A DNA stretch of 37,808 nucleotides from a candidate division WOR-3 bacterium. GTDB taxonomy: Bacteria; Hydrothermota; Tepidihabitantia; SM23-42; JAOAFX01. The position numbers were made by a program, and so were the translations under genes. Shown piece by piece: positions 1 to 37,808 of this stretch (positions are counted from its first letter, which is position 1; every line of letters begins with the position of its first letter). The stretch covers positions 1 through 37,808 of the forward strand of contig JBDRWD010000018.1 of assembly GCA_039802205.1 (NCBI GenBank), given 5' to 3'. A model generated the notes under the pieces. That model saw only the letters and a program-made list of their open reading frames with translations. It did no database searches and was not told where the DNA came from.

Positions 1-27
1 GCTAATTGCTATAAAATGGGGGTAAAC

Positions 28-687
28 ATGGGAAAGGTTATCTTTTTTGCATTTGTTTCTTTTGTAGTGTTGACAAGCCTCTGTTTTGGGTATGGAGATG
101 TGCTTAAAACTGAGGCGAAGCCTTCGTTAATGTATGGCAATGGCTTTCATAATCAACCACTGACAGTGCTGAATAATTTTCAATTACAACCACTATCTTT
201 TTATGCATCTTATAAAAGACCACACTTTAACTCTTTTATTACAAATGCCTTAATAATGCAAGCAGAAAATGAAACTCTACAGCCAAAGACATCCTTCTGG
301 AAACAGGCAGGGATTTATGGGCTAGAATTCGCTAGTGGTAGTGGAGTGAGTTTTTTATCTTTTTGGTATATAGCAAGAAACCTGTATGCTACTTCATTTC
401 AAGAAGGGGCGCAACCTTCGGACTATTTTCTTCTATCGGGAGCATATATAGTTTCAGGGTCATTGCTTCCAGGACTGACAGTCTCACAGATTGGGAGATT
501 ATTTAATCAAAATGGTTCTTGGGTGAAAGCATCAATCGGTAGCGGTGTGGGTTCTATAATATCTCTTCTCGTACCATTTTGGTGTTTCACCCAATTTAAT
601 TTAAGTGGTTCTGAAGTCCTCCGCTTCCATATTCTTATGGCCACCACTTTACCACCCACCTTGGGAGTGATAGGTTACAATTGGTAA
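28..687 (+). CDS. Secreted or membrane protein of unknown function
   Basis: About 219 residues. The first ~20 form a signal peptide or N-terminal membrane segment, hydrophobic and ending near CFGYG. The start at 28 is preferred over the in-frame ATG at 16 because GGGGGT lies just before it, as in the gene at 5568, whose first 35 codons are nearly identical at DNA level. After residue 35 the protein is unique: a polar stretch, then several hydrophobic Gly/Ser/Leu-rich segments from about residue 95 to the end that could be membrane-embedded. I recognise no family. It is 12 bases upstream of the metallophosphoesterase gene and probably cotranscribed with it. Its promoter lies outside the window. 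Confidence 0.7.
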   Translation: MGKVIFFAFVSFVVLTSLCFGYGDVLKTEAKPSLMYGNGFHNQPLTVLNNFQLQPLSFYASYKRPHFNSFITNALIMQAENETLQPKTSFWKQAGIYGLEFASGSGVSFLSFWYIARNLYATSFQEGAQPSDYFLLSGAYIVSGSLLPGLTVSQIGRLFNQNGSWVKASIGSGVGSIISLLVPFWCFTQFNLSGSEVLRFHILMATTLPPTLGVIGYNW

Positions 688-699
688 AAGGGGGTATAC

Positions 700-1911
700 A
701 TGAAAATAAAGGCAAAAATTTTTGTCCTTCTTTTTAGTGTAGGTATAAGCTTCGCAGAACCGTGGTCTTTAAGAGTAATCGTGAAACATCCTTATCTCAG
801 TGACCATTATGATAGTTTAGGAAACTTGGTTCTTGATAGCCTTGTGCGAGACAGGAGGATTGTCACAACAATTTATAACTCTGGTCTTGTAGATAGTCTT
901 GCATCTGAGAGGGTTACTAATGATTCTGGCGTTGCTATTTTTGATTTCAGTCAGTGGCATGATGGCAGTGTAGTTGACTCTTTCAATATAGGACGAATAG
1001 ATATTTCATTTCCAACTACTTACGAATGTATAGAAGTAGGAGGAAGAATTACTTTCAGAAAACTACGATATGAAGCAATTCCTTTTATGGGGCGACATTT
1101 TGAGGAAATTGGTATTGTATTGCCTACTTTGACTGTTAATCTTAACGAATACACGATAGGGGCTGGCAATTTTGAGTTTGATTTTGTAGTATTAACCGAT
1201 ATCCATATTAATGAACTGGGGGAGCAGGACTATGACTTTGGCAGTGACGGATATGACGACTACGACGATAATCCCTACGAAACAGGAGTTCCAATTTCAA
1301 ATTTATGGAGTGCGGTCCTTTTTATCAATGAGCAGTTACTACCGTCGTATCCGATAAAATTTATTGTCTTGACCGGGGATATCACAAGTAGTTCAGAAAG
1401 GTCAGAGTATGAACGGACTAAGACACTTCTTCATCAACTTACTGAGTATTCCCCGTCCTATCCATATGATAGAATTTTTTATATTCCTGTTATGGGGAAT
1501 CACGATGCCTGGCCCTATACGCCAGATGGTGAAATGCCAAGTTCGGATGTCACTATTGGTGGATATTTTCACGATGCATTTGTGAAACAGTATGACAGTC
1601 TAAAATATTTCTTCCCTATAGCTAACTATCAAGAATCTAACCTGTTGCGGTCCCCAACGGATATCACAGGATACGATTGGCCCAGTTATTATTTCAATTT
1701 TGCCTTTGATTATCACCAATACCACTTTATTTGCACCGATTTCAACACACGTCAGCATGCTATCATCGGATACGGAATTTGTCCATGGGCAGATGTATAT
1801 AGGGACAAACCCTGGGGTTATACTTGGAATTGGTTGCATAATCAAATTTCAAATCAAAAAATGGTGATATTCGACCACCAATCCATACCGGGGGCATGCC
1901 TCTTGCTTTAG
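700..1911 (+). CDS. Secreted calcineurin-like metallophosphoesterase, 5' part of a frameshifted gene
   Basis: The 403 residues begin with a signal peptide (cleaved near residue 20) after a GGGGG ribosome site. The catalytic domain shows the family's metal-binding motifs: D-x-H at residues 167-169 (LTDIHIN), GD near 226-227 (LTGDITSSS), GNHD at 266-269 and a later FDHQS. The last family motif, GHxH, is absent from this frame. It appears in the next frame as GGHLHSND (about 1979-2002), so the stop at 1909-1911 comes from a one-base frame change around the run of five G at 1890-1894. Corrected, the protein continues to 3037. It probably hydrolyses phosphoesters at the cell surface or in the periplasm; the substrate is unknown. 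A sequencing error and a real mutation are both possible. Confidence 0.85.
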   Translation: MKIKAKIFVLLFSVGISFAEPWSLRVIVKHPYLSDHYDSLGNLVLDSLVRDRRIVTTIYNSGLVDSLASERVTNDSGVAIFDFSQWHDGSVVDSFNIGRIDISFPTTYECIEVGGRITFRKLRYEAIPFMGRHFEEIGIVLPTLTVNLNEYTIGAGNFEFDFVVLTDIHINELGEQDYDFGSDGYDDYDDNPYETGVPISNLWSAVLFINEQLLPSYPIKFIVLTGDITSSSERSEYERTKTLLHQLTEYSPSYPYDRIFYIPVMGNHDAWPYTPDGEMPSSDVTIGGYFHDAFVKQYDSLKYFFPIANYQESNLLRSPTDITGYDWPSYYFNFAFDYHQYHFICTDFNTRQHAIIGYGICPWADVYRDKPWGYTWNWLHNQISNQKMVIFDHQSIPGACLLL

Positions 1912-3037
1912 CACCGGAGAAATACACGAAATTGCTGAAGCGGGGCTTTTAAATAATCATCCTCCAGCCCGCTCAATAGGTGGCCATCTGCATAGCAATG
2001 ATGTCCGATGGGTTCTTTGGGACGATGACACAATCTGTTATTGCTATACTTTAGAAGCACTGAAGGAGGGTGAACTCCATTTATTTCATATCAGGGATTC
2101 TGTGAACCTTATTATCAGTCACCCCGAAGGCAATTTGGTACTCCCTGTAACTGTTTATTTTCAAGCAAGTTACAGTTATGTAGGTAGTTACAATGCACTT
2201 TATAATTATTACTGGGATTTCGGTGATGGAACATATGGATATACCTTAACACCGACTCATATTTACCACCTTACGGCAACTTTAGATACATGTTTTAAAG
2301 TGAGTGTCTGTGTTACCAAAGTTGATGGGCGAAGAGTTTATTGTGCAAAAATGATAAAGGTTACTGCCTCCCCCTATAATTTCCATACTGTCTATGTAAA
2401 AGAGGATTCGGTGAAGTTGGTTTGGGATTTTGACCAACCGAGTAAAGTCCAATATTATATTGTCAAACGGAATGGTGTAGATATTGGGCATCCCACAACA
2501 AAAGAATTCATTGATACACAAAATAATGGATTACAACGGGGTCAAACATATAATTATGAAGTTTCGGTTCATTATAAATCTTGGGTAGGGCATGCGGATT
2601 CGCCAGCGGCAAAGTTATATGGGGTCCAAGTTTCTTGGGTTGATGCACCGACATTGCGACAGGCTGTTGAGGTTCCACCAAACCAGGTTCAAATATCCTG
2701 GCATAATAATTCAATTTATGCCCAAAAATATATTGTTCATCGCTGGAATGATATAACCAATCAATGGCATTATGGGTATCATCAGGCGAATAGTCCAATT
2801 GAAACTTTCTTTGTTGATAATGTTGAATGGCTGCATAAATACAAATATGTTGTAGTTGCCAGGGCAACAAACGCCTCTTATGATACATCTGCCTGGTCAA
2901 ATGTGGTTGAGTATTCTTGTGGTGTGCTTGCCCAGTCAAATTATTCCAGGATGTCGGCGTATAATAATGGGGCGAAGGTGTTAAGATATGGAATAACGCT
3001 CAAAAATCAACATTTTTGGGCAGGCGGAAAATGTTGA
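1892..3037 (+). CDS. 3' part of the metallophosphoesterase gene: GHxH motif, PKD and two Fn3-like domains
   Basis: Open frame continuing the phosphoesterase after the frame change. It has no convincing start of its own; a GTG at 2102 lies inside the coding homology. In order it encodes the missing GHLH metal motif, a PKD-type domain with YYWDFGDGT (about 2100-2370), and two fibronectin-III-like domains (about 2380-2620 and 2640-2900). It then carries AQSNYSRMSAYNNGAKV, which recurs in the C25 peptidase at 8594-8644. There the protein goes on into a large beta-propeller and a sorting domain. Here the similarity stops at 2996 and the last codons run into a strong hairpin, so the C-terminus looks truncated and lacks a T9SS sorting domain. 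Confidence 0.75.
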   Translation, partial: GHASCFSTGEIHEIAEAGLLNNHPPARSIGGHLHSNDVRWVLWDDDTICYCYTLEALKEGELHLFHIRDSVNLIISHPEGNLVLPVTVYFQASYSYVGSYNALYNYYWDFGDGTYGYTLTPTHIYHLTATLDTCFKVSVCVTKVDGRRVYCAKMIKVTASPYNFHTVYVKEDSVKLVWDFDQPSKVQYYIVKRNGVDIGHPTTKEFIDTQNNGLQRGQTYNYEVSVHYKSWVGHADSPAAKLYGVQVSWVDAPTLRQAVEVPPNQVQISWHNNSIYAQKYIVHRWNDITNQWHYGYHQANSPIETFFVDNVEWLHKYKYVVVARATNASYDTSAWSNVVEYSCGVLAQSNYSRMSAYNNGAKVLRYGITLKNQHFWAGGKC

Positions 3038-3048
3038 TTTTTGTTTTT
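3002..3048 (+). terminator. Hairpin with T-run at the end of the metallophosphoesterase gene
   Basis: A perfect 15-bp inverted repeat pairs 3002-3016 with 3028-3042 around an 11-base GC-rich loop (TGGGCAGGCGG), followed by G and six T. It overlaps the last codons of the gene. The stem is A/T-rich, but its length and the T-run fit an intrinsic terminator. Confidence 0.7.
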
Positions 3049-3098
3049 TATATGCAAAAACTATGCCTGAAATTTTTTGTGAAATGTCACTTTACCCC

Positions 3099-3125
3099 TT
3101 GACAAATGCTTTTTTTTAGTATAAT
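3099..3125 (+). promoter_or_regulatory. Sigma70-type promoter for the beta-propeller and Ig-like gene pair
   Basis: TTGACA at 3099-3104 and TATAAT at 3120-3125, spacer 15. It sits just after the terminator and about 155 bases before the next start codon. Confidence 0.7.
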
Positions 3126-3280
3126 GTATAGTAGAAAAAGATTATTAAAGGGCTCAAAATGGCTAAAGAAGGCAGAACTGCAAAGAGGCAATAAAGAAGG
3201 GAAAAAGGGAATGAACTTGCAGGAATTGCAGTATCGCTTCGCTTGCAGGAAATGTTTTGCTTTGCAAAAAGGGGGTAAAA
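3126..3280 (+). promoter_or_regulatory. Purine-rich 5' leader with a TGCA...TGCA hairpin element
   Basis: Untranslated leader, rich in A and G, containing TGCAGTATCG-CTTCG-CTTGCAGGAA at 3227-3251 and GGGGG before the ATG at 3281. The same arrangement recurs in the leader at 5187-5567. The short open frames across it have no ribosome site and no recognisable product, so I treat it as non-coding. Confidence 0.5.
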
Positions 3281-4189
3281 ATGGGTAGGGTAATTTTTTG
3301 TGTAAGAGGAATGGTTGTAATTATTTTATTATTGGTAGGTATCTCTTGTCCGAGATTCAAAAGGAATCCCAATTTAAGACTTCTCTTGAAAGAAGAAAAT
3401 TATAGTCTTTTGAATCCGAGATGGACGAGGGGTGGATGGATATATTATATTAGATGCGACCATGAGAAGGATGGGGAGTATGGACCTGGAGAAATCTGGC
3501 GCATTAAAGACGATGGTCAATCAAACGAACTTGTATTTCCTGAATCAGCTATCAATATGGATATCTCACCAAGTGAAACACTTTTAGCTGCTTTCACTTC
3601 AGAGCCTTATGGAATGTATTCGCCGCTGATTTTGTATAATGTTAAAACAGCAGAGATAAAAACTTTAGCAAATGGCTATTATCCTTGTATTGGACTACAA
3701 TTTGGCACTGCGGATACTCTTGTTTATTATTCTGATAGATATGGACTTTATAGAATCAACCTCAATAATAATGTTGATACCTTGATTATCTCAAGCAATA
3801 TAGGGGCTTTTAGTATCTATAATGATTCATTAGCCTATTATGTCCATACAAATACACCCGCAAAGGAGTACGTTGTAGATATCATAAATAACGTAATTTT
3901 GTATGAATTTTCAGAATTTGGCAGCTTATGCGTATCTTTTTTCCCTTATTCTTCTGATTCAATCATCACTGCTTGGGAACATAGTGGGATTTTTATAATC
4001 AGTATAAGCGCCCGTGAAAAGACTGAATTAGACGTACGGCCATATGAAGTTACTGTTTGGGCCGCTTTGGGGAATTGTATTGATTTTAATCCATTAGATT
4101 CAGACCAAATTGTGTTCTGTGCAGCAAGAAGTTGTCAAGAAGGTTTTGTTTATGGCGGTTTTGAATTATGGATTCTTGAGAAATTTTAG
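3281..4189 (+). CDS. Putative secreted beta-propeller protein (TolB/PD40-like), possible lipoprotein
   Basis: About 302 residues. The start at 3281 is chosen because GGGGGTAAAA precedes it and the MGRVIF start matches neighbouring genes; an upstream in-frame ATG at 3257 lacks this. A hydrophobic N-terminal segment ends in LLLVGISC, a possible but imperfect lipobox. The rest has repeated blade-like motifs: WIYYIRCD followed by GEIWRIKDDG, MDISPSETLLAAF, LVYYSDRYGLYRINL and a final FELWIL. These resemble WD40/PD40-type propellers of the TolB class, which usually mediate binding rather than catalysis. It is followed 12 bases later by the Ig-like gene with a GGAGG site. Confidence 0.65.
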   Translation: MGRVIFCVRGMVVIILLLVGISCPRFKRNPNLRLLLKEENYSLLNPRWTRGGWIYYIRCDHEKDGEYGPGEIWRIKDDGQSNELVFPESAINMDISPSETLLAAFTSEPYGMYSPLILYNVKTAEIKTLANGYYPCIGLQFGTADTLVYYSDRYGLYRINLNNNVDTLIISSNIGAFSIYNDSLAYYVHTNTPAKEYVVDIINNVILYEFSEFGSLCVSFFPYSSDSIITAWEHSGIFIISISAREKTELDVRPYEVTVWAALGNCIDFNPLDSDQIVFCAARSCQEGFVYGGFELWILEKF

Positions 4190-4201
4190 AGGAGGTGTAA
4201 A

Positions 4202-5020
4202 ATGAGAAGCATTAAATTATTGGTTTTATTAGCGTTTGTGACAAACGGTCTTTATGCCACTGTTATTTTTCCTAAGCCACTTTATCGGGTATACTTAGAT
4301 TTAGTGCAGGGTAAACCTCATATTGGGGAGGAATTTACCTTGAGATTGAGTGTCAAAGCCTTGACTGATGCACCGCGTACTGAAATTAAATGGCATTTTG
4401 GCAATAGACATATAAACTTACTTTCTGCAAACCTTGCCGATACTGTCTCATTAAATGCTGGCGACTCGGCTAATTATAATTATATTCTGCAAATTGACAA
4501 AATTGGCTTCTATGACATTGCTGTGGAGTTTTCTTCTTTAGATACCGTTCACAAAAACCTCTGGCATGAAGTTGCACATTACTACATTTCGGTCTATACG
4601 GATACAATTTTCTATGGCGCAACACCATCAGCGGATGTGCCTTATAATTATGAAATTCCAGATTCTATTATCGCTGAGATAGAAGATAGTTTAAATAACT
4701 GGGGAGGTGCACTACCAAAATCTCTAAAAACATTGCGAATTTATGGAACTGTAAGGTACCGAAATAATGACACAAATACCAACGATGTAGTTCCTGGAGT
4801 TCTTATGATATTGTGGACACAGTATTTAGGCTCACAATTCCCAACACCAATTGCAAGTTGGTATACTGATGCCAATGGTTATTATGACAAAACTTTTACT
4901 CTCTTACCCTGGTTTTATTGGGTGACGATTCATTCTACAACTTTAGACGGACATGTGGGTGGTTTTATTTGGCCTACTGGTTTACACTTTCCAGCCTGCT
5001 TTAAAAGTGTAAACTTCTGA
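4202..5020 (+). CDS. Secreted protein with Ig-like and carboxypeptidase-regulatory-like regions, C-terminus apparently cut short
   Basis: 272 residues with a clear signal peptide (residues 1-19) and a GGAGG ribosome site. Residues ~30-135 look like a beta-sandwich in a secreted-protein style (GEEFTLRLSVKAL, NAGDSANYNYILQI). Residues ~175-250 resemble a carboxypeptidase-regulatory/SpaA-like fold (LRIYGTVRYRNN, then WYTDANGYYDKTF). I cannot name a family with confidence. The frame ends a few codons after that domain, inside an 11-bp perfect inverted repeat, as the metallophosphoesterase gene also does. This suggests a lost 3' end. It is the second gene of a two-gene unit. Confidence 0.65.
   Translation: MRSIKLLVLLAFVTNGLYATVIFPKPLYRVYLDLVQGKPHIGEEFTLRLSVKALTDAPRTEIKWHFGNRHINLLSANLADTVSLNAGDSANYNYILQIDKIGFYDIAVEFSSLDTVHKNLWHEVAHYYISVYTDTIFYGATPSADVPYNYEIPDSIIAEIEDSLNNWGGALPKSLKTLRIYGTVRYRNNDTNTNDVVPGVLMILWTQYLGSQFPTPIASWYTDANGYYDKTFTLLPWFYWVTIHSTTLDGHVGGFIWPTGLHFPACFKSVNF
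4980..5014 (+). repeat. Perfect 11-bp inverted repeat at the 3' end of the Ig-like gene
   Basis: GTTTACACTTT (4980-4990) pairs with AAAGTGTAAAC (5004-5014). Read on the minus strand the loop contains GCAGGCTGG, close to GCAGGCGG in the loop of the hairpin at 3002-3042. It lies just before the stop codon and has no clear T-run, so it is not an obvious terminator. Confidence 0.6.
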
Positions 5021-5131
5021 AATATAATAATGGTGTGTTTTAAAAAGGGCATTTCTATCAATTTTTGAAAATGGGGATAAAAAATGGCAAAAATTTATAA
5101 TGTTAGAAATCACGCAAATGTAGGCCAGGCT

Positions 5132-5154
5132 TGCATCCGGAAGGGGTGCGTTTT
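5132..5154 (+). terminator. Possible weak intrinsic terminator
   Basis: GCATCC (5133-5138) can pair with GGGTGC (5144-5149) with one G-T pair around GGAAG, followed by GTTTT. It sits just before the next promoter. Short stem, so low confidence. Confidence 0.35.
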
Positions 5155-5159
5155 GGGTG

Positions 5160-5186
5160 TTGACAAAAAAAAAACATGAATATAAT
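5160..5186 (+). promoter_or_regulatory. Sigma70-type promoter for the barrel and C25 peptidase genes
   Basis: TTGACA at 5160-5165 and TATAAT at 5181-5186, spacer 15, the same geometry as at 3099. A second TATAAT at 5191-5196 is an alternative -10. Confidence 0.65.
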
Positions 5187-5567
5187 AGAGTATAATTATA
5201 AAAGGCAATATAAGGCGAAAAAAGGCTAAAGAGGGCGAAAAAGGGAAAAGAAGGGTGAAAAGGGGTGAAGAAGTGAATAGTTCGTGAAACGCTTACCGTG
5301 AATCGTGGAACGATTTAACAAGGGTGGAAAAGGGAGAATAAGGGTGAATAGGGGGAAAGAAGGGGAACAGGATAAACCAGAGAAACTAAGAAGACAAGAT
5401 AGACCGGATGGAATGGTGCAGTATCGTCCGCCTTCGGCGGACTTGCAGGAAGCGAAAAAGTGATGAAACAATTTGTTAACAAATCAATTGAATTGGGAAA
5501 TTGGGGTTTGAGTATTGTTTGGAATTTGGTGCTTGGAATTTGGGATTTGACTAACAAGGGGGTAAAA
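5187..5567 (+). promoter_or_regulatory. 380-nt purine-rich 5' leader with hairpin
   Basis: A long untranslated stretch made almost only of A and G for its first 230 bases (for example GGCTAAAGAGGGCG, like GGCTAAAGAAGGC in the leader at 3150). A 7-bp hairpin follows, GTCCGCC-TTC-GGCGGAC at 5426-5442, inside the framework TGCAGTATCG...CTTGCAGGAA (5417-5451). After it comes a G/T-rich degenerate repeat of TTGGAATTTGG-like units (about 5495-5552), then GGGGGTAAAAATG. No supported gene lies inside, although the strong purine bias produces open frames on the other strand. Confidence 0.5.
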
Positions 5568-6338
5568 ATGGGTAAGATTATCCCTTTTGCATTTGTTTCT
5601 TTTGTAGTGTTGGTAAGCCTCTGTTTTGGGTATGGAGATGTGCTTAAAACTGAGGCGAAGCCTTCGTTAATACGGAACTTTCAAAAGTTTAAAAGTTTAT
5701 ACCTGTCCTCAAGGTCTGTCCCAAGGTCGACTTATAGATTGCTTTTCAGCAACAGTGCACTACCAGAAAATAAATTAAATAACAATTCTGAGAGTAAATT
5801 ATCAATAGGAATAAAAACAGGTTTAGGATATAATTACCTTCTTAAACGCGTGATAAGAGACTCTACTCAACAGTTAATTATAGGATTATCTGCGAAGCAA
5901 AAAATTACTGAGTTTATGGATATTGAATTTGCTCCGGCCTACCAATACATTAAATCAGTAGATTTTGGTGAAGGGTTTACGGGTGTTTATTATTTAAATA
6001 ATCTTCTTCTGCCGATTGGAATAGATTTCAAGTTTCTCAAGAAGGGTTTTATCACATTAATTTGGAATGGGGGTGTTGAACCTCTTGTTGAGTTTGATGG
6101 TAATTGGGAATTGTGGTTGGAAGATAGTCTTTTCTCAAAAGGTAAAATTGAGCATTGTGAAAAATTCTTTTACATCTATACTGGCTTAGGCGGGGAAATA
6201 TATATTTCTCCACGAGTTCATATTCAACTTGGGTTTTGTTTGGGGTATTCTCTCACGCGGGCAGTAACTCATGTCATAAGTAATTATCCTTTACGGTTAT
6301 ATTTGGGGGTTATGTATTTCCCAGGAGGTAAACAATGA
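5568..6338 (+). CDS. Putative outer-membrane beta-barrel protein
   Basis: 256 residues from the ATG at 5568, preceded by GGGGGTAAAA. A longer in-frame start at 5460 would put the signal peptide in mid-protein, so I reject it. Residues 1-35 are almost the same as in the gene at 28. After a spacer, residues ~75-250 alternate polar and hydrophobic residues with aromatic strand ends (SIGIKTGLGYNYLL, YIYTGLGGEIYISP, VHIQLGFCLGYSL, LRLYLGVMYFPGG), the look of a small 8-strand outer-membrane barrel. The final GGTAAACAATGA overlaps the start of the peptidase gene by 4 bases, so the two are translationally coupled. Function unknown. Confidence 0.65.
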   Translation: MGKIIPFAFVSFVVLVSLCFGYGDVLKTEAKPSLIRNFQKFKSLYLSSRSVPRSTYRLLFSNSALPENKLNNNSESKLSIGIKTGLGYNYLLKRVIRDSTQQLIIGLSAKQKITEFMDIEFAPAYQYIKSVDFGEGFTGVYYLNNLLLPIGIDFKFLKKGFITLIWNGGVEPLVEFDGNWELWLEDSLFSKGKIEHCEKFFYIYTGLGGEIYISPRVHIQLGFCLGYSLTRAVTHVISNYPLRLYLGVMYFPGGKQ

Positions 6339-9300
6339 AGAGAACTTTGATTTTGATATTTACAATATTATGTTCTTTCTCAAATGGTAAAGATTGGATC
6401 AAATTGGAGGGAACGGGTCAAGAATGTTTAATTAATGTAATACATTCGGATGACTTTCAAACATCATTGGAAATTGCGGTGCCTGGTTTCTACAAAATTG
6501 ATACTGTGATTAATAATACTGAATACAATATTGTCGACATTCCTAATACCGGCGTTTATCTCAGGGAAGGTCTACCGATGGTACCAGCGATTTACAAAAT
6601 TATTGCAATCCCATCATCTAAAGATGTAAAAGTAACACTTGTAGTAATCAAAGATACTTTATTATCTGATTATTGCCTCATGCCAGCTCAAAGGCCTCTA
6701 CCTGAATTTGTACCAGACAGCTTTATCATAAATGATAGTCTCTACAATCGGGATATTTATTACCCAGAGACATTAGCATCATATTATGGTCCAGCACTGT
6801 GGCGTGATTATCGAGTTATCCAATTACAGGTTTACCCAATACAATTTAACCCTCTAATAAGAAAGATACGTATTATCACAAAATTTAAAGTGATAATTGA
6901 ATACGTTGGTTTAAATACCGGCAACAACCCTATCTTACCTCCAAGGCCAACCAAAACATTCACAAAACTCTACAAGAAGTACATCCTAAACTATGATGAG
7001 TATATTGGTGAACGGACCGAATGGGAAGGAAGTTATCTGATAATTGTGCATGATATTTTTTATGAGGCATGTTTACCTTTATTTAGTTGGAAATCACGGC
7101 TCGGGCATAAGGTAGTTATTAAACCTCTCTCTGAAATTGGTTTTACCACACAAGCTATTTATAATTATATTAAGCATGCTTACGAGAACTGGAGTATTCC
7201 TTTGGAATATGTTCTTTTTATCGGTGATGATAATTATCTGCCAGCCTACAGATACAATGATCCTAATTACCCCTATAATCCAATACCAACCGACCATAAT
7301 TATTCCCTTATTGCTGGTGATGATTATCTTTCTGACATTTTTATCGGTAGGTTACCCGCTGGCAGTAGTTCTGAAGCCACGAATATGAGAAGTAAAATTA
7401 TGCTTTATGAGGGTGGGAATTTAACCGGGGATTGGTATAAGCGTGAGACAGGAATTTGTATCACGCAAAGTGGTAGAATTTTTGATTATACGATTGGTGT
7501 TGTTAGACAAATGTTATTAAGCCACGGTTTTTTACAGGCGGATAGTTTAAATCACCCATCACCCATTGCAATCGCCGATTCGATAAACCGGAATCGTAAT
7601 TTTGTTGTTTATCGTGGCCATGGTGATACAACAGAATGGTCATCTGTGGAATTTACAACAGCTCATGTACTTAATAACTTAACAAATACTAATTCTTATC
7701 CTGTTGTAATTGCTCCCACTTGTCTTGCAAATAATTTTACCTACACCGGTCATTTTTGTATGGGTGAGGCATTTATGTGTCAACCAAAGGGTGGGGTTGG
7801 GTACTTTGGCGCTACAAATATTAGCTACTCCTTTTACAACGATACCCTAACAATTGCAATTTTTCACGCAATGCTTGAGGATTGTATTACAAATTTGCAA
7901 CCCGCTTGTAACGATGGGAAAATGCATGTTATAAATTATTATGGTGCAAACGACCCCCAAGCAAGAGAAACCGCTTATCTAATGAATCTCTTAGGTGACC
8001 CTTCTTTAGAAATGTGGACTGATATTCCAAAGATATTATCCCTTGATTGGCCGGGAAATGCTGAATGGGGTGAAACCTATCGAGTTTATGTGCATGACCC
8101 ACAATATAATCCAATAAAAGATGCACTTGTGTGTATTTGGAATAAACAAGGTTGGCCTAATGGTATTCATCTTACTGGGTATAGCGGAGCCGATGGATAT
8201 GCATATTTAGGGCCGATTCCCAGCGGATTCTATGAAGGACCGGCAAATTTAACTGCTTCTAAGCATAATTATCGTCCCAAATTACTGGATATAAACATTG
8301 TCGCACTAAAAGGACCTTATTATCTCGTTGCATCTTCGCCTGATATGATTTCGATTAAGTTAAACTGGCAGGATTTTTCTGGTAGAGAAGCAGGGTTTAT
8401 TATTGCACGAAAAGTTGACGATGGTCAGTGGAATTATAATTGGAAAGATATCCCCCAGCCGAATTTAACGCAATACATTGATACCGATGTTCAATTTTGT
8501 CACAAATATACATATATGGTCCGTTGTTATGATGCAGGGTATCAGCATTTATCTCCTTGGTCTAATGAGACACACGCCGTCTGTGGTGCACTTGCCCAGT
8601 CAAATTATTCAAAAATGTCGGCGTATAATAATGGGGCGAAGGTTGCGAAGTATGGGAATAATTTGTATGTGGCGTATACAGGGGGAGATTGGGGTTGCGG
8701 GACCAGGCATGTTTATTGTCTCCGCTCAACAGATGGTGGGAATAGTTTTGTGCGGGATGAATTGCATAAAATGTATGAGGAGGACAATAGAAAGAGCCAG
8801 CCTGCTATTGCAATAAGCAATAATGGTATTCCCTATGTAGTTTGGGGCTCAGTATATTGGAGCAGTAGTGGGAAAGGAACTGCAGGATGGTTTCGCAGTT
8901 ATTATTGCGCATATTACACGAACAACAACTGGCAAATTGGAGAGATTTACAGTCAAAAATTCAGTGAAGATCCAAACTGGACACCGCCTGAAGATTACAT
9001 TGGGCATCCATCACTATCTTTGACATCCGATAGTGGGTATGTAGCCTTTAAGTTTCCTATGGGCGGGAATTTACATATTGTGGGGTTCCTACTAAGCGAT
9101 CCATATTCATCTGCAGATTCAACTGTGCCCAATACATCATCAATAAATCCTTTCCCTTCTATCGGTTATGATAAGGGTAATCCGAGTAATCCAGGGGATG
9201 ATAGGATTGTGGTTTTAGTGCATGAGTCTCAATCGTATACATTAAAATTGTATTATCGAACAATCGGGTCTACTGACTGGCACCCTGTTCCACTTCCCGA

Positions 9301-10513
9301 TGTTTATGGTAGTTTCGGTTCACCTTCGCTCTGGGCAGGGCAGAATGAGCTGAGGATTACTTTTGAGGGTGGGAATTATAATACACAACAAGAAGGGCTT
9401 TTCTTTTTGTGGATTCCCTGGCAGAATAATACCAATACCTATGATGTGAATCAGCCCATTGAATTGGTAAGTAGTAATTTTGATTATTACGATGGCATTG
9501 AGGGTTATAGTTATCTTGCAGGAAAGGATGTGGTTTTGTGGAAGGCAGGGGATGATATACATTATGCGCGGAGGCTTGGAACTGGAGAATGGCAGGATTT
9601 AGGAAATCTTTCGCAATCCGCAGATGTATCTTCTTATCCTCAAGGGGTCGTCTTTGGCAGCAGCGCCTTAGGACAGAAGTTGTTTGCTCTCTGGACTGAA
9701 AAAGTTGGAAATAATCATTATCTTGTGCGGAAGGTAGTTAATCTGCCACCGGCTTATCAGTATCCAGTGCTTGCTGTTGCCCAGTCTGATATCCCTGAGG
9801 CAACGGGATTTAACAATTCAAGGCGGTTGATTCGGGATGCGAGTGGAGTTTTGCATCTGGCATTTACAAGCGGGAATAATATCTATCATACTTTCTTGCA
9901 GGATACATCATGGGCAGAGCCAGTTCCAATCGGTGAAGGTAAATACCCTGCACTCGCAATGGATAACAACGGCAAAATCCATTGTGTCTGGTCTTACAAT
10001 CAGGGGATGCCGTATTTTCTTGAGGAATTAAGATATAGTTGTTTTGATGGTTCTCAATGGTCTTCACCCATTCCTCTGATGCATACCTATAATTCGTTCT
10101 TCTGGGGTATTGGTGCACCATCATTAGCAATAAAGGATTCTTTTGCCTATATCACCTTCAAGTCCTACTTTGGTCCAACCTATCATCCAGAACCAGGCGG
10201 ACCTGCACCACAGGTGATTGTCCTTGAATCAAGGAATTTAATCTACAGCAAATTCAATATAAATAATCCATTAGCATTTACCCCTCAATCCATTGATGCG
10301 ATAAGTATCACACCGACTCCGTATGACCCTTATGTTTATCAGGATTCATTACTGCCATTGCTCATCTCTCCTTCTATTACCGTAGACTTAGCAGGTATTC
10401 CCCATATCCTCTGGGAGGGTGATTCAACGAATATGAGATATTATACGATTGTTGATACGAATATTACCACCAAATCTTTGATGAGAATGTTGATTTTCCA
10501 TTTATTGGGATGA
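6335..10513 (+). CDS. Large secreted gingipain-like cysteine peptidase (family C25), main part of a frameshifted gene
   Basis: 1392 residues with a signal peptide (1-18). Residues ~40-210 match the pro-region that precedes C25 domains. The peptidase domain at ~225-555 has the catalytic His in YRGHGD (H429) and catalytic Cys in APTCLANN (C463), as in gingipains. Next come a carboxypeptidase-regulatory-like domain (~565-655), a fibronectin-III-like domain (~660-755) and a long beta-propeller / sialidase-like region (from ~760) with CLRSTDGGNSF. The natural end is not reached: the frame shifts near 10,475-10,480 and the true continuation is in the next frame to 11,583. Likely an exported surface peptidase; the linker near residue 755 is shared with the metallophosphoesterase gene. 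Confidence 0.85.
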   Translation: MKRTLILIFTILCSFSNGKDWIKLEGTGQECLINVIHSDDFQTSLEIAVPGFYKIDTVINNTEYNIVDIPNTGVYLREGLPMVPAIYKIIAIPSSKDVKVTLVVIKDTLLSDYCLMPAQRPLPEFVPDSFIINDSLYNRDIYYPETLASYYGPALWRDYRVIQLQVYPIQFNPLIRKIRIITKFKVIIEYVGLNTGNNPILPPRPTKTFTKLYKKYILNYDEYIGERTEWEGSYLIIVHDIFYEACLPLFSWKSRLGHKVVIKPLSEIGFTTQAIYNYIKHAYENWSIPLEYVLFIGDDNYLPAYRYNDPNYPYNPIPTDHNYSLIAGDDYLSDIFIGRLPAGSSSEATNMRSKIMLYEGGNLTGDWYKRETGICITQSGRIFDYTIGVVRQMLLSHGFLQADSLNHPSPIAIADSINRNRNFVVYRGHGDTTEWSSVEFTTAHVLNNLTNTNSYPVVIAPTCLANNFTYTGHFCMGEAFMCQPKGGVGYFGATNISYSFYNDTLTIAIFHAMLEDCITNLQPACNDGKMHVINYYGANDPQARETAYLMNLLGDPSLEMWTDIPKILSLDWPGNAEWGETYRVYVHDPQYNPIKDALVCIWNKQGWPNGIHLTGYSGADGYAYLGPIPSGFYEGPANLTASKHNYRPKLLDINIVALKGPYYLVASSPDMISIKLNWQDFSGREAGFIIARKVDDGQWNYNWKDIPQPNLTQYIDTDVQFCHKYTYMVRCYDAGYQHLSPWSNETHAVCGALAQSNYSKMSAYNNGAKVAKYGNNLYVAYTGGDWGCGTRHVYCLRSTDGGNSFVRDELHKMYEEDNRKSQPAIAISNNGIPYVVWGSVYWSSSGKGTAGWFRSYYCAYYTNNNWQIGEIYSQKFSEDPNWTPPEDYIGHPSLSLTSDSGYVAFKFPMGGNLHIVGFLLSDPYSSADSTVPNTSSINPFPSIGYDKGNPSNPGDDRIVVLVHESQSYTLKLYYRTIGSTDWHPVPLPDVYGSFGSPSLWAGQNELRITFEGGNYNTQQEGLFFLWIPWQNNTNTYDVNQPIELVSSNFDYYDGIEGYSYLAGKDVVLWKAGDDIHYARRLGTGEWQDLGNLSQSADVSSYPQGVVFGSSALGQKLFALWTEKVGNNHYLVRKVVNLPPAYQYPVLAVAQSDIPEATGFNNSRRLIRDASGVLHLAFTSGNNIYHTFLQDTSWAEPVPIGEGKYPALAMDNNGKIHCVWSYNQGMPYFLEELRYSCFDGSQWSSPIPLMHTYNSFFWGIGAPSLAIKDSFAYITFKSYFGPTYHPEPGGPAPQVIVLESRNLIYSKFNINNPLAFTPQSIDAISITPTPYDPYVYQDSLLPLLISPSITVDLAGIPHILWEGDSTNMRYYTIVDTNITTKSLMRMLIFHLLG

Positions 10514-11583
10514 ATGGAGACCAGATTCAATTATTCTATACTGCAAGGGATTCAATCAGGTATAGATATTCCTGGACTGGGACAGAAAATTTGAGCCAGA
10601 CCTGGAGCTTGACGACCGGAGACCCTGAAACGAGTTCAGGGCAAGTTTCAAGTGGTCAGTATTTGGCCTGGACAAAGAAAGAGAATGGATTATCTCATTT
10701 ATATTACGGTGCAATTCCGGCAAGTGGCACAATAAATCCAATAGAAGTCAACTATTCTACAGATTTGATTTCTTATCCCCAGATTCTATTCAACCCAAAG
10801 CCTCCATCAATTGACCTGGTCTGGACCGAGTATAGCGAGATTGATTCAATCGGAACAATCTATTATCTCAATCTGCCAATAACTGAGGTTGCGCCAAAGT
10901 ATGCCTTTGATATGGGGACTGAAACCCCGGTGCCGATTCTGGTCCAGAGAGACCGGTATAAGGTATTGGGGACTGAAGACTATAAGACATTTGACTATGA
11001 CAGCACTGAATTGGTCTATCATTTGACTCTCCATTCACCACATACAAAATATAAGGTCCGCTGGACCTGGTATCATGAAGAAGGAAACAAGATACACCTA
11101 CAGTTCAATATTGATGATATCTTTCACCATAATAAATGGGTAAAACCAGGAGAAAAAATAATAGAAGAATCCTGGATTCCTGATGCCTGTATTCATGACA
11201 ATGAGATTACGATAAAAGTAAAACTCTTAAATGGCACGGTTGCAGTCCTTTCAGGATTTGAGATTTATGCAGAAGAGGTTGGTGGTGGTGGTCCACAGGG
11301 TGAAGAGACAAAACTTACGAGTCCGTTTTACTTTGACAGGCTATATCCCAATCCAGCAAAAGGTGTAATAAGGCTTCGGTTCAATTCCCCGGACGAGCGT
11401 AAAATCACAATCAAAATTTATGATGTTTGTGGCAGGCTTGTGAATGAAAAGAATATAATAAAGTCCAAGATTGGAATGAATGAACTATTGATTACACCAA
11501 AAGATCTATCCGCTGGTGTCTATTTTGTTCGGCTTGAAACCGATGGTTATCAGAAAGTAGAAAAAGCCATTCTTCTGCGTTAA
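10510..11583 (+). CDS. C-terminal part of the C25 peptidase gene with T9SS-type sorting domain
   Basis: The ATG at 10510 overlaps the previous stop by 4 bases and could look like a coupled gene. However, this frame is already meaningful upstream of it (FDENVDFPFIG just before MNGDQIQLFYT), showing that it continues the peptidase after a one-base deletion near the TTT run at 10477-10479. It completes the propeller (TGTENLSQTWSLTTGD, TKKENGLSHLYYG), adds a beta-sandwich (~115-250) and ends with a Por/T9SS type A sorting domain: LYPNPAKGVIRLRF, KIYDVCGRLV, LSAGVYFVRLETDG, AILLR. The full corrected protein would be about 1750 residues and probably anchored or released by a type IX secretion system. 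Confidence 0.8.
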   Translation: MNGDQIQLFYTARDSIRYRYSWTGTENLSQTWSLTTGDPETSSGQVSSGQYLAWTKKENGLSHLYYGAIPASGTINPIEVNYSTDLISYPQILFNPKPPSIDLVWTEYSEIDSIGTIYYLNLPITEVAPKYAFDMGTETPVPILVQRDRYKVLGTEDYKTFDYDSTELVYHLTLHSPHTKYKVRWTWYHEEGNKIHLQFNIDDIFHHNKWVKPGEKIIEESWIPDACIHDNEITIKVKLLNGTVAVLSGFEIYAEEVGGGGPQGEETKLTSPFYFDRLYPNPAKGVIRLRFNSPDERKITIKIYDVCGRLVNEKNIIKSKIGMNELLITPKDLSAGVYFVRLETDGYQKVEKAILLR

Positions 11584-11584
11584 A

Positions 11585-11645
11585 CGGTAGTTGCAACCTT
11601 CAGGTTGCGCTACCTTTCTTAGCGCGGGCTAAAGCCTGCGGCTAC
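11585..11645. repeat. Pair of interspersed GGTAGC-type hairpin repeats
   Basis: First hairpin: GCAACC-TTCA-GGTTGC flanked by GGTAG and CTACC (11586-11613). Second: GCGGGC-TAAA-GCCTGC flanked by TAG and CTA. The first is the same design as GGTAGCCGCACCC-TTCA-GGGTGCG at 37745-37769. They directly follow the peptidase gene and may also end its transcript. Confidence 0.65.
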
Positions 11646-11686
11646 CATTTTACCGATTGCCACCCGAGAGAGAATCACTAAAGTGT

Positions 11687-11776
11687 TGCCCTACAAAAGT
11701 ACCTAACGCTAAATCATTGATTACCCTTACAAATTTTGTCCATGAGTTTAATCGTTACTTCATAAGATATAAAAAA
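11687..11776. repeat. Interspersed repeat, copy 1
   Basis: About 90 bases starting TGCCCTACAAAAGTA and containing ACGCTAAATCATTGATT. They match 24951-25041 with scattered mismatches and a 2-base gap. Non-coding; it lies between the hairpin repeats and the tRNA-Arg promoter. Confidence 0.7.
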
Positions 11777-11793
11777 CTCATAGCATCGAATTG

Positions 11794-11821
11794 TTGACTT
11801 TTGTTGTAATTTTTATATAAT
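11794..11821 (+). promoter_or_regulatory. Promoter of tRNA-Arg
   Basis: TTGACT 11794-11799 and TATAAT 11816-11821, spacer 16. The predicted transcript begins about 8 bases before the tRNA. Confidence 0.75.
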
Positions 11822-11835
11822 TTGACAATATCTGT

Positions 11836-11909
11836 GCCCCTGTAGCTCAGCAGGATAGAGCAGCGGTTTCCTAAACCGCAGGTCACCCGTTCAAATCGGG
11901 TCAGGGGTA
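11836..11909 (+). tRNA. tRNA-Arg (anticodon CCT)
   Basis: Full cloverleaf of 74 nt. The acceptor stem GCCCCTG pairs with CAGGGGT (first pair G-T). The D arm is GCTC/GAGC, the anticodon stem GCGGT/ACCGC around TTCCTAA gives CCT, and the T arm is ACCCG-TTCAAAT-CGGGT. The discriminator base is A and CCA is not encoded. It reads rare AGG codons. The TPR gene follows 37 bases later and may be cotranscribed. Confidence 0.95.
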
Positions 11910-11946
11910 TTTACGGGTAACTGACGATAATCTATAAGGAGAATTT

Positions 11947-12606
11947 ATGAAAGATATGAAAAGAGGCGTGAAGAGTGAGGATTCTTTCCAGCGCACGATG
12001 GAAAGAGTGATAAAATTTATCGTGCGCCATCGCGAGACCGCCACCTGGTTGGGTATTGGGCTTTTGGCAGCAATTTTTATCATAGGGTATCTCTTATACC
12101 CCCAGGAAAAAACAAATCCGGAGGCTGAACTCCTTTATACCCAGGCAATCAATCTGGTGAGCATGGGGCGCTTACAGGATGCCGAAAACTATTTTTTGCA
12201 ATTGACTGAGAAATTTGGTAACACTCGTCCAGGAAGAGTTGCTTATTATTATCTGGGTGTGATAAATTATAATACGGCACGCTTCAGCGAAGCCCTTGAT
12301 TACTTTGATCGATTTTTATCGAAAGAAAAAAGAGATCCCCTGTTAACGCCATCTGCCCAATTTGGTGCTGGTTGTGCAGCGGAGGGCTTAAAAGATTATG
12401 AAAGGGCAATGAAATATTATGAAAAAGTTGCAAAAAACAAAAAATCCCACTTCTATTTCTTAGGCATGCTTGCCTGGGGAAGAATTAATGGGATATTGGG
12501 TAATCCTGAAAGAGCTCGGGAGATTCTAAAAAAACTTCTTGAACAAAATCCACCGCAGGATATCACCAATGATGCCCGGTTCTATCTTGGTTATTTTAAC
12601 CGATAG
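11947..12606 (+). CDS. Membrane-anchored tetratricopeptide-repeat protein
   Basis: 219 residues with an AAGGAG ribosome site. Residues 1-33 are charged and cytoplasmic. One membrane helix follows (WLGIGLLAAIFIIGYLLY, ~34-51), then TPR-type helical pairs to the end: ELLYTQAINLVSMGRLQDAENYF, GRVAYYYLGVINYNTARFSEALDYF, AAEGLKDYERAMKYYEKV and a last pair near NPERAREIL. The architecture resembles YfgM and other single-pass TPR scaffolds that act at the cell envelope. No catalytic residues are expected. It is 34 bases upstream of the GH57 gene on the same strand. Confidence 0.8.
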   Translation: MKDMKRGVKSEDSFQRTMERVIKFIVRHRETATWLGIGLLAAIFIIGYLLYPQEKTNPEAELLYTQAINLVSMGRLQDAENYFLQLTEKFGNTRPGRVAYYYLGVINYNTARFSEALDYFDRFLSKEKRDPLLTPSAQFGAGCAAEGLKDYERAMKYYEKVAKNKKSHFYFLGMLAWGRINGILGNPERAREILKKLLEQNPPQDITNDARFYLGYFNR

Positions 12607-12640
12607 CCCAATCGATTCAATTCTTCAGGCTTAAGTATCT

Positions 12641-14707
12641 ATGAATAATCTTTCCCTCGCATTTTTATGGCATTTTCATCAGCCGATCTACTCCACACCT
12701 GACGATAATGTCCTGCCCATGCCTTGGGTCAGACTCCATGCAATCAAAGATTATTTAGATATGCTGAAAAACTTGCAGAAATTCCCGATGCTTACTGCTA
12801 CCTTTAATTTTACCCCTTCACTCCTTTTACAGATTAAAGAATATAAAGAAGGAAAAAGCACCGACCGACAATTTCTGCTTTTCCGAAAACGGGCCGAAGA
12901 CCTGACGCTTGAAGAAAAAGTGGAAATCTTAAAAGATTTTTTTCTTGCCAACTGGGAAAAGATGGTCGAACCTTATCCCCGGTATTTCTCTTTGTTGATG
13001 AAGCGAGGAAAAAAATTGGTTCCCGAAGAATTACCGAGTGTTGCCGAGAGTTTTACCACTGATGAGTTCCGAGACCTCCAGATATGGGCGAATCTCGTCT
13101 GGATTGACCCACTCTTTCGCGAAGAGATAAAAGAGCTTTATCAGAAAGGAAAAAATTTTCGTGAACAGGATAAAGAGATAATCATCAATCTCCAGAATAA
13201 AATCATCGGTTCATTGTTTGATGAATATAAGAATGCCTATCAATCTGGACAGATTGAATTGACAACCTCGCCATTAGCCCATCCGATTCTGCCCTTGCTA
13301 ATCAATAGCAACCTGGCAAAAATCTCCACTCCTAATCTGGAAATACCCTTTGAGTTCAAACATCCGGAGGATGCCCGTGCTCAGATATTGCAGGGACTGA
13401 AGGTATTTGAAGATATCTTTGGCTTCCGGCCTAAGGGACTTTGGCCCTCCGAAGGAAGCGTCTGTGCAGAATTGATACCCATTTTATCTGAACTCGGTAT
13501 TGAATGGATTGCCACTGATGAAGAAATCCTCGCCCGTTCCATAAATATTTCATTCAAGAGAGATGAACACGGTATACCTAATCAAAGCCACCGCCTCTAT
13601 CGCCCATGGCAGATAGGCAATGTTAAAATATTTTTCCGCGATCATCTATTATCCGACCGGATTGCCTTTGTCTATAACGGCTGGGAAGCCGAGAAAGCGG
13701 TGGAAGATTTTATTACCCGGATAAAACAGATTGCCGGTTCCCTTTCGCCGACTGAGAAATATATCCTGCCGGTAATCCTTGATGGCGAAAATGCCTGGGA
13801 GTACTTTGATAACGATGGCACGGAGTTTTTAAATCTGCTGTATCAGCGCCTGAGTGAAGAACGAATTCCCACAACGACATTTTCCAGATTCCTCAGCGAA
13901 TATCCCTCACCTGTGAACAATCTTACCAATTTGTTTCCGGGCTCCTGGATTGGTGCCAATTTTAATATATGGATTGGTAAATCTGAGGATCATAAAGCCT
14001 GGTTGATTATCAAAAACTTACGCGAAAAAATAGTGGCTTCCGGAACTCAGGATAGCCAAATCTGGCAAAGACTTTATTTTCTTGAAGGGAGTGATTGGTT
14101 CTGGTGGTTTGGTGACGATTTCTTTGCGGTGACGACGGAGATATTTGATGAGCTATTCCGAAAAAATGCCCTCTGGATTTATCAAAGGTTGAACATGGAA
14201 CCACCCCATGAACTATTTTTACCAATAAATCCTCAATCAGAGATTGCGGCAACCCAACCCATTGATTGTATCACACCTACCATTGATGGAAAATTGACTT
14301 TTTTTTATGAATGGTATAACGCGGGTTATCTGGACCTGCAAAGGACCGGAGGTACGATGCAACGGTTTGCCGGGCTTTTTGCCAAGGTTTTCTATGGTTT
14401 TGATGATAAAAATTTATATATCAGATTTGATGTGGTAAATCAAGATATCAATCAGTATGAATATGAGATAAACTTTGAAAAGCCGCCAGGCTTGAAATAT
14501 GTCTTAGGTATTGCTGAAAATGTGACTTTTAAAATTGAAGAAATTGCAGAGGTTGCAATTCCATTGGATAATTTAAATCTTACAGAGGAAAAACATGTGG
14601 AGTTCGTAATCAAAGCCCGGGAAAAGGGTAAGGAAATTGACCGCACACCGCTTTTAAAAGTCTCCCTCACCAAAAAAGATATCATTTTGAAAAACTGGAC
14701 TGTATAA
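12641..14707 (+). CDS. Glycoside hydrolase family 57 (alpha-glucan-active enzyme)
   Basis: 688 residues. It starts with the GH57 hallmark FLWHFHQP (residues 8-15), then PWVRLHAIKDYLDM. The catalytic nucleophile region is WPSEGSV (Glu near residue 272), and the second catalytic region is ILDGENAWEYFD (Asp near 383). From about residue 530 a C-terminal beta-sandwich follows (TIDGKLTFFYEWYNAGY, LYIRFDV), seen in long GH57 amylases and pullulanase-like enzymes. There is no signal peptide, so a cytoplasmic role in glycogen or maltodextrin turnover is likely; the exact specificity cannot be read. No clear Shine-Dalgarno precedes the ATG, but the start is fixed by the conserved N-terminus. Confidence 0.9.
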   Translation: MNNLSLAFLWHFHQPIYSTPDDNVLPMPWVRLHAIKDYLDMLKNLQKFPMLTATFNFTPSLLLQIKEYKEGKSTDRQFLLFRKRAEDLTLEEKVEILKDFFLANWEKMVEPYPRYFSLLMKRGKKLVPEELPSVAESFTTDEFRDLQIWANLVWIDPLFREEIKELYQKGKNFREQDKEIIINLQNKIIGSLFDEYKNAYQSGQIELTTSPLAHPILPLLINSNLAKISTPNLEIPFEFKHPEDARAQILQGLKVFEDIFGFRPKGLWPSEGSVCAELIPILSELGIEWIATDEEILARSINISFKRDEHGIPNQSHRLYRPWQIGNVKIFFRDHLLSDRIAFVYNGWEAEKAVEDFITRIKQIAGSLSPTEKYILPVILDGENAWEYFDNDGTEFLNLLYQRLSEERIPTTTFSRFLSEYPSPVNNLTNLFPGSWIGANFNIWIGKSEDHKAWLIIKNLREKIVASGTQDSQIWQRLYFLEGSDWFWWFGDDFFAVTTEIFDELFRKNALWIYQRLNMEPPHELFLPINPQSEIAATQPIDCITPTIDGKLTFFYEWYNAGYLDLQRTGGTMQRFAGLFAKVFYGFDDKNLYIRFDVVNQDINQYEYEINFEKPPGLKYVLGIAENVTFKIEEIAEVAIPLDNLNLTEEKHVEFVIKAREKGKEIDRTPLLKVSLTKKDIILKNWTV

Positions 14708-14714
14708 GTTTTTA

Positions 14715-14800
14715 TGCCGAGAGGGGGAGTTGAACCCCCACGTGCCTTTCAGCACTGCGGATTTTGAGTCCGCCGCGTCTCCCAGTTCCGCCATCTCGGC
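14715..14800 (-). tRNA. tRNA-Leu (anticodon CAA)
   Basis: An 86-nt class II tRNA on the minus strand. The acceptor stem GCCGAGA pairs with TCTCGGC, the anticodon stem GCGGA/TCCGC encloses CTCAAAA giving CAA, the variable arm is long (GTGCTGAAAGGCAC) and the T arm is GGGGG-TTCAACT-CCCCC. CCA is not encoded. It is convergent with the GH57 gene, whose stop is 8 bases away. Confidence 0.95.
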
Positions 14801-14860
14801 TGATGTCAACTTCTGTAATTTTAACCTTTAAACTTAACTACTTTTTTAAAATCCCTTACC

Positions 14861-14889
14861 ATTATAACTGATAAGATCAAATTTGTCAA
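14861..14889 (-). promoter_or_regulatory. Promoter of tRNA-Leu
   Basis: On the minus strand, TTGACA (14889-14884) and TATAAT (14866-14861), spacer 17. This predicts a ~54-nt leader before the tRNA. It is back to back with the promoter at 14898-14925. Confidence 0.65.
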
Positions 14890-14897
14890 TCGGGTAC

Positions 14898-14925
14898 TTG
14901 ACTTTTGGTAATTTGTGATTATAAT
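14898..14925 (+). promoter_or_regulatory. Promoter of the Kelch protein gene
   Basis: TTGACT 14898-14903, spacer 16, TATAAT 14920-14925. Divergent from the tRNA-Leu promoter, with 8 bases between the two -35 boxes. Confidence 0.7.
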
Positions 14926-15041
14926 ATAATTATAATAAACTCGTCCTCTGAAAGGAGGTGAAAAAAACTAAAAAGACAGGTGGGCTAAGAGATTAGCCAT
15001 GAGGTTGGTAGTGTGCAAGGGTTTAATAAAAAGGAGAAGAA
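14926..15041 (+). promoter_or_regulatory. Leader with an unused strong ribosome site and a GAGA hairpin
   Basis: AAAGGAGGTG (14951-14960) fits the 16S 3' end perfectly, yet no ATG follows at normal spacing. A 6-bp stem GGCTAA-GAGA-TTAGCC (14983-14998) comes next, and the real site AAGGAGAAGAA sits before the ATG at 15042. Confidence 0.5.
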
Positions 15042-17342
15042 ATGAAGCAATTAATTACAATAATGTTTAGCATCCTTATATCTCTTGCCTTCGTATACGC
15101 TGATGTGCAAGGCAAGGTGATAAAAGGATACGAGCCCTTTCCGAAGGGAACAAATGAACTTCCATCCGCAGGATTGAAAGCACCGTCATTCTTCCCCCGG
15201 GGTGGAGGACCGGATGATTTCGGCTATCAGTGGTTAGATTCCCGCGATCCTGGTGGACCGGTATTTAACTGGATTGAAATTTCGGGTACCGGTTACAATC
15301 TGAATTTGCCTGATGATGGCTATTACTATCCGATATCTTTCCAGTTCACATTTTACGATAGCATTTACAACAATATCGCTGTCGCTTCCAATGGAACGAT
15401 TTATTTCCAGGATCGTTACCTGGGATTTTCTAATCTACCAATTCCCAGCCAGAATAGTTACGGAGTGCAAATCTTTATCGCTCCCTACTGGGATGATTTG
15501 AATCCAGCAGCATCTGGTGCGGGTGGCGTTTTCTACCAGATATTCGGTGATACCTTGGTCGTGGAATGGTATAATGTTCCAATTTACGGCACGAGTGATT
15601 TCCTGACCTTTGAAGCGATATTGATTGGCAGCACCGGCGAGATCATCTTCCAGTATCTTGATGCAATGAATGCCGCTGGCTCAAGCGCCACTGTGGGCAT
15701 CCAGGGAAGACCTACCCAGCCACCACTCTGGGCTCTGCAATTCTCCTACAACACACAATCCCTTATCGATAGTTTAGCAATCCGCTTCTTCCTGCCGAGT
15801 TATAACCATGATGTAGGAATGAGAACGGTTCTGGCACCGGGTACACGAATCGGACCGGGTGTTTCGGTCGAACCGCAGGCGAGAGTGAAGAATTTCGGAC
15901 AGAATACGGAAAGCTTCAATGTATATTGCCGGATTGATTCAGCAGGGGTGAATATCTACAACCAGAGCACAAGTATTTCTTCTTTAGCTCCTGGACAGGA
16001 AGCAACCGCGACATTTCCAAGCTGGACTTCTTGCACGACTGAAGGAATTGTCTACGATTTAACATTCTACACGGTTCTGGCAGGCGATGAAAATCCGAGT
16101 AATGACACCATTCGTTCCACTACCACCGTCTCTACGGTGGGTAATTGGGTCCGTTGTACTGATCTCCCCAATGCCGAACTTTCCAATGGCACGGGGTATG
16201 ACCCGGTGAATGATGATATCTATTCCTTCGGCGGGACACCGGATGGCGGTTACAATTACCACAATTATACCTTCCGTTACGATCCCTCTAACAATTCCTG
16301 GCAGACCATGGCTAATATGCCTTATGCCGGTGACTGGATTGATGCCACCTATGTCCGGGGAAAATTCTATATCTTTGGACCATACGATGGCAGCGTCCGG
16401 AATTACACAATGATTTATGATGTGGCGAATAACTCCTGGAGCACCGGTGCAAATGTTCCACAGGCACGGATTGCTGGTGGCCAGGTAGCATATAAAGATT
16501 CGCTCATCTACTTCTTGGGTGGATACAATGGCTCAGCTCCGACGAATAATGTCCAGATTTACAATACCTATACCAATACCTGGACAACCGGAACCAGTCT
16601 CCCAACAAATTTCATGATGGGTGGGGTGGCGATCACCGGTGATACGATATGGGTAGTAGGCGGGTATAATGGCAGTGCCGCTTATTCCAATCTCTATTAC
16701 GGAGTGATCAATCCTGCCAATTGTGAAAATATCACTTGGAATACGGGTGCAGCACTTCCCATACCGAATTTCAACAACGGTGCAACCCAGATGTATCGCA
16801 ATGGCCGCAGATATCTCTATATGGTGGGTGGTTTTGAAAGTGCCGCTACCCCTACTGCTCACGCCTGGGAATATGATATTGATAATAACATCTGGACAGC
16901 GCTTCCCGACTATCCATTGACGATCGTGCGCAACGACTTTCTCATTGCCCGGCAGGGTTATAATGAAATCTATGTCTGCGGTGGTGACGATAACGGTGAT
17001 TGGACCGCGACGGCTCAAGTATGGAAACTCCCCTGGTTCGTACCCGGAGTTTCAGAAAAAACTGGTACCTCTGATATAAAAGCGAAATTTGGCTTCGCTC
17101 CTAATATTCCGAATCCCACAAAATCTGCAGTCATCACCTATACTATAACCCAAGAAACTGAGGTGCTACTAAAAGTTTTTGATGCTACCGGCCGGGAAAT
17201 CACTACCCTCGTTAACCGTAGAGAATCACCGGGTATGAAACAGGTCCGCTGGGATAATGACCAGCTTCCTGATGGTATCTATTTCCTGAGACTGGAAGCA
17301 GAAGGTAAGATTGCAACCCACAAATTGGTCCTCGTAAGGTAA
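15042..17342 (+). CDS. Secreted Kelch-repeat beta-propeller protein with T9SS-type sorting domain
   Basis: 766 residues. The signal peptide is ~1-20. An N-terminal module (~60-250) has the pattern IAVASNGTIYF, APYWDDLNP, GTSDFLTFEAIL and TVGIQG, common in FCB secreted proteins. A CARDB-like domain follows (~255-365: HDVGMRTVLAPG...RVKNFGQN). About five Kelch blades occupy ~370-675, with motifs such as VNDDIYSFGG, NNSWSTGANVPQAR and LIYFLGGYNG. The end is a Por/T9SS sorting domain: IPNPTKSAVITYTI, LKVFDATGREI, LPDGIYFLRLEAEG, LVLVR. Its role is probably binding or adhesion at the surface. It has its own promoter and a strong terminator, so it is monocistronic. Confidence 0.85.
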   Translation: MKQLITIMFSILISLAFVYADVQGKVIKGYEPFPKGTNELPSAGLKAPSFFPRGGGPDDFGYQWLDSRDPGGPVFNWIEISGTGYNLNLPDDGYYYPISFQFTFYDSIYNNIAVASNGTIYFQDRYLGFSNLPIPSQNSYGVQIFIAPYWDDLNPAASGAGGVFYQIFGDTLVVEWYNVPIYGTSDFLTFEAILIGSTGEIIFQYLDAMNAAGSSATVGIQGRPTQPPLWALQFSYNTQSLIDSLAIRFFLPSYNHDVGMRTVLAPGTRIGPGVSVEPQARVKNFGQNTESFNVYCRIDSAGVNIYNQSTSISSLAPGQEATATFPSWTSCTTEGIVYDLTFYTVLAGDENPSNDTIRSTTTVSTVGNWVRCTDLPNAELSNGTGYDPVNDDIYSFGGTPDGGYNYHNYTFRYDPSNNSWQTMANMPYAGDWIDATYVRGKFYIFGPYDGSVRNYTMIYDVANNSWSTGANVPQARIAGGQVAYKDSLIYFLGGYNGSAPTNNVQIYNTYTNTWTTGTSLPTNFMMGGVAITGDTIWVVGGYNGSAAYSNLYYGVINPANCENITWNTGAALPIPNFNNGATQMYRNGRRYLYMVGGFESAATPTAHAWEYDIDNNIWTALPDYPLTIVRNDFLIARQGYNEIYVCGGDDNGDWTATAQVWKLPWFVPGVSEKTGTSDIKAKFGFAPNIPNPTKSAVITYTITQETEVLLKVFDATGREITTLVNRRESPGMKQVRWDNDQLPDGIYFLRLEAEGKIATHKLVLVR

Positions 17343-17360
17343 TCCATATCCTGGATTTTG

Positions 17361-17394
17361 CCGCCTCCCGGTTTGAACCGGGAGGCGGTTTTTT
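17361..17394 (+). terminator. Strong intrinsic terminator
   Basis: CCGCCTCCCGGTT (17361-17373) pairs perfectly with AACCGGGAGGCGG (17376-17388), followed by six T. It closes the Kelch protein gene. Confidence 0.95.
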
Positions 17395-17408
17395 ATTTTC
17401 ATCACCTC

Positions 17409-17436
17409 TTGACAATTTTCATTTTTTAATTATAAT
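17409..17436 (+). promoter_or_regulatory. Promoter of the TetR / MMPL operon
   Basis: TTGACA 17409-17414, spacer 16, TATAAT 17431-17436. The predicted start is near 17443, within the candidate operator. Confidence 0.8.
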
Positions 17437-17437
17437 A

Positions 17438-17475
17438 GACCATGTTTTCGAATAAAAAACCATTTTGGTCGAAAA
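17438..17475 (+). promoter_or_regulatory. Candidate TetR operator 1
   Basis: Overlaps the transcription start. It contains TTTTCGA (17445-17451) inverted as TCGAAAA (17469-17475), and GACCA (17438) inverted as TGGTC (17466). The 12-mer TTTTGGTCGAAA (17463-17474) recurs in reverse orientation upstream of the transporter gene. Confidence 0.55.
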
Positions 17476-17494
17476 ATCTAAAAGGGAGCATTAT

Positions 17495-18079
17495 ATGACG
17501 GTCTCCAAAAAAGCAATGCGTGATGCGATAGTGGACGCCGCGCGATATATCTTTGCCCGGTTCGGCTATCGTAAAGCCACCATGGATGCCATTGCCCGGG
17601 CAGCCCGCAAGGGTAAAAGCTCGGTTTATTACTATTTCAAAAACAAAGAAGAAATCTTTCTTGCCGTGATTGAAAAAGAAGCAAGTGCGGTGAAATCGGA
17701 GATAAGAAATGCCCTGGCGTCGGCAAGCGACCCGAAGGAGAAACTAACAATCTATGTCCTCACCCGGATGCGGGTATTCCATCGCATTGCCCGGTTTTAC
17801 AGTTCTTTCCGAGAGGAGTATTTCAAAGAGTATGATTTTATCCAGCGCTTCCGAGAAAACTATGACCGCTACGAGACAAAACTCATTTTGGATATCTTGC
17901 GGGAAGGCATCAAAAAAAATATCTTTGCTATCCCCGACCCAGTGCTGGCTGCCAATTATTTTGTCACGGCTTTGAAGGGTTTTGAATACCTCTGGGGGAT
18001 TGAAGAGGACATTGGTAAATTAGAGAAAAAGACCGAGGCAATGTTGGAGATGCTTTATCGGGGGATTTTAAAAAGATGA
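17495..18079 (+). CDS. TetR/AcrR-family transcriptional regulator
   Basis: 194 residues from the ATG at 17495, preceded by AAAGGGAG. The N-terminal helix-turn-helix is typical: AIVDAARYIFARFGYRKATMDAIARAARKG, then SVYYYFKNKEEIFLAVI (~residues 8-60). The C-terminal helical part binds an unknown ligand. It heads the operon with the MMPL transporter, a LolA-like protein and an outer-membrane barrel, so it probably represses them and itself until a hydrophobic compound or lipid is present. Matching inverted motifs before and after the gene support local regulation. Confidence 0.92.
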   Translation: MTVSKKAMRDAIVDAARYIFARFGYRKATMDAIARAARKGKSSVYYYFKNKEEIFLAVIEKEASAVKSEIRNALASASDPKEKLTIYVLTRMRVFHRIARFYSSFREEYFKEYDFIQRFRENYDRYETKLILDILREGIKKNIFAIPDPVLAANYFVTALKGFEYLWGIEEDIGKLEKKTEAMLEMLYRGILKR

Positions 18080-18099
18080 TTAAAAATTTTTTAAGCGAC

Positions 18100-18128
18100 T
18101 TTCGACCAAAAAACAAAAATGGTCAAAA
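18100..18128 (+). promoter_or_regulatory. Candidate TetR operator 2
   Basis: TTTCGACCAAAA (18100-18111) is the exact reverse complement of the 12-mer in operator 1. Here GACCA (18104-18108) is inverted as TGGTC (18120-18124) with 11 bases between. It lies between tetR and the transporter gene. No good promoter is visible at this point. Confidence 0.55.
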
Positions 18129-18149
18129 ATTCTATAAAGGAGAAAATCA

Positions 18150-20390
18150 ATGAGAAAAATTGCCTCATGGGTTGTCACCAAGCGAAATTTGGTGGTGATA
18201 ATCTCGGTAGTATTGAGCCTGCTATTTGCATTCTTTTTAAGAAAGGTCGCGGTGAATTCCGATCTGGGTAGTTATTTACCTAAAACCGACCCCGCGGTCA
18301 AACTCCTTGATTACCTCGGTGAAAAATATGGCGGGAATAGTTTAGGAATCGTAATCATAAAATCCGATGATGTTTTTAAACTCGAAACCATAAAAGCCAT
18401 CGCCGAACTCACTCGCCAGTTCCGTCAGATTGAAGGAATAAGTTATGTGACAAGTCTCACTAATGTCTTGGATATCAAAAAGACGACCGAAGGATTAGAG
18501 ATTGGCAAATTGATAGATGAAGATAATATCCCCGAACAGAGGGACTTAGAAAAAATTAAAGAATATGCCCTGTGTAAAGAGATCTATCGGAATAAGTTGA
18601 TTTCCGAAGATGCAAAAACGACGCTGATAATCTGTCGGATTGATGGCGACAAATCTAAAGTAGCCAAGGCAATTGAACGTGTTACGAAGAATGCAAACTT
18701 GCGAGGTATCAAAACCTACTTTGCCGGGCTGCCTTTCCAGTTAAATGCGATAAATGATCTCATAATAAAAGATATCAAAGTGCTTTTGCCGTTTGTGGCA
18801 TTGATTATTTTAGTCGTTCTTTATTTCAGTTTTGGTTCAACTATTTATGTGCTCATGCCCCTTTTGTCCGTAGGATTGAGTGCGCTCTGGACAGTTGGAT
18901 TTATAGCAATGTGTGGTGTTCCTCTCACCATTATCACAAATATAATTCCAGCAATCCTTATGGCTGTAGGTAGTGCCTACGCAATCCATGTGATCTGCAA
19001 ATTTATGGAAGAAAAGGACGAAAATGCTCAAACAAGGGCAAAAAATGCTCTATCAAAGGTTATTATTCCGGTATTCCTCGCCGCCTTCACCACAATCATT
19101 GGTTTCACATCTTTCATCTTTGGTTCTTATCTAATAATGATACAACAATTCGGAATATTCACATCTTTAGGGATTATTTTCGCATTTTTGCTCAGCATCA
19201 CTTTAATACCCACAATCTTGGGTAACCTCAAAAATTTAAAACCCAACCAAAGACAAAGTTTAAAATTTTTAAATCAGCTAATGGAGCACACTGGACATTG
19301 GGTCCTCACCCATAAAGATATCGTATGGATTGTGGGGACGATCATTGGCATTGGATTTTTAATAGGCATTCCCTTGATAAAGACCAAAGTAGATTTTCTC
19401 GATTATTTCAAAGCGAATAGTTCAATTCGACGCACTGAAAAGATAATGGAAGAAAGTTTTGGGGGCTCTGTGCCCATTCAGATTCTGATAAAAGGCGACT
19501 TACAGGACCCGGAAGTGCTCCGAGCCATGAAGGAATTCCATAACTTTCTTGACACCCTTAAAGGCGTTTATCACCCCCAGTCAATAGTTGATTTGCTTGA
19601 AGAAATGAACGATGCCATGGGCGAAGGTAAGAATATCCCTGATACTAAAGAGAAAATCAGCAATCTATATTTTTTGCTTGAAGGAGAAGAAACGATTGAA
19701 CAACTTATCAACGAAGATAAAACCGAAGGCATTATTCAGGCAATGACTCCTGGTGCATATAGTGAAGAAAGTGAATTAATCATTAAGCAGATTCAGAATT
19801 ATATAAAATTAAAAAATAACCATAACTATAATTTTGAATTTACAGGCTCAGCACTTGTTTACCAGCATCTCAATCAGAGTTTATTAAAGAGTCAGTTGAT
19901 CAGTCTTATTATAGCAATTGTCGCAATCTTTATCTGTCTGCTTTTCCTCACTCATTCACTCCCTGAAAGTATTTTAGGGCTCGTGCCTATCTTCTTAGGA
20001 TTGTCCATCCTCTTCGGCAGTATGGGCATCTTGAAAATTCCGCTTGATGTTGCCACGGTGCTTATCGGTAGTATCTGTGTGGGAATTGGTATTGATTATT
20101 CAATCCATTTTCTTAACCGTTATACGCATGAACGGAAACAAAACGATATTGAAAAAGCATTGCTTACTACAATAAAATATGCGGGAAGTGCAATCATCGT
20201 TAATGTCTTTACTGTAATGCTGGGTTTTTTGGTTTTGATCTTCTCTAACCTGGTGCCGGTGATAAGATTTGGTATCTTACTGGGCATAACAATGCTGAGC
20301 ACGGGGTTGGGGGCAACTGTTCTTTTGCCTGCAATCATTTTAAAGGTAGGCAGACATTTTAAAGGGAGTAAAAATGAAGAACAAAATTAA
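18150..20390 (+). CDS. MMPL/RND-family inner-membrane transporter
   Basis: 746 residues after AAAGGAG. Two homologous halves each have one membrane helix, a large periplasmic loop and five more helices: loops at ~35-205 and ~405-580, helix clusters at ~210-365 and ~590-735. Motifs include DLGSYLPKTDP in loop 1 and GIGIDYSIHFLNRY at the start of the second helix group, typical of the MMPL / sterol-sensing-like RND branch. Such proteins use the proton gradient to extract lipids or hydrophobic compounds. With the LolA-like and barrel proteins downstream it resembles known MMPL export sets. The end overlaps a 26-codon ORF. Confidence 0.92.
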   Translation: MRKIASWVVTKRNLVVIISVVLSLLFAFFLRKVAVNSDLGSYLPKTDPAVKLLDYLGEKYGGNSLGIVIIKSDDVFKLETIKAIAELTRQFRQIEGISYVTSLTNVLDIKKTTEGLEIGKLIDEDNIPEQRDLEKIKEYALCKEIYRNKLISEDAKTTLIICRIDGDKSKVAKAIERVTKNANLRGIKTYFAGLPFQLNAINDLIIKDIKVLLPFVALIILVVLYFSFGSTIYVLMPLLSVGLSALWTVGFIAMCGVPLTIITNIIPAILMAVGSAYAIHVICKFMEEKDENAQTRAKNALSKVIIPVFLAAFTTIIGFTSFIFGSYLIMIQQFGIFTSLGIIFAFLLSITLIPTILGNLKNLKPNQRQSLKFLNQLMEHTGHWVLTHKDIVWIVGTIIGIGFLIGIPLIKTKVDFLDYFKANSSIRRTEKIMEESFGGSVPIQILIKGDLQDPEVLRAMKEFHNFLDTLKGVYHPQSIVDLLEEMNDAMGEGKNIPDTKEKISNLYFLLEGEETIEQLINEDKTEGIIQAMTPGAYSEESELIIKQIQNYIKLKNNHNYNFEFTGSALVYQHLNQSLLKSQLISLIIAIVAIFICLLFLTHSLPESILGLVPIFLGLSILFGSMGILKIPLDVATVLIGSICVGIGIDYSIHFLNRYTHERKQNDIEKALLTTIKYAGSAIIVNVFTVMLGFLVLIFSNLVPVIRFGILLGITMLSTGLGATVLLPAIILKVGRHFKGSKNEEQN

Positions 20391-20454
20391 AAAACAAGGG
20401 ATAGCCATTAAGCTGGGAGTAGCTTTGGCAAGAAAACGAGGAGGTCAAAAATGA
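20374..20454 (+). CDS. Candidate 26-residue basic small protein, coupled on both sides
   Basis: ATG at 20374, eight bases after AAAGGGAG and inside the end of the transporter gene. Its TGA overlaps the ATG of the next gene as ATGA. The product is MKNKIKKQGIAIKLGVALAR followed by KRGGQK: eight Lys/Arg with a short IAIKLGVALA hydrophobic patch. The good ribosome site and double overlap suggest real translation, either for a peptide or only to couple the two neighbours. No homologue recognised. Confidence 0.45.
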   Translation: MKNKIKKQGIAIKLGVALARKRGGQK

Positions 20455-21200
20455 AGAATTACATGAAAATGACCGGCATATTGTCCATCCTGCTGATTGT
20501 AATCCAAACCGCATGGGCAGAAGAATCCTTAAAAGCCGAGGAGATTTTAAAAAAGGTTGATGAAGTCCTCAGTGCACCCAAAGACCTCTCCGCGCTGATG
20601 AAGATAAATATCATAAATAAAAATGGCGAGACAAAAAAACGCGAAGTCCAGTTATATCAGAAAGGTGCTAACAAAAGATTAGTAAAAGTCCTCTCCCCGG
20701 CTGACCAGAAAGGAATCGGGTTTCTTTCGTTACCAGATGATCTGCTCTATGTTTATCTTCCAGCATACAAAAAGACCCGACGCATTGCTGCTCATGTAAA
20801 AAATCAGAAGTTTGTCGGCACCGACTTCACCTACGAAGACCTTGAAGCCAAGCGATATGCTGATAAGTGGCAATCCGAAGGCTTAAAGAACGAAGGGGAA
20901 TTTTATTTACTCATCCTCACACCCAAGCCCGGCCATATTTCCGAGTATGCGCGGGTAAATCTGTATGTGCGCAAGGATGATTTCTTTCCGGTAAAATCTG
21001 AATTTTTCAACAAAAAGGGCATGATGATAAAACAAATGGAAATTCCAAAAACCGAAAAGATAAAAGAATATCTTATCCCGAAAAACTATGTGATGCAGGA
21101 CCTTCGCAGTGGCAACAGAACCGAAATTGTGCTGGAAGAAATTAAGGTAGATACCGGCTTAAAAGACGAAATCTTCACGGAGCGAAATCTTGCTCAGTAG
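20451..21200 (+). CDS. LolA-like outer-membrane lipoprotein-sorting / lipid-carrier protein
   Basis: 249 residues with GAGGTC just upstream and a signal peptide (~1-23, ending AWA-EE). The pattern LKAEEILKKVDEVL, VLSPADQKGIGFLSLPDD, YLPAYKKTRRI, KFVGTDFTYEDL and GHISEYARVNLYVRKDDFFP matches the periplasmic LolA-like family found beside MMPL transporters. It is an unclosed beta-barrel that carries a lipid or hydrophobic ligand across the periplasm. It probably accepts substrate from the MMPL pump and delivers it to the barrel encoded next. Not the canonical LolA, given the context. Confidence 0.85.
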   Translation: MKNYMKMTGILSILLIVIQTAWAEESLKAEEILKKVDEVLSAPKDLSALMKINIINKNGETKKREVQLYQKGANKRLVKVLSPADQKGIGFLSLPDDLLYVYLPAYKKTRRIAAHVKNQKFVGTDFTYEDLEAKRYADKWQSEGLKNEGEFYLLILTPKPGHISEYARVNLYVRKDDFFPVKSEFFNKKGMMIKQMEIPKTEKIKEYLIPKNYVMQDLRSGNRTEIVLEEIKVDTGLKDEIFTERNLAQ

Positions 21201-21275
21201 AAAATTTCAATGACTGACATATAATTTTGCCGGGATAAATAGTTAAGGCACATTAACAAAATAAAGGAGGTCAAA

Positions 21276-22604
21276 ATGAAACTACCAAAAATAAATAAAA
21301 TGACCATAGTATTTTTGGCATTAAATCTTGTTTTTGGTCTTGATTGGTCAGGATATTTTTCTACCGACCACCGCTTTTTCCTAAAAGAAAATTATCCTCT
21401 CTCGTTTGAGGAATACCGATTGAACCTGAATCTGGAGCAAAATAGCAATGAGCATATCAAATTCTTTAGCGAAATCTGGCTCCGTTCATTCGATCTGCCC
21501 AACTTCGTAAATCTTGAAGACCTTTCAAAAAAAGAAAAAATCGCTCCGTTTGAAATCGATATTCGGGAGGGCTACATCGATATTCAAAAATTTCCAGTGG
21601 AAAATGTTGATCTGCGCATCGGCCGGCAGCGGATTGCCTGGGGAACTGCTGATAAGATAAATCCTACCGATAACCTTAATCCATTGGACCTCGAAGATAT
21701 CTGGGACTTTGGTCGACATCTCAGTTCCAACGGAGTAAAGATTGACGGCTATATTAAAGGTTTTAATCTCTCTTATGTCTTTATCCCCCGTTTTACTCCG
21801 GCATTATTACCGCCGAATGGGTTGCATACAAGCTCTTCAAATATTACCCCTCCTCCGGGAATCAACCCGGTGCAGATCACCAATTCAATCATCTTTCCCG
21901 ATTACCATATCAAAAACTCAATCCAAGGAGTCCGTTTGAAAAAGAATATCTTCAATTTTGATTTCTCAATGAGTTATTGCTATGGACGGGATGGCTTACC
22001 GATTTTAAAGAAGACAACCTTTACACCTGTGAACATGCTGGGCGATGTTAATATCATCAACGAACTCATTTTTCCTAAAATGCAGATCTTCGGTACTGAT
22101 TTCGCCGGCGCAATTGGTGATATCGGGATATGGGCCGAAGGAGCTTTATTTTTCCCTGAGAGTGTCCATTATGAGATTGATTTATCACAATTGGGTATGG
22201 GTGTGCGGGATTCGTTAATCCTTGATAATAAACCTTACACCAAATTCGTGCTTGGTAGCGATTACACATTCAAAAATGGCATTTATATTAACTTCCAGTA
22301 TGTGCACGGATTTTTCCAGGAGCGAGGTAAGGAAATCGAAGATTATATCCTGCTCGGCCTGGAATGGAAATTATTCGAAGATAAATTGAAATTGATGCCT
22401 CTCGCGGGAGCCCTGGAAGTCAAAGATTTTGCTGATTTTAAAAATAACTATGCCTTTGTCTATGCCCCGGAAATTTCTCATCAACCAATTGATAACTGCG
22501 AACTGATACTGGGCGTGCGGCTGATTGATGGGAAAGATGGAACATCCTTTGGCAGGCTGAAGGAAAACGACGAGTTAGTCCTGAAAGTTAAATATAATTT
22601 CTAA
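21276..22604 (+). CDS. Outer-membrane beta-barrel protein of an MMPL export operon (DUF1302-like)
   Basis: 442 residues after AAAGGAGG, with a signal peptide (~1-24). Strands alternate through the whole length. Conserved-looking parts are FEEYRLNLNLEQ, EGYIDIQ, DLRIGRQRIAWGTADKINPTDNLNP, GVKIDGYIKGFNLSYVFIPRF and the final aromatic-ended LVLKVKYNF, as expected for a C-terminal barrel signal. GRQ-x-x-WG followed by N-P-x-D is reminiscent of DUF1302-type barrels, which accompany MMPL transporters in other bacteria. Probably the outer-membrane receiver or exit of the system. Last gene of the operon. Confidence 0.75.
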   Translation: MKLPKINKMTIVFLALNLVFGLDWSGYFSTDHRFFLKENYPLSFEEYRLNLNLEQNSNEHIKFFSEIWLRSFDLPNFVNLEDLSKKEKIAPFEIDIREGYIDIQKFPVENVDLRIGRQRIAWGTADKINPTDNLNPLDLEDIWDFGRHLSSNGVKIDGYIKGFNLSYVFIPRFTPALLPPNGLHTSSSNITPPPGINPVQITNSIIFPDYHIKNSIQGVRLKKNIFNFDFSMSYCYGRDGLPILKKTTFTPVNMLGDVNIINELIFPKMQIFGTDFAGAIGDIGIWAEGALFFPESVHYEIDLSQLGMGVRDSLILDNKPYTKFVLGSDYTFKNGIYINFQYVHGFFQERGKEIEDYILLGLEWKLFEDKLKLMPLAGALEVKDFADFKNNYAFVYAPEISHQPIDNCELILGVRLIDGKDGTSFGRLKENDELVLKVKYNF

Positions 22605-22697
22605 AATCCTCGTTTAAGATTTTTAAGACTTAATCAACCGCTGGCGAAGATATCAGAAAACTAACAAAAGTCTGGTAACCCTTCTGACCTTTTTTAG

Positions 22698-24128
22698 TTA
22701 TTCAATCTTCACCAGTTTCTTTGTGATTGTCTGGTTATCTTTTCTTAACTGGAGAAAGTAAATACCCGGCCCCTCTATCGTTTCTACTTTCTCTCCATCC
22801 AAACGGTAAATTGATAGTTGGGCATCAGGCGGATAATATGTTATTCTTGCGCTGTTAGTAAATGGATTCGGAAAGAATAATTGTAAGCGCGGATTGGTGA
22901 GTTTGTCTTTTGTCAATTCTTCGACTCCGATTTGATTCAGACACCGTGAAAAATAGATGTCAGGATTAGTCTGCCCATTGCGGCAATCACACCAGAGTGC
23001 CGCAATGTATTGACTTCCGGCTGTACAGGCAGTATAATCACCAATGAAGGTATTGGTATATGCTACAGTATCCGAAATTCTTTGATTGGCACTCCAGGTA
23101 ATTCCATAATTAGTGGAGTAGGCATAGTATTGGCCAATCCAGTATCTGCTTCGACCGCGTGTATCATGCCAGACGACATGGAGGTTGTCATTCGGATCCA
23201 CTGCAATCCAAGGATAAAACTGCAAAGTAGTATCACCCGCAGGAGTATCATTTATTTTTACCGGGGTAGACCAGGTGATACCCTGATCCGTTGAATATGA
23301 AAAACTAACATCCAGTTGATTACTGCCCCAGCGGGAATCAGCGAAGACAACATATAAACGTGTTCTATCCCGGCTTGTCGCAAATGAGGGAATATTATTC
23401 AAACGATAGGGTGTTGAAGGCGGACTCCAGGGGCAGGTGATAATCGTTTGTTGTCCAAGCCAAGTGCTTCCAAGGTTTGTGGAACGATTTAGGCGGATGT
23501 CCTGCATTCCCCAGCCAACAAACAAATTCTGTCCAGTCCCCCGGAAAGCCATCGTTCCATTACCGCCCGAACCGATGGCTACAGCTGAAGACCAAGTCTG
23601 CCCGTAGTTGGTGGAGCGTTTGAACATTAGGTTGTAACTCGTCCCGTATTCGTACCAGGTCAAAAACATGTAGTTGCCGTCCACTGTAACCCAAGGTTTA
23701 TCATCAAGGCTATTGGGCGTATTGGGTGTCAGACACTGCGATTGTCCCCAGGTCCTACCCCAATCGCGAGATTTTGTAAGATATATATCACCGGTGTAAT
23801 TTGATGTATTATATGACAACCACACATAGCAGATATGACCAGAATCATTTACTACAATACAGGGGTCACAATCTGAAGGATAGGTAGGTTCATACATCAA
23901 GGTTTCAGCCCAGGTCATACCTCCGTTTGTAGAACGAGCGAAACCCACATGATATGTGCCCGTGCGGCTATCATTCCAGCCTCCACAGAATAATGTATCC
24001 TGATAGTTCGCCATAGTCGTCTCGTTTTGATTACCCGTTCCAGGATCTTGGCTTACTTTTATATTTGGCGTCCAAGGTGGATTTGCCAAGGCTGTTCCGC
24101 ATGACAAGAGAAGAATAATAAATCTCAT
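22698..24128 (-). CDS. Secreted six-Asp-box sialidase-like beta-propeller with T9SS-type sorting domain
   Basis: 476 residues, signal peptide ~1-15 (MRFIILLLSCGTALA). Six Asp-box motifs S-x-D/N-x-G-x-T-W occur: STNGGMTW, SRDWGRTW, STNYGQTW, STNLGSTW, STDQGITW and STNYGITW, marking a six-bladed BNR propeller. Several 'Asp' positions are Asn. I see no clear sialidase arginine triad, so enzyme activity is uncertain and a binding role is equally possible. The end is a Por/T9SS sorting domain: QLFFPNPFTNSARITYY, LSIYRLDGEKV, GPGIYFLQLRKD, KLVKIE. Its ATG overlaps the stop of the small gene upstream by 4 bases. Confidence 0.8.
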   Translation of the reverse strand: MRFIILLLSCGTALANPPWTPNIKVSQDPGTGNQNETTMANYQDTLFCGGWNDSRTGTYHVGFARSTNGGMTWAETLMYEPTYPSDCDPCIVVNDSGHICYVWLSYNTSNYTGDIYLTKSRDWGRTWGQSQCLTPNTPNSLDDKPWVTVDGNYMFLTWYEYGTSYNLMFKRSTNYGQTWSSAVAIGSGGNGTMAFRGTGQNLFVGWGMQDIRLNRSTNLGSTWLGQQTIITCPWSPPSTPYRLNNIPSFATSRDRTRLYVVFADSRWGSNQLDVSFSYSTDQGITWSTPVKINDTPAGDTTLQFYPWIAVDPNDNLHVVWHDTRGRSRYWIGQYYAYSTNYGITWSANQRISDTVAYTNTFIGDYTACTAGSQYIAALWCDCRNGQTNPDIYFSRCLNQIGVEELTKDKLTNPRLQLFFPNPFTNSARITYYPPDAQLSIYRLDGEKVETIEGPGIYFLQLRKDNQTITKKLVKIE

Positions 24129-24553
24129 TTTTCCCCCTTGGTTGGCAGGCTCGCGATAATTTTGTCCATTAATTCCTTTTCCAAATTACCATTTGACGCG
24201 GCATTACGCCAATGCGGTGGAATTAACAATAATACCGAAGGTGTGCCAAAACGTTCAAATACAGCGTTAATTTCAATCTTGGTATTCTCGGTGGTTATCG
24301 CCCTTATTTTTACGAATATCTGCACCCTTGCTTGAGTCCAGCCAGGATTTTCATCTGAAAATTCCTCAATGATATACCGGTGAAGATCGCGAATATCAAA
24401 TTCGGTACTTACGGTAACAATATCATTTTCATCTCTGTATCCAATTGCATATCCTGACTCGGTGATCACTCTTTGTGCTGTAAGGGCTACTTCCGGAAGT
24501 GGGTGGTTTACCAACATTTCATATGAAAACAGATAAAATGCCAAAAGTACCAT
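24125..24553 (-). CDS. Small exported or membrane-anchored protein of unknown function
   Basis: 142 residues preceded by AAGGAGG. A short hydrophobic N-terminus (MVLLAFYLFSYEMLV) may be a signal or anchor. The rest looks like a compact alpha/beta domain: VALTAQRVITESGYAIG, IVTVSTEFDI, ARVQIFVKIRAITTENTKIEINAVFERFG, ending in a Lys/Glu-rich helix. This resembles small envelope proteins that fold against the membrane, but I recognise no family. It is coupled to the Asp-box protein gene (ATGA overlap), so the two probably work together. Confidence 0.7.
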   Translation of the reverse strand: MVLLAFYLFSYEMLVNHPLPEVALTAQRVITESGYAIGYRDENDIVTVSTEFDIRDLHRYIIEEFSDENPGWTQARVQIFVKIRAITTENTKIEINAVFERFGTPSVLLLIPPHWRNAASNGNLEKELMDKIIASLPTKGEK

Positions 24554-24571
24554 TGCGCCTCCTTACCCTAA

Positions 24572-24599
24572 ATTATATATATCTCTTGGAAAAAATCAA
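24572..24599 (-). promoter_or_regulatory. Promoter of the small-protein / Asp-box operon
   Basis: Minus strand TTGATT (24599-24594), spacer 16, TATAAT (24577-24572). The ATG is 18 bases past the -10, with AAGGAGG between. Confidence 0.7.
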
Positions 24600-24662
24600 T
24601 TGCCATCATTCCTGATTCTTCTCCACTGCTATAAAAGGTTTGTCAATAAATTAAATTCTTAC

Positions 24663-24691
24663 TTTACATCCCCCTTTCTTCAGATTATAAT
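24663..24691 (+). promoter_or_regulatory. Promoter in front of the candidate structured RNA
   Basis: TTTACA 24663-24668, spacer 17, TATAAT 24686-24691. The predicted start near 24698 is the first base of a closed stem. Confidence 0.55.
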
Positions 24692-24697
24692 TTCTTG

Positions 24698-24790
24698 GTC
24701 CGAATCATACCTAACGGTTAAACCAGACTGCTATACGGTCATATAAGACCAAGGTATCTATTCGGAGCAGCTGGGCTGCCTAATCTTTTT
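24698..24790 (+). ncRNA. Candidate small structured RNA
   Basis: About 90 nt. The outer stem TCCGAAT (24699-24705) pairs with ATTCGGA (24760-24766). It continues as ATACC (24707-24711) with GGTAT (24753-24757). Inside are GGTC-ATATAA-GACC (24737-24750) and a small GGT-TAA-ACC hairpin (24716-24724), making a multibranch fold. The end is GCAGC-TGG-GCTGC (24767-24779) followed by CTAATCTTTTT, a terminator-like signal. A promoter places the start exactly at the stem. No protein gene is nearby on this strand and no known RNA family was recognised (SRP, 6S, tmRNA and RNase P hallmarks not seen). Confidence 0.45.
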
Positions 24791-24791
24791 A

Positions 24792-24842
24792 TTAATCATT
24801 CAGTGATTAAGTGAAGAGAGAGGCTTACCCAGCCATTCTCTT
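24792..24842. other. Two further hairpins after the candidate RNA
   Basis: TTAATCA-TTCAG-TGATTAA (24792-24810) is a perfect 7-bp stem. AAGAGA-GA-GGCT-TACCC-AGCC-AT-TCTCTT (24814-24842) is a two-part 10-bp stem with a symmetric internal loop. They could belong to a longer RNA than 24698-24790 or be separate elements. The rest of this 568-nt gene-free stretch (24554-25121) holds promoters, the repeat at 24901 and nothing else I can name. Confidence 0.4.
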
Positions 24843-24900
24843 TCTCGCCAGACAAGTAGCATAATCAATCTGCTCACGCAACATATAATAAACAAAGATA

Positions 24901-25041
24901 GTGCGAGATACCCTAAGATTTAAAAACATTTATCCGCAGGCTAAAAACCTTGCCCTACAAAAGTATTCAACGCTAAATCATTGATTGTCCTTACAAATCT
25001 TGCTCATGAGTTTTTTATCGTCCCTTCATAAAATATAAAAA
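24901..25041. repeat. Interspersed repeat, copy 2 (longest)
   Basis: The first 44 bases (starting GTGCGAGATACCCTA) match 37765-37808 with two differences. The part from 24951 (TGCCCTACAAAAGTA) matches 11687-11776. So one composite non-coding repeat of at least 140 bases exists in three partial or full copies here. Confidence 0.75.
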
Positions 25042-25087
25042 ATATATGGAGAGGAATCAGCCATCGTTCAAAATAACCATTTTGGGA

Positions 25088-25115
25088 TTGACTTTCACAA
25101 ACGAGTGAATATAAT
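25088..25115 (+). promoter_or_regulatory. Promoter giving a leaderless CofE-like mRNA
   Basis: TTGACT 25088-25093, spacer 16, TATAAT 25110-25115, then six bases and the GTG start. No room for a ribosome site. Confidence 0.65.
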
Positions 25116-25121
25116 CTAGAA

Positions 25122-25838
25122 GTGCATCCAAGTTCTGAATTAACAGGCTGGCAACCAAATGAAGGTAAGAAACTCATCATCGAAGTGGACGGAGAAAATT
25201 ATGCCCGGCTGCCGATAAAGACCCATGTCATCACGGATAGAGATAATATCTCTCAGGTCGTAGAAAAATATGTCCTACCCCATGTCAAAGAACATGACAT
25301 CATATTTTTGAGTGAACGGATTGTAGCAATAACCCAGGGGCGGGCGTTTCCGATCAAGGATATCAAACCTTCCTGGCTGGCAAAATTCCTTGTTAAATTT
25401 GTTCACAAATCCCCTTATGGGATTGGCTTAGGGAGTCCCTGGACGATGGAACTCGCAATCCGGGAAGCGGGTGTTCTGCGCCTCCTCCTGGCGGCGTTTG
25501 TTTCGGCAATCACCAAGCCGCTGGGAATAAGGGGTTTATTTTATGTAATAGCAGGTAAGTCGGTGGCGGCAATCGATGGTCCCTGTCATTATACATTGCC
25601 GCCGTATAACGAATATGCCAAATTAGGACCGAAGAATCCCAACAAAGTTGCCCGTGATTTAAAGGAAAGATTTAGATATGATTTTGTAATAATTGATGCA
25701 AATGATTTAGGCGTAGCAGTCCTGGGCAAATCGGATGCTAAACTGAGTGATGATTTTTGTAAAAAAGTTTTCCGTGACAATCCCTTGGGGCAATCAAGCC
25801 AGCAAACGCCGATTGCCATCGTTCGTAGGATTGATTAA
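25122..25838 (+). CDS. CofE-like (F420-0:L-glutamate ligase family) protein
   Basis: 238 residues from a GTG start. Features of the F420_ligase (CofE) domain are LPIKTHVITDRDNISQVVEKYV, HDIIFLSERIVAITQGRAFP, GKSVAAIDGPCHYTLPPYNEYAKLGPKNP, FVIIDANDLGVAVLGKSD and a final TPIAIVRR. In F420-making organisms this enzyme adds glutamate to F420-0. Many bacteria without F420 carry homologues of unknown substrate, and no other F420 gene is seen here, so I name only the family. The start sits six bases after a -10 box with no Shine-Dalgarno, suggesting a leaderless message. The next in-frame start would cut into the domain. The stop overlaps the convergent PBP gene by 4 bases. Confidence 0.8.
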   Translation: MHPSSELTGWQPNEGKKLIIEVDGENYARLPIKTHVITDRDNISQVVEKYVLPHVKEHDIIFLSERIVAITQGRAFPIKDIKPSWLAKFLVKFVHKSPYGIGLGSPWTMELAIREAGVLRLLLAAFVSAITKPLGIRGLFYVIAGKSVAAIDGPCHYTLPPYNEYAKLGPKNPNKVARDLKERFRYDFVIIDANDLGVAVLGKSDAKLSDDFCKKVFRDNPLGQSSQQTPIAIVRRID

Positions 25839-27937
25839 TACCCATCTAATGCTGAACGATCCAGTTTTTCAAACTCTTCTTCACCTCGAAGTTTTGTCTC
25901 CAGGGTGTGGATATCACATTTTTCTTTTGGTTCGGTCCCGGCGATAAACGGTTCTTCTCTGGGTGCCGGACAGTATTCGTTTGCCAGGAGCCCGGACTTG
26001 GGACAGATCTTAACCCAGATGATTCCCTCCGGCACCGGAAAATCATCTGTGATTAAGGTGTCGATCCGCGCAATTATATCACCCCATATTGGAGCTGAAA
26101 CCACTCCTCCGGTTGCTCCTTTGAAAATCGTCCGGTTATCATCAAAACCCACCCAAACACCAGCGGTATAGTGGGGGGTGAAACCGACAAACCAAGCATC
26201 AGAATAGTTATCGGTAGTCCCTGTTTTTCCGGCGGCTGGTCCTTTATAATATTTTCTTATCTCATAACCGGTGCCGCCGTCGACGACTGAGCGCATTAAA
26301 TTGATCATCAGATAACAGACCTGGGGTGACAATTTTCTCACTATTGTGGGTTTGTTCATTTCTATTATTGTACCCTCTCTACTTACGATCTTGCGGATCA
26401 TAATAAAAGATCTTTCCTCCCCGAGATTAGCAATGGTACTGAATGCCTGCGTCAACTCAGCAAGACTCACCTCGCAGGAACCAAGGGCAAGTGATACAAC
26501 CGGCAGAAGTTTTGATTTTATTCCTAAATCATAGGCATATTTGACGACCAAATCCGGTCCGACAATACGGATGAGCCGCACCGCTACCAGATTGCGGGAG
26601 AGAGCCAAGGCTTTACGCATGGTGATAGGACCTAAGAATTTATGATCGTAATTTGCCGGACGGTAGATGCTATCTGGACCCGCGACTTCCATTACGATGG
26701 GCAAATCCAATACCTGATCCGCGGGTGTAAAACCATTATCTAAGGCGGTAAGAAATACGAAGACCTTGAAGGCGCTGCCGGTCTGGCGTTTTGCCTGGGT
26801 AGCACGATTAAATTTGCTCTGATTGAAATCCCGGCCTCCGATCAATGCCTTTATCTCACCATGACGGTGATCAACAACCATCAATGCACCCTGTAAATAA
26901 GGAATTTTATCCAGTGTGTCGGGTATACCGAGCGAGTCAAACCGGGATTTAGTTATCATCAGTTTATAATCCTTTTCAATCACGCATAAATGTTTTTCCA
27001 AAACCTCCTCGCTTATTTCCTGGATCTGGCGGTTAATTGTAGTATAAATGCTTGCTCCGCTCCGATAAAGAAAGTCAACCCCGTATTTCAATTCCAGATA
27101 TCTTCTTATCTCTTCAAGAAAGTACTCACCAATCTGATGACCTTTCTGAGGAGGTTTTACATTCAAAGGTTCGTTAATGGCTTTTTCGTATTCTTCCTGG
27201 GTTATAATCCGGTCTTTTAACATCATTTTTAAAACCAGATTCCTTCTTGCCTTTGCCCTTTCGGGAAACCGGTATGGTGAAAGGTATTCAGGAGATTTCG
27301 GCAGGGCAACAAGCAGGGCGCACTCACTTAATGTTAAATCCGAAACACTTTTGTTGAAATAGTAGCGGGCAGCTGTCGCCACCCCATATCTCCCCTGTCC
27401 AAAATTCACCTGATTTAAGTAGCGTTCCAAAATTTCATCTTTGGTATAAGTTCGTTCAATCCTTATTGCCAGAGCGATCTCTTTCAATTTCCTGAGCAAG
27501 GTTTTTTCTTGAGTGAGAAACATGTTTCTTGCAAGTTGCATGGTGATGGTGCTAAATCCCTGGGCCGCGCGGAGACGGAGAAGGTTTTGAAACAGAGCGC
27601 GAAATATTCCTTTCATGTCTACGCCCCAGTGCTTATAAAACGATTTATCTTCAATGCAAATAAATCCTTTCTTGAGATACTCGGGCATATCCTTTAAACT
27701 CGCCAGTTCTCGCCTTTCGATGAAAAATTCGGCAAAAAGACTGTCCTGGTCGTCATAAACTTTCGTTGCGACAGGCGGGGTATAAAATGATATAGCTTCG
27801 GAGGGTGGCAGATCGTGGACCACCTGAATATATAATCCAAGGAGAAAACCGGCACATAATGGACCAAGAATTATAAATATCCATTTTAAACGATGGGTTC
27901 TTTTCTTTTCAGCGGAGGGCATTTTCGGTTTGACCAT
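25835..27937 (-). CDS. mrcA: Class A penicillin-binding protein (PBP1A type)
   Basis: About 700 residues. The start ATG at 27937 is one codon inside a possible TTG at 27940. One membrane helix (~residues 20-40) is followed by a family 51 glycosyltransferase domain with [16 protein letters not shown] (catalytic Glu near 96), [12 protein letters not shown] and [26 protein letters not shown]. The transpeptidase domain then has TGSAFKVF (SxxK serine), SRNLVAV (SxN) and [17 protein letters not shown] (KTG). It polymerises and crosslinks peptidoglycan in the periplasm. It lacks a visible ribosome site, and its start overlaps the end of the ATPase gene by about 30 bases, so it is probably translated by coupling. 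The symbol is by family; the paralogue type is not certain. Confidence 0.93.
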
Positions 27938-28979
27938 CAAATAAATAGATTTTCTCCGGAGGCATCCGAAGAATCAGTATCTCATCAATCTTGGGTTTAT
28001 AAAAAGAAGGCACTTTTGCTTGGATGGTGAGATTGTTTATTTTGCCGTATACATAAATTTCTTCGCCCACAGGTTCGATAATTTCAACTTTTATTTTAAA
28101 TTCAATCCCTGGGCCATCCGTGAAATCATTGGGTCGGAATCCCATTATCACTTCCCGGTCCTTGAAGCGGGCAAAATCTTGATTAAGAGGGAGGGTGAAC
28201 TCCTTATTGATAAATTTAACTGAATCCCGGTCTTCCCTGATAACCCCACTAAGAAAATTCATCGGGGGTGTGCCGATGAAACCCGCTACAAACTTATTGG
28301 CAGGTTTTCGGTAGAGGGTCAAAGGATCGCTGATCTGCTGAATTCTACCATTGTTCATCACCACCACCTTTTCGCCCAGAGTCATTGCTTCCACCTGGTC
28401 ATGGGTGACATAGATTATGGTAGCACCCAATGCCCGGTGCAAACGCGCTAGTTCGCCGCGCATTTGAACGCGCAATTTGGCATCAAGATTGGAAAGAGGT
28501 TCATCAAATAAAAATAATTTGGGATTGCGCACGATTGCCCGGCCCAAGGCTACCCTTTGACGTTGTCCCCCCGATAATTGCCTGGGCTTACGGTCCAGTA
28601 AGTCTTTTAATCCTAAAATTTCTGCAGCCTTCAATACCCGGGCGTTAATCTCAGAATGGGGTAATCTCCGCATCCGCAGTCCGAAAGCCATATTGTCAAA
28701 TACGCTCATATGTGGATAAAGGGCATAATTTTGAAAAACCATTGCTATGTCCCGTTTATCCGGAGGAACCTCATTTACACATACTTCATCAATAAATATC
28801 TTACCCCCGGAGACCTCCTCCAGCCCGGCAATCAATCTTAATATCGTAGTCTTACCGCAGCCTGAGGGACCGAGTAATACAACAAATTCCCGATGATGAA
28901 CATCAAAGGTGATATCCTGAACTGCTAGGATATGCTTATCATATATCTTTGATACATTTTCCAGACGAACTTCTGCCAT
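27909..28979 (-). CDS. ugpC: ABC transporter ATPase of the MalK/UgpC type
   Basis: 356 residues. Walker A is GPSGCGKTT (~37-45), the Q-loop is in [12 protein letters not shown], the signature is [16 protein letters not shown] (~134), Walker B is [16 protein letters not shown] and the switch His is in [13 protein letters not shown]. Residues ~245-350 form the TOBE/OB regulatory domain typical of MalK-like subunits of sugar or glycerol-phosphate importers. No permease or binding protein gene is present in this window, so it probably serves systems encoded elsewhere, as shared MsmK-like ATPases do. It sits between accD and the PBP gene in one operon. Confidence 0.9.
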
Positions 28980-29001
28980 GAAAAAATTTTACCCGCGAGT
29001 G

Positions 29002-29832
29002 TCAGGAAACTTTGCAGATGATCTTTAAGAGTCGGATCAAAGTATCCCGCAAATCGGTTCGGGAAACGAGCAAGTCAATCATCCCATGTGCAAGCATAAA
29101 TTCCGAACGTTGGAAACCCGGAGGTAGTTTTTCTCCAATCGTCTGTTCAATTACTCGGGGACCGGTGAATCCAATCAGGGCGCCGGGTTCGGCAATGATA
29201 ATATCGCCGAGCGAGGCATAAGAAGCCATAACCCCGGCCATGGTAGGATGGGTGAGGATTGAGATATAAGGTATCCTCTCCTGAGCCAACAGTGCTAATT
29301 CTGCGGAGGTTTTGGATAGTTGCATTAACGAAAAAATCCCCTCCTGCATCCTTGCCCCACCAGAGGTAGAAACAATGATCAATGGTTTCTTCTCATTCCT
29401 TGCCAGTCTTATCGCCCTTGCCACTTTTTCTCCTACCACCGAACCCATGCTGCCTCCCATAAAGGCAAAATCCATCGTCGCAAAGATTACGGGAATCCCA
29501 CCTATCCGTGCCCGCCCATAGATTAAACCGTCTTTCAACTTGGTCGCCTGCTGTGCCGCCTTTAATTTCTTTTTATACTCGGGAAAATCAAGGGGATCAA
29601 GTGGTTCCATATCGGCATCCAATTCTTCTAATGATCCATCATCTAATAGGAGCGAAATATAATCCCGAGATCCAATGCGAAAATGAAAATTACACTTTGG
29701 ACAGATCCATAACTTTTTCTCCAATTCACTCCGGTAAAGGATCTCTCCGCAACTTTCACATTTTACCCACAAACCTTCCGGTAAATCCAATTTTTCTTCT
29801 GGTTTTGCCTGGACCTTTTTCTTAAACCACAT
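29002..29832 (-). CDS. accD: Acetyl-CoA carboxylase carboxyltransferase subunit beta
   Basis: 276 residues. The N-terminal zinc ribbon has WVKCESCGEILY and WICPKCNFHF (four Cys). The crotonase-like carboxyltransferase core shows ATMDFAFMGGSMGSVVGEK, IIVSTSGGARMQEGIFSLMQLSKT, ILTHPTMAGVMASYASLGD and EPGALIGFTGPRVIEQT. With AccA it moves the carboxyl group from biotin to acetyl-CoA, the first step of fatty acid synthesis in the cytoplasm. Its ribosome site AGGGAG lies in the last codons of asd, 6 bases upstream, so the two are coupled. accA is not nearby. Confidence 0.96.
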   Translation of the reverse strand: MWFKKKVQAKPEEKLDLPEGLWVKCESCGEILYRSELEKKLWICPKCNFHFRIGSRDYISLLLDDGSLEELDADMEPLDPLDFPEYKKKLKAAQQATKLKDGLIYGRARIGGIPVIFATMDFAFMGGSMGSVVGEKVARAIRLARNEKKPLIIVSTSGGARMQEGIFSLMQLSKTSAELALLAQERIPYISILTHPTMAGVMASYASLGDIIIAEPGALIGFTGPRVIEQTIGEKLPPGFQRSEFMLAHGMIDLLVSRTDLRDTLIRLLKIICKVS

Positions 29833-29838
29833 AAAAAT

Positions 29839-30837
29839 TTACTCCCTTAATAATCGTTCGGCAATCTGGACCGCATTCAGCGCCGCCCCTTTTCGGATAT
29901 TGTCAGCCACAATCCACATTGCCAAACCATTTTCAAAGGCAAAATCTTTGCGTATTCGTCCCACAAAGACCTCGTCCTTACCCGCAACCTCAATCGGCAT
30001 TGGATATTCTTCATCTTTATCACACAATACCACACCCGGTGCGCTCTTAAGTATTTCCTTCGCTTCTGCAACCGAGATAGAACTCTCAAATTCCACACTT
30101 ACTGCTTCACTGTGACCGTAAAAGACTGGAATGCGCACACAGGTAGGGCTCACCAGAATGTTTGGTTCATCTAAGATTTTTCGGGTTTCGTTAATCATCT
30201 TCATCTCTTCACTGGTATAACCCTGTTCATTGAAACGACCAATCTGGGGAATGATATTAGCACCGATTGGATGGGGGAAAACACTGTCTTCAAATTTCGG
30301 AATCTCTTGTCCTACTGCCAGGTATTCAAGTTCTAACCTTAATTCTTCAACAGCATCCCGTCCATATCCGGAAACTGACTGGTAGGTAGCAACGAAGATT
30401 CTCCTAATCTTCGCTTTTTTGTGGAGGGGATAGAGAGGAACAAGCATCTGAATTGTAGAACAGTTGGGATTGGCGATAATTCCTTTGTGTTCTTTTATTT
30501 TATGGGGATTGATCTCAGGAACGATGAGCGGCACTTCAGGGTCCAACCGGAAGGCTGGAGAATTATCAATGACTATACTATTTTTTTGGAATTTAGGCAC
30601 GATCTCTCGGGACAGGGTCTCATCAAGACAACCGAAGACAATATCTACCTCGCCGATGTATGTTTCGTAATCCGCCGACACCTCATACTCTCGATCCCGA
30701 AACTTTATCGTCGTTCCTTCGCTTTTTTCTGAAGCAAAAAGATATAAATCGGCGACCGGAAAATTTCGCTGTTCTAAGATTTTAACAACCTCTTGACCTA
30801 CTAAGCCCGTCGCACCAAGGATTAAGACTTTTTTCAT
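29839..30837 (-). CDS. asd: Aspartate-semialdehyde dehydrogenase
   Basis: 332 residues. The N-terminal NADP-binding loop is GATGLVGQEV (~8-17). The catalytic Cys is C126 in ANPNCSTIQ, and the substrate region has QSVSGYGRDAVEEL and the His in VFYGHSEAVSVEF. It reduces aspartyl phosphate to the semialdehyde, for lysine/diaminopimelate, threonine and methionine synthesis. First gene of an operon with accD, ugpC-type ATPase and the PBP gene, which links precursor supply to cell-wall building. The start codon is six bases after the -10 box, so the mRNA is probably leaderless. Confidence 0.96.
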   Translation of the reverse strand: MKKVLILGATGLVGQEVVKILEQRNFPVADLYLFASEKSEGTTIKFRDREYEVSADYETYIGEVDIVFGCLDETLSREIVPKFQKNSIVIDNSPAFRLDPEVPLIVPEINPHKIKEHKGIIANPNCSTIQMLVPLYPLHKKAKIRRIFVATYQSVSGYGRDAVEELRLELEYLAVGQEIPKFEDSVFPHPIGANIIPQIGRFNEQGYTSEEMKMINETRKILDEPNILVSPTCVRIPVFYGHSEAVSVEFESSISVAEAKEILKSAPGVVLCDKDEEYPMPIEVAGKDEVFVGRIRKDFAFENGLAMWIVADNIRKGAALNAVQIAERLLRE

Positions 30838-30843
30838 AGATTT

Positions 30844-30871
30844 ATTATACTCAATTAACCCCGTCCGTCAA
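30844..30871 (-). promoter_or_regulatory. Promoter of the asd operon, leaderless
   Basis: Minus strand TTGACG (30871-30866), spacer 16, TATAAT (30849-30844), then AAATCT and the ATG. The same six-base geometry as at 25110-25122. Confidence 0.7.
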
Positions 30872-30881
30872 GGAGAAAGGA

Positions 30882-33800
30882 TTAGAATCTTATCCGGTAT
30901 TGATATTGGAGACTGTATTCACCGGTTTCATCACGTTTTATCCAGATTTGATTCCGGTCATCAATGAAATATTCCACATTAAATTCATTGGAAAAAGTAG
31001 TGATATCGTAGGTGTAAGTGATAAAAAGATTTCTTGAGATATATTTTCCCACCGTCACCCTGGTTTTCTCCTGAGGTTCAAAGAGTGGTGCTTCAATCCG
31101 GAAATAGTCTAAACCAGTATAGGTCCGAAAGCGCCGGGAGACATCGCTTTCCAGATATGCCCAAACTGCCCGTGGTAATACCCGGCCTATATATTCTCCC
31201 TGTTTCATAGATTCAATCTCACGCCAGGTGATGTTTAAATTCAAAAAGGTTAAAATATCCTGTTCGCTATACCGGGGGGGTTCAGAGAAAAATTCAAATA
31301 CTGGTTCCGAAATGTTACCGGTGCAATGAAGAATGATTTTTATCTCTTGATTCGTCTCCGGATCCCTTTCCCGCGTATTCAGCTCTGCCCAGAAATCGAG
31401 CTCCGGGTCAATGACTTCCTGAGGAACAAAAGTTATCTTCCCCCGGGTGATCCTTAGAATATGGTTGAGCCAGTAGTAATTACCTCTTTTAGTCTCAAGA
31501 TTACCTGTCACATAAAGAGGGCTCGTCAATTCTTTTGTGAGATAGACTTCACCGCCAAATTCAATATCTGTATCCCGGTTACGTAGCCATATATTCCGCT
31601 CACCGCTCAATCTTAAATTCATCCGCCATTCCTGTTTTCCTTCTCCTTCTCCCGATTCCAGATAGGTACCAAACTCCACCGGTATTATCCCCTCTTTGAT
31701 GGTGATGTTTCCTTCATAAGCCATAACTTCGTCATTCATCCGGAGTGCAAAATTACCCGAACCGATTCCATACGCATAATGCTGGAACTGTAGCGGCGCG
31801 TCCCGGAAACTGAAGTCAAATCTCAAATTACGCACACGGAATTTTGGTTCTAATTTTACAATCCCACCCCCCTCTACCCAACTACGATTATTTGTGTAAA
31901 ACACATACCCGGGCAGCATTTGAACTTTGATTGTCTCAAAAATTATTTGAGTATCGCGGAATTTGACCTTTGCATATCCCGAATCAAAACGTGCAGCGAT
32001 GGTCTTTATTCCAAAACAGGCATCCTTTATCTCTGCGTCACCGGCAATTTTAAAATCCTTTAAATTGCCTTCAAAAGCTAATTCACCACTCAACCGGCAA
32101 TCTGGATTTTCCATAAAAGAATATAAAAATGGGAATACCCACGGCTGGATATCTTGAAATTTTAACTGGATTGCGAAGTAATCAGGTGAAAGTATACCTT
32201 CGCCGTTGAGCATCTGTTTATTATCATCATCTAATTCCAATCGGATAACCCGCAAGCGGTTTTTTAAATATTCACCTTTAATCTCCAGCCGTCCATTCGC
32301 CAACCCCCGGTAAAAAAGACTTTCTGCATGGATGGTAAGAAGATCCTTTTCCAAGATCAATGTCAGATATCCCCTTATCGTCTCCTTTAGACCCAAAAAA
32401 TGAGTAAATTCTTCAAGGTTGAGACCCTGGATTAATATTTTATTTTGTTCTAAAGAAAAAATTAAATCCGCCTGGGCCAGTTTGAGATGGACCAAACCAA
32501 TTTTTCGCTTACCAATATCAAAAGCAATTGGTTCCAGATTATACATCGTTTGTTTGTGAAAAATCAGACAGAGCGAATCAATCAATCCCGTGGCATCATT
32601 GTATAATTTACCCTTAGCAATCAATGTATCATCCCCCCTTTCTGCCCGCAATTGAAATGTTTCATGTTGAATCTTGAATGAAAGTTGCTCCACTTTATAA
32701 TTTTTATACCCTAAGGTGGTCAAATCACATTGGAGAGTCCCGGTGTATTTCTGGGGATTGAAGTTATCAATTTTTATTGCACAATCCTCAATATGTAAGT
32801 TTTTGAAACCAAGGTCCGCAATTTTTAAATCGGCATTGAAGGTGGTATGTACCAGTTCAAAAAATTTGCCGGAGCACTGCAGACGGCCCGAGAGAGTACC
32901 CCTTACGGGATAAAAATTCTCCAACCGCTCCAGAGCAAGTTTATTGATGATCCCATTAAGTTCCAGATCCGGAGCTATCTTACCCGTGAGGGAGATGTCT
33001 AAATCATCCTCTTCAACTTTGAAGGTATCAAGCACCAGTTGCTTGCCGTCGTATTTTCCGGCGATGAGCAAGGTATCAATCGCCAGACCATTTTCCGCTG
33101 GTGAATTTAATATTCCGGAAAATCTTTTATTTTTATAAAAGAGTTTGCCGTTAAGCCGAATTGGCTTATTTAATTTTAACAGTTGAGAAATATTCACGGC
33201 GCGAAAATTCGTTTCAAATTGGTAGTTTTTCAAATCTAAAAATTTTATCTGGGCTGAAAAACTGCCTTGCAATGCATTCCCCTCAAACAAATTGATGATA
33301 ACGGTATCGGCTAAAAGATTGGTTTCAAAATTCACTCGCTCTAAAAAATCAAAGTTTTGTATTTGACCCTGGATCCGCGGGATTATGCGTGCGCCGATGA
33401 GGCTGATATCCCCCTGCAGGGTGATATTACCTTTATAGATTCTCATTCCAGCCAGGTCAAATTCTCCTTTCTTTATTTTGAGCAATAGATTTTTTCCAGT
33501 GAAGTAATACGAACCTTCGCTCTGGAAGGTGAATCCCCGCCCTTTGATCTGCAATGACTTAAGATTTATCCGGTCGGAATTGATATTTAAAAGAGTATTA
33601 GCCGAATAAATCTCTAATGGCAAATCCGGGTAATACAAACTTAAATTCACGGTGCTGAGATATAAACTTTTGCCTATAAAATCAAGAAAGATTAGTCCGG
33701 AAATATTAACTATTTCATATTTGCGTGTGTCTTCATAAACAAGACTGCCGTTTTTCAAATTGACCCGAAGAGAGAGACTAAGGGTTGGAATATTCCATCC

Positions 33801-34142
33801 ACCCCCTACTGTTTCTCCTTTTTTTTGTTTCAAATAAAGTGTCGGCTCCACGAGGGTAATCTGAAAGACTGCGGGAAGACGCAAGTTCCACGGTGAGAAA
33901 CGATAGCTTATCCGAGCAAATCTTCCGCAGAGGCTATCGGTTTTCGAAATTTTGACTACATAATTCTTGATATCATATCCTTGGAAAAGATTGCCTTCGA
34001 TCGCTTCATAGGTTATTTCGCACCTGCTCATCCGCCGCAAAAGGGCAATACCCAATCTCCCCCAGTCCACACGTTTAAGGATGATCATCCCGGCAGCGAT
34101 GATAATTCCGATAACAATCAAGGTGATAATAAGTTTTTTCAT
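30882..34142 (-). CDS. tamB: Translocation and assembly module protein TamB-like (DUF490)
   Basis: 1086 residues. A single N-terminal membrane helix (IITLIVIGIIIAAGMIIL, ~4-21) anchors it in the inner membrane. Then comes a very long run of repetitive beta strands (LYYKN, LEGN and LKIADLGF-type motifs) forming the AsmA/TamB beta-groove across the periplasm. The conserved C-terminal domain begins about residue 850, with RNRDTDIEFGGEVYLTKE, LETKRGNYYWLNHILRITRGKITFVPQ and PPRYSEQDILTFLNLN. It is directly downstream of the Omp85 gene, the usual tamA-tamB order. It probably transports phospholipids or helps insert outer-membrane proteins. The stop is 11 bases before the asd promoter. Confidence 0.9.
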   Translation of the reverse strand: MKKLIITLIVIGIIIAAGMIILKRVDWGRLGIALLRRMSRCEITYEAIEGNLFQGYDIKNYVVKISKTDSLCGRFARISYRFSPWNLRLPAVFQITLVEPTLYLKQKKGETVGGGWNIPTLSLSLRVNLKNGSLVYEDTRKYEIVNISGLIFLDFIGKSLYLSTVNLSLYYPDLPLEIYSANTLLNINSDRINLKSLQIKGRGFTFQSEGSYYFTGKNLLLKIKKGEFDLAGMRIYKGNITLQGDISLIGARIIPRIQGQIQNFDFLERVNFETNLLADTVIINLFEGNALQGSFSAQIKFLDLKNYQFETNFRAVNISQLLKLNKPIRLNGKLFYKNKRFSGILNSPAENGLAIDTLLIAGKYDGKQLVLDTFKVEEDDLDISLTGKIAPDLELNGIINKLALERLENFYPVRGTLSGRLQCSGKFFELVHTTFNADLKIADLGFKNLHIEDCAIKIDNFNPQKYTGTLQCDLTTLGYKNYKVEQLSFKIQHETFQLRAERGDDTLIAKGKLYNDATGLIDSLCLIFHKQTMYNLEPIAFDIGKRKIGLVHLKLAQADLIFSLEQNKILIQGLNLEEFTHFLGLKETIRGYLTLILEKDLLTIHAESLFYRGLANGRLEIKGEYLKNRLRVIRLELDDDNKQMLNGEGILSPDYFAIQLKFQDIQPWVFPFLYSFMENPDCRLSGELAFEGNLKDFKIAGDAEIKDACFGIKTIAARFDSGYAKVKFRDTQIIFETIKVQMLPGYVFYTNNRSWVEGGGIVKLEPKFRVRNLRFDFSFRDAPLQFQHYAYGIGSGNFALRMNDEVMAYEGNITIKEGIIPVEFGTYLESGEGEGKQEWRMNLRLSGERNIWLRNRDTDIEFGGEVYLTKELTSPLYVTGNLETKRGNYYWLNHILRITRGKITFVPQEVIDPELDFWAELNTRERDPETNQEIKIILHCTGNISEPVFEFFSEPPRYSEQDILTFLNLNITWREIESMKQGEYIGRVLPRAVWAYLESDVSRRFRTYTGLDYFRIEAPLFEPQEKTRVTVGKYISRNLFITYTYDITTFSNEFNVEYFIDDRNQIWIKRDETGEYSLQYQYRIRF

Positions 34143-34145
34143 TTT

Positions 34146-35819
34146 TCAGAAAATATGATAAATGCCTAAATAAAACTCTCTTCCCGATCCCGTAAAAGGG
34201 AAACCCAAATCCGCCCGTATGGGACCAATCGGTGTAAAATAGCGCAAACCCACGCCGCTGCCCAATTTAAAAAAATCTTTTCGGAAAAATTCCTGCCGAT
34301 TGTCAATATAGCCCATATCCAGAAATACGACAATACCTAAATTTTTATAGATGCTCAGGCGGTCTTCCAGATTGTAATTAAATATGATCTCTCCATAGTG
34401 CTCATTCCGCAGGGTATCCGGACCAATGGATTTTTCCGGATAACCTCTTAAACTGTATTGCCCCCCCAGATAATATTTTTCCTCTATCGCCATACCATCG
34501 GTGGGAATGATGATACCGACTTTTATCCGCTGGGCGATGATATTCCTCCGGGTTAGGAGAAAATCTTTATAAAATCTTCCCTCTGTCTCCAGTTTTAGAT
34601 AATGATTGGAACCACCCAGCCGACCACCAGCATATTCCAGTAGAGGCACGAAATAAATACCGGAATGGGGATTGAAAAATTCATTGCGGTAATCTCCCAT
34701 CAACTGAATTTTGATGCTATTGGTAGTCTGAAAAAATGTATCAGGCAAATCCGTTTTTATATCAATGTCCACATATTTATATTTATTTGCAATATGGGCC
34801 TGGATATTATCACTGAAGATGCGCGAAACCCGGAACTCAATACCCCATGATTTTCTTAAAAAATCTTGTTTATTTTCATACCAATAAAAGGGCAAGATAG
34901 AAGGGCTCAATTTTAGATTGGTAAAATAAGAAATGGAGTAAAGCAGGTCAAATTTTGCTTCCCATTCTTTTTTAATATTGATCTTGAACGCCGGTGAAAT
35001 TTTAAGCCGATGTCCCATGTTGAAAAGATTGAGTTCTTCAAGCCCTAAAGAGATTATGAAACTCAATGGGATAGAGATACCCACTCCCCAATTGAATATT
35101 TTTGATTTTAATTCCCTTAAATTAAAGATAAGATTTAAGGTATCCTCCGTAACCTTAACCATCTCAATATCCACGGTGCTGAAGAATCCCAGCCGATAGA
35201 TTCGCAACTGAGTATTCAGAATTTTCTTGCGGTTGTATTGCTCGCCGGATTGGATTTGAATTTCCCGGGTGATGATTGCTGGATGCGTGAATTTTAGCCC
35301 CCGGATGATAATATCTTTAATGTAGTAAATCCGGTCCTTTTGAATTTCAAAAATTAAAATTCCGGAATCGGGTATTACCCGAGTGGTAACGCTGGCAAAC
35401 GCATAACCATTGTCTTTAAAATACCCTTCAATCTGGTCTGAAGATTTCCTTATCTTCTCCTGAATGAAAAAATCATTTTTTTCAATCGTCAAAAACTGAT
35501 TTAAATCCTTGCTTCCGTTTACCATCCGGATTTCCCGGATTCGGGGACGGACACCTTCATAAATCTTAAATTTCAACTCCACATTTTCTCCCTTTTCGGT
35601 TATTTCCGGCGTCACCCGGGTCGCAAAAAAACCTTGGGTGTTATAATAACGGATAATACTATTGACATCCCGGATGATATTAAATTCACTGTAAGGCTGG
35701 CGAACCTTAGAGACGAGTACCGATAGTAATTCGCGGTTCTTTACTAAGTTATTGCCTTCAAATTTTATCTTGGTGACATTGGCATTTAAAAGGAAGTTAA
35801 TAAAAAGGAACCAAATCAA
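34146..35819 (-). CDS. tamA: Omp85-family outer-membrane assembly protein (TamA/BamA-like)
   Basis: 557 residues from a TTG start that directly abuts the previous stop. A short signal-like N-terminus is followed by POTRA domains: NVTKIKFEGNNLVKNRELLSVL, then IREIRMVNGSK and YIKDIIIRGLKF (three domains, ~15-235). The 16-strand barrel covers ~240-557, with the lid-loop motif near YYLGGQYSLRGYPEKSIG (RGY) and the end GPIRADLGFPFTGSGREFYLGIYHIF, an Omp85 C-terminal signature. Only three POTRA domains and the tamB-like gene downstream favour TamA rather than BamA. Confidence 0.88.
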   Translation of the reverse strand: MIWFLFINFLLNANVTKIKFEGNNLVKNRELLSVLVSKVRQPYSEFNIIRDVNSIIRYYNTQGFFATRVTPEITEKGENVELKFKIYEGVRPRIREIRMVNGSKDLNQFLTIEKNDFFIQEKIRKSSDQIEGYFKDNGYAFASVTTRVIPDSGILIFEIQKDRIYYIKDIIIRGLKFTHPAIITREIQIQSGEQYNRKKILNTQLRIYRLGFFSTVDIEMVKVTEDTLNLIFNLRELKSKIFNWGVGISIPLSFIISLGLEELNLFNMGHRLKISPAFKINIKKEWEAKFDLLYSISYFTNLKLSPSILPFYWYENKQDFLRKSWGIEFRVSRIFSDNIQAHIANKYKYVDIDIKTDLPDTFFQTTNSIKIQLMGDYRNEFFNPHSGIYFVPLLEYAGGRLGGSNHYLKLETEGRFYKDFLLTRRNIIAQRIKVGIIIPTDGMAIEEKYYLGGQYSLRGYPEKSIGPDTLRNEHYGEIIFNYNLEDRLSIYKNLGIVVFLDMGYIDNRQEFFRKDFFKLGSGVGLRYFTPIGPIRADLGFPFTGSGREFYLGIYHIF

Positions 35820-36770
35820 TTAGCAGATTACAATTCTACCCTGTTTAATTACGAGTCTATCATCAAACCAGACCCAGGGTTTGCGTATTACACCATCCAG
35901 GTGACTTCGGGCATCGTTCTTTCCTCCAAATCCCAGATTATTCCCGAAGGCGAGATGGACGGTGCCAATAACCTTTTCATCTTCAAGGACATTGCCGGTG
36001 ATGGTGGCTTTGTAATTTGTCCCAATCCCGAGTTCGCAAAGCACTCGCCCTTCCTCTTCCATCTTGTCAAAAATTTTTTCCAGTTCTTTATTACCTTCAA
36101 GTTTTACAATCCTTCCCGCGGATATTTTCAAAGTGACTGGTTTTTTCAGTAACCCGACAGGTGCAAAAGAACCATCAATCACGACCGTTCCTTCGGATTT
36201 ATCTTCCAGAGGGGCACAATATGCCTCGCCTGCGGGTAGATTGGAGAAACTTCCCGGTGTGCGGATAACACCAGTATCTGGATGACCTGGGCGGGTACTG
36301 ATATCCAGATAGAGTTCCTTATCCGCGGTCCTGATGCGAACCTTTTTTGTCACAGTGAGCAGCCTTTCCATTTTTTTTGTGAGTCGAGCGATCTTTTGGT
36401 AGTCTGCATTGAGCGTGCGGATCATAACCTCCGGAGTGATACCAGGCATGGTAGCGCCCCGGGCACCGGTTCTTGTCGCTTCAATACGCGCCCGGGTATG
36501 GGTCAGAGAAAAGGAAGTGGGGATTATAAAAATATCACATTTTTTTAGAATTTCTCCAATCAAAGGGGGTGGTTCTTTGCCGTGCCCCCCGGTTGGTGCG
36601 ATTTCTATTAAATAAGCATTCTGTTTGTTGGGAATCGTCTGCCACAGGGCTTCACCCACAACCCGGCATGGGTGGTCGGTGATGATGGCAACGCTTTCAT
36701 GCTCTTTGACACCCAGGCATTGATTAATGACAATCCGGGCTGCGGATCTTAGTCTCTTGTTATTTACCAT
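35820..36770 (-). CDS. Aminopeptidase of the AmpS / M29-like family
   Basis: 316 residues. The C-terminal half has the metal-binding pattern of the COG2309 family: [24 protein letters not shown] (Glu), [10 protein letters not shown] (Glu), [11 protein letters not shown] (His) and [11 protein letters not shown] (His, Asp). The N-terminal Rossmann-like half starts with [25 protein letters not shown]. These are cytoplasmic metallo-aminopeptidases, or enzymes of the related NicX-like group; the actual substrate is unknown. Its start overlaps the rpsG stop by 7 bases and its stop abuts the tamA-like start, so it is tightly embedded in the operon. Confidence 0.82.
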
Positions 36771-37234
36771 CGGAAATGGGCAAAGGCTTTATTCGCTTCG
36801 GCCATCTTGTGGACTTCTTCTTTCTTCTTTATCGCATTACCCTCGTTCCGACTTGCCGCAATTATTTCTTGGGCAAGTCTTTCTTCCATCCGGTACTCAG
36901 GACGTTCTCTCGCTGCCTGGATTATCCATTTAATTGCCAGACTTTCCTTCCGGTTGGGCCTTACCTCCATCGGAATCTGGTAAGTAGCGCCACCCACCCG
37001 GCGCGGCCGGACCTCAAGCACTGGTTTCACATTATTCAACGCCCTCTCAAAAACCGCCAAGCCATCTTCTTTCGTTATCTTCTCAATTCTTTCAATCGCC
37101 CCATAAAAAATCTTCTGGGCAATCGTCTTTTTACCGTCCCACATCAGATTGTTTATAAACTTGCTCACCAGGACACTGTTATATTTGGGGTCTGGTTGGA
37201 TCTTCCGAATCGTCGCTCTTCTTCTTCTGCCCAT
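36764..37234 (-). CDS. rpsG: Small ribosomal subunit protein uS7
   Basis: 156 residues, the usual length. [74 protein letters not shown] and the end [14 protein letters not shown] are classical S7. It initiates assembly of the 30S head by binding the 3' domain of 16S rRNA. It follows rpsL by 10 bases, as in the str operon, but the usual fusA and tuf are not downstream; an aminopeptidase gene overlaps its stop instead. Confidence 0.98.
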
Positions 37235-37244
37235 CTTTCACTCC

Positions 37245-37631
37245 TTATGAGGAAGCAGCCGCTTTGGGTCTTTTTACCCCATAAAGCGACCGGCTCTTCT
37301 TACGGTCTTCAACTCCTGCTGCGTCGTATTTTCCACGCACCACATGATAGCGGACACCAGGCAAGTCCTTGACCCTTCCACCCCGTACCAGCACGATTGA
37401 GTGCTCCTGGAGGTTATGACCTTCACCCGGAATATACGCCGTAACCTCATAACCATTCGTCATCCGCACCTTGCAAACCTTACGCAGTGCCGAGTTCGGC
37501 TTCTTTGGGGTTGTCGTATAAACCCTGGTGCACACACCCCGGCGCTGTGGACAACCCGTCAAAGCCGGAGACCGACTTTTTTTGCGCACCTTCTTTCGTC
37601 CCAAACGAACAAGTTGATTGATTGTTGGCAT
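37245..37631 (-). CDS. rpsL: Small ribosomal subunit protein uS12
   Basis: 128 residues with AAGGAGG before the [78 protein letters not shown] are unmistakable S12. The Lys of TPKKPNS, where streptomycin-resistance changes occur, is the usual residue. It acts at the decoding centre of the 30S subunit. First gene of a five-gene minus-strand operon. Confidence 0.98.
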
Positions 37632-37653
37632 TAGCCTCCTTTCTTAAATGTTA

Positions 37654-37681
37654 ATTATAATTAAAAAATTAAAGATGTCAA
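37654..37681 (-). promoter_or_regulatory. Promoter of the rpsL operon
   Basis: Minus strand TTGACA (37681-37676), spacer 16, TATAAT (37659-37654), then 22 bases with AAGGAGG to the rpsL ATG. Confidence 0.8.
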
Positions 37682-37744
37682 CATTTTATGTCTCTGAGTC
37701 CTCTCTACTTTTTCAAATTGTTTTTATCTCCACTGGATTATTAG

Positions 37745-37808
37745 CGGTAGCCGCACCCTTCAGGGTGCGAGATACCCTGAGATTTAAAAACATTTATCCG
37801 CAGGCTGA
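37745..37808. repeat. Hairpin repeat plus interspersed repeat copy 3, cut by the window end
   Basis: GGTAGCCGCACCC-TTCA-GGGTGCG (37745-37769) is the hairpin type seen at 11586. From 37765 the sequence matches 24901-24944 with two differences, up to the window end. Confidence 0.7.

What the first reader, a model, noticed from the sequence alone, without database searches (positions are those of the whole stretch)
24663..24842. Candidate new structured RNA with own promoter and hairpin end
A -10 box predicts the start at 24698, where a 7-bp + 5-bp stem begins and encloses two inner hairpins. GCAGC-TGG-GCTGC with a T-run follows, then two more perfect hairpins (24792-24810, 24814-24842). Agreement of promoter position and fold is unlikely by chance. 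It is the best candidate here for an undescribed RNA.
Basis: partly seen in the sequence, partly recalled or inferred. Interest (0 to 1): 0.6.

Follow-up and report, generated by a model that had tools for sequence, protein, structure and literature searches.

The report
Fossil bridge RNA of an IS1111 element
The folded stretch is the guide-RNA ("bridge RNA") part of a decayed jumping gene of the IS1111 kind, read mainly from the opposite strand to the one proposed, and its relatives in the same bacterial phylum show the guide sequences changing together with the DNA sites they target.

Summary
The structure is real and conserved, but it is not a new class of RNA. Window 24628-24898 is the right-hand remnant of an IS1111-type insertion sequence from a candidate-phylum WOR-3 genome. 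It sits 16 bp inside the end of another dispersed repeat, here called B. At least six other 96-98% copies lie in the same genome. In relatives the same region follows a DEDD transposase gene on the minus strand; the window keeps only that gene's last ~25 codons.

On the minus strand, 24699-24839 folds into two loops. Twelve of 27 pairs show two-sided compensatory changes. The first loop carries segments that match the right and left target flanks of each element; permutation gave 0/20000 and 1/20000. The second loop matches each element's own right end (0/20000). This is bridge RNA (seekRNA) anatomy.

Its plus-strand promoter is conserved in seven elements but points antisense to the bridge RNA; that is the one open, possibly novel point. 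The window copy lacks a left end and a transposase, so it is a relic. New member of a known kind.

The parts
24612..24627 (+). End of dispersed repeat B (CTGATTCTTCTCCACT; consensus CTGAGTCCTCTCCACT) = right target flank of the insertion
   Evidence: Empty B copies with CTNAGTCCTCTCCRCT at C5, C19, C41, C50; alignment of ~25 B ends
24628..24630 (-). 3-bp right terminal extension (AGC) beyond the subterminal repeat
   Evidence: Boundary shared by copies C36, C52, C1, C32, C91 and G002
24631..24647 (-). Right subterminal inverted repeat; carries TTGACA, the -35 of the predicted circle-junction promoter
   Evidence: ATAAAAGGTTTGTCAAT matches the left repeat ATAAAACGTTTGTCAAT of relative L026
24628..24824 (-). 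Noncoding region downstream of the transposase stop codon
   Evidence: Same place relative to tnp in all intact relatives
24825..24898 (-). Remnant of the transposase C-terminus (...ARKRMAG stop at 24827-24825); right edge approximate
   Evidence: Homology to C34, C55, G002, G003, G010 transposases
24699..24839 (-). Bridge RNA / seekRNA core (two-loop structured RNA)
   Evidence: Covariance model R1 hit, 164.8 bits, E 4e-36 (the window is in the training set); compensatory pairs
24768..24835 (-). Target-binding loop; stem 24835-24821 with 24781-24768, formed partly by the transposase last codons
   Evidence: Stem kept with compensatory changes in relatives down to ~31% transposase identity
24810..24818 (-). 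Right-target guide CTCTTCACT (CTCTCCACT in most copies), complementary to target AGTGGAGAG
   Evidence: Guide/flank match test, 0/20000 permutations
24792..24810 (-). Hairpin TTAATCA...TGATTAA between the two target guides
   Evidence: Compensatory changes at all four counted pairs
24785..24792 (-). Left-target guide AUAAAAAG, matches the B-side flank ACAAAA-AG with one U-G wobble
   Evidence: Left-flank match test across relatives, 1/20000; B consensus. In this genome alone the match is weak
24700..24765 (-).
24728..24734 (-). Donor guide AUAGCAG, same as the element's own right end ATAGC plus core AG
   Evidence: Right-end/guide match test, 0/20000 permutations
24663..24691 (+). Conserved promoter-like TTTACA-17-TATAAT pointing antisense to the bridge RNA
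   Evidence: 11/12 match; equivalent sites in six relatives
24664..24675 (-). GGGGG-ATG-TAA: Shine-Dalgarno-like purines followed by a start-stop codon pair (here with no proper spacing)
   Evidence: Motif kept in several relatives
24899..25045 (+). Rest of dispersed repeat B, resuming after an internal deletion that removed the left end, most of tnp and ~60 bp of B
   Evidence: Matches to other B copies

Best explanation
The feature is the right end of a decayed IS1111-group insertion sequence. On the minus strand it encodes that element's bridge RNA (seekRNA). In intact relatives the element excises as a circle. The joined ends form a TTGACA/TATAAT promoter, and the transcript runs through the transposase gene into the bridge RNA. 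The first loop of the RNA pairs with both strands of the target through a right-target guide and a left-target guide; the second loop pairs with the element's own joined ends. Together they direct the DEDD transposase to insert at a fixed dinucleotide. Here the target is 16 bp inside the end of a dispersed repeat. Shown: repeat status, linkage to the transposase, ends, covariation, and guide/target and guide/donor matching. Inferred: transcription, strand, RNA-protein complex and transposition. The window copy has lost its left end and transposase, so it is a fossil.
For: Same-genome copies at 96-98%. The DEDD transposase (PF01548, PF02371; NF033542 'IS110 family RNA-guided transposase', 254 bits against a cut-off of 140) lies immediately upstream on the minus strand in relatives. 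Subterminal inverted repeats with 7-bp left and 3-bp right extensions. Empty target sites. 12 of 27 pairs with two-sided changes, 0/500 shuffles. A model built on 7 sequences then hits just downstream of five ~31-40% identical transposases, all on the transposase strand. Right-target, left-target and donor guides match their own element's DNA (0, 1 and 0 of 20000 permutations). Predicted circle-junction promoter scoring 12/12 in four elements. The noncoding-region position, repeat extensions and guide order are those published for IS1111 (PMC11187229).
Against: Strand is not proven. Bare folding energy often favours the plus strand (z -7.6 against -4.7 for copy C36), and a promoter-like site on plus is conserved. 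Wobble counts only lean to minus (G-U 24, A-C 14). The left-target guide of this genome matches only 6 bases exactly plus one wobble. The guide for the left end of the element pairs imperfectly. G128 (L070) shows no clear guide. No expression data. The R1 E-values are rough, and 7 of the hits are its training sequences.
Confidence: 0.93

Rival explanations
1. A plus-strand RNA is made from the internal TTTACA/TATAAT promoter and acts as an antisense regulator of the bridge RNA and transposase mRNA. It would exist in addition to the bridge RNA.
For: Promoter kept at 10-11/12 with spacing 16-18 in six relatives although spacer sequence and length differ; predicted start is at the edge of the fold; the antisense strand folds very stably.
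Against: Absent in L026, L062, L065, L067, L069. TTTACA is the complement of the TGTAAA in a start-stop motif that is conserved more widely, which may explain it. No conserved terminator. No such RNA is described for the family in the papers read.
Confidence: 0.3
2. The bridge RNA itself is the plus strand, driven by the internal promoter, in this clade.
For: Guide matching is symmetric between strands; plus folds better; promoter position fits.
Against: Published IS1111 seekRNAs are supplied and interpreted as the transposase-sense noncoding region (PMC11187229). Wobble counts lean to minus, as do U-G differences in the G002 right guide. On plus the two target guides pair with each other and would be closed.
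Confidence: 0.07
3. An independent new sRNA with its own promoter and terminator.
For: Promoter, fold and hairpin positions agree in the window; no Rfam match.
Against: Repeat copies and relatives tie it to a transposase and insertion ends. The terminator hairpin is a window-specific change. Guides match insertion sites.
Confidence: 0.02
4. Only a hairpin-rich DNA repeat (REP/BIME-like) with no RNA function.
For: Dispersed, hairpin-rich, nested in repeat B.
Against: Compensatory changes across species, and guide segments that covary with flanks and ends.
Confidence: 0.03

Closest known systems
seekRNA of IS1111-family elements (ISEc11, ISKpn4, ISPa11; Siddiquee et al. 2024, PMC11187229)
   Same: RNA from the noncoding region downstream of tnp; subterminal repeats with 7/3-bp extensions; top-strand complement precedes bottom-strand match; circle-junction promoter; a repeat sequence as target, as for ISPa11
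   Different: Here the target-guide loop's stem and, in some relatives, the right-target guide lie in the transposase's last codons. An antisense promoter-like site is present. The window copy is a fragment.
Bridge RNA of IS110 elements (IS621; Durrant et al. 2024, PMC11208160)
   Same: Two loops, one with target guides and one with donor guides, both including the core dinucleotide
   Different: IS110-group elements encode it upstream of the recombinase, and their target guides come in the opposite order. The core here is mostly AG (AC, GA or TG in some relatives).
Fst antitoxin RNA (Rfam RF01797)
   Same: Only sub-threshold Rfam hit, E 0.44, 20.6 bits against a cut-off of 72
   Different: Chance-level; rejected

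Membership tests
IS1111 group of the IS110 family | DEDD transposase with PF01548 and PF02371 in intact relatives | tested here: met
   in the own genome only C-terminal fragments are left
IS1111 group of the IS110 family | Subterminal inverted repeats of ~11-13 bp with 7-bp left and 3-bp right extensions | tested here: met
   in several relatives; the window has the right repeat and 3-bp extension only
IS1111 group of the IS110 family | Long noncoding region downstream of tnp | tested here: met
IS1111 group of the IS110 family | Promoter created by joining the ends | tested here: met
   In silico only: TTGACA-16/17-TATAAT 12/12 in L026, L057, L058, L059; weak in L063, L067, L068, L069
Bridge RNA / seekRNA | Guides matching both target strands, top-strand complement first | tested here: met
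   the order alone does not fix the strand
Bridge RNA / seekRNA | Donor guide matching the element's own end | tested here: met
   Right-end side; left-end side only partial
Bridge RNA / seekRNA | Conserved secondary structure | tested here: met
Bridge RNA / seekRNA | RNA is made, binds the transposase and is needed for transposition | not testable with these tools
   Needs RNA-seq, pull-down and transposition assay
Intact, mobile IS1111 element (window copy) | Left end and full transposase gene | tested here: not met
   internal deletion to repeat B at about 24899
Any Rfam family | Score above gathering threshold | tested here: not met

The most novel reading that the evidence does not exclude
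A clade of IS1111 elements in WOR-3 bacteria carries a conserved internal promoter that makes an RNA exactly antisense to the bridge RNA and the transposase 3' end, controlling guide availability and hence transposition. This would be a layer of regulation not described for this family in the papers read.
Probability: 0.3. Interest if true: 0.6.

Novelty: new member of a known kind. Interest (0 to 1): 0.42.

Why it matters
It adds a set of bridge RNAs from a candidate phylum, with natural retargeting visible in sequence: G122 and G123 differ in the guide exactly where their targets differ. The RNA is absent from Rfam 15, so a covariance model of this kind would stop such regions being called orphan RNAs. 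The overlap of the target loop with the transposase's last codons may explain their conservation and gives a simple test for further members. If the antisense promoter is active, control of RNA-guided transposition becomes testable.

Tried and rejected
Rfam at gathering and relaxed thresholds: nothing but a chance Fst hit. PF02371 in the own genome: no match, because only short C-terminal fragments are left. A two-strand test by guide matching was dropped because the guides are symmetric between strands. A strand test by folding energy was dropped as misleading, since the antisense strand closes the guide loop and folds more stably. The GCAGC/GCTGC terminator was rejected because other copies lack it. 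The idea that the repeat next to the fragment is the element's own left end was rejected: it is repeat B, which occurs alone elsewhere. A transposase structure prediction was not run because sequence models already settle the family.

Full report
What was checked first. The 180 nt fold better than shuffled sequence on plus (z -6.2) and somewhat better on minus (z -2.0). Rfam has nothing above threshold; the one weak hit (Fst antitoxin, E 0.44) is chance.

It is a repeat. In the window's own genome the stretch has seven further long copies at 96-98% identity and one short match. Several end at contig edges, as multi-copy elements do in short-read assemblies. One same-genus genome (G002, a WOR-3 MAG, JAOAFX010000095.1) carries it at 85%, and a same-family genome (G003) and a same-order genome (G010) at ~75%.

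It belongs to an insertion sequence. Copies on C34 and C55 run into an open frame ending ...KVALARKIATIVYYMLR-QIDYATCLARNRMAG. In G002, G003 and G010 this is the C-terminus of a DEDD transposase (PF01548 and PF02371; NCBIfam NF033542 'IS110 family RNA-guided transposase'). The gene is on the window's minus strand. The window keeps about 25 codons, with the stop at 24827-24825, followed by a noncoding region to 24628. Relatives have subterminal inverted repeats whose right copy equals window 24631-24647, with 7-bp left and 3-bp right extensions. Joining right and left ends in silico gives a TTGACA-16/17-TATAAT promoter with 12/12 matches in four elements. These are the published IS1111-group features (PMC11187229).

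Where it inserted. The right flank of the copies is AGTGGAGAGGACTNAG. The own genome also holds this sequence uninterrupted, at the end of a ~272-bp dispersed repeat B, so empty sites are known. In the window, B is split: 24612-24627 on one side and 24899-25045 on the other. An internal deletion removed the left end, most of the transposase gene and ~60 bp of B. Targeting repeats is known in this group (ISPa11 into REP, PMC11187229).

The RNA. Aligned over ten sequences on the transposase strand, the region shows a two-loop structure. 27 pairs were predicted and 12 of them have two-sided changes that keep pairing. Against shuffles, the pairing percentage, the pairs and cells with two-sided change, and the covariation score are matched in 0 of 500, and slid versions collapse. 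The stem of the first loop is built from the transposase's last codons (ATGGCTGGGTAAGCCT with AGGCAGCCCAGCCA) and covaries, for example CTGAGC/GCTCAG in G010 and GGACTGGGT/ACCCAGTCC in G122 and G123. A covariance model from seven of these sequences finds G122, G123 and G135, and then five far more diverged elements (transposases ~31-40% identical). In every one of those five the hit lies directly downstream of the transposase on its strand. Genome-wide over 147 genomes of the phylum it found hits in six (stricter filters).

The guides. In each element with a defined end, the first loop's 5' segment is the reverse complement of the right flank: CTCTCCACT for AGTGGAGAG (own), TTTTATAGT for ACTATAAAA (G003), ATTTTCTGCT for AGCAGAAAAT (G123), TTTCTTCT for AGAAGAAA (G122), GATGAACC for GGTTCATC (G027), CAGGGTCA for TGACCCTG (G126), GACGGTGCT for AGCACCGTC (G065). 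The summed match of true pairings is 109 against a permuted mean of 76.1 and maximum of 98 (0/20000). The 3' segment matches the left flank (81 against 65.1, 1/20000). G002's right guide scores low because it differs by two C-to-U changes, which would be U-G wobbles; own-genome left matching is weak (6 bases plus one wobble to the B consensus); G128 shows no clear guide. The second loop carries the element's own right end plus core (ATAGC-AG, ATAGA-AG, ATAGG-TG and so on; 91 against 68.0, 0/20000). This is bridge RNA logic (PMC11208160), with the IS1111 order of guides. Some elements in these tests are close relatives, so the permutation counts overstate independence.

Strand. Guide matching and folding energy do not decide it: guides are symmetric, and the plus strand folds as well or better in most elements. 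The minus strand is favoured by four points. Published IS1111 seekRNAs are transposase-sense. Wobble pairs lean that way (G-U 24 against A-C 14 over all pairs, 13 against 5 in the target loop). The guides stay mostly open on minus but pair with each other on plus. The junction promoter drives that strand. I put this at about 0.9.

What is left unexplained. The plus-strand promoter is conserved at 10-11/12 with spacing 16-18 in six relatives as well as the window, although its spacer varies in sequence and length. If active, it makes an RNA antisense to the bridge RNA. The same block on the minus strand reads GGAGG-N0-9-ATG-TAA, a start-stop pair kept also in more distant elements that lack the promoter. 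Either could be the selected feature.

Function today. The window copy lacks a left end, and the assembled genome has no transposase beyond C-terminal fragments. It is a fossil unless an intact copy was lost at the contig breaks.

Noticed in passing
window 11623-11821, 24612-24627 with 24899-25045, 37765-37806; loci L073-L108: Dispersed repeat B (~272 bp, at least 25 long copies in this genome, many in sister genome G001) with a conserved end CTGAGTCCTCTCCACT; nature and means of spread unknown.
   Followed up: partly
flanks of B copies; window 24572-24599: Many B ends lie roughly 10-35 bp from an outward-pointing TTGAC motif, as if B sits just upstream of promoters. In the window one end of B is 12 bp from a minus-strand promoter-like site facing the 24125-24553 gene.
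   Followed up: no
window 24664-24675 (minus); L057, L058, L059, L060, L061, L063, L067: Conserved Shine-Dalgarno-like motif followed by a start codon directly joined to a stop (ATG TAA or GTG TAA) between the bridge RNA and the right end; role unknown.
   Followed up: partly
L059 and L061 (G123, G122): Near-identical elements whose right-target guides differ at the bases where their target flanks differ (CTGCT/AGCAG against CTTCT/AGAAG): natural retargeting.
   Followed up: yes
L073 1501-1540 (G000 C5 29123-29161): Two B ends head to head, 7 bp apart, in inverted orientation.
   Followed up: no
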